Source of the DNA: Nanobdellati archaeon
Lineage (GTDB): Archaea; B1Sed10-29; JAGVWA01
DNA length: 64,000 bases
Direction of reading: 5' to 3'
Assembly: GCA_018304505.1 (NCBI GenBank)
Contig: JAGVWA010000001.1
Location: forward strand, 62,001-126,000
Shown: piece by piece, positions 1 through 64,000 of the stretch
Layout: each line of letters starts with the position of its first letter
How positions within the stretch are numbered: the stretch's first letter is position 1
Translations under genes and position numbers: made by a program
The notes under the pieces: generated by a model
The model's database searches: none
What the model was told of the DNA's origin: nothing
What the model saw: only the letters and a program-made list of their open reading frames with translations

Positions 1-1594
1 ATGACAGGGAGGGTAAGCCTTCTATCCTGGGCACAACCCCCGAATCAACGATGAGCGCTGCTGCTATGATAAGGCTTGCAATGATGACTGAGAATGAAAC
101 GTCGCTGCTAGATCGCTCGATGCTTGAGGCCATTGACTCAAGTCCTCGGTGTTCAAACTCAATCGGAATTACGCCTTCACTAAGGCGCTCTGTGATCCTA
201 TCAAAGCGCTTTGGCAAGATGCGGAGAAGCTGCGTTGTGTCCAACAGGGTCTCACGGCCGATTTCGACAAGCTGCTCTGCAGTCACGCGGCTCCTAAGAG
301 CTTTTATGAAATATGATTTTGATGCACGAGTAAAATTGAAACCCGGGTCTATCTCCCTGCCAAGACCCTCGATTTCCACCACGGTCTTGAAGAGGATTGA
401 GAATTCCGGCGGAAGTACCATGTTGAACTTTTCTATCATTTCTTGAACTTCCTGCATAAACTCATTTAGCGGAACCTCTTTTAGTGAGACGTCATAGAAG
501 TTCTCAACAAGATCTGAAAGTTCACGCCGTATTTCTTGCGGCTTTGCGTCTGCGGGCAGCGCGGCAATCGTCATTATTTCCGTGACCGCCTTGTCAACGT
601 CCCTGGCCGTGACTGCATATAGCAGCCTTGATAGCGATTTCCTAGCTTGAGGGCCGATTGTGCCTACCAAGCCAAAGTCTATAATGCCGATCTTGTCAGC
701 GCCTATGATAAACAGGTTCCCGGCGTGGGGGTCTGCCTGGAACAAACCGTCTTCGAAGATTTGCTTCAGGTATATCGCGGTTCCCTTTCGCGCGATCTTC
801 TCCCGTGTTTTTTTCGATACGCGTTTTTTCATCCATTGCGTTAGCGGTGTTCCGTGGATTTTGTTCAGCGTGAGAACCTTTCTTGTTGTATAATCCCAGT
901 GCACGTCTGGTATTACCACGTCCTTATCGCCCTTGAAGTTTTCCCTGAAACGGGTGTACATCCTTGCTTCTCTTAACAAGTTAGTTTCTTTTGATACTGC
1001 CCGGGAGTACTCTGCAAGGATGTTGGACAAGTTGATTTTCTTTGCCTCTGTTATTGTGGCTTCTGCTGTGCCTGCGAGAATCCTCAGGGCCTCAAGGTCG
1101 ATTTTTATGTGCTCCTCAACATTTTTCCTGAGCACTTTTACAACAACACGGTCTCCTTCAAGCGTTTTTGCTTCATGGACCTGGCTTAGCGAAGCCGAAG
1201 CTATTGGCTGTTCATTGAATTCACGGAATACTTCATTTAGGGGCATCTTGAATTCGGATTCAATTTGCGCTTTCACTTCGCTAAACGGCACCGCAGGGGC
1301 ATGATCTACTAGTTTTGAGAATTCTTCTATGATGTCCCTTGGCAACAAATCAGGGCGAGTTGACAAAATTTGCCCGAACTTGATGTACAATGGACCAAGG
1401 TCTTCGAGAACACGGCGCGCCCTTACCCCCCTTGAGACAACAAAGTCCTCTGGCATTTCGAGGCCCAGCCGCTCTTTTATCGGGATGTATTTGCCCAGGC
1501 GCATCTTCGTCAGTAAGAAGCCAAAGCCATGCTTAGCTAAAGTACTAACTACGTCGCTGTATCTCTGCAGTACCTGCTTTTCAGGTATGGCCAT
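1..1594 (-). CDS. ABC1/AarF/UbiB-family atypical kinase (partial)
   Basis: The minus strand carries an uninterrupted frame of 531 codons from the ATG at 1594 that runs off the left edge, so the C-terminus is missing. It has the family hallmarks in order: KFGQ at residues 72-75 (the KxGQ signature), a Ser/Ala-rich nucleotide loop ASASLSQVHEA, VVVKVLRK with the kinase-type Lys, DPHAGNLF (catalytic loop) and IDFGLVG (metal-binding DFG). These proteins are membrane-associated ATPases or kinases linked in bacteria and mitochondria to isoprenoid-quinone metabolism; the archaeal substrate is unknown. It starts 6 nt after the stop of the upstream phasin-like gene, so the two are probably co-transcribed. 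Confidence 0.9.
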   Translation of the reverse strand, partial: MAIPEKQVLQRYSDVVSTLAKHGFGFLLTKMRLGKYIPIKERLGLEMPEDFVVSRGVRARRVLEDLGPLYIKFGQILSTRPDLLPRDIIEEFSKLVDHAPAVPFSEVKAQIESEFKMPLNEVFREFNEQPIASASLSQVHEAKTLEGDRVVVKVLRKNVEEHIKIDLEALRILAGTAEATITEAKKINLSNILAEYSRAVSKETNLLREARMYTRFRENFKGDKDVVIPDVHWDYTTRKVLTLNKIHGTPLTQWMKKRVSKKTREKIARKGTAIYLKQIFEDGLFQADPHAGNLFIIGADKIGIIDFGLVGTIGPQARKSLSRLLYAVTARDVDKAVTEIMTIAALPADAKPQEIRRELSDLVENFYDVSLKEVPLNEFMQEVQEMIEKFNMVLPPEFSILFKTVVEIEGLGREIDPGFNFTRASKSYFIKALRSRVTAEQLVEIGRETLLDTTQLLRILPKRFDRITERLSEGVIPIEFEHRGLESMASSIERSSSDVSFSVIIASLIIAAALIVDSGVVPRIEGLPSLS

Positions 1595-1600
1595 TAGAAT

Positions 1601-1987
1601 CTACTTCTTTCGCTTTGCCTGCTTCTTCGCCCTTGTGGCTTTCTTTGCTGCGGGTTTTCTATTTGCGGCTTTCTTTTTAGCTGCTGGCTTTGCCTTTGCT
1701 GCTTTTTTGACGTTCCTCGCTGACGTTCGGACTTGCTTCTGCATTGCCGTGAGTTCTTTTATCGATGTCGAAAGAACACTGTTGACCTTTATGTCGATTT
1801 TCTTTGCCTCTGCAGTCGTGTCTTTTATCAGCTTTGTTGCCAGCCTTTTGCCTTCCTTTTTGTCAAAGAAGCCTTCCTCTACAAGGAAGTCTGTATAGTC
1901 CTTGAAGAGATCCCTAGCGATTTCCACCATGCCCATGGGTATGAGGATTGCTTTTTTTGCTGCGCTTGTCGATTTTTTTGCTGCCAT
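1601..1987 (-). CDS. Phasin-like small protein with Lys/Ala-rich tail
   Basis: 128 aa. Residues about 15-90 are predicted helical and contain DFLVEEGFFDKKEGKRL, the kind of pattern seen in phasin/PHA-granule-associated proteins. Residues 95-128 are almost entirely Lys, Ala, Arg and Pro, like a histone H1 or PhaF tail, which suggests nucleic-acid or polyanion binding. The start is set by GGTGATT upstream of the ATG and a TATA box at 2039-2046. It is first in an operon with the UbiB-like gene. The phasin label rests on weak resemblance; only the helical body and basic tail are directly visible. Confidence 0.6.
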   Translation of the reverse strand: MAAKKSTSAAKKAILIPMGMVEIARDLFKDYTDFLVEEGFFDKKEGKRLATKLIKDTTAEAKKIDIKVNSVLSTSIKELTAMQKQVRTSARNVKKAAKAKPAAKKKAANRKPAAKKATRAKKQAKRKK

Positions 1988-2037
1988 TTTCTTTAATCAC
2001 CTTTTGAGTATTAGTTACTGTTCTAAAAGAAATCGTT

Positions 2038-2049
2038 GTTTATAAAGGT
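2038..2049 (-). promoter_or_regulatory. TATA/BRE promoter of phasin-ubiB operon at array edge
   Basis: Read on the minus strand this is ACCTTTATAAAC, a good archaeal BRE plus TATA box about 50 nt before the start at 1987. The TTTATAAA core is palindromic, so it could also fire rightward. The first cassette-boundary repeat begins 2 nt beyond it, so the accessory array ends exactly at this promoter. Confidence 0.6.
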
Positions 2050-2050
2050 G

Positions 2051-2092
2051 ATGCTAGGCAGCATCCTATTATATAATCTTAATTCCAGCGCC
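2051..2092 (+). repeat. 5S-3'-end-derived boundary repeat R1
   Basis: TGCTAGGCAGCATC (2052-2065), then 17 nt, then TTCCAGCGCC (2083-2092). The first block is the complement of the 3' end of the 5S rRNA gene at 4722, with one base change (GTC to ATC) plus A for G just before it. Those changes make GATGCT-AGGC-AGCATC a perfect inverted repeat. It is the outermost of three such units and lies farthest from the 5S gene. Confidence 0.85.
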
Positions 2093-2128
2093 GTAATTAA
2101 TATTAAGCAATTAGAGTTTAATAGAAAT

Positions 2129-2803
2129 ATGTCTTACAAAGAAATTGTTCTTGAGAGAATCAAAGCAGATAAAGACTTACGAGAAAAACTCAACGTAGTT
2201 AAGGAATTTTCTCAAAAAGAAGGAGTTTTAAACCCAATAATTACAGCAGGATACATAAGAGACTTTATTCTTGATGGCCCCCAAGGAGACATTGATTTAG
2301 TTTATACTGGCAGCATGAAAGACAATGAAGCTTTGAAGATAATAAGAGATATCGAAAAAGAACAAGGACTTAAGGAAAGCGATTGGGAACCCACAAACCA
2401 GAATCATTGGGGCTATGGCCAAACCACAGAAGAGGGAATTGCATCCTTCATGCACTCCATTAACGCTGTTGGAATAACACACAATTATAAACTGATAGAC
2501 CCAACCGGCAATGGATTGAGCGATATGGAAAACAAGATACTCAGAGCAAATCAAACTAACCAAAAAAACGGAAGAACTGCCACGGTAGGACTTATTGGAA
2601 TCAGACACATGGTTAACTATAGCCTAATGCCGGCACCAGAAACAGAAGAAATAAACAAAGATGCCCACAATTACTGGAATTTATTATCAGAAGATGACAA
2701 AAGAAGCATCAAAGGCATCTATGAAAAAACTATAGATAAAAACAAATTTGTTGAATTGCTCAAGAAATATAACTTTTACAACCTAGTTAAAAAATACTTA
2801 TAG
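2129..2803 (+). CDS. Nucleotidyltransferase-fold protein (poly(A) polymerase head-like), cassette 1
   Basis: 224 aa from the ATG at 2129; an upstream in-frame extension would start inside the boundary repeat and is unlikely. Residues about 38-60 read ITAGYIRDFILDG...GDIDLVYTG, matching the head-domain pattern G-x-x-R-D-x-x-L...D-I-D-L-V of class II tRNA nucleotidyltransferases and poly(A) polymerases, with the DxD metal ligands intact. The rest is not recognised. The gene is AT-rich compared with the chromosome around it and is the only gene between repeats R1 and R2. A role as a tRNA-modifying toxin or defence nucleotidyltransferase is possible but inferred. Confidence 0.65.
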   Translation: MSYKEIVLERIKADKDLREKLNVVKEFSQKEGVLNPIITAGYIRDFILDGPQGDIDLVYTGSMKDNEALKIIRDIEKEQGLKESDWEPTNQNHWGYGQTTEEGIASFMHSINAVGITHNYKLIDPTGNGLSDMENKILRANQTNQKNGRTATVGLIGIRHMVNYSLMPAPETEEINKDAHNYWNLLSEDDKRSIKGIYEKTIDKNKFVELLKKYNFYNLVKKYL

Positions 2804-2845
2804 AAAAAATAGATATGGCGCCATTAAGGCGTATTTAGATAAAGA

Positions 2846-2887
2846 GTGCTAGGCAGCGTCGTGCCACTTGATCTCTATTCCAGCGCC
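2846..2887 (+). repeat. 5S-3'-end-derived boundary repeat R2
   Basis: GTGCTAGGCAGCGTC (2846-2860) is identical to the complement of the 5S rRNA 3' end. It is followed by exactly 17 nt and TTCCAGCGCC (2878-2887). It separates the nucleotidyltransferase cassette from the toxin-antitoxin cassette. Confidence 0.9.
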
Positions 2888-2948
2888 CCGCAAGTGCTGC
2901 AAAACATTTATATATTACATGGTATTATAAAGTATAATGTGATGTTAT

Positions 2949-3182
2949 ATGGTACAAGTTATGGTAGAATTAACTGAACAGGCCAACAGAACTGTTGAAA
3001 TAATCAAGGCGACCTACGGAATGAACAGCAAATCAGATGTCATTGACATGATTATTGAGAAGTACGGAGAAAAAACCCTAGAACCTCAACTAAGGCCAGA
3101 ATACATAGAGAAAATCAGAAAGATTAAAGCAGGCAAATTCATAACAGTAAAGGACATCAATAAGTATTTTGATGAACTCTAA
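2949..3182 (+). CDS. RHH/RelB-like antitoxin, cassette 2
   Basis: 77 aa. The N-terminal MVQVMVELTEQANRTVEIIKA resembles a ribbon-helix-helix DNA-binding unit, and the C-terminal FITVKDINKYFDEL resembles a toxin-binding RelB-type tail. A TATA box (TTTATATA, about 2907-2914) lies just after repeat R2, so the cassette carries its own promoter. The toxin gene follows directly, which is typical of a type II toxin-antitoxin operon where the antitoxin autoregulates. Confidence 0.8.
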   Translation: MVQVMVELTEQANRTVEIIKATYGMNSKSDVIDMIIEKYGEKTLEPQLRPEYIEKIRKIKAGKFITVKDINKYFDEL

Positions 3183-3194
3183 GGAGCTGACTCT

Positions 3195-3458
3195 CTGTAT
3201 ACCCACAAACTTTCAGTTAAAGTGGACAAGGCCTTCAAAAAATATTTGAGGAAAGACCCCCTCCAAAAAGAAGCAGTACTCAAAAAAATTGAACAAATAC
3301 TAAATAATCCCAGACAATACAAGCCACTCAAGTGGCCACAAGCAGGCGAACGCAGAGTTCACATAGGCTCGTTTGTTCTAACCTTTGAAATAATTGAAGA
3401 AGAAAAAGTAGTCAGACTCCTAGACTACGACCATCACGACAAAATTTATAAGAAATAG
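3195..3458 (+). CDS. RelE-family mRNA interferase toxin, probable CTG start, cassette 2
   Basis: 87 aa if started at the CTG at 3195; a GTG at 3222 would give 78 aa. The CTG is preferred because a GGAG at 3183-3186 sits 8 nt upstream and because RelE proteins normally include the first beta strand (here YTHKLSVKV), which the GTG start would remove. RelE features follow: DKAFKKYLRKDP, ILNNPRQYKPL, RRVHIGSFVLTFEI and the C-terminal LLDYDHHDKIYKK. It is expected to cleave mRNA on ribosomes unless bound by the antitoxin encoded just upstream. Confidence 0.8.
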   Translation: MYTHKLSVKVDKAFKKYLRKDPLQKEAVLKKIEQILNNPRQYKPLKWPQAGERRVHIGSFVLTFEIIEEEKVVRLLDYDHHDKIYKK

Positions 3459-3494
3459 ATCAAGAGAGCCCCCTTCATTATTTCATAATGAAGG

Positions 3495-3537
3495 GTGCTA
3501 GGCAGCGTCCTGTTACATACTCTCTTTTCCAGCGTCC
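3495..3537 (+). repeat. 5S-3'-end-derived boundary repeat R3
   Basis: GTGCTAGGCAGCGTC (3495-3509), 17 nt, then TTCCAGCGTCC (3527-3537). It has the same architecture and spacing as R1 and R2. The 17-nt spacers of the three copies differ but share T2, A6, T9 and TCT at 12-14. It separates cassette 2 from cassette 3. Confidence 0.9.
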
Positions 3538-3702
3538 TAATCAATTATAACGATATTAAAGTATAAATTGATTATATCTATATTAGGAATGCCAATCTGT
3601 TTCTGCCATAGAAAAAGAGAAAGACGAATAATCATAGGGGTCTCTCTGAAATATCAATATACCTTGGCCAATTAATATAAGAAAATAATGGAGGATTAAA
3701 CT

Positions 3703-3825
3703 ATGTCAAGTAAAGACGAACCTAAAGAAACTAAAGTATATATTGAAAAACATAATGCTCCTGGATTTTTTTCATCAACACTTAGTTCAACGCCATTGTC
3801 AGTAAAGACAATGTGCTTGATTTGA
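3703..3825 (+). CDS. Small unknown ORF in cassette 3
   Basis: 40 aa from an ATG with a clear GGAGG at 3690-3694. The product is hydrophilic at first (MSSKDEPKETKVYIEK) and Ser/Thr-rich later. No family is recognised. The strong ribosome-binding site suggests translation, but the gene could also be the remaining front end of a longer broken gene; the sequence after 3825 up to the NYN gene has no matching frame. Confidence 0.4.
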   Translation: MSSKDEPKETKVYIEKHNAPGFFSSTLSSTPLSVKTMCLI

Positions 3826-4016
3826 TTTTTATAACCGTTTTGTTAGGTAAAATATCGTACACTATTATGAAAAACCTTTCTTAAGTAACTTTTGCCACTG
3901 TGTCTGGTGGTTTCTGATTGCAACAGGTTTACTCACTTTTGAGTTCAATTCTCATCATCCAGCTTGATTACCGTAATGTTTTTAAACCGGGCTTTCTATA
4001 TTCTTGGTATAGTACC

Positions 4017-4051
4017 CCCGTGTTTATTCAGCTTGTCTGAATAACCGCGGG
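4017..4051 (+). promoter_or_regulatory. Perfect hairpin just upstream of the NYN gene
   Basis: TTATTCAG (4024-4031) and CTGAATAA (4037-4044) form a perfect 8-bp stem with a 5-nt loop. An outer CCCG/CGGG pairing (4017-4020 with 4048-4051) extends it. It ends 7 nt before the GTG start at 4059, so it would lie in the 5' end of the transcript. A TATA-like TTTTTAAA lies about 40 nt further upstream. Possible roles are translational control or a recombination structure. Confidence 0.5.
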
Positions 4052-4058
4052 CTTCCGG

Positions 4059-4712
4059 GTGTTTTTTATCAAACCTAGTGCTTTATTGTTTATTGATGGA
4101 TCAAATTTTTACCATTCTTTAAAGTTTCAAAATGATTTACCTTTTGATGAAACTGGTTATGCTCATCTTTTTAAAGAATTATCAAATCATTTTGATTTAA
4201 AAGAAATTAATTTTTATGATGCTATAAAAGATCGTATTAGAGACCCCAATGGTTACGCAAGGCAGCAGCAATTTCATGCGCGTTTTAAAAACATAGATTC
4301 GAGGGTTAAAATAAAAACCAGAAAACTTAGGTATGCTCTTAGTATTAGTAAGGAAAGATCAAATGAAGTTGCTAAAGGGGTTGGTTTAGCTTCATCATTA
4401 ACTGATAAATTGTACTTATTCCTGAAAAAATTAAATGTGGTTAAACATTCTCATGAAAAAGGATTAGATATACTACTAATTGTAGATGTATTGGAAGCAC
4501 ACCGGGATAAAAAAGTAGATAAATTGATACTATTATCTGGAGATTCTGATTATGTTCCTGCTGTCGAGTTTATGCAAAGAGCTGGCGCAAAACTTGTTAA
4601 TTTACATACTTTTTCAGGCAGTTCAAAAGAATTAAGAGATGCTTGCTTTGAGCATATGCTAATAGATGTTGACCTATCAGGAAAAATCACATTGGCAAGA
4701 TCTAAAAAATAA
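4059..4712 (+). CDS. NYN-domain (LabA/DUF88) PIN-like ribonuclease, cassette 3
   Basis: 217 aa with a GTG start. NYN motifs are complete: LLFIDGSNFYHSL near the N-terminus (first catalytic Asp), KGLDILLIVDVLE in the middle and LLSGDSDYVPAVEFMQRAGA (acidic pair D-S-D). The family comprises metal-dependent RNA endonucleases that adopt a PIN fold. The gene is AT-rich and lies between repeat R3 and the 5S gene, stopping 9 nt short of the 5S 3' end. As the sole long gene of its cassette it may be a defence or toxin-type nuclease; that role is inferred. Confidence 0.85.
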   Translation: MFFIKPSALLFIDGSNFYHSLKFQNDLPFDETGYAHLFKELSNHFDLKEINFYDAIKDRIRDPNGYARQQQFHARFKNIDSRVKIKTRKLRYALSISKERSNEVAKGVGLASSLTDKLYLFLKKLNVVKHSHEKGLDILLIVDVLEAHRDKKVDKLILLSGDSDYVPAVEFMQRAGAKLVNLHTFSGSSKELRDACFEHMLIDVDLSGKITLARSKK

Positions 4713-4721
4713 TATCAGGAT

Positions 4722-4842
4722 GTGCTAGGCAGCGTCGCGGCCTTCCCGCATGAAATGCAGTACAAACCACATCGCTGGAGTGCTTAACTTCTGCGTTCGG
4801 AAAGAGAGCAGGTGTAGCCACTCCGCTGTGACCGCCAGCACC
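4722..4842 (-). rRNA. 5S ribosomal RNA
   Basis: On the minus strand the sequence starts GGTGCTGGCGGTCACAGCGG and contains the conserved 5S core CCGAACGCAGAAGTTAAGC and the TGTACTGC segment. It ends GACGCTGCCTAGCAC, which pairs with the 5' end. Length is about 121 nt. A TATA box (CTTTATATACC on the minus strand, about 4862-4873) is at the right distance. No 16S or 23S gene is present in the window, so 5S is unlinked here. Its 3' end is the sequence repeated at the cassette boundaries to its left. Confidence 0.93.
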
Positions 4843-4897
4843 AATTATTGGCTGTAATTGGGTATATAAAGGTTTGCTGAGGGTCTTGCCAGCTTTG

Positions 4898-5179
4898 TCA
4901 GTCTACCAACGAGTCTCGTTTGTGCTCGCCAGATGACCTTGGGCCACCCCATTCTGGTTTACTGGAATAACCACCAGTCTTTAGGCTGTCTCCGCGCGGA
5001 TCTAAACGGTCCTGCAGAATTCGGAATGCGTCACTCTCTGTGGTTCCTAGCTCTGGAGGATGCAGTTCGCCGCTTCTGAAACCATCAAGCACGTCGTCCT
5101 TAAAGATAAATGCTGTTCCATTGGTTATGACCTTGTAGCCGCTGCAGCCATCATCAACTCGTTCAACAGTATTCCACAT
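4898..5179 (-). CDS. Small Met-Trp ORF 1 (MWNTVERVDD...)
   Basis: 93 aa, no recognised family. The start at 5179 is fixed by GAGGTGA upstream of the ATG and a TATA box (TTTATAAA) at about 5227-5236. The protein is hydrophilic and acidic with a Gly/Ser/Arg-rich C-terminus and no membrane segment. It is one of eight small ORFs in this window that begin Met-Trp and have their own promoter. Confidence 0.65.
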   Translation of the reverse strand: MWNTVERVDDGCSGYKVITNGTAFIFKDDVLDGFRSGELHPPELGTTESDAFRILQDRLDPRGDSLKTGGYSSKPEWGGPRSSGEHKRDSLVD

Positions 5180-5326
5180 GTTCAAATTTCACCTCAAAGG
5201 TTATTGCCAATATTGTTCCCTGGAGCCTTTATAAACGTACCTTCGTTAAAAGACGAAACCCACGTTGAATGACGTATACAAAACGTATTTAAAGGCCGGG
5301 AAAGATAAAGAAAACCAGGTGGTAGA

Positions 5327-5917
5327 ATGACCATTTTTGATGAAGACAAGAAGAAAAAGAAACAGCGAAGCCCTTTTGACAGTTTTTTCAGCGACGAAGA
5401 CGAGATCTTCGGCGACTTCAGCAGAATCAACGAGATGATGAGCAAGCTCTTCAGCTCTTCCTTGGGCAGCGACCCCTTTGAACAACTAGAGAAAATGAAG
5501 CTACAACCCGGCAAGCCGATGGTTTACGGCTTCTCATTCAAGATAGGCCCAGACGGCAAGCCGATTTTTGAGGAATTCGGAAACGTAGAATCCAAAAAAG
5601 GCCCCGCAGGGGTTGAAACCGAGATAAAACCAGAACGCGAGCCCATGGTTGACGTACAGGACAAGGAAACGGAGATTGAGATCATTGCCGAGCTCCCGGG
5701 GGTGAGCAAGCACGAAATCGACATCGAGGTTTCGGAAGACGGCAAGACCCTTTCAATCGACGTGCCGAAGAAGTTCCACAAAAAAGTCCAGCTAAAAGAG
5801 ACCGTGAAGTCAGAAGTCGGCAGCGCGCACTACAACAACGGGGTCCTGACAATAGAACTCATGAAGAAGTCCCCAAAGAAGCCAGCAAGCAGGGGCAAAA
5901 GGATAAAGGTCGAATAA
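5327..5917 (+). CDS. hsp20: Hsp20/alpha-crystallin small heat-shock protein
   Basis: 196 aa. An N-terminal charged and Phe-rich arm (residues 1-100) precedes an alpha-crystallin domain (about 105-185) with PMVDVQDKETEIEIIAELPG and the closing A-x-x-x-N-G-V-L motif SAHYNNGVLTIEL. It is an ATP-independent holdase that oligomerises. The C-terminal extension is lysine-rich and ends IKVE, resembling the I-x-I/V oligomerisation anchor. A TATA box at 5287-5297 and AGGTGG before the ATG support the start. It is followed 4 nt later by an MBF1 gene. Confidence 0.93.
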   Translation: MTIFDEDKKKKKQRSPFDSFFSDEDEIFGDFSRINEMMSKLFSSSLGSDPFEQLEKMKLQPGKPMVYGFSFKIGPDGKPIFEEFGNVESKKGPAGVETEIKPEREPMVDVQDKETEIEIIAELPGVSKHEIDIEVSEDGKTLSIDVPKKFHKKVQLKETVKSEVGSAHYNNGVLTIELMKKSPKKPASRGKRIKVE

Positions 5918-5921
5918 CAAA

Positions 5922-6395
5922 ATGAGCGATTGCGAACTCTGCGGCAGGATAAGGTCAGCCCAGTTCATGGTTTCGCTTGACGGCGTCACGCTAAACGTGT
6001 GCAGCAACTGCTCCGGTCACGGCGTGTTCGTTTCAAAAATACCCCAGAAGCCACGATACAAAGACGTGCGGGAAAAACAGCTGCAGGTAAAAGACGTCGA
6101 GACCGAGATCGATTTAGTCGATGATTACAGCCCCCTAATAAGGGCGGCACGCGAAAACCTGGGCCTTACCATTGAACAGTTCGCTGGCAAGTTAAATGAA
6201 AAGGCGAACCTGCTAAAGAAAATCGAGCAGGGCAAGATGACGCCGACTGAGAAACTTGGCAAAAAGCTCGAAAAATTCCTTGGCCGCTCCTTGTTTCAGA
6301 AAATCAAGCTGCAGGACATAGGAACCAAAAAACCAGATTCCAAAGCGCTGACCCTCGGCGACATTGTAACGATCAAAAAAGGAAGAATAACATGA
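5922..6395 (+). CDS. mbf1: Archaeal MBF1-like factor (Zn ribbon plus HTH)
   Basis: 157 aa. The N-terminus has a four-Cys zinc ribbon (CELCGRIRSAQ... CSNCSGHG) and residues about 65-125 form a Cro/C1-type HTH (LIRAARENLGLTIEQFAGKL...LLKKIEQGKMTP). This is the layout of archaeal multiprotein bridging factor 1, a transcription- and translation-associated protein. It lies between hsp20 and a site-2 protease, overlapping the latter by 4 nt (ATGA), so translation is coupled. Confidence 0.9.
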   Translation: MSDCELCGRIRSAQFMVSLDGVTLNVCSNCSGHGVFVSKIPQKPRYKDVREKQLQVKDVETEIDLVDDYSPLIRAARENLGLTIEQFAGKLNEKANLLKKIEQGKMTPTEKLGKKLEKFLGRSLFQKIKLQDIGTKKPDSKALTLGDIVTIKKGRIT

Positions 6396-7675
6396 ATCAC
6401 GAACTAATCATACTCGGCATCATTTTAGCCACGATTCCTGCATGGATTTTCGGCAGGCACTTTAAGTCAGCCCAGAATCACGGGCCACTGGTCTTGTGGA
6501 AAACCAAGAAGGGCCTAAAGTACCTGGATAAGCTGGCTGCACACGAGAATTTCTTTACCGTGCTAGCCGACTTGGGCATCATATTCTGCCTTGGCGTCTT
6601 CGGCGCGTATTACTTCTACAAGAAAAAAACGCATTCGCTCAGGCGCATCATTGCTTATTACGTTTTCTTCCTCGCCGCAGGTTACGGCATCTACTACATA
6701 GCAACGCTTAACACCACCGGCCTTGATCTGCTCGCAGCCCTCGCCGTTGGGGGCTTTGCCCTCTTTATAACCTACTCGCTGGTACTCAACACGGGCCTAA
6801 TAATAATGAGCTACCTCCTCGGCATGGCCCCTAGCCCCGGCATTGCACCGGTTATTCCAGGTGTCGAAATCCCCGGATCACCGTTGTTTGTCCCGCTGGT
6901 TCCTGGCGTCATTGCCCTGATAATTCTGATGGTGGTGCACGAGTTCAGCCACGGCATCCTCGCGAGGGTTGAAAAAATCCACGTGAAGTCCCTCGGCATC
7001 CTTAGCCTGGGCATCTTCCCTATAGGCGCATTTACCGAACCTGACGAGGCGCAGCTAAAACGCGTGGATGAACAGCGACGCATGCGGGTTTACGCGGCCG
7101 GCTCGATGGCGAATTTTGCAGCCATGGCCTTTTTTCTGTTGCTGCTGTTCGGAGCGCAATCGCTAATCTCAGATGGGATGCAGCAGGAGTACCTCTCGAC
7201 GCTGGATTACATCAACGTCACAGGCACAGCAGCGGGCTTAGAACGTCTTGCTGGCTTGCAGATCTACAACACCCAAGATGTTTTTTCTCAAGAGCGGGTT
7301 CCAGGAAAACAGCTGACACTACAAACCAACCAAGGCGACATCCAGGTTACCAGAAACGATCAGGGCATGATCGGCATATCAAGCTACACGGCGCACCAGT
7401 TCATGCAGCCAAGCCTCGGGTTCCAGGTAAAACAGGGCTTGCTTGAGGTGCTTTTGTGGTCCTTCATGCTGAACCTGCTTGTAGGCATTGTCAACTTCCT
7501 GCCCTTTTTCGTGTTTGACGGGGCCAAGATCTTTGAAGACGCCGTGAAGTTTTATGGAAGAACACTCGGTACGCCTGACGGGATTTTTGCACACAGTGCC
7601 ACGGTCTCGATGAGCATCTTCATCTTTATCCTGTTGATAATAAATGTGATGCCGTACTTCGTGGCGCGCATTTAG
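6392..7675 (+). CDS. Site-2-type intramembrane zinc metalloprotease (M50)
   Basis: 427 aa multi-pass membrane protein. HEFSHG at 183-188 gives the zinc-binding His residues and catalytic Glu within a transmembrane helix. Near residue 365 NFLPFFVFDGAKIFED supplies the third ligand (the family's LDG motif, here FDG). A PDZ-like stretch lies between (about 255-340). The family cleaves substrates inside the membrane to release regulators. It is translationally coupled to the MBF1 gene upstream. Confidence 0.92.
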   Translation: MNHELIILGIILATIPAWIFGRHFKSAQNHGPLVLWKTKKGLKYLDKLAAHENFFTVLADLGIIFCLGVFGAYYFYKKKTHSLRRIIAYYVFFLAAGYGIYYIATLNTTGLDLLAALAVGGFALFITYSLVLNTGLIIMSYLLGMAPSPGIAPVIPGVEIPGSPLFVPLVPGVIALIILMVVHEFSHGILARVEKIHVKSLGILSLGIFPIGAFTEPDEAQLKRVDEQRRMRVYAAGSMANFAAMAFFLLLLFGAQSLISDGMQQEYLSTLDYINVTGTAAGLERLAGLQIYNTQDVFSQERVPGKQLTLQTNQGDIQVTRNDQGMIGISSYTAHQFMQPSLGFQVKQGLLEVLLWSFMLNLLVGIVNFLPFFVFDGAKIFEDAVKFYGRTLGTPDGIFAHSATVSMSIFIFILLIINVMPYFVARI

Positions 7676-7698
7676 GGACTTTTTTCCGCAATAGAATC

Positions 7699-8034
7699 TC
7701 AGTGGCCTCGCGGGGTCACAAGCGCACCTTGGAGATCATCCGGAACACCATTGTCGCCATTGATGAAGTCAGTCAGCACTTGCGAGGCGCGCTCTGCTTT
7801 TTCAAGATCTATTGTATCATTGCGGCTTATGTCACGCACCCATCGGCACAACCGCATGTCCTCAATTTTAGTGACCTTCCTATGTAGCTTGTCCTGTTCC
7901 ACCTGCGTTAAGGCAATGCCATAACCTGTTTGGTAGCCTATAGGCAAAATCCTTACAAGGTTGTGTGGCTTTATTGAGGTAGCTAGTGGAACCTGCGCCT
8001 TGTAGTCATCATATTTCATTAATTGCGCCCACAT
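7699..8034 (-). CDS. Small Met-Trp ORF 2 (MWAQLMKYDD...)
   Basis: 111 aa, unrecognised. It is taken from the ATG at 8034, three residues inside a longer open frame, because it fits the Met-Trp pattern and lies downstream of a TATA box (TTTATATT, about 8080-8092). The protein is mixed charged and soluble. It is convergent with the site-2 protease gene and stands alone. Confidence 0.6.
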   Translation of the reverse strand: MWAQLMKYDDYKAQVPLATSIKPHNLVRILPIGYQTGYGIALTQVEQDKLHRKVTKIEDMRLCRWVRDISRNDTIDLEKAERASQVLTDFINGDNGVPDDLQGALVTPRGH

Positions 8035-8139
8035 ACAGATCACTGCCAGAAAAGCATATACGAAATTATCTGCACCTTATTAAATATAAAGTTAACTAAA
8101 GCTAACGCCACACCCCAACAAATAAAGAAAAAAGAGAGA

Positions 8140-8168
8140 AAGGGATAGCCCTTGTAAGGGGGCTATTC
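8140..8168 (-). terminator. Intrinsic-type terminator of ftsZ
   Basis: About 25 nt after the ftsZ stop the minus strand has ATAGCCC-CCTTACA-AGGGCTAT, a strong stem, followed by a pyrimidine-rich tract with a run of T (8105-8140 region). This fits transcription termination for ftsZ. Confidence 0.6.
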
Positions 8169-8193
8169 AGTTGTTTGTTACTGGTTTGGGTTT

Positions 8194-9270
8194 TTATCGC
8201 AGGAAGCTTAGGCCCATCATTTCTTCTGGCACGTCCCTGCCGCGCGCTGCGGGCGCTTGGCTCCTGCCCCGTATGTGGGCACTCTTGACGCCAGTAAGGA
8301 TTGCGATGACCTCTATCTTGCCTTCGTTTTCAGGCACAACCCTGGCACCCCAGATTACAGGGTTCTCTGGAGGCAGGCTCTCTGTGAGCATTTCGCCGAT
8401 TTTGTTGCACTCCCCTAGTGTGAGATCGTTGCCACCGGTTATGTGTATCAGTGCACCCTTTGCTGTGGAGTAGTCCACGTCTAGCAGCGAGTTGTTGAGC
8501 GTGTCGTTTACAACCTCTTCCACCCTGCTGTGTCCGCGGGCCTCTCCAACGCTGATCATTGACACACCGCCGTGCGTCATGGTTGCCCTGACGTCTGCGA
8601 AGTCCAGGTTAATGAGGCTCGGGGTTGTGATTGTTTCTGTTATGCCCTTTACTGCCCGCGCCATGACTTCGTCAGCAACGCTGAATGCTTCTTCCAAAGG
8701 CAAGTTCGGCACAAGTTCAACAAGTCGGTTGTTGTCTAGAATGATTACAGTGTCAGCAACCTCTTGCAGCCTTTCTATGCCTTGGTCTGCTTTCTGTAGT
8801 CTTGCGCGTTCTAACTTGAATGGGTATGTCACCATGGCAATGACGATCGCACCTGTTTCCTTTGCAATGTCTGCAATTACGGGTGCTGCGCCCGTGCCTG
8901 TGCCTCCGCCCATGCCGGCTGTGATGAACAACATATCGACACCGTCAAGTAATTGAGACAAAGCTGCTCTTGAGACTTCTGCTGATTTTTCTCCCACATC
9001 AGCGAAGCCTCCTGCGCCCAATCCTCGTGTTACACTCGCTCCGATCAAGAGTTTCTTGACAGAGTCGTGTACCAGGGTTAGATGTTGCCTGTCAGTGTTG
9101 ACGGCAATTAGATCTGCGCCAGTAATTCCTATCCTGGCGAGCCTGTTCAAAGTGTTATTTCCGCCGCCACCGACGCCGATAACACTAATTCGCGGGCCAT
9201 CAACAAGAGTTGTTGGGGCCTTTTTGTTTCCTTTATCAAGGGAAATGGCATCTCTTACAATAGATTCCAC
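8194..9270 (-). CDS. ftsZ: Cell-division GTPase FtsZ
   Basis: 358 aa from a GTG at 9270 placed 6 nt after GAGGTGA. GTP-binding motifs are present: VGGGGNN (33-39), the tubulin signature GGGTGTG at 121-127, and the T7 catalytic loop [11 protein letters not shown] near 221. It polymerises into the division ring. The C-terminal tail is short and basic-rich ([17 protein letters not shown]). Its length agrees with archaeal FtsZ1-type proteins. It has its own promoter (TATATATATG region, about 9304-9314) and a terminator. Confidence 0.97.
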
Positions 9271-9578
9271 TAAACGTCACCTCGAACAAATAACTCCATT
9301 CTCATATATATATGTATCGAAACGAAATCGGGCCCAGAAAGACACGTCCATCCAAACGTGGCTTTTTCTGCTAGCGATTTCATTTCTCTTTCCCGATGTT
9401 CTCCTGATTTTTTCGAGCTGACTATGTTGACTAAATTGACTAAATGCAAGATGAAAAATAACTAACTGCACAAAATTCAAACCGATTTAAACCAGATAAG
9501 TTCACAAAATCACTATACGTAAGCCAATCCACAAAGATAGCCGATGTTGCGAACCAACATTATATATATCGTTCAATT
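9271..9578. other. Intergenic region between ftsZ and Met-Trp ORF 3
   Basis: It contains the ftsZ ribosome-binding site and an AT-rich TATA region near 9304-9314. Farther out is AT-rich sequence with a TTTAAACC element at about 9486. No convincing gene or RNA was seen in it. Confidence 0.5.
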
Positions 9579-9857
9579 TTATTCAGGTCTCAGTACCGAG
9601 AGCGCGCCGCTTTCTTCCATTTCACGAGTCTTCTCAATTCCAAGCAACTTAGTTGCACCATTAATTATGGCCTCGCCCCACGCGCGTTTTTCTTCTGGCG
9701 TCAAGTCCACCATTTCTATTTTTTCAAAACCCGCGGCAGTATTCCTCGACTCCCTTAGGACACCCCTGAGAAGATTAGCTGCAACCACCTCGCTCATTCC
9801 CCCATAGGCCCTTCTGAAACCATCTTGGCCAGCAATGTCAGTAACAGCGTTCCACAT
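9579..9857 (-). CDS. Small Met-Trp ORF 3 (MWNAVTDIAG...)
   Basis: 92 aa. The start at 9857 has GGTGGGGAT just upstream. The body is helical and amphipathic (SEVVAANLLRGVLRESRNTA, then PEEKRAWGEAIINGATKLLG), with no membrane segment and no recognised family. The promoter region has a TATA box and a pair of ACATGTATA direct repeats, suggesting specific regulation. Confidence 0.65.
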   Translation of the reverse strand: MWNAVTDIAGQDGFRRAYGGMSEVVAANLLRGVLRESRNTAAGFEKIEMVDLTPEEKRAWGEAIINGATKLLGIEKTREMEESGALSVLRPE

Positions 9858-9884
9858 TAAATCCCCACCACAAAATTGCAGCAT

Positions 9885-9905
9885 ACATGTATACCTACAT
9901 GTATA
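9885..9905 (-). promoter_or_regulatory. Tandem ACATGTATA operator-like repeats
   Basis: Two 9-bp direct repeats ACATGTATA are separated by CCT. Each contains the palindrome ACATGT. They overlap the predicted TATA region of Met-Trp ORF 3, about 30 nt before its start codon, as an operator would. Confidence 0.45.
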
Positions 9906-9937
9906 AATACTTTTCAATTAATGCCGAACAGTTTAAC

Positions 9938-10031
9938 CCCAAATTCACCAAACCGAGTTAAGGAACGCTTATATTGACAAAGAAATAGAAAAGAGAACAT
10001 AAAACGCGGGAATCCCATTCCCGGCGCCTAT
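9938..10031 (+). repeat. Promoter-plus-hairpin repeat copy 1
   Basis: About 80 nt nearly identical to 23627-23706. It starts CCAAATTCACCAAACCGAG, contains a TATA box (CTTATATT) and ends in the hairpin CGGGAAT-CCC-ATTCCCG followed by GCGCC. In the second copy the hairpin is opened by a tRNA-like sequence. Copy 1 therefore looks like an RNA promoter with either a deleted tRNA body or an uninterrupted ancestor. Confidence 0.75.
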
Positions 10032-10137
10032 TTCTCCACGCCCTAATTATAACCAACACGCCATATAAAAGTTAATTACAACTACCACGGGTTAAGAATT
10101 ACACAAAACATATAAAAACCAAAACACATAAAGTAAA

Positions 10138-10411
10138 TGGCAGGCTAGGCTGGGAGGTTAGCGGTCTCCTGTTACTCCAGATCCGCTTTACGGGAGAGCT
10201 GAAGTTGGGAGAGCGCGATGCATGTTGCGTTAAAGCCTAGTGCTGAGCGCTGACTTCCTGTCCTGTTGGATTCGTAGTACTTGGAACCTGGTCAGGCCTT
10301 GACGGGAGCAGCCATAACATCTATTGCGGATGTCTTCAGGGTAGCAGGAACGAGCAAGGTGCTAGACCACTTTGGTGCAGTGTGCATTGTCATTTCCTAA
10401 CGTGCCTGCCA
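10138..10411 (+). ncRNA. Archaeal 7S SRP RNA
   Basis: About 274 nt. The 5' end GGCAGGC pairs with the 3' end GCCTGCC, closing the long rod. The Alu-like end shows GGGAGGTTAGCGGTCTCCTGTTACTCC. The S-domain helix-8 region carries CTGGTCAGGCC...GACGGGAGCAGC and later TCTTCAGGGTAGC. It is the scaffold for SRP19 and SRP54 and directs membrane protein insertion. A TATA-like CATATAAAAA lies near 10105. The signatures are unambiguous; the exact ends are good to a few nt. Confidence 0.95.
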
Positions 10412-10429
10412 CCGTTTGCGTGATGAAAA

Positions 10430-11158
10430 ATGACGAACGACATGAAAATAATTCTCTTGGCCATTATGCTGCTATTCGGAGCAATGGGCTTCAGGGCTTA
10501 CGAAATAGCCACCGCGCAAACAACGCCGCAGATCGTAGACAACGGGGGCTTCACAAAAACACAGGTGTTCCTGCCAGCACTGACAGAGCTGAACAACGGC
10601 TTCCTCGTCCCGCTATACGTTGAAATAAAACCAGGCGCGGGAAAAATCCTGGTGAACATCGACAACCCGAGCTTCATTGTTGACACGCAGCAGAGCGTCA
10701 GAAAAGCGGTTGAGCAAGCCGCATCATTGACAAACACAGACCTATCGGGTGTGGACGTGATTTTCTCAATGTCAACTCAGGGAGACACTGTAGTAAGTGG
10801 CCCCAGCGCCGGCGCCGCAATGTCGGTAGCCCTCTCATCGATTTTGCTTCAACGCCACATCAAGCCCGGCGTCATAATTACCGGCCAGATACTCGACAAC
10901 GGAAAAATCGGCATTGTCGGCGGCATCATCGAGAAACTCAGGGCAGCAGAAAAAGGCAACATGTCCATGATGTTGGTGCCCCCGGGAGAACTTGTTACCG
11001 AAGAGCCGATACAGGAGTGCACTGAAAAATCATCTACAGGATATGTTGAGAGGCGGTGCACTGTCTCATACCGCAAGGCAGGTGTTGCAGAGCAAACGTC
11101 TATTAATGTGAAAGAAGTGTCTACACTACAAGAAGCCATTGACTTAATGCTGGAGTGA
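10430..11158 (+). CDS. Membrane-anchored Lon-type (S16) serine protease 1
   Basis: 242 aa. An N-terminal hydrophobic anchor (IILLAIMLLFGAMGF) leads to an S16 proteolytic domain without any AAA ATPase. The catalytic Ser sits in VVSGPSAGAAMSVAL and the catalytic Lys in GGIIEKLRAAEKGN, the Ser-Lys dyad of Lon. The C-terminal part includes an inserted segment with two Cys residues. It probably acts outside the membrane. The start is either 10430 or the Met at 10442. The next S16 gene overlaps or abuts its stop. Confidence 0.85.
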   Translation: MTNDMKIILLAIMLLFGAMGFRAYEIATAQTTPQIVDNGGFTKTQVFLPALTELNNGFLVPLYVEIKPGAGKILVNIDNPSFIVDTQQSVRKAVEQAASLTNTDLSGVDVIFSMSTQGDTVVSGPSAGAAMSVALSSILLQRHIKPGVIITGQILDNGKIGIVGGIIEKLRAAEKGNMSMMLVPPGELVTEEPIQECTEKSSTGYVERRCTVSYRKAGVAEQTSINVKEVSTLQEAIDLMLE

Positions 11159-11166
11159 AAAACAAA

Positions 11167-11853
11167 ATGAAGTTATCACTGGTGCTGCTGTACCTTGTAA
11201 TCATCGCCGGGTTTTTCTACCTCGGCCTGCAAACCGAGCTGCCTGTGAAAACCCAGATGATTGAAAAGGAAACCATAGTTTACACGGTGCTCGAGAAGCC
11301 CACCAACACCACAGTAGAAGTATCGGCGTTTCCGAGCAACGCAGTCACTGTTTACGGCATCGGCGTTTTCAGGGACACTGACACAGGCCGCCTTGTACCG
11401 ATTGACGTAGGCTTAGCAGACGGCACCGGCAATACCTATATTGACGTGCGCGCCAATGTCTTTGGCAAGACCTTTCAAGACTCGCTGCGCATCATCAGGC
11501 AAGTCGTGGCAAGGGAAACAAACCAGGATATATCACGCAAGGACATCTTCATCAAAGTCCAAGCCCCGGAATTATCGATTGAGGGGGAGTCAGGCAGTGT
11601 AGAAATCGCCCTGGGCCTCTATTCGCTAATTGAAAACAAACCCCTACGCGAGAGCACAATTGTTTCCGGGACATTGCAAGAAGACGGCTCAATAACCATG
11701 GTGGAAGCACTTGAAACCAAGGTACAGGTACTCGAAAACCTCGGCGTGAAAAGGTTCTTATACCCCGCGACGCAGAAATTACCAGACAACGGCTTCTCCA
11801 TAGAAACAATACCTATAAAGAACTTTTCAGAAGCCGTAAAACAATCTTTCTAA
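11167..11853 (+). CDS. Membrane-anchored Lon-type (S16) protease paralog 2
   Basis: 228 aa from the ATG at 11167, preceded by GGAGTG; a GTG at 11155 overlaps the upstream stop. It has one N-terminal transmembrane helix, then an S16-like fold. The motif IEGESGSVEIALGL keeps the Ser at the position of the first gene's GPSAG, and EALETKVQVLENLG keeps the Lys, so the catalytic dyad appears intact although the surrounding residues are diverged. Side by side with protease 1 it suggests a heteromeric or duplicated extracytoplasmic protease. Confidence 0.75.
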   Translation: MKLSLVLLYLVIIAGFFYLGLQTELPVKTQMIEKETIVYTVLEKPTNTTVEVSAFPSNAVTVYGIGVFRDTDTGRLVPIDVGLADGTGNTYIDVRANVFGKTFQDSLRIIRQVVARETNQDISRKDIFIKVQAPELSIEGESGSVEIALGLYSLIENKPLRESTIVSGTLQEDGSITMVEALETKVQVLENLGVKRFLYPATQKLPDNGFSIETIPIKNFSEAVKQSF

Positions 11854-11873
11854 ACAATGTCATTCTAAACAAT

Positions 11874-11989
11874 GCTGAGGTCGCATAGACCTCGGAGAAT
11901 CCCCGATTCTCCGCAGGATGCAATGGTATTGCGCAGGGTTGCTAACCCTGTTCCGCAAGGAATCGTGGGTTCGAATCCCACCCTCAGCG
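11874..11989 (+). tRNA. tRNA-Ser (GCT) with insertion in the D-arm
   Basis: Acceptor GCTGAGG/CCTCAGC, anticodon arm CAGGG-TTGCTAA-CCCTG (anticodon GCT), long variable arm TTCC-GCAA-GGAA typical of Ser, and T-arm GTGGG-TTCGAAT-CCCAC. The gene is 116 nt, some 28-30 nt longer than usual. The extra sequence lies in the D-arm and contains the perfect hairpin GGAGAAT-CCCCG-ATTCTCC (11894-11912). It is best read as an archaeal intron at a non-canonical position. Just after the gene, 11987-12029 folds into further stems (GCGTCAA/TTGACGC). Confidence 0.88.
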
Positions 11990-12139
11990 TCAAAGTTCGC
12001 CTAGCGGCGCATCAAGCATAGCTTGACGCACCTGTTTTTACGTCCCAGCTAATAAATAAACTTCCGCTGGTTTAAACCCAAACCAGTTAGCAAAAATTAT
12101 AAAAACAACGAACGCGTAAAGAATATCTAGGTGAAAAAA

Positions 12140-12304
12140 ATGGCAAGGCCTATTGCAGCAACCCCGATTCTCAAGGGACCAGAAGCCGACAAGTTCTTAG
12201 AGCAAATGCTAAAGGGCCCAACAATAGCAGAACGGGAACGAGCACAAAAAATATGGTCAAAATTACTCAAAGCACCATATGTCAGGGGTTTCCAACTCGA
12301 ATAG
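12140..12304 (+). CDS. Small antitoxin-like protein paired with GNAT
   Basis: 54 aa, preceded by GGTGA. The N-terminus MARPIAATPILKGPEADKF resembles small archaeal proteins that often precede GNAT or PIN genes. The remaining part is helical with WSKLLKAPY. Its 3' end overlaps the longest frame of the GNAT gene. Upstream lies GGTTTAAACCC with a mirrored AAACCAG, a possible autoregulatory site. The antitoxin role is inferred from context. Confidence 0.6.
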   Translation: MARPIAATPILKGPEADKFLEQMLKGPTIAERERAQKIWSKLLKAPYVRGFQLE

Positions 12305-12858
12305 GTAGCCCTTCTAGGGCAAACAACGTCCTCAACGAACTTATTATAAAACCCCTAAACGAAGACGATGTCGGGGCCATACAAGTTTTTGAGTGCGACG
12401 AAAAAGAGCTAACCGATTGGCTAAAGACCGACGCACTACGCGATCAAGCGCTCATGATCTCTAGAACATTCCTTGTAAAACACCCAAAAAACGGGGCATT
12501 AGGATACTTTTCCCTGCTTAACGATAGCATACGGCTAGACCCTGAACTAAAAGGCAAATGGAAGCGCAGGGAGATTGAATATTCATCCTTACCTGCCCTG
12601 AAAATCGGGAGGTTGGCAACCCACAAGAACCATATCAAAAAAGGAATCGGAAAGGCAATGCTAGCTAACATACTCAAAGAAACACTAAAAAACATAACCC
12701 CCAGATCGGGCTGCAGATACATAACCGTTGACTCGCTGCCAAACGCAATTGGCTGGTACAAGAAACTGGACTTTGAAGAACTCAAAACCAAAACAAAAAG
12801 AAAGCTCAGCGTTCCGATGTACTTTGACCTCGAGCGTATAGCACAGGTTGCTTCATGA
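12253..12858 (+). CDS. GNAT-family N-acetyltransferase
   Basis: 201 aa in the longest frame. Conserved sequence begins near ELIIKPLNEDDV (about residue 29), so the first codons may be untranslated; no ATG or GTG exists nearer, leaving the true start unresolved. GNAT features are FECDEKELTDWLKTDAL, IGRLATHKNHIKKGIGKAML (acetyl-CoA loop) and a C-terminal AIGWYKKLDFEEL. This pattern matches GNAT toxins of the TacT/AtaT kind, which acetylate aminoacyl-tRNA. Pairing with the small upstream gene supports a toxin-antitoxin reading. Confidence 0.75.
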   Translation: MVKITQSTICQGFPTRIGSPSRANNVLNELIIKPLNEDDVGAIQVFECDEKELTDWLKTDALRDQALMISRTFLVKHPKNGALGYFSLLNDSIRLDPELKGKWKRREIEYSSLPALKIGRLATHKNHIKKGIGKAMLANILKETLKNITPRSGCRYITVDSLPNAIGWYKKLDFEELKTKTKRKLSVPMYFDLERIAQVAS

Positions 12859-12906
12859 GGCGCCAGTACCAACGTACTAATATACACCTCATATTTTCGC
12901 ATATGG

Positions 12907-13256
12907 ATGCAAGACCTGACACAGTCAAACCAGGATGAAGTGCTTGACATAATGCTCGGGCGCAACAACGGCAAGGGCCCAAGACAAAAACGCATGGTTG
13001 CCATCGAACGAAAAACAGGCATAATTAACTACATCGACTTGAACGACGACTTCGGCATAATCGCAACGCGTGTAAGCCCTAACGGCGCTGTGTTAAGTCG
13101 CGACCTGTACGAACATCAGGAGTTCTTTGACAAAGTGGCGGGCACTTCTTCAGGACAGACGACAACCAAGTCAACGGCACGTTCTCGAAAATTATTCAAC
13201 GGCCATTGCATTCCGAAGAACTCGAGGCCATCTCAGACCTACAAAGGGTAATATAG
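12907..13256 (+). pseudogene. Unknown gene upstream of priS with an apparent frameshift
   Basis: The first frame (from 12907) reads a plausible globular protein through GAVLSRDLYEHQEFFDKV, then turns into low-quality Ser/Thr/Lys sequence. From about 13140 the -1 frame gives GHFFRTDDNQVNGTFSKI and ends HSEELEAISDLQRVI at 13256, which looks like real coding sequence. A one-base indel near 13135-13145 would join them into about 115 aa. No family is recognised. It sits 28 nt before priS. Confidence 0.5.
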
Positions 13257-13284
13257 AAAAACAACAAGCTGCAGAACTAGATGC

Positions 13285-14385
13285 ATGGATCCCACACTGC
13301 AGAACAGACCCGACAGCATGCCCTTTATCAAACAAAAGTTCTCAAGGTACTACCAGGAAAACCCAGTTACAGCGCCACGGGACGTGGGACACAGGGAATT
13401 CGGCTTCGGGAACGACAAGAAAATCGACTTCCGGCATTACAGCTTCAAACAAGAGCAGGATTTGCAGAATTACTTTGTCTCCGAGACCCCATTGTATGGC
13501 AGCTATTCCTGCGCCTACTACGAATTCCCGGCAGGCAGGCCAATGCTGAAAAAGAACAAGCAGGGCTCAGAACTGACGTTCGAATTCGACGTGCACTGCA
13601 CACACAACACCTTGACGTGCAACATCTGCATGGACACTACAAAGCAAGACACACTAAGCCTAATCGAGGACTTTCTCATTCCCGACTTCGGTTTTTCCAA
13701 AAATGACGTAAGCGTGAACTTCTCCGGCAACAGAGGTTATCACATTCACGTAGAGAACGACAAGGTCCAGGAACTAAATTCGCGCGCAAGACGAGAGATT
13801 ATCGACTACGTGATGGGAAGGGACATCGAGTTCATGCCCCAGCAGCGCCCACTTCCAGCGCACCACGGCTGGCAGGGCAAGCTGTCAAGGGCACTGCATA
13901 GCGTTATCGAAAACGCAACGCCCGAATCACTACGAGAATACGGGTTCAAATCCACGACAATAGAAAAGATCATCCAGAATAAAAACGCCATACTGCATGA
14001 CATAAACCTGGGGATCTACACAAACTTTCCCAGAAGCATGAACGCGTGGCAGAAAATTCTCCAAAAGAAAATCGATGAAACGAGGCTTGAAATCGACGCC
14101 GGTGTGACCCTAGACGTGTCCCGGCTGATGAGAATACCCTCAAGTTTGCACGGCGGCACGGCCTTCTGCGCTTCCATAATCAAGAACCTCGACGCATATG
14201 AGCCGCTGCGCGACTCTGTTGTTTTCCCTGACAAACCCCGCAGGATACAGGCAATCAAGGACATCCCAGACTTCCAACTCAAAGATCAGACAATAAACAG
14301 CATCAGCAACGGCCACGAAGCCGAGGTTCCTGAATTTGCAGCAATGTATCTGATTTGCCAAAACTTAGCAATACCGAAGGAATAA
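13285..14385 (+). CDS. priS: DNA primase catalytic subunit PriS
   Basis: 366 aa. It carries the archaeo-eukaryotic primase signatures: the acidic strand LTFEFDVH (E100, D102), a Cys/His zinc site right after it (CTHNTLTCNIC), SGNRGYHIHV (nucleotide-binding SGxRGxH) and MRIPSSLHGGTAF. Usual PriS proteins have Asp-x-Asp; here the first acid is Glu, which may be a tolerated change. It makes RNA/DNA primers together with PriL, which is not in this window. The GINS gene follows 38 nt later, a common archaeal arrangement. Confidence 0.93.
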   Translation: MDPTLQNRPDSMPFIKQKFSRYYQENPVTAPRDVGHREFGFGNDKKIDFRHYSFKQEQDLQNYFVSETPLYGSYSCAYYEFPAGRPMLKKNKQGSELTFEFDVHCTHNTLTCNICMDTTKQDTLSLIEDFLIPDFGFSKNDVSVNFSGNRGYHIHVENDKVQELNSRARREIIDYVMGRDIEFMPQQRPLPAHHGWQGKLSRALHSVIENATPESLREYGFKSTTIEKIIQNKNAILHDINLGIYTNFPRSMNAWQKILQKKIDETRLEIDAGVTLDVSRLMRIPSSLHGGTAFCASIIKNLDAYEPLRDSVVFPDKPRRIQAIKDIPDFQLKDQTINSISNGHEAEVPEFAAMYLICQNLAIPKE

Positions 14386-14423
14386 AAACCACAACGTCCT
14401 TAGATAAGCAGGGCTGATTTCTG

Positions 14424-14999
14424 ATGAACTACGAAGACCTGAGACGATTCCACCGCATAGAGAAGGGTTCACCAAAGATTGTGCAGGTGCCTGAAAACTT
14501 CTACGAGGAGATTGCACAACTAATGAACAGCCAAAAAAAAACGTACCTAAGCAGCAACAACCCGGATGAGCTAAGGGTTTACGAAAACATCCGCGTAATC
14601 GCGAATGACCTATACGAACGGAGAGAACAAAAAATCATTATGAAGAGCCTCCGGAATGTCAGGACCGAGAGCCTGGAAGACCACGACCTCACTGCAACGG
14701 AAAAACACCTGTTCAGAACCATTACAGGCGCAATACAATATGCCCGGGCATCGTTCTTTGACGCCCAAACAGATAACAGCATAGACAACACAAAAGTGGT
14801 GCTGGGCACTGAAATAAGTGCAGTAAACCACGAACCTAGATTAACTGAACCGCCATTAATAAAGATGACCGCGGACGTGCCCAGGTTTGTTTCCCAGGAC
14901 ATGCATGAATACGGCCCGTTCCAGGCCAACGAGATAGTAAAAATCCCTAAAAAGGAAGCCGATCTCCTCCTCAACCGCAACCTAGCGGAAATCGTGTAA
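14424..14999 (+). CDS. GINS complex subunit (Gins51-type)
   Basis: 191 aa. The N-terminal alpha-helical A domain begins MNYEDLRRFHRIEKGSPKIV, matching archaeal GINS; the C-terminal beta B domain has VPRFVSQDMHEYGPFQANEI and KIPKKEADLLLNRNLAEIV. GINS links the MCM helicase to polymerase and primase. Its place right after priS supports the assignment. Confidence 0.88.
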   Translation: MNYEDLRRFHRIEKGSPKIVQVPENFYEEIAQLMNSQKKTYLSSNNPDELRVYENIRVIANDLYERREQKIIMKSLRNVRTESLEDHDLTATEKHLFRTITGAIQYARASFFDAQTDNSIDNTKVVLGTEISAVNHEPRLTEPPLIKMTADVPRFVSQDMHEYGPFQANEIVKIPKKEADLLLNRNLAEIV

Positions 15000-15051
15000 C
15001 ACAAAGAGGCCGTTCCGTTCAATTGAGGGATGTTCATTCTCGGCTGTTCAG

Positions 15052-15092
15052 GTAGGCTGTTGTCAGGGGAGAGCCTATGATTTTTTTTCCAA
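15052..15092 (+). terminator. Terminator after GINS
   Basis: TAGGCT (about 15053-15058) pairs with AGCCTA (about 15072-15077) and is followed by a run of eight T. It lies 50-90 nt after the GINS stop. Confidence 0.55.
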
Positions 15093-15127
15093 GAAACTTT
15101 TTTAGGGGCCATACATTACTTCCATTT

Positions 15128-15207
15128 ACTTATAATTTAGATATGATTTACTTCTAATCTATCGATTTACGCAAATTATAGAACCACATTTAAATACTTC
15201 TAATTTA
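15128..15207 (+). promoter_or_regulatory. Promoter with three related operator-like repeats
   Basis: ACTTATAATTTA (15128-15139), TACTTCTAATCTA (15149-15161) and TACTTCTAATTTA (15195-15207) are near-identical elements around the TATA box ATTTAAAT (15188-15195) of the next gene. Since that gene encodes a regulator-type protein, autoregulation is likely. Confidence 0.45.
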
Positions 15208-15220
15208 CTTATTATAACTA

Positions 15221-16597
15221 ATGGAAGCAAATCAAATAATCTCGATTATTGAAGGGGGAGAAACGCAAGAGGTTGAGTTTAAACAGTCTTTCCACAGTGC
15301 TCGGGAAGTAAGTAAAGCCATATGTTCTTTTGCAAATACTTTTGGAGGAATACTTCTAATTGGAATATCAGATAAAAAGGAAATCTTGGGGATTCAATCA
15401 GATATTGATACCTTACAGCAACAGATTTCGGCAGCTAATCAATCTGTTCTCCCAACTCCTCTTATCTCAGTTGAGATTCATAAGGTCAAAGATAGAACGA
15501 TTCTTGTTGTAATCGTCCAAAAATCCTCTGACAATTCATACCACACATTTCATGGGGCGATTTATGTAAGGGTGGGAAGCACTACAAAAAGAATTGATGG
15601 GCAAACTCATCTGGAGTTTTTGAGAAATAGACAAATTCTTTCATTTGATGAAAGCTACGAAACAACCTTTAGCCTTGATGAAATTGATATAGAAAAAGTA
15701 AAAGAGTATCTTACAATAAGAAAACAGGAAAAATATCTTGAAAGTCATACTCTGCAGGATTTTCTTTTGAGCAACAAGCTTGCTTCAAGAAATGCAGAAT
15801 TCAAAATAAAAAATCCTGTTATTCTCCTTTTTGCCAAGAATACTGTTCAGAATTTTCCTCAGGCAGAGGTAAAGCTTGTCCAGTTTTCTGGGAAGGAAGC
15901 GGTCACTATTCTTTCTCATAAGCTTGTGCAGGAGAGCCTGCCTCATGCTATTGGTCAGGCAATTGCTTTTGTTGAGAAGCACCTTACAAAAAACATTGAA
16001 GTGACCGGCTCACCGAAACGTACTGAACATTATGAATATCCTCTGAATGTTATTAGAGAAGCGATAGTGAATGCGATTGCGCACAGGGACTATTTTAGCA
16101 GGGATTCAGTGCAAATCTATATTTTTGATGATCGAATTGAGATAACAAATCCAGGGTCTTTACCTAATGCTCTCCCAAAAGAGATGTTTGGAACAATATC
16201 TGTGCAAAGGAATCCTATAACGTACAGATTCTTACGAGACATGGGCTATGTTGAAGGATTGGGTACAGGTATTCCTCGTATGAAAAACGCAATGCGGCAG
16301 GCAGGGCTTTCTGATCCAGAATTCAAGATTACTGAGAGCTTTTTTAGGATAATATTACACAATGCTAAAGGGAAGAAAAAACCGATTGAATCCTTAAAAG
16401 ATTTAAGTGAAAGACAGAAGAAAGCGCTTGAATACGTAAGAAAGCATAAATCAATCAAAGCACAGACATATACGGAGTTAAATAAAGTTTCTTATGCTAC
16501 AGCTGTCAATGACATCAATGAAATGATGACTTTTGGCTACCTAAAGAAAGTCGGAGCTTATCGCGGTGCGTATTATGTGTTGGAGGGGGAAGAATGA
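15221..16597 (+). CDS. AlbA_2/Schlafen-type ATP-binding transcriptional regulator
   Basis: 458 aa. The N-terminal AlbA_2 (divergent AAA-4/Schlafen) domain has EVEFKQSFHSAREVSKAICS and FANTFGGILLIGI. The middle HATPase_c_4-like part has EYPLNVIREAIVNAIAHRDY and GYVEGLGTGIPRM. The C-terminus forms a winged-helix-like region (YTELNKVSYATAVNDINEM). Such proteins are common near mobile and defence genes. Base use is AT-richer than the flanking replication and ribosomal genes, suggesting acquisition. The 15-codon frame that overlaps its stop (MSKSEIKKFVQE...) may be the remnant of a following gene. Confidence 0.85.
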   Translation: MEANQIISIIEGGETQEVEFKQSFHSAREVSKAICSFANTFGGILLIGISDKKEILGIQSDIDTLQQQISAANQSVLPTPLISVEIHKVKDRTILVVIVQKSSDNSYHTFHGAIYVRVGSTTKRIDGQTHLEFLRNRQILSFDESYETTFSLDEIDIEKVKEYLTIRKQEKYLESHTLQDFLLSNKLASRNAEFKIKNPVILLFAKNTVQNFPQAEVKLVQFSGKEAVTILSHKLVQESLPHAIGQAIAFVEKHLTKNIEVTGSPKRTEHYEYPLNVIREAIVNAIAHRDYFSRDSVQIYIFDDRIEITNPGSLPNALPKEMFGTISVQRNPITYRFLRDMGYVEGLGTGIPRMKNAMRQAGLSDPEFKITESFFRIILHNAKGKKKPIESLKDLSERQKKALEYVRKHKSIKAQTYTELNKVSYATAVNDINEMMTFGYLKKVGAYRGAYYVLEGEE

Positions 16598-16809
16598 GTA
16601 AATCAGAAATAAAGAAATTTGTCCAGGAAACAGTATACTGACAATATTTCAAGAACAGCCTATTTGAACATCCGCTTCTTAACATCCACAGGGTGAACGG
16701 AACACAAAGAGGCAAATCTTTATAAACAAAAAGAAGGCAAAAATATACAACAACCACAAGAGAAGCTATCTTTCTCTAGCTGTTCAAGCACCTAATAAGA
16801 GGCATTCTA

Positions 16810-17115
16810 ATGAAATTTCCAAAGGAAGTCAATTCATACTGCAAATTCTGTCAGAAGCACACAGAACAGGTAGCCAAGAAGCTGGAGCAACAGCACAGCC
16901 CGAGCAAGAAACGAACAATGAGCAAGGGCCAGCTGCGACACAGTAGAAAGACAAAAGGATACACGAGTAAGCTGGCTACAAAGAAAGAGCGCGTAAAGCA
17001 GTCCAGCAGAAACTGGGCGCTGATGGAGTGCAAGGACTGCAAGAAAAAGACGCGCAGAACATTAACTGGACGCACCAGAAAAAAAACAGAATACAAACGC
17101 GAAGAGGCAGCATAA
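16810..17115 (+). CDS. rpl44e: Ribosomal protein L44e
   Basis: 101 aa. Zinc-ribbon Cys pairs are CKFC and CKDC; the ends MKFPKEVNSYCKFCQKHTEQ and KKTRRTLTGRTRKKTEY are characteristic. It is a 50S E-site protein. A TATA box (CTTTATAAAC, about 16717) precedes it. It heads an operon with S27e, aIF2-alpha and Nop10, the usual archaeal order. Confidence 0.96.
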   Translation: MKFPKEVNSYCKFCQKHTEQVAKKLEQQHSPSKKRTMSKGQLRHSRKTKGYTSKLATKKERVKQSSRNWALMECKDCKKKTRRTLTGRTRKKTEYKREEAA

Positions 17116-17117
17116 AC

Positions 17118-17285
17118 ATGGCGAACAAGTTTCTCAAGGTAAAATGCCCCGAGTGCGGAGGGGAGCAAATCACGTTCAGCAGGCCCGCAATGAAAGTCAA
17201 TTGCTTGATCTGCGGCAAAGAATTAGCAGAACCAAAGGCGAGCAAACCGGAAATAAAAGCCAAAATCACCAAGAGCATGCACTAA
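17118..17285 (+). CDS. rps27e: Ribosomal protein S27e
   Basis: 55 aa from the ATG at 17118, 2 nt after the L44e stop. FLKVKCPECGGEQITFSRPA and VNCLICGKELAEP show the four-Cys zinc ribbon. The protein belongs to the 30S subunit. Confidence 0.95.
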   Translation: MANKFLKVKCPECGGEQITFSRPAMKVNCLICGKELAEPKASKPEIKAKITKSMH

Positions 17286-17328
17286 CACACACTGCTTGCA
17301 TTGACGTGTTTTTTAAGGGTGTTGTTTT

Positions 17329-18102
17329 TTGATAACAAGAGAATGGCCTGAAAGGGGCGACCTGGTAATAATCAAGATAAAGAGAGTTACTACTTTTGGA
17401 GCCAACGCGGACATAGAGGATTACAACAAGGAAGGATTCATTCACATCTCCGAAGTTTCCTCAAGCTGGGTAAAGAACATCAGGAACTTCTTGTCAGAGG
17501 GCCAAATTCGGGTTGCAGAAGTGAAACGCGTAAAGCCCGACGAAAACCTGATCGACCTGTCTCTCCGAAGGGTGAGCGAACAGCAGTCCAAGAGAAAGCA
17601 GACAGAGCACAAGCGCGAAAAGCGGGCAGACAAGCTATTCGAGAAACTGTGCAAGGAAAAGAAAATCGACCTAAAGGAAACTTACCAAAAAATCGCGGTC
17701 CCGCTCATTGATGAATACGGCGAGCTCCTCACAGCGCTGGAAAACATAGCGGTCTACGGCAAGGAAACATTCGAGGGCGTCAACATTGACAAGAAGTGGC
17801 AAGAAGACCTGCTGACGTTCGCGCAAGACAACATCAAGGTCTCAGAAGTCGTACGACACGGAGACTTAACAATATCCTCAACAAGCGGCGAAGGTGTCGA
17901 TTTGCTCAAAAGCGCGCTAAAGGAAGCGCAGAAAATCACAGGCAAGGACATTGAATACATCTCTGCCCCGAAATACCGCATCTCAGCCAGTGGCATCGAT
18001 TACAGCGAGGCAGACAAGCTTTTACAAAAAGCAGCAGACGCGGCCATCACTTACATTAAAAAGCACGGCGGCGAAGGCAGTTTCGAGAAAGTGAAGGTAT
18101 GA
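17329..18102 (+). CDS. Translation initiation factor aIF2 subunit alpha
   Basis: 257 aa with a TTG start at 17329. The N-terminal S1/OB domain (GDLVIIKIKRVTTFGANADI, EGFIHISEVSSSWVKNIR) is followed by a helical domain and a C-terminal alpha/beta domain, as in the family. It is the subunit of the aIF2 heterotrimer that contributes to initiator tRNA binding. It lies between S27e and Nop10 in the conserved archaeal cluster. Confidence 0.95.
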   Translation: MITREWPERGDLVIIKIKRVTTFGANADIEDYNKEGFIHISEVSSSWVKNIRNFLSEGQIRVAEVKRVKPDENLIDLSLRRVSEQQSKRKQTEHKREKRADKLFEKLCKEKKIDLKETYQKIAVPLIDEYGELLTALENIAVYGKETFEGVNIDKKWQEDLLTFAQDNIKVSEVVRHGDLTISSTSGEGVDLLKSALKEAQKITGKDIEYISAPKYRISASGIDYSEADKLLQKAADAAITYIKKHGGEGSFEKVKV

Positions 18103-18105
18103 GGT

Positions 18106-18279
18106 ATGACTGCAAAGCAGCCCCATTTACAAATAAAAAAGTGCGCTAATTTTCATTACACACTAAAAGACCAATGCCCGATATGCAGTTTAACAACAAA
18201 CAAGGCTCGCCCCCCACGATTCTCGACAATAGACAAACACGCAGACAAACGCAGAAAAGAGTTATACACGCAGGAATAA
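18106..18279 (+). CDS. nop10: H/ACA RNP protein Nop10
   Basis: 57 aa. It reads IKKCANFHYTLKDQCPICS and ARPPRFSTIDKHADKRRKE, matching the Nop10 zinc-ribbon and RFSPxDKY motif. It helps guide-RNA-dependent pseudouridylation. The ATG is 3 nt after the aIF2-alpha stop. The gene usually has four Cys; here only three (KC, QC, IC) are in register, so zinc binding may be altered. Confidence 0.92.
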   Translation: MTAKQPHLQIKKCANFHYTLKDQCPICSLTTNKARPPRFSTIDKHADKRRKELYTQE

Positions 18280-18309
18280 AAACAACAAAAAACACAAAAC
18301 CCACTAATT

Positions 18310-20754
18310 ATGGAATACATTGCTGACTTACATTTGCACTCTGCTTATTCTCGCGCAACAAGCCCAAAAATGAACCCAATTGACTTGTCAGAAGCAGCAA
18401 AGGTAAAAGGCGTCAACCTCATCGGCACTGGCGATTTTACACACCCAAAGCACCTCGATTTTTTGAAACAAAACCTAAAACAAGACACAGCTACCGGCTT
18501 TTACCAATATAATGGCATGGATTTTGTCTTGACTGCAGAAATAAGTTTAATGTACACCCAGGGTGGCAAAGGACGACGGGTTCATCACTTGCTCTTCGCG
18601 CCAGACTTTGAAACAGTAGACCAAGTCAACGCAGAGCTGGACAAGTGGGGCCGCAGGGACTATGACGGCCGGCCCATTTTCGGCAAGCCCAGTATAGACC
18701 TAGTAGAAATGACACAATCAATTTCAGACAAAATCGAGATCATACCGGCGCATTGTTTGCTTCCTAAAACACCAATACATTGCAACCCCCAAACCAAAGA
18801 TATTGATAAAGTCAAAAAAGGGGATATTGTCTATACCCACACCGGAAAAAAAAGAAAGGTTAAAGCAGTATATTCCAGACCATATATTGGAAAAACATAT
18901 ACTATAAAACCATGGTATTTCTCGCTAGGACTGACAACAACTGATGAGCACCCCTTCTTTGCTATAAACTCTTATAAGAACTGCTCTTGGATTAACGGCA
19001 AACCACAATGTTCCCAAAAGGACACCTATAAAAAAACCCCCTTCAAGAAGTATAAACCTGAATGGATACAAGCAAAAAACCTGAAAATTGGAGACGTTAT
19101 CCTCTACCCCCGATTTAGACAGATTAAAGACATTCAACAACTTGGCACTAGAAAAATAGTAAAACAAAACCTTAGAAACAAAAAGAAAGTGCCGGCTCAA
19201 ATACAAATAGATGCAGATTTCTGCAGACTAATAGGGTACTATCTCGCTGAGGGCTATTCGAATAGGAGGGATAGAATAGGGTTCACATTTAGAGAGACAG
19301 AAACAGAGTACTTAAACGACATACAACACATTATCAAAAATCAATTTGATCTTACTCCAAAAACAGGAAAAGATAACGGCTTAAGCAAAGATCTTGTGTA
19401 TTCTTCTAAAGAACTAATGCAATTGTTTGAGCACTTATGCTATTCACAAAATTCCAAAAAGAATGCTATAACTAAAAAACTAAACCCCATCTTCATGGAA
19501 TTACCAATGGCAAAACAAAAGGAGCTCTTTAGAGGTTGGTGGAGAGGCGATAAAGGATATACCTCTTCAAGAGAATTGATGAACCAAATGAAAGTAATAT
19601 GCTTAAGAATGGGCATTATCCCTTCTGTTCTTGTGGATTCAAAAGATAAACATACTCGCAGAGGAAATCATTACTACACAACAGAAAAAAGATTAATCAA
19701 ATCCAATGCAGACAACTATAGTTTAAGCAACCTCGCATTCTTTGGAGAAAATCTTGACTTATTAAAAGACCCATCCTTTAAAAAATTCAAAACAAAAATG
19801 AAAAGGCGACATGGGTGGATTGATGAAAATTATGCCTACCTTCCAATACGCGAAATAATCGAAGAAGAATATACAGGGCCTGTTTTCAACCTAGAGGTAG
19901 ACATCGATAACTCGTATGTATCTGAGTTTGCCACAGTACATAATTGCTGGACCCCGTGGTTCGGAATCTTTGGCAGCAACGGCGGCTTCGACTCAATCAA
20001 GGAATGCTTCCAGGAAAAATCGAAACACATACACGCAATCGAGACCGGGCTCTCTAGCGACCCTGCAATGAACTGGCGCTTATCGAATTTAGATGACATT
20101 GCATTGATTTCCAATTCCGATTCGCATTCACCCTATCCGTGGCGCTTTGGCAGGGAAGCGACGGCATTCGACATAACTGGATACGCAGACATGCTTACCG
20201 CAATAAGAAAACGCGATCCAAAAAAACTGCTGTACACCATCGAAGTCGACCCAGCCTACGGAAAATACCATTACGATGGCCACCGAAACTGCGGTTTTGA
20301 GTGCTCGCCAGAAGAAACCAAAAAACTCAGCGCAGTTTGCCCCAAGTGCAACAAGCCCATTACAATTGGCGTTGAATCCAGGGTGGACGAACTCGCCGAC
20401 AGGCCACACGGTTACACGCCAAAGAACGCCATACCCTACAAGACCTTGCTGCCGCTAGCAGAGCTGATAGCAAACCTTACAGGATCTGGTTTAGCAACAA
20501 AAAAGGTAATGGAGCCACACGACCTCCTAGTTAGTAGGCACGGCACTGAACTAAATGTACTGCTCAACGTGCCTGAAGAGGAATTGAAAAAAACGGTGCA
20601 TGAGAAACTAGTTAAAGCAATCATGCTGAACCGCGAAGGCAAAATCAGTGTGAAGCCGGGCTATGACGGCGTCTATGGCGTACCCCAATTCGATTTCTCG
20701 CTCGACAGCACACAAAAACAAAACATTCCTCAGAAGACCTTGAACGATTTCTAG
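18310..20754 (+). CDS. Endonuclease Q-like PHP-domain nuclease with intein
   Basis: 814 aa including a 397-residue intein. The mature protein of about 417 aa starts YIADLHLHSAYSRATS, the PHP metal motif HxH, continues with GTGDFTHP, PAH, and SNSDSHSPYPWRFGREAT. It then has a zinc site (CGFEC...CPKCNKP) and ESRVDELADRP, as in archaeal EndoQ, which nicks DNA 5' of deaminated bases and abasic sites. The intein splits the conserved PAH-CWTPWFG metal-site motif. Its position after the Nop10 cluster is probably a separate unit. Confidence 0.88.
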   Translation: MEYIADLHLHSAYSRATSPKMNPIDLSEAAKVKGVNLIGTGDFTHPKHLDFLKQNLKQDTATGFYQYNGMDFVLTAEISLMYTQGGKGRRVHHLLFAPDFETVDQVNAELDKWGRRDYDGRPIFGKPSIDLVEMTQSISDKIEIIPAHCLLPKTPIHCNPQTKDIDKVKKGDIVYTHTGKKRKVKAVYSRPYIGKTYTIKPWYFSLGLTTTDEHPFFAINSYKNCSWINGKPQCSQKDTYKKTPFKKYKPEWIQAKNLKIGDVILYPRFRQIKDIQQLGTRKIVKQNLRNKKKVPAQIQIDADFCRLIGYYLAEGYSNRRDRIGFTFRETETEYLNDIQHIIKNQFDLTPKTGKDNGLSKDLVYSSKELMQLFEHLCYSQNSKKNAITKKLNPIFMELPMAKQKELFRGWWRGDKGYTSSRELMNQMKVICLRMGIIPSVLVDSKDKHTRRGNHYYTTEKRLIKSNADNYSLSNLAFFGENLDLLKDPSFKKFKTKMKRRHGWIDENYAYLPIREIIEEEYTGPVFNLEVDIDNSYVSEFATVHNCWTPWFGIFGSNGGFDSIKECFQEKSKHIHAIETGLSSDPAMNWRLSNLDDIALISNSDSHSPYPWRFGREATAFDITGYADMLTAIRKRDPKKLLYTIEVDPAYGKYHYDGHRNCGFECSPEETKKLSAVCPKCNKPITIGVESRVDELADRPHGYTPKNAIPYKTLLPLAELIANLTGSGLATKKVMEPHDLLVSRHGTELNVLLNVPEEELKKTVHEKLVKAIMLNREGKISVKPGYDGVYGVPQFDFSLDSTQKQNIPQKTLNDF
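18754..19944 (+). mobile_element. Intein in the EndoQ-like gene
   Basis: The intein starts with Cys149 (CLLPKTPIHC) and ends VHN before extein Cys546. Block B is TTDEHPFFA. Two LAGLIDADG motifs, LIGYYLAEG (about residue 306) and FRGWWRGDKG (about 407), indicate a DOD homing endonuclease. The intein DNA is clearly AT-richer than the extein, consistent with recent horizontal spread. It sits at a metal-ligand motif, the kind of invariant site inteins prefer. Confidence 0.9.
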
Positions 20755-20784
20755 TTCGTCAAGTTTAAATATGGATCTTGTGTT

Positions 20785-20946
20785 ATGAAACACATGCCGG
20801 GACGACTCAGTGTAGAACAGAGACTGCTGCTTAGCATTATTCTCGCAGCGGTTGCGGCCATTGTGCTACTGATGATTATTTTCCTCGTCCTGCCACCTGA
20901 ACTGCTGCCAAGCTCTATTTCTGTAGGTAACGTGCAAGCCCCATGA
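20785..20946 (+). CDS. Small single-pass membrane protein
   Basis: 53 aa. A basic N-terminus MKHMPGRLSVEQR precedes a long hydrophobic helix (LLLSIILAAVAAIVLLMIIF). A TATA box TTTAAATAT (20764-20772) is about 20 nt before the ATG, suggesting a nearly leaderless mRNA. Its last 32 nt overlap the 3' end of hisS on the other strand. Function is unknown. Confidence 0.6.
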   Translation: MKHMPGRLSVEQRLLLSIILAAVAAIVLLMIIFLVLPPELLPSSISVGNVQAP

Positions 20947-22189
20947 TCTGGACCTTTTCTTCTGAGCCAGTCTGCATGTCCCTTACCGTCACTTGTTTTT
21001 CCACCAACTCTTGCGGCCCAACAATTACACAATATTGAATATTCTTTGAGTTGCAGTAATCAAACTGCTTCTTCAGGTTGCGTTTCATTAAGTCAATGTC
21101 AGTTGCGATGTTTTCCTTGCGGAGCATGCTAGCGATCTCTATGGCGCTGCCCCTGACTTCATCTTTCACAGCTGCAACAAAGACCTTCGCGTATCCCGAT
21201 TTGTCATAATCAGTGTCTGGAACGAGGTCCATTAGCCTGTCGAGGCCAATTCCGCAGCCAGTTGCTGCTGTGGGCTTGCCGCCGAACTGTTCCACTAGGT
21301 TGTCATAGCGCCCACCGCTAGCGATACTCCCAAGCCCCTCTTTGCCCTTGACAAAGGTTTCAAAGACAAAGCCCGTGTAGTAGCCAATGCCCCTGACTAT
21401 TGATAGGTCAATCTTGATGTTCTTGACATTCATCTTTTCCGCGAACTCCACAACTTGTTTCAGCTCTTCATAATCCTTCATCGCGTCAGGGTCTTTCGAA
21501 ATCTCCAGCAGCAGATCTTTTTCCTTCAGCCGGGTCATTGAAATGAACTTGCTGATGGCCTTTTCCGGTATCTTGTACCGTTCCATTTCGCCCCTGGCCT
21601 CCTTTTCACCGAGCTTGTCGAGCTTGTCTATGGCCCTGAACGCGTCTCCTGTTTTCGATTCTGGAATTCCCGCAATTTTGGCGAGGCGGTCGATGATCTT
21701 CCTGCTATTGATTCTGAAATAGTACTCTGTAATGCTTACCTGCTGGAGGACTGAATTGACAACAGCAATGACTTCAGCGTCTGCCTCAGGTTCAGAGGAA
21801 CCGAAGATTTCGTAACTCGCCTGCCAGAATTCCCTGTACCTGCCTGCTTGCGGTTTGTCGTAGCGCCACATTCTGTCGATTGTGTAGAACTTTGCCGGCT
21901 TTGCCATTGCCGGATTTGATGCAACGATCCGCGCATTCGGCACCGTGAGGTCAAAGCGCAGGCCGAGTTTTCTTTTTGACTTGTCTTCGAACGCGTAAAT
22001 TTCGTTTTCAATGTCGGGGCCAGCCTTGGCAGCCAGTAACTCGAACGATTCGAAAGCGGGCGTGTTGACTTCACCATAACCGTAGCTTTCTAGGACTTGG
22101 CGCGCTGTCTCAAAAACCCTGCGACGTTTCTTCATTTCTTCAGGCAGGAAGTCCCGCGTTCCACGGGGAACTTGGTATGTCATTGTCAT
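20915..22189 (-). CDS. hisS: Histidyl-tRNA synthetase
   Basis: 424 aa from the ATG at 22189 (a second ATG is at 22183), with GAGGAG upstream. Class II motifs are visible: PRGTRDFLPEEM, motif 2 region MWRYDKPQAGRYREFWQ, histidine-specific GIGYYTGFVFE and RYDNLVEQFGG, motif 3 TGCGIGLDRLMDL. The C-terminal anticodon domain follows. The gene lies 56 nt downstream of the tRNA-His gene on the same strand, so enzyme and substrate tRNA may be co-transcribed. Confidence 0.96.
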   Translation of the reverse strand: MTMTYQVPRGTRDFLPEEMKKRRRVFETARQVLESYGYGEVNTPAFESFELLAAKAGPDIENEIYAFEDKSKRKLGLRFDLTVPNARIVASNPAMAKPAKFYTIDRMWRYDKPQAGRYREFWQASYEIFGSSEPEADAEVIAVVNSVLQQVSITEYYFRINSRKIIDRLAKIAGIPESKTGDAFRAIDKLDKLGEKEARGEMERYKIPEKAISKFISMTRLKEKDLLLEISKDPDAMKDYEELKQVVEFAEKMNVKNIKIDLSIVRGIGYYTGFVFETFVKGKEGLGSIASGGRYDNLVEQFGGKPTAATGCGIGLDRLMDLVPDTDYDKSGYAKVFVAAVKDEVRGSAIEIASMLRKENIATDIDLMKRNLKKQFDYCNSKNIQYCVIVGPQELVEKQVTVRDMQTGSEEKVQIMGLARYLQK

Positions 22190-22518
22190 TGCTTGATCAA
22201 CTCCTCTATTGTTTTTAAGGATTCGTTTCTCGAAAACGCGATGGGGCCGATGCCGAGAATCGAACTCGGGCTGCCAGAGCCACAATCTGACGTGCTAACC
22301 GCTACACTACATCGGCCGTTAGTTGGACCTTCTGCTTCAGAAATGTTTTTCGATGACTTCAAAAATGAGCCCCCAATGCACGGCTGCTTTAGAATTGCGT
22401 TGCTGCCCTTGATTTCGAGTTGCACAGAATCCAGTATGCCAAGGCTTTGGCGGAGTTTTTGCGGTATCACTATCCTATTCTTATCGTCTAGTTTACATAG
22501 GTAGGTGAAGTGAACCAC
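22186..22518 (-). CDS. AbrB/SpoVT-like small DNA-binding protein overlapping tRNA-His
   Basis: Residues 1-50 (CKLDDKNRIVIPQKLRQSLG, VQLEIKGSNAILKQP) form a clear swapped-hairpin AbrB domain. After about residue 66 the frame runs straight through the tRNA-His gene and into the hisS leader, where it has low-complexity non-protein-like sequence. The true product may end in this readthrough or may be truncated by the tRNA. The AbrB part is well supported; the C-terminal half is not. Confidence 0.55.
   Translation of the reverse strand: MVHFTYLCKLDDKNRIVIPQKLRQSLGILDSVQLEIKGSNAILKQPCIGGSFLKSSKNISEAEGPTNGRCSVAVSTSDCGSGSPSSILGIGPIAFSRNESLKTIEELIKQ
22245..22317 (-). tRNA. tRNA-His (GTG)
   Basis: Acceptor GCCGATG/CATCGGC with an encoded G at -1 opposite C73, the identity element of tRNA-His. 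The anticodon loop is TTGTGGC (anticodon GTG), and the T-arm is CCGAG-TTCGATT-CTCGG. No CCA is encoded and no intron is present. It lies directly upstream of hisS. Confidence 0.95.
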
Positions 22519-22604
22519 TCATTTTTACTCACTTACATCATTGTGGCGTTCCCACTTTATAAAGCTTTTCTTTATTCGAAAATTAATGCATTTTTTATGA
22601 CGTG

Positions 22605-22994
22605 CTACCCTGCCCCAGTAGCATGTTTTTTCGTTGTCGCTGTCGCGTCGAGCGTTTCTGACACCATCAGGGCGTAGGGCGTTGGCCCAATCATGGCCAT
22701 TTTGGCGGCGAAGGTTTCTGCGAGGATCCCGCCGTTTTTCTTGCGCACGTTGATTTTTAGCCTGGCCTGACCCCTCATTACGATTTCTTTTATTGCGCCA
22801 CCTATTAACTCATTTGACTCACGGTCTACAAAATTCCTTGAATGCTCGCCGATGACCTCGCTGCGCGTTCTGCCGGTTTCCTTTAGGTGCCTCGCAGAAT
22901 CGTGTTCTATCGTGAGGTCGTACAGATTAACAATTAGGTCTGGTTCTCTCCCAAGCTTCTTGGTTGCTGCTTTTAATAACGTATCCTGAGCCAT
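22605..22994 (-). CDS. Single PAS-like domain protein
   Basis: 129 aa from the ATG at 22994. DLIVNLYDLTIEHDSARHLK, RSEVIGEHSRNFVD and ILAETFAAKMAMIGPTPYAL fit a PAS fold with a small-ligand or protein-interaction role. No output domain is attached. It is adjacent to an unknown helical protein gene and may be a sensor partner; that is inferred. Confidence 0.55.
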   Translation of the reverse strand: MAQDTLLKAATKKLGREPDLIVNLYDLTIEHDSARHLKETGRTRSEVIGEHSRNFVDRESNELIGGAIKEIVMRGQARLKINVRKKNGGILAETFAAKMAMIGPTPYALMVSETLDATATTKKHATGAG

Positions 22995-23037
22995 GCAAAC
23001 CACATGTAGACTTCACGCGCCTCAATTCAGGCACTGC

Positions 23038-23562
23038 TTAACCGATGTACCGCTCAATTTCCTTTTCCATTTGCTGCCTGTACCTTTTGGAAACGTCTTT
23101 TGAAACGATTATAGAGATCAGCATGCCGATGGTGTGCGCCTTCTCCCCAAGCTCGAATGACGCCAACACATACTCTGACATCTGCCTCTTTTTGCCTGCA
23201 GGGATCTTCTGAGTATATCGTTTATAATTTATCCGCTCGCGCTTCAGCAGCTTTGCCAGGTAATCAGGCTGATGCTCAAAGGCCTTCCCCAGCTCCATGC
23301 CCTCCTCGAGCTGGATACCAATGAACTTCCTGATCGCATCCTCAAGAGCCTTCGTGTAAACCTTGTCGGTCTGCAAATGTGCAAGCATGATTTCGATGCT
23401 CTGGAGCACCTCCTCAAACAGCTGCGTTGTCCTCCTGGCCCCGTCAGTGTCAAGGCACTGCTTTATCGTAGATATGACGAGCTTCTGGATCGCCGGGCTT
23501 ACGCGCTCTGGAATATCGACATCTACAACGCAGGTCCTTCCCCTGATTTTGTGGTGCGTCAT
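23038..23562 (-). CDS. Unknown helical protein
   Basis: 174 aa, mainly helical, charged, no membrane segment and no recognised motif. It contains FEEVLQSIEIMLAHLQTDK and a C-terminal RYRQQMEKEIERYIG. The start at 23562 follows an AT-rich promoter-like region. It may form an operon with the PAS-like gene 43 nt downstream. Confidence 0.6.
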   Translation of the reverse strand: MTHHKIRGRTCVVDVDIPERVSPAIQKLVISTIKQCLDTDGARRTTQLFEEVLQSIEIMLAHLQTDKVYTKALEDAIRKFIGIQLEEGMELGKAFEHQPDYLAKLLKRERINYKRYTQKIPAGKKRQMSEYVLASFELGEKAHTIGMLISIIVSKDVSKRYRQQMEKEIERYIG

Positions 23563-23626
23563 GGTTTCAGAATGCCATTTGAGTTTATAAACATTTGTAA
23601 CCCCGCAACAGCGGACGAAATAAACC

Positions 23627-23706
23627 CAAATTCACCAAACCGAGTTAAGGAAGACTTATATTTGTTGAGAAACAGAAAAGAGGACATAAAACGCGGGAGT
23701 CCCATA
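23627..23706 (+). repeat. Promoter-plus-hairpin repeat copy 2
   Basis: Nearly identical to 9938-10017: CCAAATTCACCAAACCGAG, TATA box CTTATATT, GACATAAAACGCGGGA. Here the CGGGAGTCCCAT arm is followed by a tRNA-like body and the distal arm TTCCGGGCGCC reappears at 23816-23826. Confidence 0.75.
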
Positions 23707-23822
23707 GTTTGGTAATTGGGATGGTTTTAGGAACAACCATATCTCCCCCGAGATCCGTGGGTTCAAATCTGCAACGAACGCAGTTCGTTGAGCTTTCCGC
23801 ATAGCGGAAATCCCCTTCCGGG
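23693..23822 (+). tRNA. tRNA-Leu-like gene, degenerate or intron-split
   Basis: Elements in order: GCGGGAG, a D-arm with AGTTTGGTAA, an anticodon-like stem ATGGTT/AACCAT with loop TTAGGAAC containing TAGG (Leu-TAG-like), a long variable arm ATCTC-CCCC-GAGAT, and GTGGGTTCAAATC. The T-arm is then interrupted by about 41 nt holding two perfect hairpins (CAACGAAC-GCA-GTTCGTTG and TTTCCGC-ATA-GCGGAAA). The loop has 8 nt instead of 7 and the acceptor pairs only 6 of 7. It may be an intron-containing tRNA or a pseudogene. Confidence 0.45.
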
Positions 23823-23929
23823 CGCCATGTACACCCCCCTTAATTATGCACCAACAGCTATTTAAACTTAATCAAAACCCGCCGCGGTTAATACAGTTAT
23901 TACGGTTATCGATATATTTGTCGAGCGCA

Positions 23930-25252
23930 TTATCCAAGCTCTGCCCTGATCTTGATCCATGGCAACAGTGCCGTGCCAAGGTTTTTTCGTTCCCTGCTGA
24001 CCTCGATTATTTGCTTCATGAAGTCAATGCCATTGGTTTTGAACACCCAGCTTCCTGGGCTCGGCTGTGCAGTGTACTTGCCGTTCTCGATTACGAGACC
24101 CTCATTAACGTTGAAGTTGAAATTCCCGGTTACGTCATCGGCGCTGTGGGTACCCATAGACCGAATTGCGAGAATGCCCTTATCGACTGAAGACAGCATT
24201 TCTTCTAACGGGGTTTGGCCAGGCTCCATTATGAGGTTCGATGGAACGGGCCTTATTGAATTGCCTGTGCGTGCAGCGTTTCCTGTCGGCTCCTGATTTG
24301 CCTTTTGCGCAGTATCGAGGTCATTAACAAACATCTTGAAGACGCCGTTCTCGATCAGTGTTTTTTTCCTTCCCGGAATGCCTTCATCATCGCAGCGATA
24401 CGATCCTGTCATGTAGTCCTCCAGCGGGTTGTCATGGAGTGTTATTGGTAATTCTGACAGCGTCATTCCACGTTCTAGTTTTGACAAGCCCTGTTGTTTC
24501 GTTAATAATGAGAAATGATTGCTGGCGATGCCTTCTAAGAGCTCTGCAACCGCGTCTGGCGCCAGAATAATGACGGCGTTTTTCCTGTCAATGCCGATGT
24601 CCTCCGGGGACTTTTTGTCCTTCAGCACCCGTGCCAGGCATTCAGTTGGAACCCTCGAAAAAGCATCGGGGGAGAGCATTTTCCCGGATTCCTCATATTC
24701 TAATTGCTCGTCGTTTATCCCGACCGCAAGCGAAACGCTAGTTCTAGCACCAGGCAGCGGCTCTGCGTTTTTTGATGACTGAAAAATGGATTCTGAGTAC
24801 TTAAGGGTCAGGTAAGCCTCAGCGGTTTCAAGTTCAACACCCTTGTATTTTGCCTCAGTTTCTATTGTGTCAACCGCTGTTTGTATGAGCTGCTTGGCCC
24901 TGGCAGGGTCTTCAATTAGGGCCTTGATTTCGCTGTCCCAAAGCTCAACTTTCGCGGGCACTACTTGGGGAAACTCCCTGACGCTTGCTTCTGAGTCTGA
25001 CTCGAGGGCCTTCTTGACAGCGCTTTTCATTACCTGGGCATCAAAGCTGCTCACTGCCGCTGATGCTTTTTTGCCGCCCTTCACCATGTCAATCACCAGG
25101 GACTCGGCCTTGTCGCTCAACAGCGGCGTTATCTCCCGGTTTTTTGCCTTGAACTTAAGCGTCGTGTGTTCTGCGGCCTTGTACCGCCACTCGGTGACGC
25201 CGTTGCTACTAAGGGCGCTTATGACGTTCTTCGCTAGTTCTTCAGTATTCAT
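23930..25252 (-). CDS. pmbA: TldE/PmbA-type metalloprotease partner
   Basis: 440 aa from the ATG at 25252. It shows PmbA family features: DKAESLVIDMVKGGKKA near the N-terminus, VPTECLARVLKDKKSPEDIG, VIILAPDAVAELLEGIASNH, RTGNSIRPVPSNLIMEPG and a C-terminal GSWVFKTNGIDFMKQIIEVS. TldD and TldE form a protease that cleaves unfolded peptides and matures some peptides. The tldD gene lies immediately upstream (18 nt), as expected. Confidence 0.93.
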   Translation of the reverse strand: MNTEELAKNVISALSSNGVTEWRYKAAEHTTLKFKAKNREITPLLSDKAESLVIDMVKGGKKASAAVSSFDAQVMKSAVKKALESDSEASVREFPQVVPAKVELWDSEIKALIEDPARAKQLIQTAVDTIETEAKYKGVELETAEAYLTLKYSESIFQSSKNAEPLPGARTSVSLAVGINDEQLEYEESGKMLSPDAFSRVPTECLARVLKDKKSPEDIGIDRKNAVIILAPDAVAELLEGIASNHFSLLTKQQGLSKLERGMTLSELPITLHDNPLEDYMTGSYRCDDEGIPGRKKTLIENGVFKMFVNDLDTAQKANQEPTGNAARTGNSIRPVPSNLIMEPGQTPLEEMLSSVDKGILAIRSMGTHSADDVTGNFNFNVNEGLVIENGKYTAQPSPGSWVFKTNGIDFMKQIIEVSRERKNLGTALLPWIKIRAELG

Positions 25253-25270
25253 TATTACATCCCCTTGCTG

Positions 25271-26749
25271 CTAGGCCTGCACCGTCAGGTTTATGTGTTC
25301 TGTTTTTTTGAACCTCGTGAACTCAGGGCCCCCGTCAGACACTGGCTTACGTTGGCCTTCCTTTCCGCAGTGCCCAATGCCATCAACGCTGATTTTACCG
25401 GCAAAGGCGTCTATGTCAAAGAGTGCCTTTTTGGTGTCCATGGAAATGGTTGCCGGTTTTAAGTATCCTGTGACTTTGCCGTTCTCGACGTAGTGTCCAT
25501 AGGCTGCCGTAACGTTCATGTTTTCCTTTGCAACAGTGCCTCCGGTCATCCTATACAAGATGACGCCTTTCTTTACGTCTTTTAGTAACTCGTGCAGCGA
25601 TTCCTTGGTCATCGAGCCGTCTGCGGGCTCCAAGTAGGTGCAGTTCATCCTGGGAATCCTCGAAGAGCCTAATTGGGAGAACGCACCGCCGTTTGGCTTT
25701 TTCCCATACCTAGCCGCGGTTTCGCGGGAATGGATCATGCCGTTCAGCTTGCCGTTCTTGATTAAGTACTTCTTCTGCGGTTCATTACCCTCGTCGTCTA
25801 TGTATTCGGAGCCGTGTTTTCCTTGCACATTGCCGTCGACGACGTTGACAAAGGGCGGCGCAATGACGTCCTGCTTTGGTTTTCCGTCCTTGCTCCAGAA
25901 TGCACTAGAGCCGTCCCTGACAATGTCTGCCTCGAAAGGGTGGCCAATGGCCTCGTGCATAAACGTGCCGATGACAGATGAGTGGACTATAACGTGGTCC
26001 AGTTCCCTTGTATCATTGCCTGTCATGGTTCGGGCATTGTGCAATTGAACTGACGCCTCGCAGGCTGTTTCAAACATCGCCTTTGTGGCCGCGTTTAGTG
26101 TGCCGTTTTCGTCAACGTAGTGCGAGATGTCCTCGGTCACTGACGTTGATTCCATGTTGTTTGTTATCGCGCCGTTTCTCTTTGTCTTGTAATAACAATA
26201 CAGGCTGCTCCGGGGCAGCTCCTGGGTCTTGAACATGCCGTCAGTGTCTGCAATGATTTTTTGGTCTATCGCTGATGCCACAACAACGTCTGTCTTTATC
26301 TCTGTCCCAAGGTGCTCTTTTTCCTTTGCCCGCGCAATTTGCTCGAGCTGCTCTGCAACACGGGCCATGACCTTAGTCATATTCACTGTGCGCAGATCGA
26401 CCTTCGCATTTGTTGAATAGTGCCCCTCCGTTGGCTCTATTGGGGCCAGCCTAAACTCGCCTTCTGGCTGCAGTTTCAGCAATGCGGCAGCCTTGTCTAT
26501 TGCGCCTTTCAAATTGTCAGGGTTCGTCACGCTCAGCTCGATGTTCTGCCCGTTGTTGTTGACGAGGCGCATGTGCACCCCGACTGAATAGGTGTACGGC
26601 GTCATGTCGATCTTTTCAGGCAATTCCCTCGTCAATATGGCCCTGTGCGACGCCTCGTAAAGCAGATCTGCGTAATCGCATTTGGTCTTAGCATACTCCA
26701 GGGCCTCAGTGATCTTGGACCTGAGTTTTTCGTAGAATTCTTGCACCAT
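25271..26749 (-). CDS. tldD: TldD metalloprotease subunit
   Basis: 492 aa from the ATG at 26749. The zinc site HEAIGH is within GTFMHEAIGHPFEADIV, and further family blocks are SAVDQ-type VVASAIDQK, GGAFSQLGSSRIPRMN and GGTVAKENMNVTAAYG. It is the catalytic half of the TldD/TldE heterodimer, active in the cytoplasm. It is preceded in the same operon by the BofA-like membrane gene. Confidence 0.95.
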   Translation of the reverse strand: MVQEFYEKLRSKITEALEYAKTKCDYADLLYEASHRAILTRELPEKIDMTPYTYSVGVHMRLVNNNGQNIELSVTNPDNLKGAIDKAAALLKLQPEGEFRLAPIEPTEGHYSTNAKVDLRTVNMTKVMARVAEQLEQIARAKEKEHLGTEIKTDVVVASAIDQKIIADTDGMFKTQELPRSSLYCYYKTKRNGAITNNMESTSVTEDISHYVDENGTLNAATKAMFETACEASVQLHNARTMTGNDTRELDHVIVHSSVIGTFMHEAIGHPFEADIVRDGSSAFWSKDGKPKQDVIAPPFVNVVDGNVQGKHGSEYIDDEGNEPQKKYLIKNGKLNGMIHSRETAARYGKKPNGGAFSQLGSSRIPRMNCTYLEPADGSMTKESLHELLKDVKKGVILYRMTGGTVAKENMNVTAAYGHYVENGKVTGYLKPATISMDTKKALFDIDAFAGKISVDGIGHCGKEGQRKPVSDGGPEFTRFKKTEHINLTVQA

Positions 26750-26762
26750 CGTCACTACCCCC

Positions 26763-27122
26763 CTACAGCCACCCGAAAAACGTTGCAATCAACAAGGCTC
26801 CGACACCGCCGACACCGCCAAGGACCGTGACGAGGATAACAAGCCCATTCATGGGAATCGGCACGTTGAACAAGTACACTATAATAAGTAGCGCCGCGAC
26901 GCCCGCGATCGAGTTGACGACGAGGTTCTTGAGCATGTTGAAGATCATGAACGCCAAAACGAAGAGTATGACTGCGGCCACGATAAGCGTGAAGTCGCCC
27001 TGGAAGCACTTTATGGGCTCGCTCAGGTCACAACCTGCCAGCCTCGAAACAGTGCTTGAAACAAAACCCGTGGCCACGTCACCTACCAGATCCCCTGTGA
27101 TGTTCGACACCGCATCAACCAT
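26763..27122 (-). CDS. BofA-like small membrane protein
   Basis: 119 aa. There are three hydrophobic helices (about 44-63, 70-85, 92-115). The last two, NSIAGVAALLIIVYLFNVPIPMNG and the Gly-rich VLGGVGGVGALL, match the sigma-K processing inhibitor BofA family, whose archaeal role is unknown. It ends 13 nt before tldD. A divergent promoter with the HTH gene at 27159 lies upstream (CTTTATAAGG on the minus strand). Confidence 0.7.
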   Translation of the reverse strand: MVDAVSNITGDLVGDVATGFVSSTVSRLAGCDLSEPIKCFQGDFTLIVAAVILFVLAFMIFNMLKNLVVNSIAGVAALLIIVYLFNVPIPMNGLVILVTVLGGVGGVGALLIATFFGWL

Positions 27123-27158
27123 ACGCCTTTATAAGGCCCCCATATTATAAAAGCCTTC

Positions 27159-27812
27159 ATGTACACTGAGGAACAGGAAAAGATAGCTCGATTATTGCTG
27201 AAAGGCCAAAAAACTGTTGAGGACTTGCGCGACGAACTCGACATGCCTGCTGCGGACCTGCTCAGCGGACTCAAGGAGCTCATCAAGCTCAGGGTTGTGG
27301 AAAAACAGGGCAACAACTACAAGCTGATAGACAAGATAACTGCAACTGCTTCTGACGACATTGAAGAGCACTTCAAGCTTCACATGATCATAGAAGGAAG
27401 CGGGCCTGAAAAGGACGCCGTGGAAAAGCAGATGAACCTCATGACCCAAAGGCTGAAGGCCGACAGGATCAAGATCACTATGTTCGAGAAATCCGAGATG
27501 CTCAAGACCGACGTTGGTTATAACCAGCACATCGACATCGAGTTCTACGTGCCAGAATTTCAGGATGCCGTGAAGATGGTCATGAACTACGGGCCGACAA
27601 TTGTTGAGGTACTGGAACCCAGGGAGACCGAGATTACGGCCGAGACCATGGAAAGGGCCCTCCAAGAGCTCACAGCATCAGTACACTATTACAGCGAATG
27701 GATCGCCAAGTACGAGATGGCAGTCCAGGAGTTGACGAAGAAGCTCAAGGAGACCGCAGGGGTCGAGAACGTGCTTTTCAGGGACACTACGCAAAAAAAA
27801 TCGAGGTCCTGA
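27159..27812 (+). CDS. Winged-helix transcription regulator-like protein
   Basis: 217 aa. Residues 1-55 form an HTH (KIARLLLKGQKTVEDLRDEL, LSGLKELIKLRVVEKQGNNY). The middle is an alpha/beta domain with repeated acidic motifs, and the C-terminus is a long helix. It is leaderless, close to a divergent TATA. It may regulate the tldD operon or the S-layer gene; this is only positional inference. Confidence 0.65.
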   Translation: MYTEEQEKIARLLLKGQKTVEDLRDELDMPAADLLSGLKELIKLRVVEKQGNNYKLIDKITATASDDIEEHFKLHMIIEGSGPEKDAVEKQMNLMTQRLKADRIKITMFEKSEMLKTDVGYNQHIDIEFYVPEFQDAVKMVMNYGPTIVEVLEPRETEITAETMERALQELTASVHYYSEWIAKYEMAVQELTKKLKETAGVENVLFRDTTQKKSRS

Positions 27813-27847
27813 AGGCCTAAAATCACAAGGCACGGCCACCCAGAGGG

Positions 27848-28073
27848 CAAGGTATATATACCCTTTACGTCAAAAGGAGTAAAAACAACCCGAAAAAGGC
27901 GAAAAACTTAGGCAAATGCCGAAGTCAACATAGACAAAAACGCTATGTAGTACCAAAAGCTTTATATATAGAAAATCGATGATGTTTACGAAGCCTAGAC
28001 TTTGTTCTGGGCTTCTGTAAATCTTGATATACAAGAAAACAAAAAAACAAAAATAAAAAATGGAGGAAATACC
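27848..28073 (+). promoter_or_regulatory. S-layer gene promoter and leader
   Basis: There is a palindromic GGTATATATACC near 27850 and a strong TATA box CTTTATATATAG at about 27959-27970. The leader ends in TGGAGG 7 nt before the ATG. The two TATA-like sites and the perfect ribosome-binding site suit very high expression. Confidence 0.65.
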
Positions 28074-30857
28074 ATGAAAAGCTTGAACATAAAGCGAGCA
28101 GCAGCAGTTGCAAGTGGCCTTGCAATGGTTGGAAGCATGATAGCTCCTGGTATCGCTCAAGTATCAGTAGGCGACGGCGTTGCCAACTTGGTTAGCACTA
28201 TGAAGTCTAACCTGGACGCAACACAATGTGTCGTCGGTACAAACGGAGCAGCAATCAGTGACGGTGTACAATGTGCAAAAGTTGTACAGGCACTAATGGC
28301 TGCAAACTACGTCGCATCAGCAGACGGCCTCTCAACAGACACAACTGGAGTAGGCGCAACATCTACAGGCGACAAGTCTGTTACAGTAACTGTAGCAGGC
28401 GGAACAACAGGCACGGTAAAATCACAAACAACCAGCACAAGAGTCGTAGAAATGACCCGAACCGCGGCTGGAACAGGAGCACCTGCAGTCTACCTAACCG
28501 ATGAAACAAACAAGACAATCGGACAATCAGAGTTCCCAGACGCACTAAGCAAGACAACAATACAGAGCACTGTAAACGGCAGCTCGGACACATACGTGTA
28601 CGAGGAAAAGATCTGGCTCTGGAACGTGAACGCACAATACCTCGAAGCAACGTCCACAACCTACCCAGGACACGGACTATACTTCGTAGCACCATATACT
28701 GAACCCGGAGCAACTGGAGAAACAGGACAATCTACAAGTGCAGCCATTGAATATGGTATTGAATTCTCCGGAAATGGAATAAAGACCGGCTCTGGTTGGA
28801 GCTACCTAGAATCGCCAAGCATTGTAATGTTTGGCAAGGAATTTGGTCTTGACACATCAAACACAAGAGATGGACAAGCAAAACTATTCCAAGGTGGAAC
28901 CACAAGCCTGAACTCCGGAGAAACAGTAGTAACAGCTGAGGGCGTGTCAGTAACCTTCACCACAGGATCAAAAGTGGGCACAACCGTCTACGGACAATTC
29001 AAGGTAGAGGGAACATACTCTGACGGAACAACCTACAGCTTCTCAACAAGCCAACTAGCAGCAGGGCAAAGCCAAGAATTCGGAAGTGGAACAAAACAAA
29101 TAACCGTATTCGTAGACTTTGTCGGTGAAGTAGGCACAGGAACATACACTGGAAGGGTAAGGGTCGGTGCAGCAACAATAACACTAACAGAAGGCTCACC
29201 AGTGCCAGCAGCATTCGGAGACGACCGATGGTACGTGTCTGAAGTCAATGGAACCAACACATCAACAGCAATAGCTGGTTACGTAAAAAGAATCAAGTTC
29301 AGATACGGTAACCCAGCATACACCACAAAACTAGAACGAGGACAATTCGACACAAGCACACAGTACGGCCTAGCACAAGGGGTAACTGTAAACGGACCAA
29401 AGAACCTAGGAACAGGCGAAGGATACCTCTTTGACTTGGCAATGACCGGCTTTGGCTCAACAAGCAGCCAAGTAGACACAACCGCAGTAAAACTGCAAGG
29501 CTCTGGATCAACTACAGCTGAGCAATACATCCGAGCAGAATGGACCTCAAGAGATGGAACAGCAAACGTTTTTGCACCAAGCACAGGGGCATTTGCAGTG
29601 TTTGCAGTCAACGAAACCGCATCTTTAGGTGTTACAATGACACCAACAACACCAACAACAATAGTTAACGACAAGGTCGTAGAGTTCGTCAATGTCGACG
29701 ACTCAACATCAAGCAACGTCAAGGTAACACTGCGCGTAGGTGGTTTAGGTGGAGAACAGGTAACCTTTAGCGGTTTCGCAAACGCTAGCGGTGACTCACA
29801 AACAGGCCTAAGTGTATGGGACAAGGGAGCAAACCCAATCACCTGTACAATAACCATCAACTCAGTAACCAGCGTAACACTAGGCTTTGCAGGAACAACG
29901 GCAGCAACGTCAGACGCCTCAAGCGGACTCTGTGACTCACATCCAAACATCATCCCAGTAGGCGACGCAACAAGGATAACCAACACTGGTGGCAGTGTGC
30001 CATACCTCGACATGCTGGGTGCAAAAAATGGGACATACGCAGATGGGTCAGCCATCATAGTTGACTTGGCCGGCAACGTAACCTTCACTGACGACCAACG
30101 AGACTGGAGCTATATTAGACTAGTTGAACCAAATGGAGACAACATAACAGCAGTCTACGACAGGGATGTCACTGGTGACATAGATGACACAAGCGACACA
30201 GCAGGACAAGGTTTCTTGCTGTACAACGTCCTAGCACCAAACGAATCTGGTTACCTAAACTTGACTGGAGCAACAGCAATGGTCCACCAAGTAGCAAGCA
30301 CAAACGAGGCTAACATCTACGAAAACAACAAGTACCACACAACCAGAGGCGGATCTGTGATCGACGGCGCAACAAGGTCATCACTAACACTGGACGTGCC
30401 AGAAACAAGCACAGGCAGGAACGTCATCTTGGAAATCACCAAGACCGCAGCAGCGCCAACAGGCGAAGCAGTAGAAGCTGGCGACCAGGTAGTGTCTGAA
30501 GGAGGCATCGTGAGCGGAGTAACAATCAAGTCAATCACATGCCCAACAGCAACAGTAACTGGCCTCGACTCAGTAACCGTAGTCGGCGGAGCAGGTGGGG
30601 CCCTCTTTGAGAGGCAAGCAGCTCTGACACCAGGCAGCTTGATCGCAACAGACACCACAGCAACAGCAACCTACCAGATCGTTGTCGGTGGACCATTCGT
30701 CAACAGAGTGGCACAGGCCATGGCAGCTGGACAAAGCACAACAGAACTCGGCGCACAAGTACTTGCAGCAGAAAGCAACAAAATCTTAGCAGCAGGATAC
30801 TCTGGAACTGACACAGCAGCAGCAGTCGACGAACTGATCAAATTGCTACGAGCGTAA
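28074..30857 (+). CDS. S-layer surface protein
   Basis: 927 aa from the ATG at 28074, which has TGGAGG upstream; the longer open frame from 28002 is not needed. A signal peptide (MKSLNIKRAAAVASGLAMVG...GIAQ) is followed by a Thr/Ser/Gly-rich beta body with few Lys. The C-terminus has the S-layer motif YQIVVGGPFVNRVAQ followed by KILAAGY, typical of archaeal S-layer C domains. Codon use is strongly biased to A- and C-ending codons, as in highly expressed genes. It is probably the main cell-wall protein, glycosylated by the downstream cluster. Confidence 0.92.
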   Translation: MKSLNIKRAAAVASGLAMVGSMIAPGIAQVSVGDGVANLVSTMKSNLDATQCVVGTNGAAISDGVQCAKVVQALMAANYVASADGLSTDTTGVGATSTGDKSVTVTVAGGTTGTVKSQTTSTRVVEMTRTAAGTGAPAVYLTDETNKTIGQSEFPDALSKTTIQSTVNGSSDTYVYEEKIWLWNVNAQYLEATSTTYPGHGLYFVAPYTEPGATGETGQSTSAAIEYGIEFSGNGIKTGSGWSYLESPSIVMFGKEFGLDTSNTRDGQAKLFQGGTTSLNSGETVVTAEGVSVTFTTGSKVGTTVYGQFKVEGTYSDGTTYSFSTSQLAAGQSQEFGSGTKQITVFVDFVGEVGTGTYTGRVRVGAATITLTEGSPVPAAFGDDRWYVSEVNGTNTSTAIAGYVKRIKFRYGNPAYTTKLERGQFDTSTQYGLAQGVTVNGPKNLGTGEGYLFDLAMTGFGSTSSQVDTTAVKLQGSGSTTAEQYIRAEWTSRDGTANVFAPSTGAFAVFAVNETASLGVTMTPTTPTTIVNDKVVEFVNVDDSTSSNVKVTLRVGGLGGEQVTFSGFANASGDSQTGLSVWDKGANPITCTITINSVTSVTLGFAGTTAATSDASSGLCDSHPNIIPVGDATRITNTGGSVPYLDMLGAKNGTYADGSAIIVDLAGNVTFTDDQRDWSYIRLVEPNGDNITAVYDRDVTGDIDDTSDTAGQGFLLYNVLAPNESGYLNLTGATAMVHQVASTNEANIYENNKYHTTRGGSVIDGATRSSLTLDVPETSTGRNVILEITKTAAAPTGEAVEAGDQVVSEGGIVSGVTIKSITCPTATVTGLDSVTVVGGAGGALFERQAALTPGSLIATDTTATATYQIVVGGPFVNRVAQAMAAGQSTTELGAQVLAAESNKILAAGYSGTDTAAAVDELIKLLRA

Positions 30858-30881
30858 GCTAGTAGATAAAACCCAAAAAAT

Positions 30882-30979
30882 AAAAAAGGGAAAAACCCTT
30901 TAGGGACGCGCGAGGCGCAGGCTCCGACACGGAGCAGCAGGCCACAAAAGCGCCCACCCCTATTGTTTTTCCCTTTTTT
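30882..30979 (+). terminator. Long inverted-repeat terminator of the S-layer gene
   Basis: AAAAAAGGGAAAAAC (30882-30896) and GTTTTTCCCTTTTTT (30965-30979) are perfect 15-nt complements. Between them is GC-rich sequence that folds on its own (GCTCCG-ACA-CGGAGC and GGGCG/CGCCC pairings). A T-rich tract follows. It would form an unusually elaborate 3' end on the S-layer mRNA. Confidence 0.65.
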
Positions 30980-31052
30980 CTATTATCTTTTTTTATTTTC
31001 TCTACAACAGAAAGCGATAGCTATAAAAAGCGAATAAAAGACAACTGATTGC

Positions 31053-31562
31053 ATGAACAAAAAAACAACAGCTGTAATGCTCATAGTAGCAGGCCTCCTA
31101 ATCGCAAACCTGCTGATTTTCGGAGGCTTCATAACAAAGCCCAGTACGCTGGTGTACAAGGACGCAGAAATCATTGGCCAGAATGACGTGGAGCTAGAAA
31201 TCCTTCAGGCACTCTCCAAACCAAAAATAGTCCTCATTGCAGAAGGCGACAAGGAAGCATCGCAAAAAACCCTGGCAACAACCAACGCCCTCGTGGGGCT
31301 GGTCAAGGCCTTGCCTGGAAAGCAAACCGAAATCCTAGGCATTGAGTACCAAAACGGCGAAGTCGTGAATTGCGTAGACAATGACCTTGAGTACTGCTTA
31401 AACCGCGTGCCTGGAGAAGACGAACTCCTAATATTACTTAAGTATCCCAATTACCAACACAACCGAATCCTGATAAATGGCAACACCCTCGAGTTTCAGG
31501 CCAAGTCCGGGGTCGAGGTGCTGGCCTTAACTCAACTCTTCGAAAAGGCCTTCATAAAGTGA
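31053..31562 (+). CDS. Membrane-anchored extracytoplasmic protein
   Basis: 169 aa. One N-terminal transmembrane helix (AVMLIVAGLLIANLLIFGGF) precedes a soluble domain with two Cys residues (VNCVDNDLEYCLNRVPG), possibly a disulfide. No family is recognised. It begins the gene cluster after the S-layer gene and ends 7 nt before the flippase-like gene. Confidence 0.65.
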   Translation: MNKKTTAVMLIVAGLLIANLLIFGGFITKPSTLVYKDAEIIGQNDVELEILQALSKPKIVLIAEGDKEASQKTLATTNALVGLVKALPGKQTEILGIEYQNGEVVNCVDNDLEYCLNRVPGEDELLILLKYPNYQHNRILINGNTLEFQAKSGVEVLALTQLFEKAFIK

Positions 31563-31569
31563 GACAAAT

Positions 31570-32475
31570 ATGAAGAATTTCGCGTGGCTTTTACTCAGTT
31601 TTCTCATTCTTGCTGCAATCTATGCGCTGACAGGGCCCGAAATCGCCCTTCACAACCTCAACTTTACCTCAATAGCTGTTGCTGAACTGGCCCTGCTTTC
31701 ATCAATCTGGGCGTGGGGAATAGCCTGGGGTTTCATCCTGGGGCTAACTCCAAAACAAGCCCTGAAAAGCAACACCCGGGCGATGCTTGGAATCTTCGCC
31801 CCCCTTGGCTTTGGGGCAGATGCCATCAGGGCAATGGAAGGCAAGCGCTATGGTTTGAGAAAGCGCGAATCAATCAGCGCCAGCTTCATTGTAAAGCTCT
31901 TCAAATTTTTACTAATGCTGCTCTTTTTGGGGTTCTCCATCCTGCTACTGAAAACATTATCAATAGAGCCTGGCCAACAGATCTCGCTGTTCATAGGCGC
32001 AATCGTCTTCACGAGCCTCGGAATCCTCTTCATCATCGCCGCGTCCATGCCGGACATTGCACGCCTCATTGGAAAAAAATTCAAAAAGAGCACTCTGCTC
32101 GACTTCCAACAAGAGCTCTACAACCAGCTGAAACAAATGAGCTTAAAGAAATCAATACAATTAACCCTCATTTTGCTCGCTTCATCATTGCTAGAAATCA
32201 CAGCCGTGTTGTTTACCTTTGACGCAATCTCGAGGCCAGTAACGAGCATCCATGCGTTCATTTATTCTGCAATCTCGCACTCGCTGGCCCTAATAACCGT
32301 GACGCCGCAGGGCCTTGGCTTTGTCGAAACAGGATCATATCTGGTGCTGCAGAGCGGTTTCTTTTCATTCCCCGCAAAGGCTATCGGCCTCTTCATCATA
32401 CTGTGGGCCATAATCCGAATATGGGTACCCAGCCTCCTCGGCCTAGCGTCATACAAGCTGCTCAGGCACGATTAA
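31570..32475 (+). CDS. Lysylphosphatidylglycerol synthase-TM/UPF0104 family membrane protein
   Basis: 301 aa with about eight transmembrane helices. It contains the UPF0104-style motifs LGIFAPLGFGADAIRAMEG and VTPQGLGFVETGSYLVL. Archaeal members (AglD-associated types) lie in glycan or lipid transfer pathways. Placed between the S-layer gene and glycosyltransferases, it may move or modify lipid-linked sugars. Confidence 0.8.
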   Translation: MKNFAWLLLSFLILAAIYALTGPEIALHNLNFTSIAVAELALLSSIWAWGIAWGFILGLTPKQALKSNTRAMLGIFAPLGFGADAIRAMEGKRYGLRKRESISASFIVKLFKFLLMLLFLGFSILLLKTLSIEPGQQISLFIGAIVFTSLGILFIIAASMPDIARLIGKKFKKSTLLDFQQELYNQLKQMSLKKSIQLTLILLASSLLEITAVLFTFDAISRPVTSIHAFIYSAISHSLALITVTPQGLGFVETGSYLVLQSGFFSFPAKAIGLFIILWAIIRIWVPSLLGLASYKLLRHD

Positions 32476-32521
32476 AAGCTTTATATACACCGCTGTGCAG
32501 AAAGAACATTGGTGCGTAAGA

Positions 32522-33190
32522 ATGCCCAAAATAAGCGTAGTGATACCTGCTTTTAACGAGGAAAAGCACATTCGGGCAGGGGCCCTGGAGAAAATCGAGG
32601 CTGATGAGATCATCGTGGTTAATGACGGATCTACAGACAACACCGAGGAAGCCATCAAGAAAGCCATGAGCCGAGACGAGCGCATCACCCTGATTTCATA
32701 CGAACAAAACCGTGGTAAGGGTTACGCAATGCGCCAGGGGGCTCTTGCTGCGGCTAATGACACGATTGTGTTCACTGAATCTGACAGGCAGTTCTCACAC
32801 AGCGACATTCCAAAACTCGCCCAGGCCCTTGAAAACGCAGACATTGTAATTGGAAAACGAGAAAACAAGCACAGCATCCCAAATAGACGCCGCATGAACC
32901 TGTTTTTGACAAAACTCGCCACCTTCCTTGCAACCGGCCACTGGTACCACGATCCGCTTAGTGGTTTCCGGGCCATCAGAAAAAAGGACTTTGAAGCCCT
33001 GGGCCTGCACGAGGACAGGTTCAACATAGAGGCTGAAATGAACACAAAGGCCATCTGGAGAGGCCTGCGCAGAATCAAATACGTCCCCGTTATTGTAACT
33101 TATCACAGCAAGGAGTTCAACAAATTCAATTGGAAGGACGCGAAGAGCCTTGCCAAATACCTAACACGGGCAGTTTTTAGACGCGCGTAA
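32522..33190 (+). CDS. Family 2 glycosyltransferase (dolichyl-phosphate sugar type)
   Basis: 222 aa from the ATG at 32522. GT-A motifs are KISVVIPAFNEEKHIRAG, IIVVNDGSTDNTEEA, NRGKGYAMRQGALAA and ESDRQFSHSDIPKL (the nucleotide-sugar Asp). PLSGFRAIRKKDFEAL is typical of dolichyl-phosphate mannose or glucose synthases. It has no C-terminal membrane helix. It likely supplies lipid-linked sugar to the GT-C enzymes downstream. Confidence 0.92.
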   Translation: MPKISVVIPAFNEEKHIRAGALEKIEADEIIVVNDGSTDNTEEAIKKAMSRDERITLISYEQNRGKGYAMRQGALAAANDTIVFTESDRQFSHSDIPKLAQALENADIVIGKRENKHSIPNRRRMNLFLTKLATFLATGHWYHDPLSGFRAIRKKDFEALGLHEDRFNIEAEMNTKAIWRGLRRIKYVPVIVTYHSKEFNKFNWKDAKSLAKYLTRAVFRRA

Positions 33191-33217
33191 CAGCGCAGAC
33201 AGCATGACGGTGTAACA

Positions 33218-33652
33218 ATGCAGCTCCAAGACGAAGTACCAAAGCACGACAACATTGTGTACGTAGCTTTGATTGCCCTATCGATATACTCTCTGTACAC
33301 TGTTTTCACGTACTCGCTTATCGACACCAAGGCCACTTACACAATGCGCTTCATCAACAAACCAGAAGCCCTTAATGCAACGCAGAATTTAGACTTTTCA
33401 GTATCCCTCAGAACAGACGCTAGCATCCCCGTGAATTTCACTACACTCGTACTTATTGATGGAATTATCGTGGAAAGCGACAGCAAAACAATTGGCCCGC
33501 AAAGCGAAAACACACTGCAATTTTCGTTAGCAAATCCCGGTGTTGGAAAACACCGTGTACTGTTAAAGGTATTTGATCCTCTGCGGGATTACGATTCTTA
33601 TTCCAGCAGGGCACGGCCATACGAATTATACTTCAACGTTGATGTGAAATGA
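33218..33652 (+). CDS. Membrane-anchored beta-rich protein
   Basis: 144 aa. A helix at about 13-33 (NIVYVALIALSIYSLYTVFT) anchors an outer domain with a CARDB/Ig-like pattern (LDFSVSLRTDASIPVNFTTL, GVGKHRVLLKVFDP). It overlaps the next gene by 4 nt (ATGA), so it is coupled to the GT-C gene. Confidence 0.65.
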   Translation: MQLQDEVPKHDNIVYVALIALSIYSLYTVFTYSLIDTKATYTMRFINKPEALNATQNLDFSVSLRTDASIPVNFTTLVLIDGIIVESDSKTIGPQSENTLQFSLANPGVGKHRVLLKVFDPLRDYDSYSSRARPYELYFNVDVK

Positions 33653-35088
33653 TTTCAAAACAGCTATTCATAATCGCAGTGCTCCTGATTTTCATTAGCG
33701 GAAGCGCAATTCGCGTGGCCCCAACTATTGTTTACGACAAGCCCCTTAAGTACGACTCATACTATCACGTACGCGTGGCAGAACTACTTAAAGAAACCGG
33801 CAACATTCCCGAAGTTTTTCCATATCCAAAGACGGGCAGGCCCCACCTTTATCCTCCACTGTACCACGTCCTGCTCGGGTTTATCAGCTTTGCCATCGGC
33901 CTCTCTGTTATCGATTCTGTTCGGTTGCTACTGCCGTTCATGGCGTCCATAATACCGATAGGCGTGCTGTGGTTTGCCACAAAACGATATAATTACTCCA
34001 CCACAGCCCTGCTTGCGATGTTCTTCGTCTCATTCAGCCCCTTCTTTTTAACGTCAAGCTTCGATTCGCCAGAACTGATCAGCATCTTCATAAGCATCTT
34101 TGCAATAAACTATTTTCTCCAAGAAAAGTACATGCAGGCCAGCATGCTCTACGGCGTCAGCTTCCTGTTCAGCGCACTATCATCAATTTACACCGCAATC
34201 CCCCTCGTGATTCTGTTGCTTTCAGAGAAAAATTTCAAAAAAATCGCTATCCTGCTTTCAATACCTGCCGTTACAATGGCAGCATGGTATTTGCCGAGAT
34301 TTGAGCTACTGTACGCATTCGACAATTCCTTCGGCACGATCTTTGTAGAAAAAACGATAGACTTCTGGACCAAATTTTACACGCCATTCATTGTTGGCTC
34401 TGTCATCTCGGCCTTTGCGCTGTTCAATTTGCAAATGGACAGGACAAGGAAGCTTTGGATCATCTGGACGCTGTTCTTCATCACTGTATTCTTAACGCAT
34501 TTCGTGACGCCGGCGTTCCACCCCTGGCGCATGCCCATCTACCTGAACCTCGGCTTTGCATTCCTGTTAAGTGACACACTGACACATAATCGGCACAGGC
34601 TCAAGTCCCTATTTGCGATCTTCTTCGTCCTTTCATTCTTCTTGATAAGCATGAACGTATACGAGTCAAGGATACTCAAGCCCCCATTGCCGAATAATGA
34701 GTACGACATGATCTCGTGGATTGACAAGAGCATCCCGAATGACAAAAACGTCCTCTCGGGCTACGTGTTCTGCAGTAACTTAATGACGTTCAGCGACAAC
34801 AATTGCCTCCTCGATACGTATTTTGAAAGCATTCCAAACAAGACTGCGTGGTTCGATTACGAAAACTTCTTCTGGAACTCGAACATCCAATTCACGCAAC
34901 GTGTTTTCGATAACTATGACATTGACTACATAGCGTTTTCAAGCCAGGACTGGGGGCAAGAGCTCGTGAACGACTTTGACTCAGAAAAACTATACGCGAC
35001 GTGGGAGTGCAAACTCAATTGTCTTCGTGATGCCTCGGTGTACAAGCTTAATAAGCAAAACGGCACAGTGAAATACTTAGGTGGTTAA
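33649..35088 (+). CDS. GT-C membrane glycosyltransferase/STT3-like, copy 1
   Basis: 479 aa with about 12 transmembrane helices. The first loop has YDSYYHVRVAELL, the DxxYHxR-type catalytic motif shared with STT3/AglB, then YPPLYHVLLG. It lacks the C-terminal WWDYG of real oligosaccharyltransferases, so a lipid-linked sugar transfer role is more likely. It overlaps the next related gene's upstream frame. Confidence 0.75.
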   Translation: MISKQLFIIAVLLIFISGSAIRVAPTIVYDKPLKYDSYYHVRVAELLKETGNIPEVFPYPKTGRPHLYPPLYHVLLGFISFAIGLSVIDSVRLLLPFMASIIPIGVLWFATKRYNYSTTALLAMFFVSFSPFFLTSSFDSPELISIFISIFAINYFLQEKYMQASMLYGVSFLFSALSSIYTAIPLVILLLSEKNFKKIAILLSIPAVTMAAWYLPRFELLYAFDNSFGTIFVEKTIDFWTKFYTPFIVGSVISAFALFNLQMDRTRKLWIIWTLFFITVFLTHFVTPAFHPWRMPIYLNLGFAFLLSDTLTHNRHRLKSLFAIFFVLSFFLISMNVYESRILKPPLPNNEYDMISWIDKSIPNDKNVLSGYVFCSNLMTFSDNNCLLDTYFESIPNKTAWFDYENFFWNSNIQFTQRVFDNYDIDYIAFSSQDWGQELVNDFDSEKLYATWECKLNCLRDASVYKLNKQNGTVKYLGG

Positions 35089-35104
35089 AGACGGTGATCG
35101 AAAA

Positions 35105-36574
35105 ATGAACAAGAAAATATTGTGGATATCCCTAGCATTTCTGATACTCTACTCCACGCCGCAACTACTGCGCGACGTGTACCTTGACGGAAACCTGATA
35201 GGCTTCACCACATATTTCCACGAACGCTCTGCAGAGAACCTTTTGCAGGGACAATTCTATGATAACCTTAGCTTTGGAGGCAGGCCGTACACATACCCCC
35301 CTGGATTCCACGTGCTCCTAGCCCTGTTAATGCCAATAGGCAAATACCTAGTTCCATTGTTCGGCGCCATCGGAATAGTTGTTTGTTATTTCTTCAGCAA
35401 GCAGATAGGGCTGAGCGAAAAAGAGGCAACCCTTGCATCGGTTTTCCTTGGAATAATTCCAGGGTTCTTCTACTTGTCTAGCCACATCAATCCAAGGCTG
35501 CCGGCACTGGTTGCGCTTGTTGCGGCGTTTTACTTCCTGCAGAAAACAGAAATGAGAGACAAACTCGCCGCAGCATTGCTCTTGTCATTTGTTTTCCTGC
35601 TGCACCCATTGGTTGGCTTCACTGGCCTTGTTTTCGGCGCAGTCCTGTTTAACAAGAACAAAATCGCCATTCCGTACGCAATCGCCCTTGGCGCATTCGC
35701 ATTATGGTTTATCCCTTTCACTTACGCCAATGGTCTTCCGATGCCGAGCGAGTTCTACAGCAACTACTCTGAATTGCAGCGCGGGGTTCAATACTTTATT
35801 TACGAAACAGGCACAGCTGGCGACAGCGTCGGCATAATAATGCTTGCCATCGCAGCTTTCGGCTTGTTCAAGGTCTCTGGGAAAGAAGAGCGGACCATTG
35901 CACGGTGGTTCGTTCTCGCCGTTGTTGCAGCATTGGTGCTGGGAAATAGGCTTGATGAACAAATCCTGTTCCCGACAGCGATTTTGATGAGCATTGTCAT
36001 TTCCAGGCATTTAGCTGACTTTGAAAAATCATTCAACCTGAATAAATTCATAGCCCGAAGCAAGTTAAAGATGCTCTTCAGCGTGTACTGCATTGGCCTT
36101 GTTGCCGCGGTTTTCATCAACATGACGACTTTCATGCCCTACCAGAATGACTACCATGCGTTGCAGTGGATCAAGCTCAACACCCCGCAGGACGCGGTCG
36201 TGGCGAGCGCGTGGGAACTGGGGCACTGGGTCACTGGAATCGCAGAGCGAAAGAACATTATTGACGCGTATGCAGAGTATGCGCCTGAAATTGACGAGCG
36301 CTACAAGGATGTGCAGAACATCTTCTTTTCATCCGATGTTGATGAAGTGCTCCCCATCCTCAGGAAATACAACATAACATACATATACTATCGCGTAACT
36401 GAACTAAACCACTGTTCGGGCCTGCCGTTCCTGACAAGATCAGGGTACTTAGACACGGTTTTTCAAGAGGCGTCTGCTGATGGCAGATCAACAAGCTTAG
36501 TTTTCAAGATTGAGTATAGTGGTACCAACGCAAAACAAGACCTGTGCAGCTCATTAATAGCTTCAAGCAAATAG
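35105..36574 (+). CDS. GT-C membrane glycosyltransferase-like, copy 2
   Basis: 489 aa from the ATG at 35105, preceded by GGTGAT. The multi-pass topology is similar to copy 1, with YPPGFHVLLALLMP near the N-terminus. The catalytic DxxYH loop of copy 1 is here TYFHERSAENLL, an altered form. The C-terminal soluble domain has NTPQDAVVASAWELGHWVTG, as in related GT39/STT3-like proteins. It closes the cluster and converges with truD, overlapping by 12 nt. Confidence 0.72.
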   Translation: MNKKILWISLAFLILYSTPQLLRDVYLDGNLIGFTTYFHERSAENLLQGQFYDNLSFGGRPYTYPPGFHVLLALLMPIGKYLVPLFGAIGIVVCYFFSKQIGLSEKEATLASVFLGIIPGFFYLSSHINPRLPALVALVAAFYFLQKTEMRDKLAAALLLSFVFLLHPLVGFTGLVFGAVLFNKNKIAIPYAIALGAFALWFIPFTYANGLPMPSEFYSNYSELQRGVQYFIYETGTAGDSVGIIMLAIAAFGLFKVSGKEERTIARWFVLAVVAALVLGNRLDEQILFPTAILMSIVISRHLADFEKSFNLNKFIARSKLKMLFSVYCIGLVAAVFINMTTFMPYQNDYHALQWIKLNTPQDAVVASAWELGHWVTGIAERKNIIDAYAEYAPEIDERYKDVQNIFFSSDVDEVLPILRKYNITYIYYRVTELNHCSGLPFLTRSGYLDTVFQEASADGRSTSLVFKIEYSGTNAKQDLCSSLIASSK

Positions 36575-37642
36575 TTCTTCAATAGCAACAGTTGCATAGC
36601 TGCCCTTAGGCAACTCGAATTGTACGACCTTGTATTCCTGAGTTGACTCGAGCACGTTGAAGTTTCTCAATTCGACATACAGCGCCCTTCTGTGGCCCTT
36701 TGAGGAAAGCTCTTTTAGCTCGCGAATTTCGAACGCCCCTTTTTCCAAACCGTGCTTTTCGAAAACTTCCCGTTCGAGGGGATTCATAAACTTTGTCTGC
36801 GAGCCAAACAGCGGGCCGTCTGTGTAATTCAGTTTTCGTTCAATAACAATGTCCAAGAACTCATTGAAGAGCCTTGACTGGAACGCATGCACAAACATCT
36901 TCTTTATGCGCCTCGGCAGGCTGTTTATCGCCCCTCTGAAATCCCCCGGGTTCGCGTCAAGATATCCAAGTAAGGTGCGCTCGTATTTCAAATGCATTGG
37001 GTAGTACTGCAGCGCCCCGTGGAAGTCTCCCCAATTATCTACAAGTTTGCGCCTCGCGTCCAGCGATTCTTTTTCCTCTTTTTCATGTATGTCACAGAGA
37101 TAGATTTTCACGGCCTGTTCATAATTACGCTTTAAGATCTGCCCCCCCACCACGTCAGTTATAGCCCGGGTTTTTCCAAAGCGCTGCTCTCCAAAGTAGT
37201 TTGGTATTTTAGTAACACTGCGCGGTTCTCTTTCAGTGTACACCTTAATCGTGAACTTGTTGCCTGAGAGATCGCCGAGCATTATTTGGGCATCTGAAAA
37301 ATAAATGGGCTGCAGTTCAATGTCGCGTATCCGAATGCCTTTTAATTCCCCGATCTTTTCAGCCGGCAATGATACCCTCTGTGCTGTTACTGCTTTTTTG
37401 TCCTTGGTTCCAGCAATGCCGATTTTGTTGTGGCTCATCCTGAGTTGCTTGGCGATGGCCTTCAGGGCCTGCTGGTTATCCCAGTTTGTTTTTTGTAATT
37501 TACAAATTAGGTATTCCCCCTTCGACGTAGAATCAAAGGATTCAGGCGTGTTGATTTTCATTACCTGGGCTTGTGGCGTTATCTCCTCTACTATGAAGTC
37601 TTCGGGTGACTTCTTGATTTCGTAGGCCTGTTTATCTGGCAT
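36563..37642 (-). CDS. truD: tRNA pseudouridine synthase TruD
   Basis: 359 aa. IAGTKDKKAVTAQRVSLP contains the catalytic Asp81 with the TruD signature, and later GEQRFGKTRA and MFVHAFQSRLFNEFLD are conserved. It makes pseudouridine 13 in tRNA. It lies 3 nt after the flavin-reductase gene, so the two are co-transcribed. Confidence 0.95.
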   Translation of the reverse strand: MPDKQAYEIKKSPEDFIVEEITPQAQVMKINTPESFDSTSKGEYLICKLQKTNWDNQQALKAIAKQLRMSHNKIGIAGTKDKKAVTAQRVSLPAEKIGELKGIRIRDIELQPIYFSDAQIMLGDLSGNKFTIKVYTEREPRSVTKIPNYFGEQRFGKTRAITDVVGGQILKRNYEQAVKIYLCDIHEKEEKESLDARRKLVDNWGDFHGALQYYPMHLKYERTLLGYLDANPGDFRGAINSLPRRIKKMFVHAFQSRLFNEFLDIVIERKLNYTDGPLFGSQTKFMNPLEREVFEKHGLEKGAFEIRELKELSSKGHRRALYVELRNFNVLESTQEYKVVQFELPKGSYATVAIEELFA

Positions 37643-37645
37643 GCC

Positions 37646-38365
37646 TTACCACTGCTCTTTGTGCAATAGGTCTTTAGGGATGCCGTTTTCTTCAAGCATG
37701 CTTATCATGGCTTCTGCAAACTGCGGAGAGCCGCAGACGTAGTAATGGCACTCCGCTGGTTTTTCAACGTACTTCTTGACCATTTCGTAATCTATTCTGC
37801 GAGCTTCCCCATCCAGAGTTTCGCCTTCAGCCAAACGGGTAAACGCATTAACTACTACGATTTTTTCTTTTGGCACGCCCCTCAATTCCTGGAACTCGGT
37901 TTTACACAAGAGCATGTCCTTGTTTTTGCACGAGAAGAAAAAGTAAATCTGCTTTGGAAAGCCACTTTCCAGTAAGAACTTTGCCATGCTCCTTAACGGC
38001 GTTATTCCTGTTCCAGCACCGAGCAGCACCACTGGCCTTGTTTTGTCGTCAAGCAGGTTGAACTTACCAAATGGCCCATGCACGTTGATTTCTCCACCGA
38101 TCACGAGTTGATCCTTGAGCTTGTTTGTGAATTTTCCTTCTATGCCTATGATTAGCTCAATTTTGTCTGTGACATTTGGTGAGCTGGCTATCGAATACGA
38201 CCGTTTAAGGTTCGGCTCATCGTCGAAGAACAGCATCACGAATTGCCCGGGAATGAACCTAAAATCATTAACAGGCAACTTGAGCGTGAATTTGTATACC
38301 GTTGGCGCGTCTTCTTCGATCTTCGCGAGTGTGGCTTTCAGAATTCTCGGTTTTGATGACTCCAT
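37646..38365 (-). CDS. FAD/NAD(P)-dependent ferredoxin-type oxidoreductase
   Basis: 239 aa. The FAD motif RSYSIASSP (RxYS) and NAD(P) motif LLGAGTGITPLRSM are intact, with the C-terminal YYVCGSPQFAEAMISML. This is the single-module FNR or cytochrome-b5-reductase type, without an iron-sulfur domain. Its electron acceptor is unknown. Confidence 0.9.
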   Translation of the reverse strand: MESSKPRILKATLAKIEEDAPTVYKFTLKLPVNDFRFIPGQFVMLFFDDEPNLKRSYSIASSPNVTDKIELIIGIEGKFTNKLKDQLVIGGEINVHGPFGKFNLLDDKTRPVVLLGAGTGITPLRSMAKFLLESGFPKQIYFFFSCKNKDMLLCKTEFQELRGVPKEKIVVVNAFTRLAEGETLDGEARRIDYEMVKKYVEKPAECHYYVCGSPQFAEAMISMLEENGIPKDLLHKEQW

Positions 38366-38428
38366 ACAATCGTCCGCTCCATTGCCATTTGATTACTTAC
38401 ACGGATTACTTACCTTTTATTATTTACA

Positions 38429-41191
38429 TTACTTGTACCGAAGCATTGCGCCGATTCCGCCGAAGCCCTGCAGGAACTTCCTCCCAGCTTCTGTTTCCGT
38501 TGAAATTATTTCAATCTCCGCGCCGGTTTGTTCAGCAAGTTCAATGAACACATCGACTAAATCCTTAAGTTCCACTTCCTGTTTTGCATTGCATTCCTTG
38601 CAAACGTGGTTCTCCTTGTTGAACTGAAAAACGCTTTTTACTGTTTGCTCCTCAACATGCCCATTCGTGCACGTCATGGTTGCGCGCTTCCAGTCAATGT
38701 CCTCGGACAGCAAAACCAACTTGGCCTGCCCATTTAGTAGGACCTGCTTTACAATCTCTTCCCCATACACAGCCAAACCTTTTTTGGCGGCCTCCGCGAT
38801 GAAGTCCTCGACGAGTTTCATTTCCTTGTGTATCTCCAGGTCCTTGATCAGGCCCTCTGACATGTTCACTGCTTCCTGAATTCCAAATTCGTCTGTGTAG
38901 CCCGTATCGACAATGCCAATGAACTTGGCGGTGATGTTGTTGTGCAGGTTCGAGTTTTTCGCGAACGCGTGCTTAGTGGGCCCGCTGCCCCCGAGTATGA
39001 TGCCCGTGATTTTCTCGTCTGCAAAGATCTCATTCATTGATTCTGCGATTTCCTTGAAAAACAATTCTGCTTGTTCTTCTATTAGGCGATCGAAACGCAG
39101 GGCTGAATTGTGTACCACGAGATTGTTGGCTACAAAGGATTCGGTAGCCGGAACCGCCAAGTCCCAGTACTTTCCTGTTGGGTTTTCAAGCACCTGTTTT
39201 TCCTTAACCTCTACCTGCATAAGTTCTGAGGCTCCGATTTTTTCCAGCAGGTTTAGGTATGAACGCTCTTCAAAAGACAATAGCTTACCGTGAAGCGCTT
39301 TTTTGGCGGCTGAGACAATGTTTTTGTTGTAAACCTTGAAACTGATGTTCCTGTGCCCGTTCAAAAACCCATTTGCTGCCTGAAACATGGTGGCTTTGAA
39401 GCCTAGCCGTAGTAACAGTTCTTTGATGAACCTTCCGCTTACAGGCACTTGGTCTGTGGTGCTCCTATAAGCCTCGGATAACTTTATCTTCGCTTGTTTT
39501 TTGGCGCTTGCAAACCCTATGTGCTCTTTAAAAAGTGCTCTTGAAGTTGGTTCTGAAATGTCGATTTCGAATTGGTTTGACTGCGCCTTGACTTTATAGT
39601 TTGGCTTTGAGATCACTGATGATATTATGCCAAAGCGCAATAGGAGTAATTGGATTTGCTTTATCATTAGCTCGTTGGCCATTGCAAGGCAAATTCGTGA
39701 CCCTCGGCATGAATCCCCTGTTTTTCTGTTGTTGACGTAGCCCTCGCCATCGAATAACCCTCTGAGGAAACCTTTCAATACCCGGTTTTCTGCCCTCATG
39801 ATTTTCTCGGGAACGCTTATGGTCTTGCTTTTCTTTTCGAGTTCGGGGAAATTCATAACTAAGAAATCCCGGAAGTCGAGGCTGTGGATGGATACGACGT
39901 AATGGCCTTTGCTTGGCCTGTTTCTCATCGAGGGTTTGAGGCCTGTGGTTTTTTCAACCAATGTGCAGTAGTGCCCTGCCACTTGTTTGTCGCCTTCATA
40001 TAGCCTGATTCTGTTCCGCTCAAGGTTGCCGTCTACGAGCATATACCCGACTAACTGGACCAAGTCGCTTGTTAGCGTTTCCTGAGCAATGAAGGGCTCG
40101 TACTTCGTCACGTATCTTGAAAAAAAGTCCTCCTTGTCGAGTCCATAAATCGCTAGTATCCGTTCTATTGTTGTGTCAAGTAAATCCGCTTTTCCTATCT
40201 CAAAGTTAGATAGTGTGGCTTGTGCAATGCCTGCTTTTTCGGCGGCATCCCGCTGAAGCATTTTCAGGGATTTGCGTTTGCTTATCAGTTGCTCTCTACC
40301 GCTGTTTGTTATTCTATAGACCAGCGGCAGTTGTTGAAGGCTTACAGGCCCTGTGTTGACATAAATCTTTCTGACTGACAAAATCATATCCCCTTTTTCG
40401 ATGTCTGCTGCCTGTTTTGCCCTGATGCCCGTATTGCCTAAGGTGAAGAAATAGTGCTCGGGTGTGGTGTTGATTTCAAGCTGGGGAGATGTTGTTCTGA
40501 TAATGTAGGCTTCGTCGCTTGTTTTTGAAAACACTTGCTCGCACTTTTGGCACCCAAGCTTGAAGTTCACGTTGTCTGAAGACACGACAACGTCGCCCGC
40601 CTTCACGTGCTTTAGCGGCAAGATCACGCCATCTTGTCTCTGTATCAGCGTGTCTTCGTGCAGGCATTGCCCCCCTTTGTGGTGTTTTCCCGGCACTGTG
40701 GAGTGCATTTTTTTGATGATGTTTGACTGCTTGCCTTTCATGATCGCCAGGGTCGCCTCGCGGCGGTCCATTACCACGATGCCGTACTGATCCTTTGCCT
40801 CTAAGTATCGCTCTAGGGGCTCTACAAGAAATGTTGAGTCGCAGCGATAGGTCTGAATAGGTATTGGGTCTTCAGGAGGCACTACTGTAAACACCTCAAT
40901 TTTGTTGTCGATGCTGCCGGCGAAAATCGCTACGCCGTTCTCTGGCGGTTTATTGACCCCTTTAAGCATGTGCAGAATCCGCTCCAGGGCAGACTGCACG
41001 TTCTTTCTGGTCTGCTTCGACTTGATGTTCGAGGCTTGCCCCATCTCATCGCGCAGTTTGGCAACTACATCGTTAACATTGTAGCTCGGCGGAATGTAAA
41101 CACTAATCAACTCTGTGCCCTGCCCGCGTAGCGTTTTCAGGTGCTTGAGCTTCTTCTGGAACTCGTAGAACTCCCTTGAATGCCGTGCCAT
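38429..41191 (-). CDS. prf1: Peptide chain release factor aRF1 with intein
   Basis: 920 aa with a 520-residue intein, leaving 400 aa, normal for aRF1. Start at 41191 (MARHSREFYEFQKK); the upstream frame extension is ignored. NIKS (55-58) recognises stop codons, GGQ (173-175) triggers peptide release, and the C-terminal domain has a CTNG...CKEC zinc site and the GFGGIGAMLRY end. The intein splits the protein right after GGQ, so translation termination requires splicing. Confidence 0.96.
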   Translation of the reverse strand: MARHSREFYEFQKKLKHLKTLRGQGTELISVYIPPSYNVNDVVAKLRDEMGQASNIKSKQTRKNVQSALERILHMLKGVNKPPENGVAIFAGSIDNKIEVFTVVPPEDPIPIQTYRCDSTFLVEPLERYLEAKDQYGIVVMDRREATLAIMKGKQSNIIKKMHSTVPGKHHKGGQCLHEDTLIQRQDGVILPLKHVKAGDVVVSSDNVNFKLGCQKCEQVFSKTSDEAYIIRTTSPQLEINTTPEHYFFTLGNTGIRAKQAADIEKGDMILSVRKIYVNTGPVSLQQLPLVYRITNSGREQLISKRKSLKMLQRDAAEKAGIAQATLSNFEIGKADLLDTTIERILAIYGLDKEDFFSRYVTKYEPFIAQETLTSDLVQLVGYMLVDGNLERNRIRLYEGDKQVAGHYCTLVEKTTGLKPSMRNRPSKGHYVVSIHSLDFRDFLVMNFPELEKKSKTISVPEKIMRAENRVLKGFLRGLFDGEGYVNNRKTGDSCRGSRICLAMANELMIKQIQLLLLRFGIISSVISKPNYKVKAQSNQFEIDISEPTSRALFKEHIGFASAKKQAKIKLSEAYRSTTDQVPVSGRFIKELLLRLGFKATMFQAANGFLNGHRNISFKVYNKNIVSAAKKALHGKLLSFEERSYLNLLEKIGASELMQVEVKEKQVLENPTGKYWDLAVPATESFVANNLVVHNSALRFDRLIEEQAELFFKEIAESMNEIFADEKITGIILGGSGPTKHAFAKNSNLHNNITAKFIGIVDTGYTDEFGIQEAVNMSEGLIKDLEIHKEMKLVEDFIAEAAKKGLAVYGEEIVKQVLLNGQAKLVLLSEDIDWKRATMTCTNGHVEEQTVKSVFQFNKENHVCKECNAKQEVELKDLVDVFIELAEQTGAEIEIISTETEAGRKFLQGFGGIGAMLRYK
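39107..40666 (-). mobile_element. Intein at the GGQ motif of aRF1 with HTH-like segment
   Basis: The intein starts with Cys176 (CLHEDTLIQRQDGVILPL) and ends VVHN before Ser696; block B is NTTPEHYFF. After the N-terminal splicing part comes an XRE-type HTH-like stretch (QRDAAEKAGIAQATLSNFEI) and then DOD endonuclease motifs LVGYMLVDGN and LRGLFDGEGY. The host sequence GGQ/SALRFDRL is restored by splicing. Confidence 0.92.
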
Positions 41192-41286
41192 GCCGATTTC
41201 ATCTCTGGTGTGTGCGCCTGTGTGCAAAGAAAAGTCTTATATTGGTATTATGGGTTCTGTTAATTATAAATGTTTCAGGGTATATT

Positions 41287-41952
41287 ATGGTTGTTGTCGT
41301 CAGTCTCGGCGGGTCTCTCGTGTTCGACAAGAAACTCGATACTGGCTATTTGAAAAAGCTGGCTAGGTTACTCCGCGAGTCGAAAAAGCAATACTGCATC
41401 ACTGTTGGAGGTGGAAAGATTTCCCGAGACTACATCTCTGCTGCGCGGGAGTTCAAGGAAAACAACTTTGAACTTGACATGATCGCCATTCAACTTACTA
41501 AGGCCAACGCGCGCATTGCTGCATCTGCTTTTGGGGGCCTGTTCTTTGACAAGATCTCTGAGGCCGCGGACTTCATTGCTATTGAGGACAAAACCGTTGT
41601 GCTCGGCGGCACTTCGCCTGGGCAGAGCACAGACACTGTCGCAGCGCTGTTGGCCGAGGACATTAAGGCAGAGCGCTTTGTCAACCTGAGCAACGTGAAC
41701 GGGATTTATGATAAAGACCCGAAAAAGCGCGGTGCGAAGCTGATCAAGAAAATGACGCACAAAGACTTGACGAAATTTGCTTTTGAGAATGACGAGCGGC
41801 AGCCCGGAAAGCACTTCATCATCGACAGCATGGCTGCCAAGATTCTAGAACGGGCCAACATCGAGGGGCACTTTGTCAATGGAAAAAAATGGAAAGACGT
41901 GAAGCCTGCCTTGCTGGGCAAGCCTCACAGCGGCACCTTAGTCAAAAATTGA
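41287..41952 (+). CDS. pyrH: UMP kinase PyrH (archaeal type)
   Basis: 221 aa from the ATG at 41287. VVSLGGSLVFDKKL (phosphate loop), VGGGKISRDYI, LGGTSPGQSTDTVAALLAE and NLSNVNGIYDKDPKK are the amino-acid-kinase motifs of archaeal UMP kinase. It phosphorylates UMP to UDP for nucleotide synthesis. It overlaps Met-Trp ORF 4 at its 3' end by 15 nt on the opposite strand. Confidence 0.95.
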   Translation: MVVVVSLGGSLVFDKKLDTGYLKKLARLLRESKKQYCITVGGGKISRDYISAAREFKENNFELDMIAIQLTKANARIAASAFGGLFFDKISEAADFIAIEDKTVVLGGTSPGQSTDTVAALLAEDIKAERFVNLSNVNGIYDKDPKKRGAKLIKKMTHKDLTKFAFENDERQPGKHFIIDSMAAKILERANIEGHFVNGKKWKDVKPALLGKPHSGTLVKN

Positions 41953-42264
41953 GCGTTCGCTTGCCTGCCATGAACCCATTAAGTCTTGTCTTCCTGCTTC
42001 TTTTCTCGAGAAGCCATCCTCGGACCCCCCAATAACAGATCTCGGTTCTTGGCTTAGGTCAACACCTGACGCGTTTGCGTAGAACGCTGCTGCATCTTCT
42101 GACGTAGTTGGGCCTTCCATTCGTGCCGTAAATAATTTGCCTCTACTATCTAACGGTTCTGGTAGTCGCCTCACGAGACCTATTATCTGCGCGCCATCCC
42201 TGTTGCTATCGATAATTACACTTCCCCGTGGGCCTTCCCATTGGTCGTCTTGTTGATTCCACAT
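41938..42264 (-). CDS. Small Met-Trp ORF 4 (MWNQQDDQWE...)
   Basis: 108 aa. The start at 42264 is set by GGAGG 8 nt upstream; a longer frame is less likely. It is hydrophilic with no membrane segment and contains SVIIDSNRDGAQIIGLVRRL. The first five residues MWNQQ are identical to Met-Trp ORF 5. A TATA-like GTTTAAATAC lies near 42360. Confidence 0.65.
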   Translation of the reverse strand: MWNQQDDQWEGPRGSVIIDSNRDGAQIIGLVRRLPEPLDSRGKLFTARMEGPTTSEDAAAFYANASGVDLSQEPRSVIGGSEDGFSRKEAGRQDLMGSWQASERSIFD

Positions 42265-42394
42265 GCTGTATTCCTCCACACTGTTGATTTTTTGATTTAT
42301 TTTACAGAATCGTAGCTAGGGTGAGCTTTCTGTAATAAAATTAAACTTCTCTTGTATTTAAACATATCGGAGATATCGGGATTTGCCGACATCG

Positions 42395-43342
42395 CTAGGC
42401 TTGTAGCGCTTTTAAGGCCTCGTCGGGCAACAAAATGGGCTTTTTGTAGTTCTTCCAGTCATCGATGACTATTCTTGGGCAGGCGGTAATGACAAAGGCG
42501 TCGTATGGCAAATACTCGATTACCTGGGGGCTGACGTGCTCGAGCTCGATCAAGGCTGAATTGGGGAGTTTTTCCTTGACCCTCTCAGCCGTGGCCATTA
42601 ATCGCTGGCCCGGCTTGGTTGAAATGATGATTCCAAACGACTTGGCGTTGAAGGCCTTGCTTATCCGGAGGTATTTTTCCTTCTCCCATGCCCCGCTCTC
42701 AAGTTCCTCGACTTCCCCGCTATACGGGTTGGCCTGAATCACTGGTTTTTTGGCCCAGTTCTCGATACCGAGGCTGTGGAATTTTCCTGAGCCTATGAAG
42801 AGAAATGAATCGACTTGTTCTTGGATCTCTATTGCAGCGCTTACGTCGCACCCCAGCACCTGCCCTGAGGCTGTGGCGCGCATAATGTCGCCGTTGGCGA
42901 AATTCTCACGCTGCTTGCCGCGGCTTAATACCGGAACTTTGCCCCTATTTTTCAAAAATTCCTGTACCTCGTTAAGTTGGTGAATGTGCTGCGAAGTCGT
43001 CAAAATGCCGATTTTTTGGCCTTTTAATACTGGAAGTGCCTTCTCGAGCAGTTCATCAATACGAGATTGATAATGGCAAGGTATGTAGAGCACGTTGTCA
43101 TTTGTTTTTATGAATTCGTTGTGGCCAAAGTGCACGGTCAGGTCGTAGCCGGTCTTGATGTCGCACGCGCCATAGCAGGGGTCGCTTTGCAGTATCAACA
43201 TGGCCCCTGTGTCCTCTAGCGCCGTGGAGATGCCAGGGAATTCGCTCTTGAGGCCCTCCGGCAGCTGTACAAGCACGCGTTTCGCCTTATCTTGCAAGAT
43301 TCTGGCTTTCACCTTGTCGAGTTCGAAATTGTACTGCCCCAT
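42395..43342 (-). CDS. dph2: Diphthamide biosynthesis radical enzyme Dph2
   Basis: 315 aa. Three conserved Cys ligands of the special 4Fe-4S cluster are visible: DPCYGACDI, LGCDVSAAI and ITACPRIVIDD. RVLVQLPEGLKSE near the N-terminus is characteristic. It transfers the aminocarboxypropyl group from S-adenosylmethionine to a histidine of aEF-2. Confidence 0.95.
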   Translation of the reverse strand: MGQYNFELDKVKARILQDKAKRVLVQLPEGLKSEFPGISTALEDTGAMLILQSDPCYGACDIKTGYDLTVHFGHNEFIKTNDNVLYIPCHYQSRIDELLEKALPVLKGQKIGILTTSQHIHQLNEVQEFLKNRGKVPVLSRGKQRENFANGDIMRATASGQVLGCDVSAAIEIQEQVDSFLFIGSGKFHSLGIENWAKKPVIQANPYSGEVEELESGAWEKEKYLRISKAFNAKSFGIIISTKPGQRLMATAERVKEKLPNSALIELEHVSPQVIEYLPYDAFVITACPRIVIDDWKNYKKPILLPDEALKALQA

Positions 43343-43518
43343 TATATCCCATTAAATTTGCAGAACTGAGATGCGTATCAGAGTGCTTTTGTCGTCATTC
43401 TCTCCAATGTTGGAGATCGGTGGTTGTTCATTTCATCATCTACGCATATTATTTGCAACGAATTGGTATATAAGGCTTGCGACACCCCTGCGCAGGGAAT
43501 TTCCGCTCAGTGAAGCGT
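43343..43518. other. Intergenic region upstream of dph2
   Basis: Short region after the pilin-like gene with a TATA-like stretch (TTGGTATATAAGGC, about 43462-43475). It contains no further open frame or RNA that could be supported. Confidence 0.4.
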
Positions 43519-43914
43519 TTAGCACCTGAAACCGAAAATGCGCGAGGCATTACTCAAGAAATACCACGAGTCAGGCGACATGTTGGCTATGTTGATAATC
43601 TGCGGTGGGTCGCTTTTGTTCTGCACCTCAAAAACATCGAAGCCAGACGCGTTCAGGGTAATGTTCACCATGGCCCCCAGGTCGCGGTTGGTGTAGACCG
43701 TAAAATGAACTTGGTCTATGTCCTCAAAACCCATGTTCTTGATCCAGATAGATGAGCCGTTGCACTTGTCAACCCTGATCTTGACAGCCTCCAAATTCGG
43801 GCTCCGCTGCTCCAGAAATGCGGGTATCGTGAACACGGTGATGATGAGTATTATTGTGAAACTGAGGGCTGCTATAAACATGTAGCTCATTAGCGGCGTG
43901 ATGGCTTTTCTCAT
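43519..43914 (-). CDS. Type IV pilin/archaellin-like membrane protein
   Basis: 131 aa. The N-terminus MRKAITPLMSYMFIAALSF has a basic residue before a hydrophobic helix, similar to class III signal peptides with a KA-I cleavage-like site. The rest is a beta-rich domain with CNGSSIWIKNMGFEDIDQV and three potential N-glycosylation sites. It may form or decorate a surface filament; the precise family is uncertain. Confidence 0.6.
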   Translation of the reverse strand: MRKAITPLMSYMFIAALSFTIILIITVFTIPAFLEQRSPNLEAVKIRVDKCNGSSIWIKNMGFEDIDQVHFTVYTNRDLGAMVNITLNASGFDVFEVQNKSDPPQIINIANMSPDSWYFLSNASRIFGFRC

Positions 43915-44002
43915 GCCAGTATAACGTAGCAGTCATTAAAAAGCCTTCGCCGTGGCATTGTTACCGTGGTGTTGTTGCCGTAGGCGTTGTTGTATTGCAT
44001 GC

Positions 44003-44158
44003 CTACCATGGGTCTTCGTCAGAGAGCCTATCAAGGATTGATCCTCTGCTGCCGCCAATGCCCCGACATTCTTTAGGGTCCAGCACAACGTACTGAAAGG
44101 CGGGCTTCGCCTTCTTTCCCGATTCTCCCGTTGTTTCTGGTTCTTGCTGATTCCACAT
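44003..44158 (-). CDS. Small Met-Trp ORF 5 (MWNQQEPETT...)
   Basis: 51 aa, shorter than most gene finders' cut-off. GAGGTGA lies upstream of the ATG at 44158 and a TATA box GGTTTATAAAGCC is at about 44190-44202. The first five residues match Met-Trp ORF 4. It ends LSDEDPW, an acidic tail with a second Trp. Function unknown. Confidence 0.6.
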   Translation of the reverse strand: MWNQQEPETTGESGKKAKPAFQYVVLDPKECRGIGGSRGSILDRLSDEDPW

Positions 44159-44319
44159 AGATTGGTCACCTCGACGTCTAAGAATTCTACATGGCTTTAT
44201 AAACCTTTCGGAAATTGCAACAAGCTTGCTGCAATTGTTTATACGTCTCCGGGGGTATAAAGTTTTTTATATCCCAGGAAACCTAAGGAACAACAGCCAC
44301 AAAATCAAAAGAACAACAT

Positions 44320-44456
44320 GGGGATTTAGGGTAGCTTGGCATCCTAGCTGGCTCCAGACTTACTGATCTGGAGCGATGAGCTCTATTTTTGAGCAATGAT
44401 ATCCGATTGGTATCGGAAGATACCAGCCGACCTGGGTTCGAATCCCAGAGTCCCCA
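44320..44456 (+). tRNA. tRNA-Trp (CCA) with 64-nt intron
   Basis: Acceptor GGGGATT/AGTCCCC, anticodon stem GCTGG (44347-44351) with loop CTCCAGA (anticodon CCA at 44354-44356), and stem partner CCAGC at 44423-44427. The intron occupies 44359-44422, the canonical position after base 38. Intron and anticodon can pair (GCTCCAGA with TCTGGAGC). A box-C-like GCGATGA is present, as in archaeal tRNA-Trp introns that act as methylation guides, but a convincing D box was not found. Confidence 0.9.
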
Positions 44457-44522
44457 CTCATCATTACACAACCAAGTTACACAACCCAATCATCATCAAG
44501 CAACTTGATTTCAAAGAAAAAA

Positions 44523-44594
44523 CGACCCCGGGAGGGCTCGAACCTCCACCACAAGGTTAACAGCCTAGCATCCTGCCAGTTAGACTACGGGGTC
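44523..44594 (-). tRNA. tRNA-Asn (GTT)
   Basis: Acceptor GACCCCG/CGGGGTC, anticodon loop CTGTTAA (anticodon GTT), and T-arm GGAGG-TTCGAGC-CCTCC. 72 nt, no intron, no encoded CCA. It lies next to the gatCAB genes, whose product amidates Asp-tRNA-Asn, so the neighbour fits. Confidence 0.96.
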
Positions 44595-44617
44595 AACCAA
44601 AATGCTTAATAATCTAA

Positions 44618-44672
44618 TATTACTAACAACCAAAACATTACTAACAACCCAAACATTACTAACAACCCAAGA
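44618..44672. repeat. Three tandem ATTACTAACAACC copies
   Basis: ATTACTAACAACC occurs three times in a row at about 18-19 nt spacing, between tRNA-Asn and gatC. It could be a slippage repeat in the gatC leader. No gene is associated. Confidence 0.6.
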
Positions 44673-44698
44673 TTACAACAGCCATTAAGGGGATAACT

Positions 44699-44917
44699 AT
44701 GGACATACCAGAACTGTGCAGGATTAAACTGACAGACGAAGAACAAGAACGCCTAGAGGCGGAAATGAAACAGATCCTCGACTGGGCAGGCGAAATCGGG
44801 GTGCCAGAGGCCAAACCAACAGCCTTTGAGGCCATAGTGCCCCGGGGCGACCGTGCGAGAAAATCGGCTTATGACATACGTTTTCCAAAAACAAAGGACG
44901 GGAAGATAGTTATATGA
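44699..44917 (+). CDS. gatC: Asp/Glu-tRNA amidotransferase subunit GatC
   Basis: 72 aa. The N-terminal CRIKLTDEEQERLEAEMKQI and ILDWAGEIG match GatC, which clamps GatA and GatB. It overlaps gatA by 4 nt (ATGA). Confidence 0.92.
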   Translation: MDIPELCRIKLTDEEQERLEAEMKQILDWAGEIGVPEAKPTAFEAIVPRGDRARKSAYDIRFPKTKDGKIVI

Positions 44918-46089
44918 CACTCAAGGATAGGCACGGCGCGTTCATTTCTCTTACCGACACGCCCGGCGAGTTGGCTGTGAAGGACAACATCTGCGTGCAG
45001 GGCTTCATGTGCACGGCTTCCTCAAAGCTGCTGGAAAACTATGAGCCACCTTACACAGCCACAGCCGTACAAAAACTCCAAAAACAGGGCCTGACTGTGA
45101 TGGGGAAAACAAGCTGCGACGAATTCGCCTGCGGCAGCACCGGAACCCACACAAGCCTCGCTAATCCACGGAACCCGTTGGACGAAAAGCGCGTGCCTGG
45201 AGGCAGTTCAAGCGGTAGTGCAATAGCAGTAAAAGACGGCCTGGTGAGGTATGCAATTGGCTCAGACACTGGGGGTAGCGTAAGGTGTCCAGCAACGTTC
45301 TGCCAAATCGTTGGATACAGGCCAAGCTACGGCCAGATATCGAGATACGGGCTTATGGACATGTGCATGAGCTTCGACACCATCGGTACACTGACAAGGA
45401 ACGTCGACGATGCCATTTACCTCATTACGGGCATGAGCGGCAAGGACGACAAGGACTTAACAACCATGAATTCAGTTGATGTTAAGGAAACGCCCGGCTT
45501 GGCAGGCAAGCGATTGGTGGCTTTCAGGCAAATCCTGGAATCGTGCGATCCGGGAATCAGGGAAAAATTCAACGAGGCAACTGAAAAAGCCAAACTCCAT
45601 GTTGACGTGATCGACTTTCCAGAGATACACAAAAGCATTCCGACATACTACATGATCGTGTTTGCTGAGTTTGCGAGCGCAATGCAGCGCTTTGACGGAA
45701 AATTCTTTGGCAAAAATCGAGAGCTTCTGGGCCAAGAGGTGAAGCGGCGCATTCTACTGGGCACATTTATTTCGCAGAAGGAAAACAAGGACAAGTGGTA
45801 CACACAAGCAATCAATGCGAGAAAGTGGTTCCAGCAGAAATTCGAGGCCATGTTTGCGAAATACGATTTCGTCATAAACCCGACAATGCCCTCGCCTGCA
45901 CCCCTGGTTGGCGAAATCACTGACCCGATAACAGAGTACTCAATGGACCTTGGCACGATTTTCCCAAGTTTAATGATGGGGCCCAGCATCAGCCTGCCCT
46001 ACCAGGGCATGGGGATACAGCTCACAGGCAAGCGATTTTCTGACTCCGCGCTTCTGTACAGCGCGCGTGACTTGGAGGGGGCGCTATGA
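44914..46089 (+). CDS. gatA: Amidotransferase subunit GatA
   Basis: 391 aa. The amidase-signature catalytic triad is visible: Lys in VKDNICV, cis-Ser in GSDTGGSVRCP and nucleophile-region GGSSSGSAIA. It liberates ammonia from glutamine for tRNA amidation. It is shorter than many bacterial GatA proteins (about 480 aa), mainly by loss of loop regions. It overlaps gatB by 4 nt. Confidence 0.95.
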   Translation: MTLKDRHGAFISLTDTPGELAVKDNICVQGFMCTASSKLLENYEPPYTATAVQKLQKQGLTVMGKTSCDEFACGSTGTHTSLANPRNPLDEKRVPGGSSSGSAIAVKDGLVRYAIGSDTGGSVRCPATFCQIVGYRPSYGQISRYGLMDMCMSFDTIGTLTRNVDDAIYLITGMSGKDDKDLTTMNSVDVKETPGLAGKRLVAFRQILESCDPGIREKFNEATEKAKLHVDVIDFPEIHKSIPTYYMIVFAEFASAMQRFDGKFFGKNRELLGQEVKRRILLGTFISQKENKDKWYTQAINARKWFQQKFEAMFAKYDFVINPTMPSPAPLVGEITDPITEYSMDLGTIFPSLMMGPSISLPYQGMGIQLTGKRFSDSALLYSARDLEGAL

Positions 46090-47257
46090 AGGTGGGCTTT
46101 GAATTGCACGTTACGCCACTGACAGAAAGCAAGATGTACTGCGATTGTCCAACAAAAAACGCGCAACCGAATTTGCAGGTATGCCCCATTTGCACTGGCC
46201 AGCCTGGCAGCAAGCCCATGGCACCAAACGAAACCGCATTACGGGCAGGCATTAAACTTGCCAAGGCGCTGAACTGCACGCTTAATGAGAGCGTTAGCGT
46301 GATGCGTAAGCACTACTTCTACCCCGACCTGCCGAACAACTATCAGCTGACAAGCGAGCCGTTTGGCGAAAACGGTTCTTTCAACAACGTTGGGATCACC
46401 GAAATTCATTTTGAGGAGGACCCTGGGCAATATGACCCAAAGTCGGGCTTGGTTGACTTGAACCGCAGTGGGTCGCCGTTGCTGGAAGTCGTGACAGAGC
46501 CGGACATTGACTCGATCGAGAAGGCGCGCGATTTCCTTGAGGAATTCAGTGCACTGCTCGGCTTTCTCGGCATATCCCAGAAAATCAAGGCAGACACCAA
46601 TGTCTCTATCAATGGCGGCGCGCGCGTCGAGGTTAAAAACATAGGGTCGATTAGCGGAGCCCTGAACGCCATACAGTATGAAGTGAATAGGCAGGCGAAG
46701 GAAGGCGCCGTACTCGAGACGCGGCATTACGACAAGGACACCATGACAACCAAGCCGGCTAGGTTGAAGGAAACCGTGGCCGATTATCGCTACATGCGAG
46801 AGCCGAACCTGCCGAGACCGCGCGCATCATTACAAGCGAAAAATGGCTCTACGACTTATTCAACAACGTGAACATGGACAAGGCTGAATTGGCGAAATTC
46901 CTGCGCCGTGACCTGCTAAATGAACTGAAGTACCGCCAGATTAGTTTTGAAAACAGCAGCCTTGACGTGCAGAAGCTAGAGCAGCTTTTGAACGAGGGCA
47001 TAAGCCCGCGAGCCAGGACAGAGAAGTTACGCGCGTTGTTGGACAACAAGGCAGTGGACGTAACGGAAGCGAGCCACGATGATTTGGAAAAAGCAGTAGA
47101 CGCAGTGCTCGAAATTGAGGCCGCAGCTGTTGAGAAATACAAAAACGGGAAAAAGAACTTGTTCAATTATTTCCTCGGCGAGGTTGACAAGAAACTAGGG
47201 CACAGTGTAAAACCGGGCGACATCGCACGCGTGTTGAAAAAGAAACTCGGAAGCTAG
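46086..47257 (+). pseudogene. gatB: GatB with a one-base frameshift (two frames)
   Basis: The first frame covers the GatB catalytic domain (FELHVTPLTESKMYCDCPT, TGQPGSKPMAPN, NRSGSPLLEVVTEPD, DYRYMREPNLP) and ends at 46871. From about 46814 the -1 frame continues with ETARIITSEKWLYDLFNNV and the YqeY-like tail ending at 47257 (YKNGKKNLFNYFLGEV). One missing base near CTGCCGAGACC (46809-46819) explains this. The joined protein would be about 390 aa, shorter than the usual 470-480. It transfers ammonia to Asp-tRNA-Asn or Glu-tRNA-Gln. The break may be real or an assembly error. Confidence 0.8.
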
Positions 47258-47294
47258 GGCCGCTTTCCGTTGCTAGAACCACTTTCCACTTTTG

Positions 47295-48038
47295 CTAGAA
47301 CAGCTTTCGCATGCTCTCGCTGAAGTACGGGCTCCTGATCCAGGAGGCGACTTCTGTCTTCGAGTTCTCTGGCGTGAGGAACAAAAGCACGTCGTTGTCT
47401 ACTATCATCATCCTGTGAAACGATTCAGACTTGACTGAATGCGCAATCTGCCGGGCTTCCTTCAGAACGGCGGTAGAGCTCTTTGAGTTGATCTTTATCT
47501 CCACGCCCCGGTCTCGCGCTGTCTTAAGATGAGTGCTGAAGAGATCAAGCTTGTCCTTGAGCTTCTTCTCAGATGTCGCAATGTAAATGTGCTTCTGCGC
47601 ACCTGTGAGAAGGTTATCGATTTTTGAGTTGATGTTCTGGCTGTCCTTGAGCACCCACACGAAATCGCCTGCAGACGGGCTCTCTTTCATGTCAGTGTCC
47701 TTCATGGTTTTTTTGAAGTCATTCTTTATGACCTCCATGTCACCGAGGTCCTGATTGTGTTCAGACACCTTGTGCTTTTTCAGATTCATGAATGCCTCTT
47801 CTATAGGCACTGCGGCAAACTTGATTGGCCTGCCAGGTTGCGAACTTATCAAGCCGCGCTTTTCCAGTTTATCCAGGACATCGTACGCCCTCGGCCGGGG
47901 AATGTCGGCTATGTTTGCCGAGTCACTGGCAGACGTAGCACCCTTGGTAAGCAAAGCTAAATATAACCTTGACTCGTATTGATTTAAGCCCACCCTTTTC
48001 AGCAAATTGAGCGCGTCTTCATTCATCTTGACTTCCAT
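47295..48038 (-). CDS. TrmB-family transcriptional regulator
   Basis: 247 aa from the ATG at 48038 preceded by GGAGTG. The N-terminal winged helix has NQYESRLYLALLTKGATSAS and IPRPRAYDVLDKLEKRGLI. The C-terminal sensor domain (AQKHIYIATSEKKLKDKLD, HRMMIVDNDVLLFLTPE) is PLD-like, as in TrmB relatives. It is divergent from a large membrane protein gene with a palindrome between them. Confidence 0.9.
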   Translation of the reverse strand: MEVKMNEDALNLLKRVGLNQYESRLYLALLTKGATSASDSANIADIPRPRAYDVLDKLEKRGLISSQPGRPIKFAAVPIEEAFMNLKKHKVSEHNQDLGDMEVIKNDFKKTMKDTDMKESPSAGDFVWVLKDSQNINSKIDNLLTGAQKHIYIATSEKKLKDKLDLFSTHLKTARDRGVEIKINSKSSTAVLKEARQIAHSVKSESFHRMMIVDNDVLLFLTPENSKTEVASWIRSPYFSESMRKLF

Positions 48039-48081
48039 AATCACTCCACGTATATATTATTTACCACAACCTTTAAATAGT

Positions 48082-48101
48082 TTACTACTTCATAATAGTA
48101 A
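48082..48101. promoter_or_regulatory. Palindromic operator between TrmB and its divergent neighbour
   Basis: TTACTA-CTTCATAA-TAGTAA is a perfect inverted repeat of TACT/AGTA half-sites, like known TrmB operators. It lies between the two divergent genes, 13 nt before the start at 48114. Confidence 0.6.
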
Positions 48102-48113
48102 CAAGGTAATAAT

Positions 48114-49724
48114 ATGAGATTATTGCACGCCGCGGTGTTTCTAATCCTCCTGATGTCAACAGCCATTGCTATAACCCAAACAGACCCAACAATAGAGACG
48201 CAAAGCTCAAAAACCGTGTTCCATGGGGACACGGCAAACTACCGCATCTCGATTACCAACAACGAGGCCACGAGCAAGGCCTTTAAGCTCACAATAAGCG
48301 AGAACCCCCAAAACCTCCCAATCAGGATACCGACAACTGATTTAACAATACAACCCAAGGCCACCAAGGCCTTTGACATCTTTATAGATACTACTAAACT
48401 GAGTCTCGGCACATATACCTTTGGGTTGTCAGTATCAAAAGACAGCGACGTGTTCGAAGGCCCGTTCACGCTGCAGGTCCAGGGAGCCTCGGGTGACTTA
48501 TCCATAAGTTCGGCTTACAAAACGCTGGAAGTGACGCAAGGCGAGTACAAAGAACTGCGTTTTACCGTCACAAATAGGGGCGCAATCCAGCTGAAAAACC
48601 TAATCCTAACCTCGAACTTGCCGGCAGAATTCCTGCCAAAGTACCCTGAGCCCTTTAACCTGGCCGCGTCTGAAAGGCGTGAAGTCAAAATCGGCATCAC
48701 AACCCAAGACGGCGCAGCAGTTGGCGAGCGAGACTTCAGGATAGAAGCGGCCTCTGGTAATGTAGAGGCATCAACAACAACCACGCTAAGGGTGCAGAAA
48801 TCGCTAGACTTAACGCAAGACCTCATCCTTGAACTCTTACTGCCCTGGGATCCTATCAAGGAAAACGGCAACGTCATCGGATACCAAATCCCATACAGGC
48901 TGACGAATCGCGGTGACCACAAAATCTCTCAGGTATCAGTAGACGTCCTTAATGTCTCCCCAGAATGGACCGTGGAGAAGAACAGGCCCATAGACTTAGA
49001 CAGCAAGGAAACCAAGGACTTTACATTAAGAATTATTCCAACAACACTCGAAGACACGCAGGCAATCATTTCCATGTCGCAAAACATGCAGCCCGTAGAG
49101 AATGTTACAATAAACCTCGCAGGCTACAAGGTGGGCGCGGCCAGCAGCGCTTCCGGCAACGTCATCATGGGCGGCTCTGGCACGGCCGGCATAATGCTCA
49201 TACTCGTATTTGTCCTGGGCTTCCTGGTTTACAAGCAGCGCAACGAATACAAGGAAAAACTGCAAGACGTAAAGCGCCAAACCTATCTTGACCAACTTGC
49301 AGATGACATCACAAAGGAGATGGCGCTCGATGACCCCAAGGAGATCTTTGACAACACCGAACTACGGCCTCTAAAGGCCGCGCTTGATAAAGAAAAGCAA
49401 ACGCCGCAAGAGCCACCTGTAACAAAACAAGATGCCCCGGAGGAAATCCGCCTTGGGCCATTGACGCTTGTAAAGCCAACGCAAGAACCAACACAAGAAC
49501 CAACACACGAACCAACACAAGAAAACCTAGAAAAAGCAGCAGAGGAAGACGTGCTCTTTTACACCTCAAAAAACCCAAAGCCTGAAGCCCCTGAGCCAAC
49601 AGACGCGGAACCAGAAGACGACGATGATGACGACGCAAGCGCAAGCGAATCACATGAGCCTGCATCAACACCAGCAGCAGCGAAGCCCAGGAACTTCGCC
49701 GAGGTTCTCAGAAAACGCAAGTGA
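48114..49724 (+). CDS. Large surface-domain membrane protein with acidic cytoplasmic tail
   Basis: 536 aa. Signal peptide (LLHAAVFLILLMSTAIA), two to three Ig/CARDB-like beta domains (NYRISITNNEATSKAFKL, YKELRFTVTNRGAIQLKN, YRLTNRGDHKISQVSVDV), one transmembrane helix (about 353-372, IMLILVFVLGFLVYKQ) and a long cytoplasmic tail with PTQE-type repeats and a DDDDDD stretch. Its function is unknown; it could link the cell surface to a cytoplasmic partner. It is divergently paired with TrmB. Confidence 0.75.
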   Translation: MRLLHAAVFLILLMSTAIAITQTDPTIETQSSKTVFHGDTANYRISITNNEATSKAFKLTISENPQNLPIRIPTTDLTIQPKATKAFDIFIDTTKLSLGTYTFGLSVSKDSDVFEGPFTLQVQGASGDLSISSAYKTLEVTQGEYKELRFTVTNRGAIQLKNLILTSNLPAEFLPKYPEPFNLAASERREVKIGITTQDGAAVGERDFRIEAASGNVEASTTTTLRVQKSLDLTQDLILELLLPWDPIKENGNVIGYQIPYRLTNRGDHKISQVSVDVLNVSPEWTVEKNRPIDLDSKETKDFTLRIIPTTLEDTQAIISMSQNMQPVENVTINLAGYKVGAASSASGNVIMGGSGTAGIMLILVFVLGFLVYKQRNEYKEKLQDVKRQTYLDQLADDITKEMALDDPKEIFDNTELRPLKAALDKEKQTPQEPPVTKQDAPEEIRLGPLTLVKPTQEPTQEPTHEPTQENLEKAAEEDVLFYTSKNPKPEAPEPTDAEPEDDDDDDASASESHEPASTPAAAKPRNFAEVLRKRK

Positions 49725-49838
49725 TTGCTAAACAACACTTTTCGGTATACCAACAGCATTGCCTTAAACTGCTGTTCAGTAGTCTCATTATTCCAGTAAA
49801 TCGAAAGCGCTATATATCCCCGCTGCTTTCTCTTTGTT

Positions 49839-50837
49839 ATGAACGTGCACCAAAGCGCCGAGGGGATCCTAGTAGAAGACAGGGAAACGAAATTATTCCT
49901 AGATCCAAGCCGGCAGATCAAACCAGCACAGGGGATCGTCGGAATTTCGCACGCGCACCAAGACCATGTACGGAACCACAAGACAGAGTGCATACTAACC
50001 CCCGCAACATCTGACTTGTTCCATGCAAGCGAAGCCAAGAGGAAAAAACACGCGTACGGCAAAAAGACAAGACTCGACAACCTCGTCATCAGCATGCACA
50101 GCGCCAACCACATCCTCGGTTCTTCTCAATTCAGGATCGAGAATTCCCAAGTACTGACTTATACCGGCGATTTCAAACTCCAAAGGTCATTGCTGTATCC
50201 TAAATGCGATGTCATCGACACTGACATCCTGATAATGGAAGCCACTTATGGCTCGCCCGAATACGTTTTCCCAAACCCAGATGGGGTCTACAGGGACATG
50301 GGGCTCTGGATCAAATCGAACCCCGGAAAAAACGTGATCATAGGCGCCTACGCCCTTGGAAAGAGCCAAGAACTCATCAAGGCCCTCAATGAAATGAGCA
50401 TCGTGCCCGTGACGCATCCAAGCGTTACACAAAACAGCGAAGTCTACAAAAAGCACGGCGCCAGCATTGAATACATTGACTCAGAATCGCCAGAAGGGAA
50501 CGAAGTCATGAAGCAAGGCTTTGTCGGAATCGTTCCAAGGCATTTATTAAAGTATGAATTCATCCACGGCCTTGAAATGCAGTACATGAAACCTGTTTTG
50601 ACTAGCTTCGTTTCAGGTTGGGCTACCAAGTACAACTTCGGGGTAGACAAGACCTTTATCCTTTCTGACCACGCCGACTTCAGCCAGCTAATGTCCTACG
50701 CCGAACTCAGTGGCGCGAAGCAGATTTACACCGTGCACGGGCAAAATCACGAACTGGCTCGACAGATAAGAAAGCAGCTGGGCATTCCAGCGATTCCGTT
50801 AGCAGACAAGGCACAGAAAACGCTGGCAGAATACTGA
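49839..50837 (+). CDS. Metallo-beta-lactamase/beta-CASP exonuclease
   Basis: 332 aa. Motif 2 is ISHAHQDHV, others are MHSANHILGSSQF and YTGDFKLQ, and the beta-CASP end is LSDHADFSQL. This fits the short DNA-ligase-associated or mRNA 3'-end-processing type. A TATA box CTATATAT is about 30 nt before the ATG, giving a short leader. It acts on RNA or DNA in the cytoplasm. Confidence 0.9.
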   Translation: MNVHQSAEGILVEDRETKLFLDPSRQIKPAQGIVGISHAHQDHVRNHKTECILTPATSDLFHASEAKRKKHAYGKKTRLDNLVISMHSANHILGSSQFRIENSQVLTYTGDFKLQRSLLYPKCDVIDTDILIMEATYGSPEYVFPNPDGVYRDMGLWIKSNPGKNVIIGAYALGKSQELIKALNEMSIVPVTHPSVTQNSEVYKKHGASIEYIDSESPEGNEVMKQGFVGIVPRHLLKYEFIHGLEMQYMKPVLTSFVSGWATKYNFGVDKTFILSDHADFSQLMSYAELSGAKQIYTVHGQNHELARQIRKQLGIPAIPLADKAQKTLAEY

Positions 50838-50905
50838 GGAAATTGAAACCTTTATAAACCCTACACTTCAGAAATATCAACAAGCAATCAACAAGTGAAC
50901 TTATT

Positions 50906-51127
50906 ATGAGAGGAAAAGCAAAACTCATATCCTGTACATACTGCGGGCGCAGGGTACCCGTGGACAAGGCAAACAGGATTAGGACGACCAACTTCAGGTA
51001 TAGTGACGACAGGACCGGTTTAAACTACTTTGGCGGCTTTGACACCGCACGATGCTGCCCAAGCTGTGCTAGGCACAGGCATGTGAAAAACCTGGTGCCA
51101 ATGAAAGGCAGGCCAAAGCGACGCTAA
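50906..51127 (+). CDS. rps26e: Ribosomal protein S26e-like
   Basis: 73 aa. KLISCTYCGRRVPVDKANRI and CCPSCARHRHVKNLVPMKGR match the zinc-ribbon ends of S26e, but the middle is shorter than in eukaryotic or crenarchaeal S26e (about 100 aa). TATA box TTTATAAAC at about 50850. Confidence 0.75.
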   Translation: MRGKAKLISCTYCGRRVPVDKANRIRTTNFRYSDDRTGLNYFGGFDTARCCPSCARHRHVKNLVPMKGRPKRR

Positions 51128-51621
51128 ATATCCACAAAGTCCAAGAGCAAATGCGAGAAGTATCCAAGAGAAGCAAATGCCCCAATGATGGCGCTCAATT
51201 CTACAGACCCAAGAACAATGTACGTGAGGCCCATTGACAGCAAGCCGTAAACAACCCCTGTCTTTAGCCTATGAACAACGCCCCTGTGCCTTGGCAAAAA
51301 CAAGCCGATGAACATTATAAAAAGCAGGGACAGCGCTGACGACACAAGAATCGAAACCCCCAATGCATTGTTGCCAGACAAAATAAAGAACGAAACCACG
51401 AACACGGCGCCCGCAAGGAAAAACTTCAACTGCTTAAAGATCCATGATTTCTTCGTGTCAATGTCCGGCAAAACAGACCCTACAATGATAAAGAACAAGC
51501 CTATGGCGAGCAGCAAAAGCAAGTCAAGCATTGGGGGATCTGGAAGAAACACAACAGCAAATGCCGCGTAAATTAAGAAAACCAAGAAGCCAAAAAACTT
51601 GTGCACTTTTTGAAAAGGCAT
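51124..51621 (-). CDS. DUF457/YdjM-type membrane hydrolase
   Basis: 165 aa with about five transmembrane helices. Metal-ligand motifs are GSVLPDIDTKKS, HRGVVHRLKTGVVYG and GYFSHLLLDFVDI, as in the LexA-regulated YdjM family. It converges with the S26e-like gene, overlapping by 4 nt. Confidence 0.82.
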   Translation of the reverse strand: MPFQKVHKFFGFLVFLIYAAFAVVFLPDPPMLDLLLLLAIGLFFIIVGSVLPDIDTKKSWIFKQLKFFLAGAVFVVSFFILSGNNALGVSILVSSALSLLFIMFIGLFLPRHRGVVHRLKTGVVYGLLSMGLTYIVLGSVELSAIIGAFASLGYFSHLLLDFVDI

Positions 51622-51643
51622 CCTTTAATCACACAGCCCAGAC

Positions 51644-52906
51644 TCACTTTTTAGCTGCTTTAGGTTTTACATGAGCCGATTTTTTACCTAACCGCCCTGC
51701 TTGAACATTCCCATCGTCATCGTAGTGAATTCTGCCAATGTAAAAAAGCGCAAGTGTTGAAATCAGAACAGTGGTGAGAATTATTCCAAACGTCACGTCT
51801 GCAAAGAAATACGTGTTGTGGATTCCACGCGTAAACGGGATGTAAGCCAAAACAGCAGCAGCAAGACCTCTCGGGAACATCGCCATCATTAAATGCCGTT
51901 CCTTGTCACTAATCTTCATTTTGTGCATAGCGGCCCGTATTGCCAATGGCCTTATTGAGAAGAGCGCAATGGCAAGCAGGATCCCAAAAATGATGCTCCT
52001 GAAGTCAATGAATGAAACCAGGATGCCGAGGTAGACAAAGAAGAACGTTCTTATGATAAACGCTATGAGGGCATGATACCTGCGTGCGGGCTTGTCTAAT
52101 TCAAACTCCATGTTCTGGTATTTGAGCATTCCAAATATCTTTTTTCCGTTTCCAAGCACAACGCCGAAACTCAAGCAGGCAATGGCCCCGCTTCCGCCAA
52201 GGCTTTCCACGAAGCTGTAGAGCAGAAATATAATACCGAGGGTTACAAGGTATGAGAATTCTTCTTCCCTAAATCTCCGGCTTATTGGAATCCAAAACAA
52301 GCCGCTGAGCGAGCCGATAACGATTCCGATAGAAAAACCAGAAGCGAGGATCTGTCCAACAGCCTGCAGGCCAATACCTGAAATTATGGTTTCCATTACT
52401 ACAATCGCCATCAGGATCGACAAGGCATCGGTTAAAGCAGACTCTATGCTCAGGACTGTTCTGACGTGGTTGCTTACACCAGGAATCTTATTAATGATCG
52501 GAATAACGATTGGCGAGCTAGTTCCACCGACAATTACACCGAGCAGGAGCCCAGTGAGAACATTAAAACCAAGCGCCACCATAATTACGGTAACGATTAA
52601 AGCAGAGAACGTAAACGCGAGCAGCGTTAACATCAATCCCCTTGGGGCTTCCCTAAACAACTTGTAAATGTCAAGATTAAGGCCGCCCTCGAACAGGATA
52701 ATGATTACGGCAATAGCTGCAAACAACTCGCTGATGTTCAAGAACACTGAGGCGTCCACAATTTTCAAAATCGGGCCTAGCAGCAAGCCGAATAGGAGCA
52801 GCCAGATAATGCTTGGCACGTCTGTCTTTTTGAAAATCAGGTCTCCTACAAAGCCGATGAAGATGATTACACCAATTATGGTTATCGGCAACAATACGTC
52901 TACCAT
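51644..52906 (-). CDS. CPA-type sodium/proton antiporter
   Basis: 420 aa, about 12 transmembrane helices. The core has IILFEGGLNLDI, GGTSSPIVIPII and ESALTDALSI, where the ion-binding Asp is in TDA, and the C-terminal MAMFPRGLAAAVLAY. It exchanges cations for protons across the cell membrane. The basic tail (SAHVKPKAAKK) is another lysine-rich end. Confidence 0.9.
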   Translation of the reverse strand: MVDVLLPITIIGVIIFIGFVGDLIFKKTDVPSIIWLLLFGLLLGPILKIVDASVFLNISELFAAIAVIIILFEGGLNLDIYKLFREAPRGLMLTLLAFTFSALIVTVIMVALGFNVLTGLLLGVIVGGTSSPIVIPIINKIPGVSNHVRTVLSIESALTDALSILMAIVVMETIISGIGLQAVGQILASGFSIGIVIGSLSGLFWIPISRRFREEEFSYLVTLGIIFLLYSFVESLGGSGAIACLSFGVVLGNGKKIFGMLKYQNMEFELDKPARRYHALIAFIIRTFFFVYLGILVSFIDFRSIIFGILLAIALFSIRPLAIRAAMHKMKISDKERHLMMAMFPRGLAAAVLAYIPFTRGIHNTYFFADVTFGIILTTVLISTLALFYIGRIHYDDDGNVQAGRLGKKSAHVKPKAAKK

Positions 52907-52946
52907 GATTTGAAAATGAATCCTTGGTTATTAAACATTCCCATAT

Positions 52947-53002
52947 AAACAAGTAAACAAGCAAACGAGTAAACAAGCAAACAAGCAAACGAGTAAACAA
53001 GC
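52947..53002. repeat. Seven tandem 8-bp repeats (AAACRAGY)
   Basis: The octamer AAACAAGT/AAACAAGC/AAACGAGT occurs seven times without gaps, with a higher-order 24-bp arrangement (AAGC, GAGT, AAGC) repeated twice. It lies between the antiporter start and the next promoter. Such octamers mutate by slippage and may vary in copy number. Confidence 0.9.
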
Positions 53003-53112
53003 AACGGGCGTGCGATTAACAAGTGCGCGGTGACTCGGTGCGCGATGAACAAATGCGTGGCCGAGCGCGGCTGGGCTGGTATGCTTATATACCAATGTCC
53101 CCTAGCTATCTT

Positions 53113-53418
53113 ATGGTGTTTTGCGGAGTTTGTAAAGAAACGAAAGAAGTTAAAAACAGATGGAACATTAATGAGCACTCTGCCGACAACAACATAATGC
53201 GCAATTTCAAGGTGTGCGACGGCTGTGCCGTTTCCCTTGTCAAGCGCCTCAGCGAGGAAGAGCGCGATGATAGCGCGCCGGACAAAATTAATATGGTGAG
53301 AAGCTCCCTCATCAAGGAGTTCTATCTGGCAGAAGACGGAAATCTTGAACTGACTATTTCGATGGACCTGGCAAAAGCCAGAAAACTAATTCTCGAAGAA
53401 ACAAATACCAAAGAATAA
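53113..53418 (+). CDS. Zinc-ribbon-like small protein
   Basis: 101 aa from the ATG at 53113, 20-25 nt after a TATA box (TTATATA), so nearly leaderless. Cys pairs CGVC and VCDGC are separated by 30 residues, plausibly binding zinc. The remainder is helical and acidic. Not recognised further. Confidence 0.65.
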   Translation: MVFCGVCKETKEVKNRWNINEHSADNNIMRNFKVCDGCAVSLVKRLSEEERDDSAPDKINMVRSSLIKEFYLAEDGNLELTISMDLAKARKLILEETNTKE

Positions 53419-53424
53419 CGGGCC

Positions 53425-53647
53425 TTAAAAGTAAAGGAATTTTATAACCGCCCCTATCAAAAAAGCCAGCAACGCAAAGCCTATGGCTATGTTCCAGTAA
53501 ATCAGGCCCCGCAATTCGAGCTGCCTCCTACGGAGAAGCTCATTCTGAACCTCCAGCATTCTTAGTCTGTACCCTCCCCCTGAATCAGGTGCAGGCATAA
53601 CTGCTTTTATTGCTGCCTTTACTGCCCTTGGTTTTGGTTGCCGCCAT
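53425..53647 (-). pseudogene. Small single-pass membrane protein gene with an apparent frameshift
   Basis: A strong GGAGG overlaps the V4R gene's stop and leads to an ATG at 53647, but that frame stops after 20 codons. The +1 frame encodes QPKPRAVKAAIKAV then MPAPDSGGGYRLRMLEVQNE and ends with a clear membrane helix (IYWNIAIGFALLAFLIGAVI) at 53425. A one-base indel just after the start would join them to about 74 aa. A later Met at 53598 could start a 57-aa product. Confidence 0.5.
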
Positions 53648-53649
53648 TT

Positions 53650-54438
53650 TTATCCTCCTAAAGACATGACATGAAACTCGCAAAATGTGCTGCCTGTGCC
53701 CCAGCACTTTGTCTCATTAACACTAATGGCTTCTGAGTTTTTAAACTTAACAAATGCCCCCCTCAAAAAGCCACGTATGTAATTGCACACGGCCCTGTTA
53801 ACGTAGGGCATGCCAGCTGCAAATGCAGACTCATGGATTCGCAGCACTGCGTCCTTGGCGATTTTTTGGTCGCCCTCAATTTTTTCCAGGATGCCGATGC
53901 CCTCTTCTTTGAATCTCTTTGCGACAACATCAATTAATTCATCCTTGCTATCTGGTTTAATTGATGACACAAATTCCCTCGCCTTCAATTCCCCAGCCTG
54001 CGATGCTACGCGCTCTGCCTGAAAGTCACCGGCGATATCATAAAGCGCTAAGTGCAGATTTCGCAAAACTGACACGTCGACGCTCGATTTCGTGGTCTTT
54101 CTTACAGATACATCTACATCAACGATATCCCCTTGCGACCCGAGGGACAGCACTTCCTTGGTGTCAAATTTTAGCCCCAGGGTTCTCTTGATGTCCTCAA
54201 TCGCCGTAACCAAATCGACAGCAGCGCTAGCAATCTTTTCCTTCAGGTAATCAAAGCCCTGCCCTTCAACAAAGGCAGTGATCTTGCCATCGGAAAAAAA
54301 GAAGATTCTCACTTCATCAGAACGCCGCTCCAGGACAGTTTTTTCCTCGTCAGCATAATCTAGATAATCAAGCTTTGACAGCTTGCCTAAGTCAAGCTGA
54401 TGCTTTAAATCATAGACCATCGCTTCTGATTTCAACAT
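53650..54438 (-). CDS. V4R-domain protein
   Basis: 262 aa from the ATG at 54438. The C-terminal half (KDAVLRIHESAFAAGMPYVN, YIRGFLRGAFVKFKN, ETKCWGTGSTFCEFHVM) is a V4R (vinyl-4-reductase) small-molecule-binding domain, with two Cys in place. The N-terminal half has no clear family. It lies 67 nt after the KaiC-like ATPase gene on the same strand. Confidence 0.82.
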   Translation of the reverse strand: MLKSEAMVYDLKHQLDLGKLSKLDYLDYADEEKTVLERRSDEVRIFFFSDGKITAFVEGQGFDYLKEKIASAAVDLVTAIEDIKRTLGLKFDTKEVLSLGSQGDIVDVDVSVRKTTKSSVDVSVLRNLHLALYDIAGDFQAERVASQAGELKAREFVSSIKPDSKDELIDVVAKRFKEEGIGILEKIEGDQKIAKDAVLRIHESAFAAGMPYVNRAVCNYIRGFLRGAFVKFKNSEAISVNETKCWGTGSTFCEFHVMSLGG

Positions 54439-54505
54439 ACTCACCTTTTGATACACGCACACCTTTTGCTACAACCACACTCGCAACAGCCATTAACAGC
54501 ACGCG

Positions 54506-55207
54506 CTACAAGAGCTCTTCTTGCAGAAGCACTATGCCTTCTGGCGTTATGTGGAATGGATAAATGTTCTTGCTGTGATCAGTGCCGCGCATTTTCAAGA
54601 TCTCCAGGGCCCTGATGCGCTCGTTCTTCCGGGTAAAGTTGTACAGCACAATGACCCCGTCGGTAATAAACTCCTCAAGGCCGAACTCAATGCCGCCACG
54701 CTCCGAAAACGACCGCTCTGCAATTAATAAGGTTGTCACGTCCTGCTGCCCAAGGAACTCGAGCATGTTGAAAAGCCCGACCCTGAACTCGGTTTCGTTT
54801 TTGAAACACATGTGCATCAGGGACAGCGGGTCGATAACGATCCGCTTGACATTCTGTTGTAGTATCGTTGACTGCATCATATCCATCAGATTCTGGAAGT
54901 TGAACTTCTCCATTTTCAAGATGAACAAATCCTGGTTTTCAACAAGCTCCTTGAGATTCCAGCCAAAAGCCTGCCCCGTATCCTGGATTAAGCGCTCTGG
55001 CGTCTCTTCAAGGCTCAGGTAAGCGCCTTTTTGACCATGCTTTATAAAACCATTGTACAGGTACTGCATTCCAAACATGGTTTTTCCAGAGCCCGGGCCG
55101 CCCATCACGAGCACGTTGTGTTTCCTAGGTAAGCCCCCATTGAGCATTTCGTCAAGCCCTTCGATACCCGTCAAAACTTTTTCAAGCGCCTTCACCATAC
55201 TTGACAT
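54506..55207 (-). CDS. KaiC-like RecA-fold ATPase
   Basis: 233 aa with one KaiC domain. TGIEGLDEMLNGGLPRKHNV, Walker A GGPGSGKT (36-43), AYLSLEETPERL and Walker B RIVIDPLSLM are intact. Such single-domain archaeal KaiC proteins often act in signalling with sensor partners such as the adjacent V4R protein. Confidence 0.9.
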   Translation of the reverse strand: MSSMVKALEKVLTGIEGLDEMLNGGLPRKHNVLVMGGPGSGKTMFGMQYLYNGFIKHGQKGAYLSLEETPERLIQDTGQAFGWNLKELVENQDLFILKMEKFNFQNLMDMMQSTILQQNVKRIVIDPLSLMHMCFKNETEFRVGLFNMLEFLGQQDVTTLLIAERSFSERGGIEFGLEEFITDGVIVLYNFTRKNERIRALEILKMRGTDHSKNIYPFHITPEGIVLLQEELL

Positions 55208-55363
55208 AATGAACGCTTGATTAATAAAACCTACGCCATTGCCAAAAAATTTGGTCCAAAACCCCTGTTCATTTATAAAGCTTTATATATGAAGACGTTC
55301 AGAACCAATGTGGGGTTTATAAATACCCAGAACAGCCCTAATTTTCAACGAGGAGGTAAAAAA

Positions 55364-56338
55364 ATGGAGATTGATTTTAACATCGTGAACATCGTAGCAT
55401 CAGCCAATCTAGACTGCGAACTCGACCTTTACAGCATCGCGCGCGAAGTAGACAACGTGGAATACGAACCAGAACAATTCCCCGGTGCAATACTGAAACT
55501 AAAGTCACCGAAGACCAGCCTGCTTTTGTTCAAAAACGGCAAACTAATATGCACAGGCGCAAGAAGCGAAGAAGACGTAGGAAAGGCTGTAAATCGGACC
55601 TTCGAGAAAATCAAGCACTGCGTCCGGGGCAAGGTTGCAGATAAACCAGACATACCATTCGAAATCGTGAACATCGTAGCTGCAGCCAACCTTGAAAAGG
55701 AACTTGACCTTTACGGCATCGCGCGCGAAGTAGACAACGTGGAATATGAACCAGAACAATTCCCCGGTGCAATACTGAAACTAAAGAAACCGAAGACCAG
55801 CCTGCTTTTGTTCAAAAACGGCAAACTAATATGCACAGGCGCAAGAAGCGAAGAAGACGTAGGAAAAGCCCTGTCAGTAGCCGTGGAAGCCATAAAAGAC
55901 AACATCAAGGGCAAGGCCAAGGAGAAGCCCAAGGAGGAGCGCAAGCTGACCCAGGTCTCCAAGACCAAACAAGAGATCATAACACCAACAATCACCTTTG
56001 AAGGCAAGAAGAAACCCAAGAGGAAGGTTGTTGCCGCGCTAAAAGAAGCGGTGGCAAAACCAAAAGCAACGGCGGTAAAGCCAGTAGTAAGGGCAAAAGC
56101 CCCCAAGGCAAAACCAAAAGCAGTGGCAGCAGCAAAAACAAAAACAAAGGCACCGACAAAGAAACCAGCAATGAAGAAAAAAGCAGCCCCACGAAAAGCA
56201 AAGGCCACAAAGAAAGTGACGGCCAAAAAAACCCCCACGAAGAAAGCAGTAAAGAAAAAAACAGCAACATCAAGTGCAAAGAAAAAGCCACAGAAAAAGG
56301 GGGCACTTTCACGGCTGTTAAAAGCGGTCCGCGGCTGA
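55364..56338 (+). CDS. tbp: TATA-box-binding protein with Lys/Ala-rich tail
   Basis: 324 aa from the ATG at 55364 (GAGGAGG upstream); ordinary TBP has about 180. Residues 1-182 form the two-lobed saddle with half-repeats (FNIVNIVASANLDCELDL, FEIVNIVAAANLEKELDL; both with EYEPEQFPGAILKLK). Residues about 190-324 are Lys, Ala, Pro and Thr only, like histone H1 or the HC1 tail. The tail should bind DNA non-specifically. The two half-repeats are almost identical also at DNA level. Confidence 0.93.
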   Translation: MEIDFNIVNIVASANLDCELDLYSIAREVDNVEYEPEQFPGAILKLKSPKTSLLLFKNGKLICTGARSEEDVGKAVNRTFEKIKHCVRGKVADKPDIPFEIVNIVAAANLEKELDLYGIAREVDNVEYEPEQFPGAILKLKKPKTSLLLFKNGKLICTGARSEEDVGKALSVAVEAIKDNIKGKAKEKPKEERKLTQVSKTKQEIITPTITFEGKKKPKRKVVAALKEAVAKPKATAVKPVVRAKAPKAKPKAVAAAKTKTKAPTKKPAMKKKAAPRKAKATKKVTAKKTPTKKAVKKKTATSSAKKKPQKKGALSRLLKAVRG

Positions 56339-56350
56339 GCGGACAGCTCT

Positions 56351-57019
56351 TTATTTCTTATCCTTTTTCTCGTTCTTCACAAACCGGAAGCCCCCTGGCC
56401 TGCGAATGGCCTCGAGGCGCTTCTTGTACTTTTTCTCCTCTTCTTCTGACTTCTTTATTTCCTGAAAAATCTGCTCAACATTAAATGCCAACAGAAGCAG
56501 CTCGTACACATTTCCAAGCTTGTCAGGCCGTGCCTTGTATCTAACGAATTCCTCCCTGATGGCGTTGACTACGCTGCCAATAGTCGCTGTTTTTGGCATG
56601 AAGCCTATTATCCGCTCAAGTTCTTTGACCAACGCCTTTTTGTCATTCATGATCTCCTGCTTGGGGGCTATGTTCTGTACCGCCAGCATCGCAAACTGGT
56701 GGAGCTCTTCGATTGATACGTGCGCCGGCTCCTGCATTTGATACATGCCGGTGTAAAAGTCCTTTTCTGGCATGCTGCCAAAGATTTTTTTCGTCATCCT
56801 GCGGACATACAGCGCCTTGGATGAAAAATAAGTCGCCTCTGAATCAGAACCCTGCGCGCTGGCCTGAGCACTCATGTTTATGTAGTTGTCCGCGAGCATC
56901 GCAAAAGCGAAGTGCAAAACGTGGCGCTTCTCGACATCTTTGTAAACAATCAGGTTCTTTAGGTCCTCAGAATGCTTTTTCAAGTCTTCTATGAATTTAT
57001 CAATAAGCGACGCATCCAT
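56351..57019 (-). CDS. Unknown helical protein
   Basis: 222 aa, predicted almost all helical with charged repeats (DKFIEDLKKHSEDLKNLI, LVKELERIIGFMPKT) and a basic C-terminus (FRFVKNEKKDKK). No recognised family. It ends 12 nt after the tbp stop (convergent). Confidence 0.6.
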   Translation of the reverse strand: MDASLIDKFIEDLKKHSEDLKNLIVYKDVEKRHVLHFAFAMLADNYINMSAQASAQGSDSEATYFSSKALYVRRMTKKIFGSMPEKDFYTGMYQMQEPAHVSIEELHQFAMLAVQNIAPKQEIMNDKKALVKELERIIGFMPKTATIGSVVNAIREEFVRYKARPDKLGNVYELLLLAFNVEQIFQEIKKSEEEEKKYKKRLEAIRRPGGFRFVKNEKKDKK

Positions 57020-57066
57020 GGATATCTAAACTTACCAAGCAATTTAAAGATATCCATAAACTGGAT

Positions 57067-57921
57067 TCAATTGGATCCGCTGGCGGACAGCTCGAACAGC
57101 TTCTTAAAATAGTCCAGCTGCTCCTTGCCCAATCCGAGCAGGGGCGCCAGCACCAGCTTGCCCGAACCGTTCTTGATTCTCGAATAGGTTTGCAGGTCAG
57201 ATGCTCCAGAAACAAGCGTTCCTAGGCGCGTTTGCTTAACATCCGCAAGGTCACTGTACCCATGTACATCGATCTTGTGGCCATTCATATAATTATTCAC
57301 GGATGCCTCCAATGCCGGCTTGCGGTTTTTCGCATAAAACACGGGAAGTGCTCCGCGCTTCATCACCAAAAGCGCCGCCAGGGCATCATTCTCGTTGTCC
57401 AACAAAGCAGCAGCATGCTCTCCAGTGCCCATTGGCAGACCCCCTAGGCCCTTAAAGCTCTGCGTTGAAATGTAAGCCTTCCCTTTGTATATCTCGATCT
57501 TGATTTCAAATCCGGGGTTTTTCAAGTCGACCTTCGTATTGGTTAAGTCCTTAAGCGCCCCGCCGACGTGCCTTGATATTTCAGGCGACGTCATTTCCAT
57601 TTCCTTTGAAAGCCGCTGCGTGTTCACTGCAAAGGTTTCCGCTTTACCCACATCTGATTCATATTGCATGCACGCCGCAGTAATGAGATCCAGGTTTGCC
57701 TCAACAACCGTGCATTGGGAATAGGTCGTCACGCCAAACACACGGCCAATGCTCTTCAACGCAAGCTCATAATTTTCAACGTAAACCGCGATGCGCCAGT
57801 ACAAGTTACTCACCTTGGCTTCCGGCAGTACCATACGCAGGTTCCTCGCCAGCTGCGAAATGAATCTCTTTCTTACAGGCGGCGATTTTGTGAAGATTTC
57901 CCCGTGCCTTACAATTATCAT
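57067..57921 (-). CDS. ThiI-like THUMP protein with degenerate PP-loop
   Basis: 284 aa from the ATG at 57921, 45 nt after a TATA box, which starts MIIVRHGEIFTKSPPVRKRF as ThiI does. The THUMP part follows. In the region where ThiI has the pyrophosphatase loop SGGIDS, this protein has GGLPMGTGEHAAALLDNEND, so the ATP-pyrophosphatase motif is missing. It is probably an RNA-binding relative rather than an active sulfurtransferase. Confidence 0.75.
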   Translation of the reverse strand: MIIVRHGEIFTKSPPVRKRFISQLARNLRMVLPEAKVSNLYWRIAVYVENYELALKSIGRVFGVTTYSQCTVVEANLDLITAACMQYESDVGKAETFAVNTQRLSKEMEMTSPEISRHVGGALKDLTNTKVDLKNPGFEIKIEIYKGKAYISTQSFKGLGGLPMGTGEHAAALLDNENDALAALLVMKRGALPVFYAKNRKPALEASVNNYMNGHKIDVHGYSDLADVKQTRLGTLVSGASDLQTYSRIKNGSGKLVLAPLLGLGKEQLDYFKKLFELSASGSN

Positions 57922-57961
57922 GTTCAAAATATGATCTTTTTCGTTAAAAAGCGACATGGCA

Positions 57962-57972
57962 AGGTTTATAAA
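57962..57972. promoter_or_regulatory. Bidirectional TATA box between ThiI-like and HD-like genes
   Basis: GGTTTATAAAGC with palindromic TTTATAAA serves both directions: 40-45 nt before the ThiI-like start at 57921 and about 25 nt before the ATG at 57995. Confidence 0.55.
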
Positions 57973-57994
57973 GCACATTATAGAAAAGATTTGC

Positions 57995-58723
57995 ATGAAC
58001 TCATCCGCGGCAGAGGTATTGAGAGAAATAGAGCAAGGGGAACTAGCTAAGAAGACCATCGATCTGTACATTGAAATGGCCCTCATGGGAACTGAAATAG
58101 AGCCTAGCCAAAACTTTGCCCACTGCCATGACGTGGCAATTAAGGCAGTGGAAGACGCAGTTAACGAAGGCAAGATCTATGACAGATATGCCTTGCAGAG
58201 AATCTATGCGGCCGGTTTCTTTCACAATTCACGATTTAATCCAGAAGAAATAGGCACAAAACTCAATGACAAATCAATAGCAGACATCATAAACAAAAAA
58301 TCAAAACACTGGGAACACGTCGCGTTCGCAGACGCCCGCGAAGCCCTGAAGACTGACCGGATATTTTCTGTCGGCTTGTTTGAAAGAAAATACCTATGGC
58401 TCATTCCAGGCATGAGAACAACGATGCTGGAACGCGGTTTAGTCCATAAATTCAATCAACTCCCAGAAAAACGACGGAAGCAATTGATGCCAAAGGTTGA
58501 GGAAAAAATCAGGAGCCAGGAAATCCAGAACCAAAAGGCCCTCGGACGAGACAAACAGGCCCTTGATCAGCTCGCAAAAGACGCGGTTAAAAGCCGCATA
58601 CAACGGACGAGGGAAAAAATCAGGTACCTGCGTGAGATCCACCCTGATCTTGTCGAAAAATATGGGAACGACTTTTCAGAAGACGCTGCAATACTCTTCA
58701 TTAAAATGCCTGACACAAAATAA
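57995..58723 (+). CDS. Unknown protein with HD-like histidine motif
   Basis: 242 aa. AHCHDVAIKAVEDAV and AAGFFHNSRFNPEE could supply metal ligands of an HD-type phosphohydrolase, but the signature is not standard. The C-terminal third is a long coiled-coil-like helix (KRRKQLMPKVEEKIRSQ, RIQRTREKIRYLREI). The start at 57995 follows the bidirectional TATA box by about 25 nt, so the mRNA is probably leaderless. Confidence 0.55.
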   Translation: MNSSAAEVLREIEQGELAKKTIDLYIEMALMGTEIEPSQNFAHCHDVAIKAVEDAVNEGKIYDRYALQRIYAAGFFHNSRFNPEEIGTKLNDKSIADIINKKSKHWEHVAFADAREALKTDRIFSVGLFERKYLWLIPGMRTTMLERGLVHKFNQLPEKRRKQLMPKVEEKIRSQEIQNQKALGRDKQALDQLAKDAVKSRIQRTREKIRYLREIHPDLVEKYGNDFSEDAAILFIKMPDTK

Positions 58724-58732
58724 GCCATTTTT

Positions 58733-59284
58733 TTATTTATCAAGAATCAGATACATGTAGCCATTTTCTTCAATGATTTTGCCATTGAATTCTTTATAAA
58801 ACTCTCTCAACTCATCCTTAGACAGCCAGTCTTCATGATCATTTATCCCGTCTGCATCCAGAACGTGATTAAATCTTTCAAGGAACCCCCCAGTGTCGTA
58901 AGGCTCTACCGCTATCACACGTTTCTTGGCTATCCTATTTGCTTGCCCCATTAAATCGTACTTCTTGGAGGGCATATGATGCAACGCGTCTATAATGACA
59001 ACGGTATCTGCTTTTGGAATGTCTTTGTCGAGGACGTTCTTCAATATGACATTGAGGCCACGTTTTTTCCCATCGCTAATGAATTTCTTGTTCAAGTCAT
59101 ACCCTCTATAGTCCTGGTTTTTCAAGTGGCTCGCGAGCTTCGCAGAGCCACAGGCCAGGTCTACAACTGAATTGCCCCTGACTTGTTGTGCTATGAAATC
59201 AAATCTTTTATTCCGTTCTTTGCCATGTATAATGTTTAAAATGAATTCATAGATCCAGGGAGAGGCATACAACGGGCTCTTCAT
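58733..59284 (-). CDS. Class I SAM-dependent methyltransferase
   Basis: 183 aa from the ATG at 59284. Motif I is VVDLACGSAKLASHL, with YRGYDLNKKFI and TVVIIDALHHMPSKK following. The N-terminal PLYASPWIYEFILN resembles small-molecule or lipid methyltransferases. The substrate is unknown. Confidence 0.85.
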   Translation of the reverse strand: MKSPLYASPWIYEFILNIIHGKERNKRFDFIAQQVRGNSVVDLACGSAKLASHLKNQDYRGYDLNKKFISDGKKRGLNVILKNVLDKDIPKADTVVIIDALHHMPSKKYDLMGQANRIAKKRVIAVEPYDTGGFLERFNHVLDADGINDHEDWLSKDELREFYKEFNGKIIEENGYMYLILDK

Positions 59285-59448
59285 GAATAATACATGGCAT
59301 CTGCATTTATAAAACAAACACCTACATTTATTTACACACCCATAATAATGCATTACAGGGATTCGAAAGTTTATGCAAAGATTTATATACCCCTTCCTTC
59401 AGAATTCGTATACTCAACAAAATTAACATAACAGAAGGTGAATTATAC

Positions 59449-59730
59449 ATGTGGGAAAACAGAATATCCGGAAGGGTTATTGACGTAGGCGCACTATCGC
59501 ATTCCGACAGCCATGAGGGGGGCGCTACTATCCTCTTAGCAGGGCTGAAAAGTATGCTAGCGATCGACCGTCAAAACTGGCAAAATCTCCAAGACCTAGT
59601 TCCGGGCGGGGGACGCGATAGTGCTATATGCGCACTGCACGACAAGGGTCCAGAGATAGAGAAAGCAGCATCTGACGACAGAACCGTTGTCCTGAATCCG
59701 TTTATCGCGAACATTGGAAAAGGGCAATAG
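59449..59730 (+). CDS. Small Met-Trp ORF 6 (MWENRISGRV...)
   Basis: 93 aa. GGTGA lies 10 nt before the ATG and a TATA box TTTATATACC is at about 59378-59389. Its protein is soluble, with repeated Gly/Asp turns (VGALSHSDSHEGGATILLAG). It ends 17 nt before the lipoprotein gene. Function unknown. Confidence 0.65.
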   Translation: MWENRISGRVIDVGALSHSDSHEGGATILLAGLKSMLAIDRQNWQNLQDLVPGGGRDSAICALHDKGPEIEKAASDDRTVVLNPFIANIGKGQ

Positions 59731-59747
59731 TTAATTTAAACATCAAC

Positions 59748-60134
59748 ATGCAAAAGAAGGGCATGCGCTATGCATTGCCCCCCCTTTTATTTCTAGCACT
59801 CGTCCTGATTAGCGGCTGCACTGCCCCAAACACGCAGGACATCGATTACAGCACCGTAACGAGCAAGGCAACGCAGGCTAGTGGAGCAGCACAAGCTCCA
59901 CGCGTGCTATACCTCAACGTCACGGGGCTATGGTGCGGCCAATGTGATGAGCGCGTAGAAAACTTAATAGCAGCAGCCCCCGGCATTGAATCAGTTGAGG
60001 TCACGATTACTGACCGAGAAAACGAACTCGGGGTGGCGCGCGTTGTTTACGACCCCTCGCTGATTATGAAAGAGCAAATCTCTGCACTGACAGAACCGTA
60101 CTCTTCGAGCATTGTTTCTGACCGAGTTCTGTGA
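59748..60134 (+). CDS. Lipoprotein with HMA metal-binding domain
   Basis: 128 aa. A lipobox LVLISGC (cleavage before Cys) marks a membrane-anchored lipoprotein. The body is a heavy-metal-associated fold with the GLWCGQCDERVENLI motif (CxxC), followed by VEVTITDRENELGVARVVYD. It probably binds a metal outside the cell. It ends 13 nt before boundary repeat A of the tRNA-Arg array. Confidence 0.85.
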   Translation: MQKKGMRYALPPLLFLALVLISGCTAPNTQDIDYSTVTSKATQASGAAQAPRVLYLNVTGLWCGQCDERVENLIAAAPGIESVEVTITDRENELGVARVVYDPSLIMKEQISALTEPYSSSIVSDRVL

Positions 60135-60146
60135 CAAAACCAAGGT

Positions 60147-60172
60147 AAGTGAAAAGCGTCCCCACCGGGATT
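60147..60172 (+). repeat. tRNA-Arg-3'-end-derived boundary repeat A
   Basis: AAGTGAAAAGCGTCCCCACC then GGGATT. It matches the complement of the tRNA-Arg 3' end and flank (62126-62150), with one substitution (G to A). Confidence 0.85.
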
Positions 60173-60264
60173 TTCTCCGCAAACCAACGCGCGCTTAATA
60201 AATGCACAATAAATCAACAATAAACCTTATATACAATAAACACTGAATATACATTGGTGATGCA

Positions 60265-60501
60265 ATGAATGTAGCTCTAGGAACCCCCTATGAAGTAATC
60301 ATGACCAAGCTCATTGAAAGAGGCTATGCTGGAAACCAAACCGAGGTAATTAGACAAGCACTCATGGCTTATGAACGCCAAGTAGACCAAGAGGAAGTTG
60401 AGCTCGTTAACAAGGCCATTGAACTCGACATGCAAGACATACGATCCAGCAAGGCGAAAACATACAGCCTGGCAGAAGTAAAGAAAAAACTCAAACTGTG
60501 A
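60265..60501 (+). CDS. RHH-type antitoxin, tRNA-Arg array
   Basis: 78 aa. The N-terminal VALGTPYEVIMTKLIERGYA with NQTEVIRQALMAYERQ is a ribbon-helix-helix protein; the tail (KTYSLAEVKKKLKL) should bind the toxin. A TATA box TTATATAC is about 35 nt before the start and GGTGATGCA precedes the ATG. It overlaps the toxin gene by 4 nt. Confidence 0.85.
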   Translation: MNVALGTPYEVIMTKLIERGYAGNQTEVIRQALMAYERQVDQEEVELVNKAIELDMQDIRSSKAKTYSLAEVKKKLKL

Positions 60502-60767
60502 TTTTCATGGAAATTGAGTTTTCAGAGCTAGCACTAAAACAGCTAGGCAACATGGACAAACATCTACAGACCTTATTTTACAAACACGCCGAGAAATTAC
60601 AAAACTTGCCCCCGCGGCGGCACATGAAATTCGGCATGCCGTTCAACGTTGAAGAAGTGACAAAACAAGCGCGCATGCTCTATGATATTGAAGAAAACAC
60701 GATGTATATCACCCGGTGTTTCGCAACCCACAAGGACTATGAGAAATTTTTCACGTCCTACAAGTGA
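60498..60767 (+). CDS. RelE/ParE-like toxin, tRNA-Arg array
   Basis: 89 aa with a GTG start overlapping the antitoxin stop (GTGA). EIEFSELALKQLGNMDKHLQ and MLYDIEENTMYITRCFATHKDY are RelE/ParE-type. It stops 6 nt before boundary repeat B. Confidence 0.8.
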   Translation: MIFMEIEFSELALKQLGNMDKHLQTLFYKHAEKLQNLPPRRHMKFGMPFNVEEVTKQARMLYDIEENTMYITRCFATHKDYEKFFTSYK

Positions 60768-60772
60768 AAAAT

Positions 60773-60793
60773 AAGTGAAAAGCGTCCCCGCCA
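60773..60793 (+). repeat. tRNA-Arg-3'-end-derived boundary repeat B
   Basis: AAGTGAAAAGCGTCCCCGCC. It shares 20 of 20 positions with the A and D core except one base, but diverges after GCC (AAGTTT instead of GGGATT). Confidence 0.85.
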
Positions 60794-60796
60794 AGT

Positions 60797-61033
60797 TTAT
60801 GCTTTAGAGAAAAAAACCTGTTCTAAAATATCAGCTTGCTTTAAAATGCTCTTAAAGGTCTTCCGTGGCAACTGGCCCTTTTTGTCAGGCACAACCGCTG
60901 TTAACTTAACTTCACCCTAGAATTTAATAAGGCATACAGGGCTTCCCTTGCGCCGTATTGGTGAGAATCCGAAGTTGTTGCACAGAATCTTGAGAACGTC
61001 ATGCCCTGACAACGGTTTTCGCTTCTGCGACAT
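60797..61033 (-). pseudogene. HicA-like toxin with an internal TAG stop
   Basis: The frame from the ATG at 61033 reads MSQKRKPLSGHDVLKILCNN and FGFSPIRRKGSPVCLIKF, then TAG at 60917-60919, then continues in frame (GEVKLTAVVPDKKGQLPRKT...) to a stop at 60797. Without the TAG it would be a 78-aa HicA. The usual HicA G-S-H-H catalytic histidine is replaced (GSPVC), so it was probably inactive even before the stop. Confidence 0.8.
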
Positions 61034-61265
61034 CGCTTCCCCCCTCCCGCGCAAGGTTTACCTTGACCTTTATTGGGGGGTTTTCCTCATAGTATACTGA
61101 AAGTGCTTCTTCAAATGCCTTTACAGCTTCTTGTTTTGTATCGCCATAACTGCTGACGTGGGTCACGGGATCTGTCACTACCCAGACCGCACCTTCTTTC
61201 TCGATCTCGATTTTTCTCCTCTCAATCTTGTTGAATTGAATTTCAACAGTTTTTAGAGCCATCAT
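60999..61265 (-). CDS. HicB-like antitoxin
   Basis: 88 aa from the ATG at 61265. IEKEGAVWVVTDPVTHVSSY and DTKQEAVKAFEEALSVYYE match the HicB partial RNase-H fold. It overlaps the broken hicA in a different frame. The palindrome CTGGTTTAAACCAG lies upstream (61354-61367). Confidence 0.8.
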   Translation of the reverse strand: MMALKTVEIQFNKIERRKIEIEKEGAVWVVTDPVTHVSSYGDTKQEAVKAFEEALSVYYEENPPIKVKVNLAREGGSDVAEAKTVVRA

Positions 61266-61370
61266 ATTTATTGCCCCCCCTGCGTTAATAAACCTTGGCA
61301 TAACTTATGACTGGCTTTGCTTATAACGATTTTGCCACAGGAGATAGTTTAAACTGGTTTAAACCAGAAT

Positions 61371-61396
61371 GAGTAAAAAGCGTCCCCGCCGGGATT
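61371..61396 (+). repeat. tRNA-Arg-3'-end-derived boundary repeat C
   Basis: GAGTAAAAAGCGTCCCCGCC followed by GGGATT, the same boundary sequence again, between the HicAB cassette and the last cassette. Confidence 0.9.
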
Positions 61397-61488
61397 CCAT
61401 TGATGATGTGAAATGACACCAACCTTTATATACGAGTTAATACAAAATAGTTATTAAGTAATATCAATTCATGGGGGGGTAATGTAAA

Positions 61489-61782
61489 ATGGCAGGGCAC
61501 GGGCAAACCGTAATGATACAAAAGCAGATGGTGCACCCATCACCGACACTGAATACAGTAATAATGGTCGAAGAAACATTGAAGAACATGCCTGGAAGCG
61601 TTATGAAGGTATCAGATCTCAAACGGGCACTACCAAAAAAGGTTAACCACAACGCCCTTATGGTGATTTTAGAATACTTAGACATAAGCAACAAAATCTA
61701 CATCGGTGTAAAGGGTATCACCTGGCTAGGAGAACCAAATAAGAGGCTACAACGGGCCATAGATACAGGTTTCGAACTATGA
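61489..61782 (+). CDS. HTH-type antitoxin, tRNA-Arg array
   Basis: 97 aa. Its centre (LNTVIMVEETLKNMPGSVMK and VSDLKRALPKKVNHNALMV) is winged-helix-like. TATA box TTTATATAC at about 61424. It overlaps the next gene by 4 nt (ATGA). Confidence 0.75.
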   Translation: MAGHGQTVMIQKQMVHPSPTLNTVIMVEETLKNMPGSVMKVSDLKRALPKKVNHNALMVILEYLDISNKIYIGVKGITWLGEPNKRLQRAIDTGFEL

Positions 61783-62126
61783 AAACAACAAGGGTCGTTT
61801 TTTCAGATGAAGCAGAGGAAGTCTACAAATATCTAAATGTGCAGGCTAAGAAATCAAAAATAGAAGCCAGCATCTTAAGGGCCATCAAAAACAAATCAGA
61901 ACTCATAAAAGCTAATCCCCAATACGGCGAGACTATAGCTAAAAGCAAAATACCTGAAGACTACAAAATCAAGTACGATGTTAAAAGCCTGTACTGGGTT
62001 CCCCTGCCAAATTTTTGGCGCATGTTTTACACGCTTTCCAAAAATGGAGAAATAGAAATCATAGCCTTTGTTCTAGATTTTCTTGACCACAAACAGTACA
62101 ATAAGAAATTTGGATACAAAAGTTAG
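61779..62126 (+). CDS. RelE-like toxin, tRNA-Arg array
   Basis: 115 aa. It has RVVFSDEAEEVYKYL, KIPEDYKIKYDVKSLY, NFWRMFYTLSKNGEIEIIAF and DFLDHKQYNKKFGY, matching archaeal RelE-like toxins. It ends immediately before the tRNA-Arg 3' end. Confidence 0.82.
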   Translation: MKTTRVVFSDEAEEVYKYLNVQAKKSKIEASILRAIKNKSELIKANPQYGETIAKSKIPEDYKIKYDVKSLYWVPLPNFWRMFYTLSKNGEIEIIAFVLDFLDHKQYNKKFGYKS

Positions 62127-62134
62127 CAAAGAAG

Positions 62135-62358
62135 CGTCCCCGCCGGGATTCGAACCCGGGTCTCAGGCTCCGCAAGCCCATATTCTATTTGCCCTACAGT
62201 GCCTGGTTTGGAACAGCTCCATTGCGAAGCAATGGGGCGAATCTGCTTTTCTACAGCAAATTAAAGATTTACTGAGAAATCGAAAAAGCTTTGCTTTTTC
62301 GTATTTCCCCAGGCTTTTGCAGTTGCAAAAGGCTGTATCCAGGCTATACTACGGGGAC
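62135..62358 (-). tRNA. tRNA-Arg (GCG) with large or multiple introns
   Basis: Minus strand. Acceptor GTCCCCG/CGGGGAC, T-arm CCGGG-TTCGAAT-CCCGG, anticodon loop TTGCGGA (anticodon GCG). The gene is 224 nt, so about 150 nt is intron. The insertions lie between the D-arm and anticodon stem, and inside the D-arm (GTATAGCCTGG...GGAAATAC with the AGCCTGG repeat). They contain perfect hairpins CGAAAAAGC-AAA-GCTTTTTCG, CCATTGC-TTC-GCAATGG and CTTTTGCA-AC-TGCAAAAG. Its 3' end is the sequence repeated at boundaries A to C. Confidence 0.88.
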
Positions 62359-62441
62359 ACTTACATTGATTGTGATTTTTGAGTTAATAAAAACAATGGG
62401 CTGTGCAAAGCATTTTATAGCGCGGGGGCATAATTAAACTC

Positions 62442-62720
62442 ATGTGGAAAATTAACTTAACAGATTTAGATCGCGATGCCTTGAGGGAATTTGAAAACAC
62501 CTGCGGCGGCCTTAGGGCACGGCTTGTTGTGAGGCCATACATTCAACACGCAGCCAATGCGATGATCACCATAATGCAGGACGACTCAATCATTGCCGAA
62601 AAGCCGGACGCTGGGGCCATGGCGGGCATTACAAGAATTCACTACGGTCCTCATGAATTCAGAAGAGACAACAAATTCATAGAAACAAAAGACGGCTTTG
62701 TTGTCGGGCGCATAGTGTAA
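62442..62720 (+). CDS. Small Met-Trp ORF 7 (MWKINLTDLD...)
   Basis: 92 aa. A TATA box (CATTTTATAG) is about 25 nt before the ATG, so the mRNA is nearly leaderless. DRDALREFENTCGGLRARLV and FRRDNKFIETKDGFVVGRIV suggest a small soluble alpha/beta fold. No family recognised. Confidence 0.65.
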   Translation: MWKINLTDLDRDALREFENTCGGLRARLVVRPYIQHAANAMITIMQDDSIIAEKPDAGAMAGITRIHYGPHEFRRDNKFIETKDGFVVGRIV

Positions 62721-62745
62721 TTGATTAAAAAATGATTAATGAGCC

Positions 62746-63000
62746 TTACGAAATCAGTGACACGCCAAGCGATTCCAAGTTCTTCACATGCGGAATGTTC
62801 CTGATCCGTTCTTCTGTTTCTTCCGGGTTGTCGTTCTTGTCGTCGAAGACAGCGCCGACCTTTATGGCCCTTAAGCCGAATGCGAGGTCCTCAAACTCAA
62901 TCGCCTTGACCTTATCGATATTTTTTAGCTCTTCAGCTATTTGGATTTCTTGTCCCGGTTCTTCCGGATAAACTCGATATAATGCCATTGCCATACCCAT
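62746..63000 (-). CDS. Elongation factor 1-beta (aEF-1beta)
   Basis: 84 aa. MALYRVYPEEPGQEIQIAEE, IEFEDLAFGLRAIKVGAVFD and a short C-terminus match the archaeal single-domain guanine-nucleotide exchange factor for EF-1alpha. Its neighbour is the zinc-ribbon protein, a normal archaeal pair. Confidence 0.92.
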   Translation of the reverse strand: MGMAMALYRVYPEEPGQEIQIAEELKNIDKVKAIEFEDLAFGLRAIKVGAVFDDKNDNPEETEERIRNIPHVKNLESLGVSLIS

Positions 63001-63013
63001 TTATTCCACCTTT

Positions 63014-63169
63014 TTACGGACCTTCAAATCCGCATTCTTCGCACTTGTACTTAGTCACGGTCTGCCTGCACTTGATGCAGCGGTATATCGTGCTTTTTCC
63101 GCATGCGGGGCAAGGGAATTTGATATAGTCTGATGAAACTTCCTTATGGCAAGTCGAGCATTTCAGCAT
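63014..63169 (-). CDS. Zinc-ribbon RNA-binding protein (COG2888/DUF1610)
   Basis: 51 aa. Four CxxC pairs are visible: CSTC, CPAC, CIKC and CEEC. It is 13 nt upstream of the EF-1beta start, as in many archaea. It is thought to take part in translation. Confidence 0.88.
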   Translation of the reverse strand: MLKCSTCHKEVSSDYIKFPCPACGKSTIYRCIKCRQTVTKYKCEECGFEGP

Positions 63170-63184
63170 TTGTCATTCACCAAC

Positions 63185-63376
63185 TTAAAGCACTTCTTCC
63201 CCCGCGAGCTTCACGAGGTATCCTGCAGAGATGTTTCGTGAAATCTTTGACTGGAAAATACGGAGTTTGTTAAGCGAGTCCTTGTTTTTCTCAAAATCCG
63301 TAGAGAAGTCCTGCGGGAACATCTTGTACAGTTCCTCTGTTTTCCTTCTTAGAATCTTTGATCTCTGCTTACCCAA
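63185..63376 (-). CDS. rps17e: Ribosomal protein S17e
   Basis: 63 aa. GKQRSKILRRKTEELYKMF, DFSTDFEKNKDSLNKL and SRNISAGYLVKLAGEE are diagnostic. It overlaps the rpoK stop by 8 nt. Confidence 0.93.
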   Translation of the reverse strand: MGKQRSKILRRKTEELYKMFPQDFSTDFEKNKDSLNKLRIFQSKISRNISAGYLVKLAGEEVL

Positions 63377-63584
63377 TTACTTCACCCTGTGAATTTACCA
63401 GTACCTCTTTTCCGTGGTTGTCGATCCTGACAACGGTTAATGGAATCAGGTGCTCCTCGAACTCCTGCTCAGCGATCTCTAAGCTCCTTGTTGATTTCGG
63501 GCTCTTTAGCAAAACCGGAGCTCCCATTCCTATCTGCAGCGCCCTTGCACTTATGATCCTAGCGACCTCAAAACGAGTCAACAT
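63369..63584 (-). CDS. rpoK: RNA polymerase subunit K (Rpb6-like)
   Basis: 71 aa. LTRFEVARIISARALQIGMG is the RpoK signature, followed by APVLLKSPKST. It heads the rpoK-rps17e unit. Confidence 0.93.
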   Translation of the reverse strand: MLTRFEVARIISARALQIGMGAPVLLKSPKSTRSLEIAEQEFEEHLIPLTVVRIDNHGKEVLVNSQGEVIG

Positions 63585-63660
63585 GTTATTTCATCACCTG
63601 AGAATTAGGTTCTGTGCTGTAATTCGGCGCTCTTTGGGTTTATAAAGCTTTGCGTAGGCT

Positions 63661-63930
63661 TTACCCAAAGTTTATCGAGCGGGGGTTGTCCCTTACGTGT
63701 GCTTCAAGATCCCTGACAAGGCTGTTGTCAAAAACCGGCTTTACCTCTAAAAATACCCCATTGACCTTTACAATGGCCGTTCTGTCGCCATGGCGATCTA
63801 TTACCCGAACTTGCGCTTCTAGCGACCTTCCTTGTCCCGTGCCTGCGTGCACTATTACTGGCTCCCTTGGCCTTCCAATTGCAAAGCCCGCATAACCTTG
63901 GTGCTCGTCTAGTTCTGAAACTCTCCACAT
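63661..63930 (-). CDS. Small Met-Trp ORF 8 (MWRVSELDEH...)
   Basis: 89 aa. AGAGG lies 9 nt before the ATG at 63930. It has EPVIVHAGTGQGRSLEAQVR and IVKVNGVFLEVKPVFDNSLV. No family recognised; promoter not fully contained in the window. Confidence 0.6.
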   Translation of the reverse strand: MWRVSELDEHQGYAGFAIGRPREPVIVHAGTGQGRSLEAQVRVIDRHGDRTAIVKVNGVFLEVKPVFDNSLVRDLEAHVRDNPRSINFG

Positions 63931-64000
63931 ACTAATGAACCTCTTGTTATTTTTGCTGATCGGCCGTGCTTTGATGTTGCTTTGTTGCAGTTTTGCCGAT

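Follow-up and report, generated by a model that had tools for sequence, protein, structure and literature searches.

Among factors that arose by duplication of one half, the general transcription initiation factor TBP is the textbook example, and the reason for its asymmetry is an old question. Canonical archaeal TBPs (PF00352), represented by structures from Sulfolobus (1mp9), Pyrococcus (1ais and 1pcz), and M. jannaschii (2z8u), fold as a two-lobe saddle. From known TBP structures, we take the strand-1 Asn, the stirrup Phe, and the Phe of the LxF motif to be contacts with the DNA minor groove, and the stirrup motif YEPEQFPG to be the contact with TFB. Some TBPs carry extensions beyond this core: Thermococcales TBPs have acidic C-terminal tails, and eukaryotic TBPs have a variable N-terminal extension. 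Single-lobe archaeal TBP-domain proteins are already known as well, and are mentioned in passing in PMC7221094, which cites Brindefalk et al. 2013. On the side of bacterial proteins with basic tails, DNA binding by mycobacterial HupB is stabilised in vivo by a histone H1-like tail (PMC5676037), and actinobacterial TopA owes its processivity to Lys repeats (PMC7398561). The literature that we searched, with incomplete coverage, included no paper on a lineage whose only TBPs are single-lobe, on conversion between TBP lobes, or on an H1-like TBP tail.

Here we analyse a TBP with two symmetric lobes and an H1-like tail, a variant on a known kind. It is encoded in a 64,000-nucleotide stretch of the genome of a Nanobdellati archaeon (hereafter, the window; positions are counted from its first base unless a contig is named). 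The genome (G000) comprises 917 kb in 21 contigs and is 92.8% complete. Our preferred explanation holds that the protein is the genome's general TBP, and that its two-lobe form would derive from a single-lobe TBP gene that was duplicated in tandem and fused, from homogenisation of the lobes by intragenic gene conversion, or from both. Taken as a whole, and including the role of the tail considered below, we give this explanation a probability of roughly two in three (0.66).

A two-lobe TBP core followed by a basic tail

The gene and its flanking signals all lie on the forward strand:

55282..55289, forward: TATA-box-like element TTTATATA 5' of the TBP gene, from sequence
55350..55357, forward: ribosome-binding site GAGGAGGT ahead of the ATG at 55364, from sequence
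55364..56338, forward: TBP gene, 324 residues, two TBP lobes and a basic tail, from the open reading frame, Pfam, PDB, and Foldseek
55913..56335, forward: H1-like Lys/Ala/Pro/Thr/Val tail of 141 residues, predicted to be disordered from composition and pLDDT
56306..56332, forward: short predicted terminal helix, residues 315-323 of GALSRLLKAVRG, a low-confidence AlphaFold helix

The open reading frame is intact from its ATG to the stop codon at 56336-56338. PF00352 matches the protein twice (E 4.8e-57), and no other Pfam family was found in it. Its sequence matches in the PDB include 1mp9 (E 1.5e-41) and 1ais. AlphaFold predicts a two-lobe saddle core (pLDDT ~97), for which the best Foldseek match was the Sulfolobus TBP 1mp9 (E 4.4e-21, TMt 0.84); 2z8u was matched with a TMt of 0.90. 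The core ends near residue 183, and the pLDDT of the tail is mostly under 60. The 141 tail residues include 45 K, 26 A, 15 T, 12 P, 11 V, 6 R, 6 E, and 0 D. Pfam finds TBP alone, and the globular (winged-helix) domain of H1 is absent; the protein is not a histone.

An earlier note, made from the letters of this DNA, had described the gene as a TBP fused to an H1-like tail. The continuous frame, the paired PF00352 matches, the confidently modelled core, and the disordered K/A/P/T tail bear this out, and a search for a stop or frameshift between core and tail found none. The same note had treated the core as that of an ordinary archaeal TBP, which is right for the fold and wrong for the lobes: these are near-identical, and the close relatives mostly have a single one.

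The strand-1 Asn, the stirrup Phe, and the LxF Phe are present in both lobes of the window TBP, and the corresponding Asn and two Phe positions per lobe form invariant columns, conserved in every lobe from the Diapherotrites and Micrarchaeota (D/M) and from the window's class. The YEPEQFPG motif likewise occurs in both window lobes. Its stirrup Glu is found in 20 of 21 single lobes of the class and in all 58 canonical C lobes, against 30 of 58 canonical N lobes. The window protein thus shares with canonical archaeal TBPs the saddle fold, the DNA-contact positions, and the stirrup motif, and its genome likewise has TATA-like boxes and a partner TFB, which contains two cyclin repeats (G000:C1:34161-34706). 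It differs from them in having near-identical lobes, the TFB-contact form on both stirrups, and the basic tail.

We would expect the core to bind and bend TATA DNA like any TBP. The element TTTATATA is the top enriched 8-mer in the intergenic upstream regions of the window's genome, at about 10 times the first-order Markov expectation; such enriched TATA-like motifs 5' of genes are consistent with TATA binding, bending, and transcription by the window TBP. Since both stirrups carry YEPEQFPG, TFB could dock at either end. Promoter direction would be set by the contact between TFB and the BRE, rather than by TBP asymmetry; a review describes this contact as the determinant of transcription direction in archaea (PMC7289017). 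In the single-lobe relatives, dimers would take this role.

The two lobes are near-identical over a sharply bounded tract

The lobes and the tracts that they share are located as follows:

55373..55618, forward: N-terminal TBP lobe, PF00352, residues 4-85 (G000:C3:117373-117618)
55658..55897, forward: C-terminal TBP lobe, PF00352 (G000:C3:117658-117897)
55436..55582, forward: near-identical tract of the N lobe, residues 25-73, from codon comparison and the 206-nt repeat
55718..55864, forward: matching tract of the C lobe, offset by 282 nt, from codon comparison and the 206-nt repeat

At the DNA level, the lobes form a 206-nt direct repeat with 93% identity. Their protein sequences are 84% identical over 82 columns, compared with a mean of ~48% between the lobes of canonical archaeal TBPs (n = 58). 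Within the tract, 47 of 49 codons are identical, and the flanks on either side differ at most codons. The longest identical run of DNA between the lobes measures 78 nt in the window, 98 nt in G005, a genome of the same class, and 77-89 nt at four loci of the Micrarchaeota type; in canonical TBPs, its median is 14 nt and its maximum 49 nt (n = 58). In G005, moreover, the identical DNA tract ends within a stretch of unchanged protein, beyond which only synonymous changes occur. The sharp edges of the tracts and the synonymous-only change in G005 point to gene conversion or a very recent duplication, rather than to selection at the protein level, and we read the tract in the window as the putative product of one of these two processes.

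Single-lobe TBPs prevail in the class

The window's class was represented by 19 genomes, with G000 as the only member of its family. In 21 of the 23 class TBPs that were examined in full, the window's included, there is one lobe. Nearly every intact class TBP frame encodes a single lobe of ~90 residues, often with two paralogous types per genome, and these single-lobe TBPs are accompanied by an ordinary two-repeat (two-cyclin) TFB. Two intact class TBPs depart from this in having two well-conserved lobes, that of the window and that of G005; two weak TBP matches also fall within one frame of G012. Both single-lobe and two-lobe TBPs occur outside the class, in the Micrarchaeota. The single-contig genome G206 encodes one TFB and just two TBPs, each of a single lobe, which lie 762 kb from each other; in G046, there is one TBP of this type.

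The window lobes are nearest to the single lobes of the class, and belong with these monopartite proteins (PMC7221094) to one lobe family; the window protein differs in linking two lobes in one chain. Rather than being accessory, the single-lobe form is the sole TBP found in most class genomes and in some Micrarchaeota. A class of single-lobe TBPs, freshly symmetric two-lobe relatives, and an ordinary TFB together make a natural test of TBP duplication. Dimers of one-lobe TBPs, the relation of TBP asymmetry to promoter direction, and the functional effect of the duplication all become testable.

Contig ends fall inside the TBP gene in G003 and G007. In G007, the contigs C36 and C7 (loci L048 and L057) end inside TBP with 121 identical bases, including ~20 nt upstream, and their flanks differ further upstream; this genome probably carries two near-identical TBP genes. 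G010, of the same class and 89% complete, has a TFB and zero TBP matches; its TBP either was lost in the assembly or has diverged strongly.

Origin of the two-lobe form

We built a tree of 82 lobes from alignments of only 82 columns. All D/M and class lobes split from the canonical N and C lobes (support 97/96). The two lobes of the window are sisters (98/84), nested with the single-lobe TBPs of the class (97/84). The nearest single lobe to them, L081 of G016, comes from another order, which may reflect poor resolution or transfer. Topology tests rejected one N/C duplication common to all two-lobe TBPs (AU p 1.5e-6). They also rejected a grouping of the window N lobe with canonical N lobes (AU p 0.0076), a result for which gene conversion is a possible confounder. 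A shared origin for the two-lobe TBPs of the window and G005 is compatible with the data (AU p 0.08), so that they may have one origin or two. The tests do not separate an origin of the D/M lobes from the canonical N lobe, from the C lobe, or from an ancestor that preceded their duplication.

A serious rival to our explanation is that an old two-lobe TBP underwent concerted evolution. In this history, the D/M group would descend from an ancestor with an ordinary two-lobe TBP, whose lobes were made interchangeable by intragenic conversion; many lineages would then have dropped one lobe and act as homodimers, and the window would retain the two-lobe state. It is supported by the sharp synonymous edges of the conversion tracts that occur in the window, in G005, and in several Micrarchaeota, by the alternation of two-lobe and single-lobe forms over the group, and by the canonical lobes of TBPs in other DPANN (Woesearchaeota, Nanohaloarchaeota, and Aenigmarchaeota). 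However, it has to accommodate the strong split between D/M plus class lobes and canonical ones, it requires conversion to have erased N/C identity over two phyla, and it sits poorly with the nesting of the window lobes among single lobes. We therefore hold it to be the less probable history, while giving it real weight: conversion itself can cluster lobes and could yield part of the signal in the lobe tree, so that re-duplication and concerted evolution are not cleanly separable.

A more radical and more doubtful reading is that the D/M lineage never underwent the canonical N/C duplication. Its single lobes would descend from a pre-duplication ancestor, and its two-lobe TBPs would be independent re-runs, the window's with a chromatin-type tail added. 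The trees are compatible with this, because all D/M lobes fall outside the canonical N and C group and the tests, as noted, do not tell an origin from N, C, or an earlier lobe apart. If true, the two-lobe TBPs of the D/M group would repeat the duplication that created TBP elsewhere.

Basic tails on TBPs and on other proteins of the genome

We scored a TBP as tailed if a 20-residue window outside the lobes contained at least 40% Lys plus Arg. The earlier note had held that archaeal TBPs normally end after the second lobe, and had proposed a check of relatives for similar tails. Its first point agrees with the absence of basic tails from all 58 canonical TBPs sampled. As to the second, tails are present among the relatives: 10 of 67 TBPs from the DPANN neighbourhood of the D/M group have a basic N- or C-terminal tail (Fisher p 0.0017 against the canonical set), 5 of 23 in the class and 5 of 44 elsewhere in the group. 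Most TBPs of the group are without one. The tail is N-terminal in G004, G012, and G013, and C-terminal in G014 and several Diapherotrites; because its position varies in this way, it was probably gained more than once. The exact form of the window tail is specific to its genome, the sole representative of its family in the comparison. Like the TBPs with extensions of other kinds, the window protein extends a TBP core, whereas the charge of those extensions is opposite or their composition different. Two single-lobe TBPs, L060 of G012 and L055 of G013, have N-terminal Lys-rich tails of ~130 and ~70 residues, mirroring the C-terminal tail of the window.

Within the window's genome, C-terminal basic tails were found in only 4 of ~1,120 open reading frames: those of TBP, the chromatin protein MC1, a type IA topoisomerase, and a further protein in the window:

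1601..1987, reverse: 128-residue protein with a similar basic C-terminal tail, from the proteome survey

The tail of this protein, noted before, is real, and the label "phasin-like" found no support in Pfam, where no family matched over the cut-off. That basic tails are a general habit of the proteome was rejected on the count of 4 in ~1,120.

MC1 (PF05854, E 1.2e-26; G000:C15:14213-14617) ends in an H1-like basic tail. Its DNA-binding fold differs from that of TBP, and only the tail is comparable. In the order, a basic tail ends the MC1 of the members that could be read: G000, G001, G003, and G005. Four genomes (G000, G001, G003, and G004) have MC1 and yielded no canonical histone match, although this absence is provisional because the genomes are incomplete; in the window's genome, the search for a canonical histone gave just a weak partial match, to model positions 3-43. 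Conversely, histones are present and MC1 absent in G002, G006, and G007, and G005 has both. A single-sequence query for Alba found no match in the window's genome.

A candidate DNA-affinity module

We find the tail best read as a generic DNA-affinity module common to TBP and the local chromatin protein MC1, a reading drawn from sequence and analogy. That similar tails recur among the group's TBPs and, within the window's genome, on MC1 and topoisomerase I fits a role in chromatin or DNA affinity. HupB (PMC5676037) and actinobacterial topoisomerase I (PMC7398561) are alike in bearing a Lys/Ala/Pro tail with PAKK/KAAK-like repeats on a DNA-binding core, and the likeness to the latter extends to the same kind of tail on the topoisomerase IA of the window's genome. 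Unlike these bacterial H1-type tails, that of the window sits on an archaeal general transcription initiation factor. Judging from its charge and from the HupB and TopA precedents, the disordered tail would add sequence-independent DNA affinity. It might lengthen the dwell time of TBP or help it compete on DNA coated by MC1, itself similarly tailed. The earlier note had also put forward, as a hypothesis, that a tail of this kind could link the start of transcription to the packing of chromatin. That TBP, MC1, and topoisomerase I all carry a basic tail in a genome with no recognisable histone suggests that, in archaea, chromatin affinity can be conferred by an H1-like tail as a transferable module.

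A rather unlikely alternative is that the tail has no specific role: slippage in a purine-rich 3' end would have produced it by low-complexity drift, and it would be tolerated because a DNA-binding protein takes no harm from added positive charge. The tail DNA is indeed repetitive (families D2-D4), the tails of relatives vary in length, end, and sequence, and most group TBPs do without one. The tail region has a second frame that is almost as open, so that the open frame is by itself weak evidence that the tail is real; its recurrence, on the TBPs of relatives and within this genome on MC1 and topoisomerase I, is stronger support. Against drift stand the rarity of such tails in the proteome, where three of the four tailed proteins bind DNA, the restriction of TBP tails to this group, and the retention of MC1 tails across the order. 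Still less probable is a role for the tail in binding RNA or as a general chaperone of nucleic acids. Tails rich in Lys and Ala can bind both RNA and DNA, and the 1601-1987 protein shares the tail and has no known DNA-binding domain; against this, DNA is the substrate of the three other tailed proteins in the genome.

Finally, an assembly or binning artefact, whether a spurious lobe duplication or the end of TBP fused to another gene, is very improbable: the assembly is fragmented and near-identical repeats seem to break those of relatives (as in G003 and G007), but the flanks and linker of the window lobes differ, assemblers tend to collapse repeats rather than expand them, the two-lobe pattern occurs independently in G005 and several Micrarchaeota, and tails are present in unrelated assemblies.

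Further observations in the genome

The type IA topoisomerase (G000:C21:8642-12466, L179) contains a LAGLIDADG intein with HTH-like segments and has its Lys/Ala/Pro tail at the end. The topoisomerase of G001 also appears to be interrupted by an insertion, at an identical point of the model (position 341). We rejected the topoisomerase tail as a class-wide trait, as the readable topoisomerase ends of relatives include no long tail.

A second TBP-like protein is encoded by a 719-residue open reading frame (G000:C8:9484-11640; L007:3485-5644, forward) with four diverged TBP lobes, and has no counterpart among class relatives. It is unlikely to be an alternative general TBP, given that the stirrup motif is lost or altered and no relative has the protein. 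The lobes are accompanied by a likely transmembrane helix (LNAFVLVVLLLALFSTALM) and a distal domain of ~250 residues, and the protein is likely membrane-anchored.

Divergent from the TBP gene, on the reverse strand of the window, lie genes for a KaiC-type ATPase and an adjoining V4R-domain protein (53650-55207).
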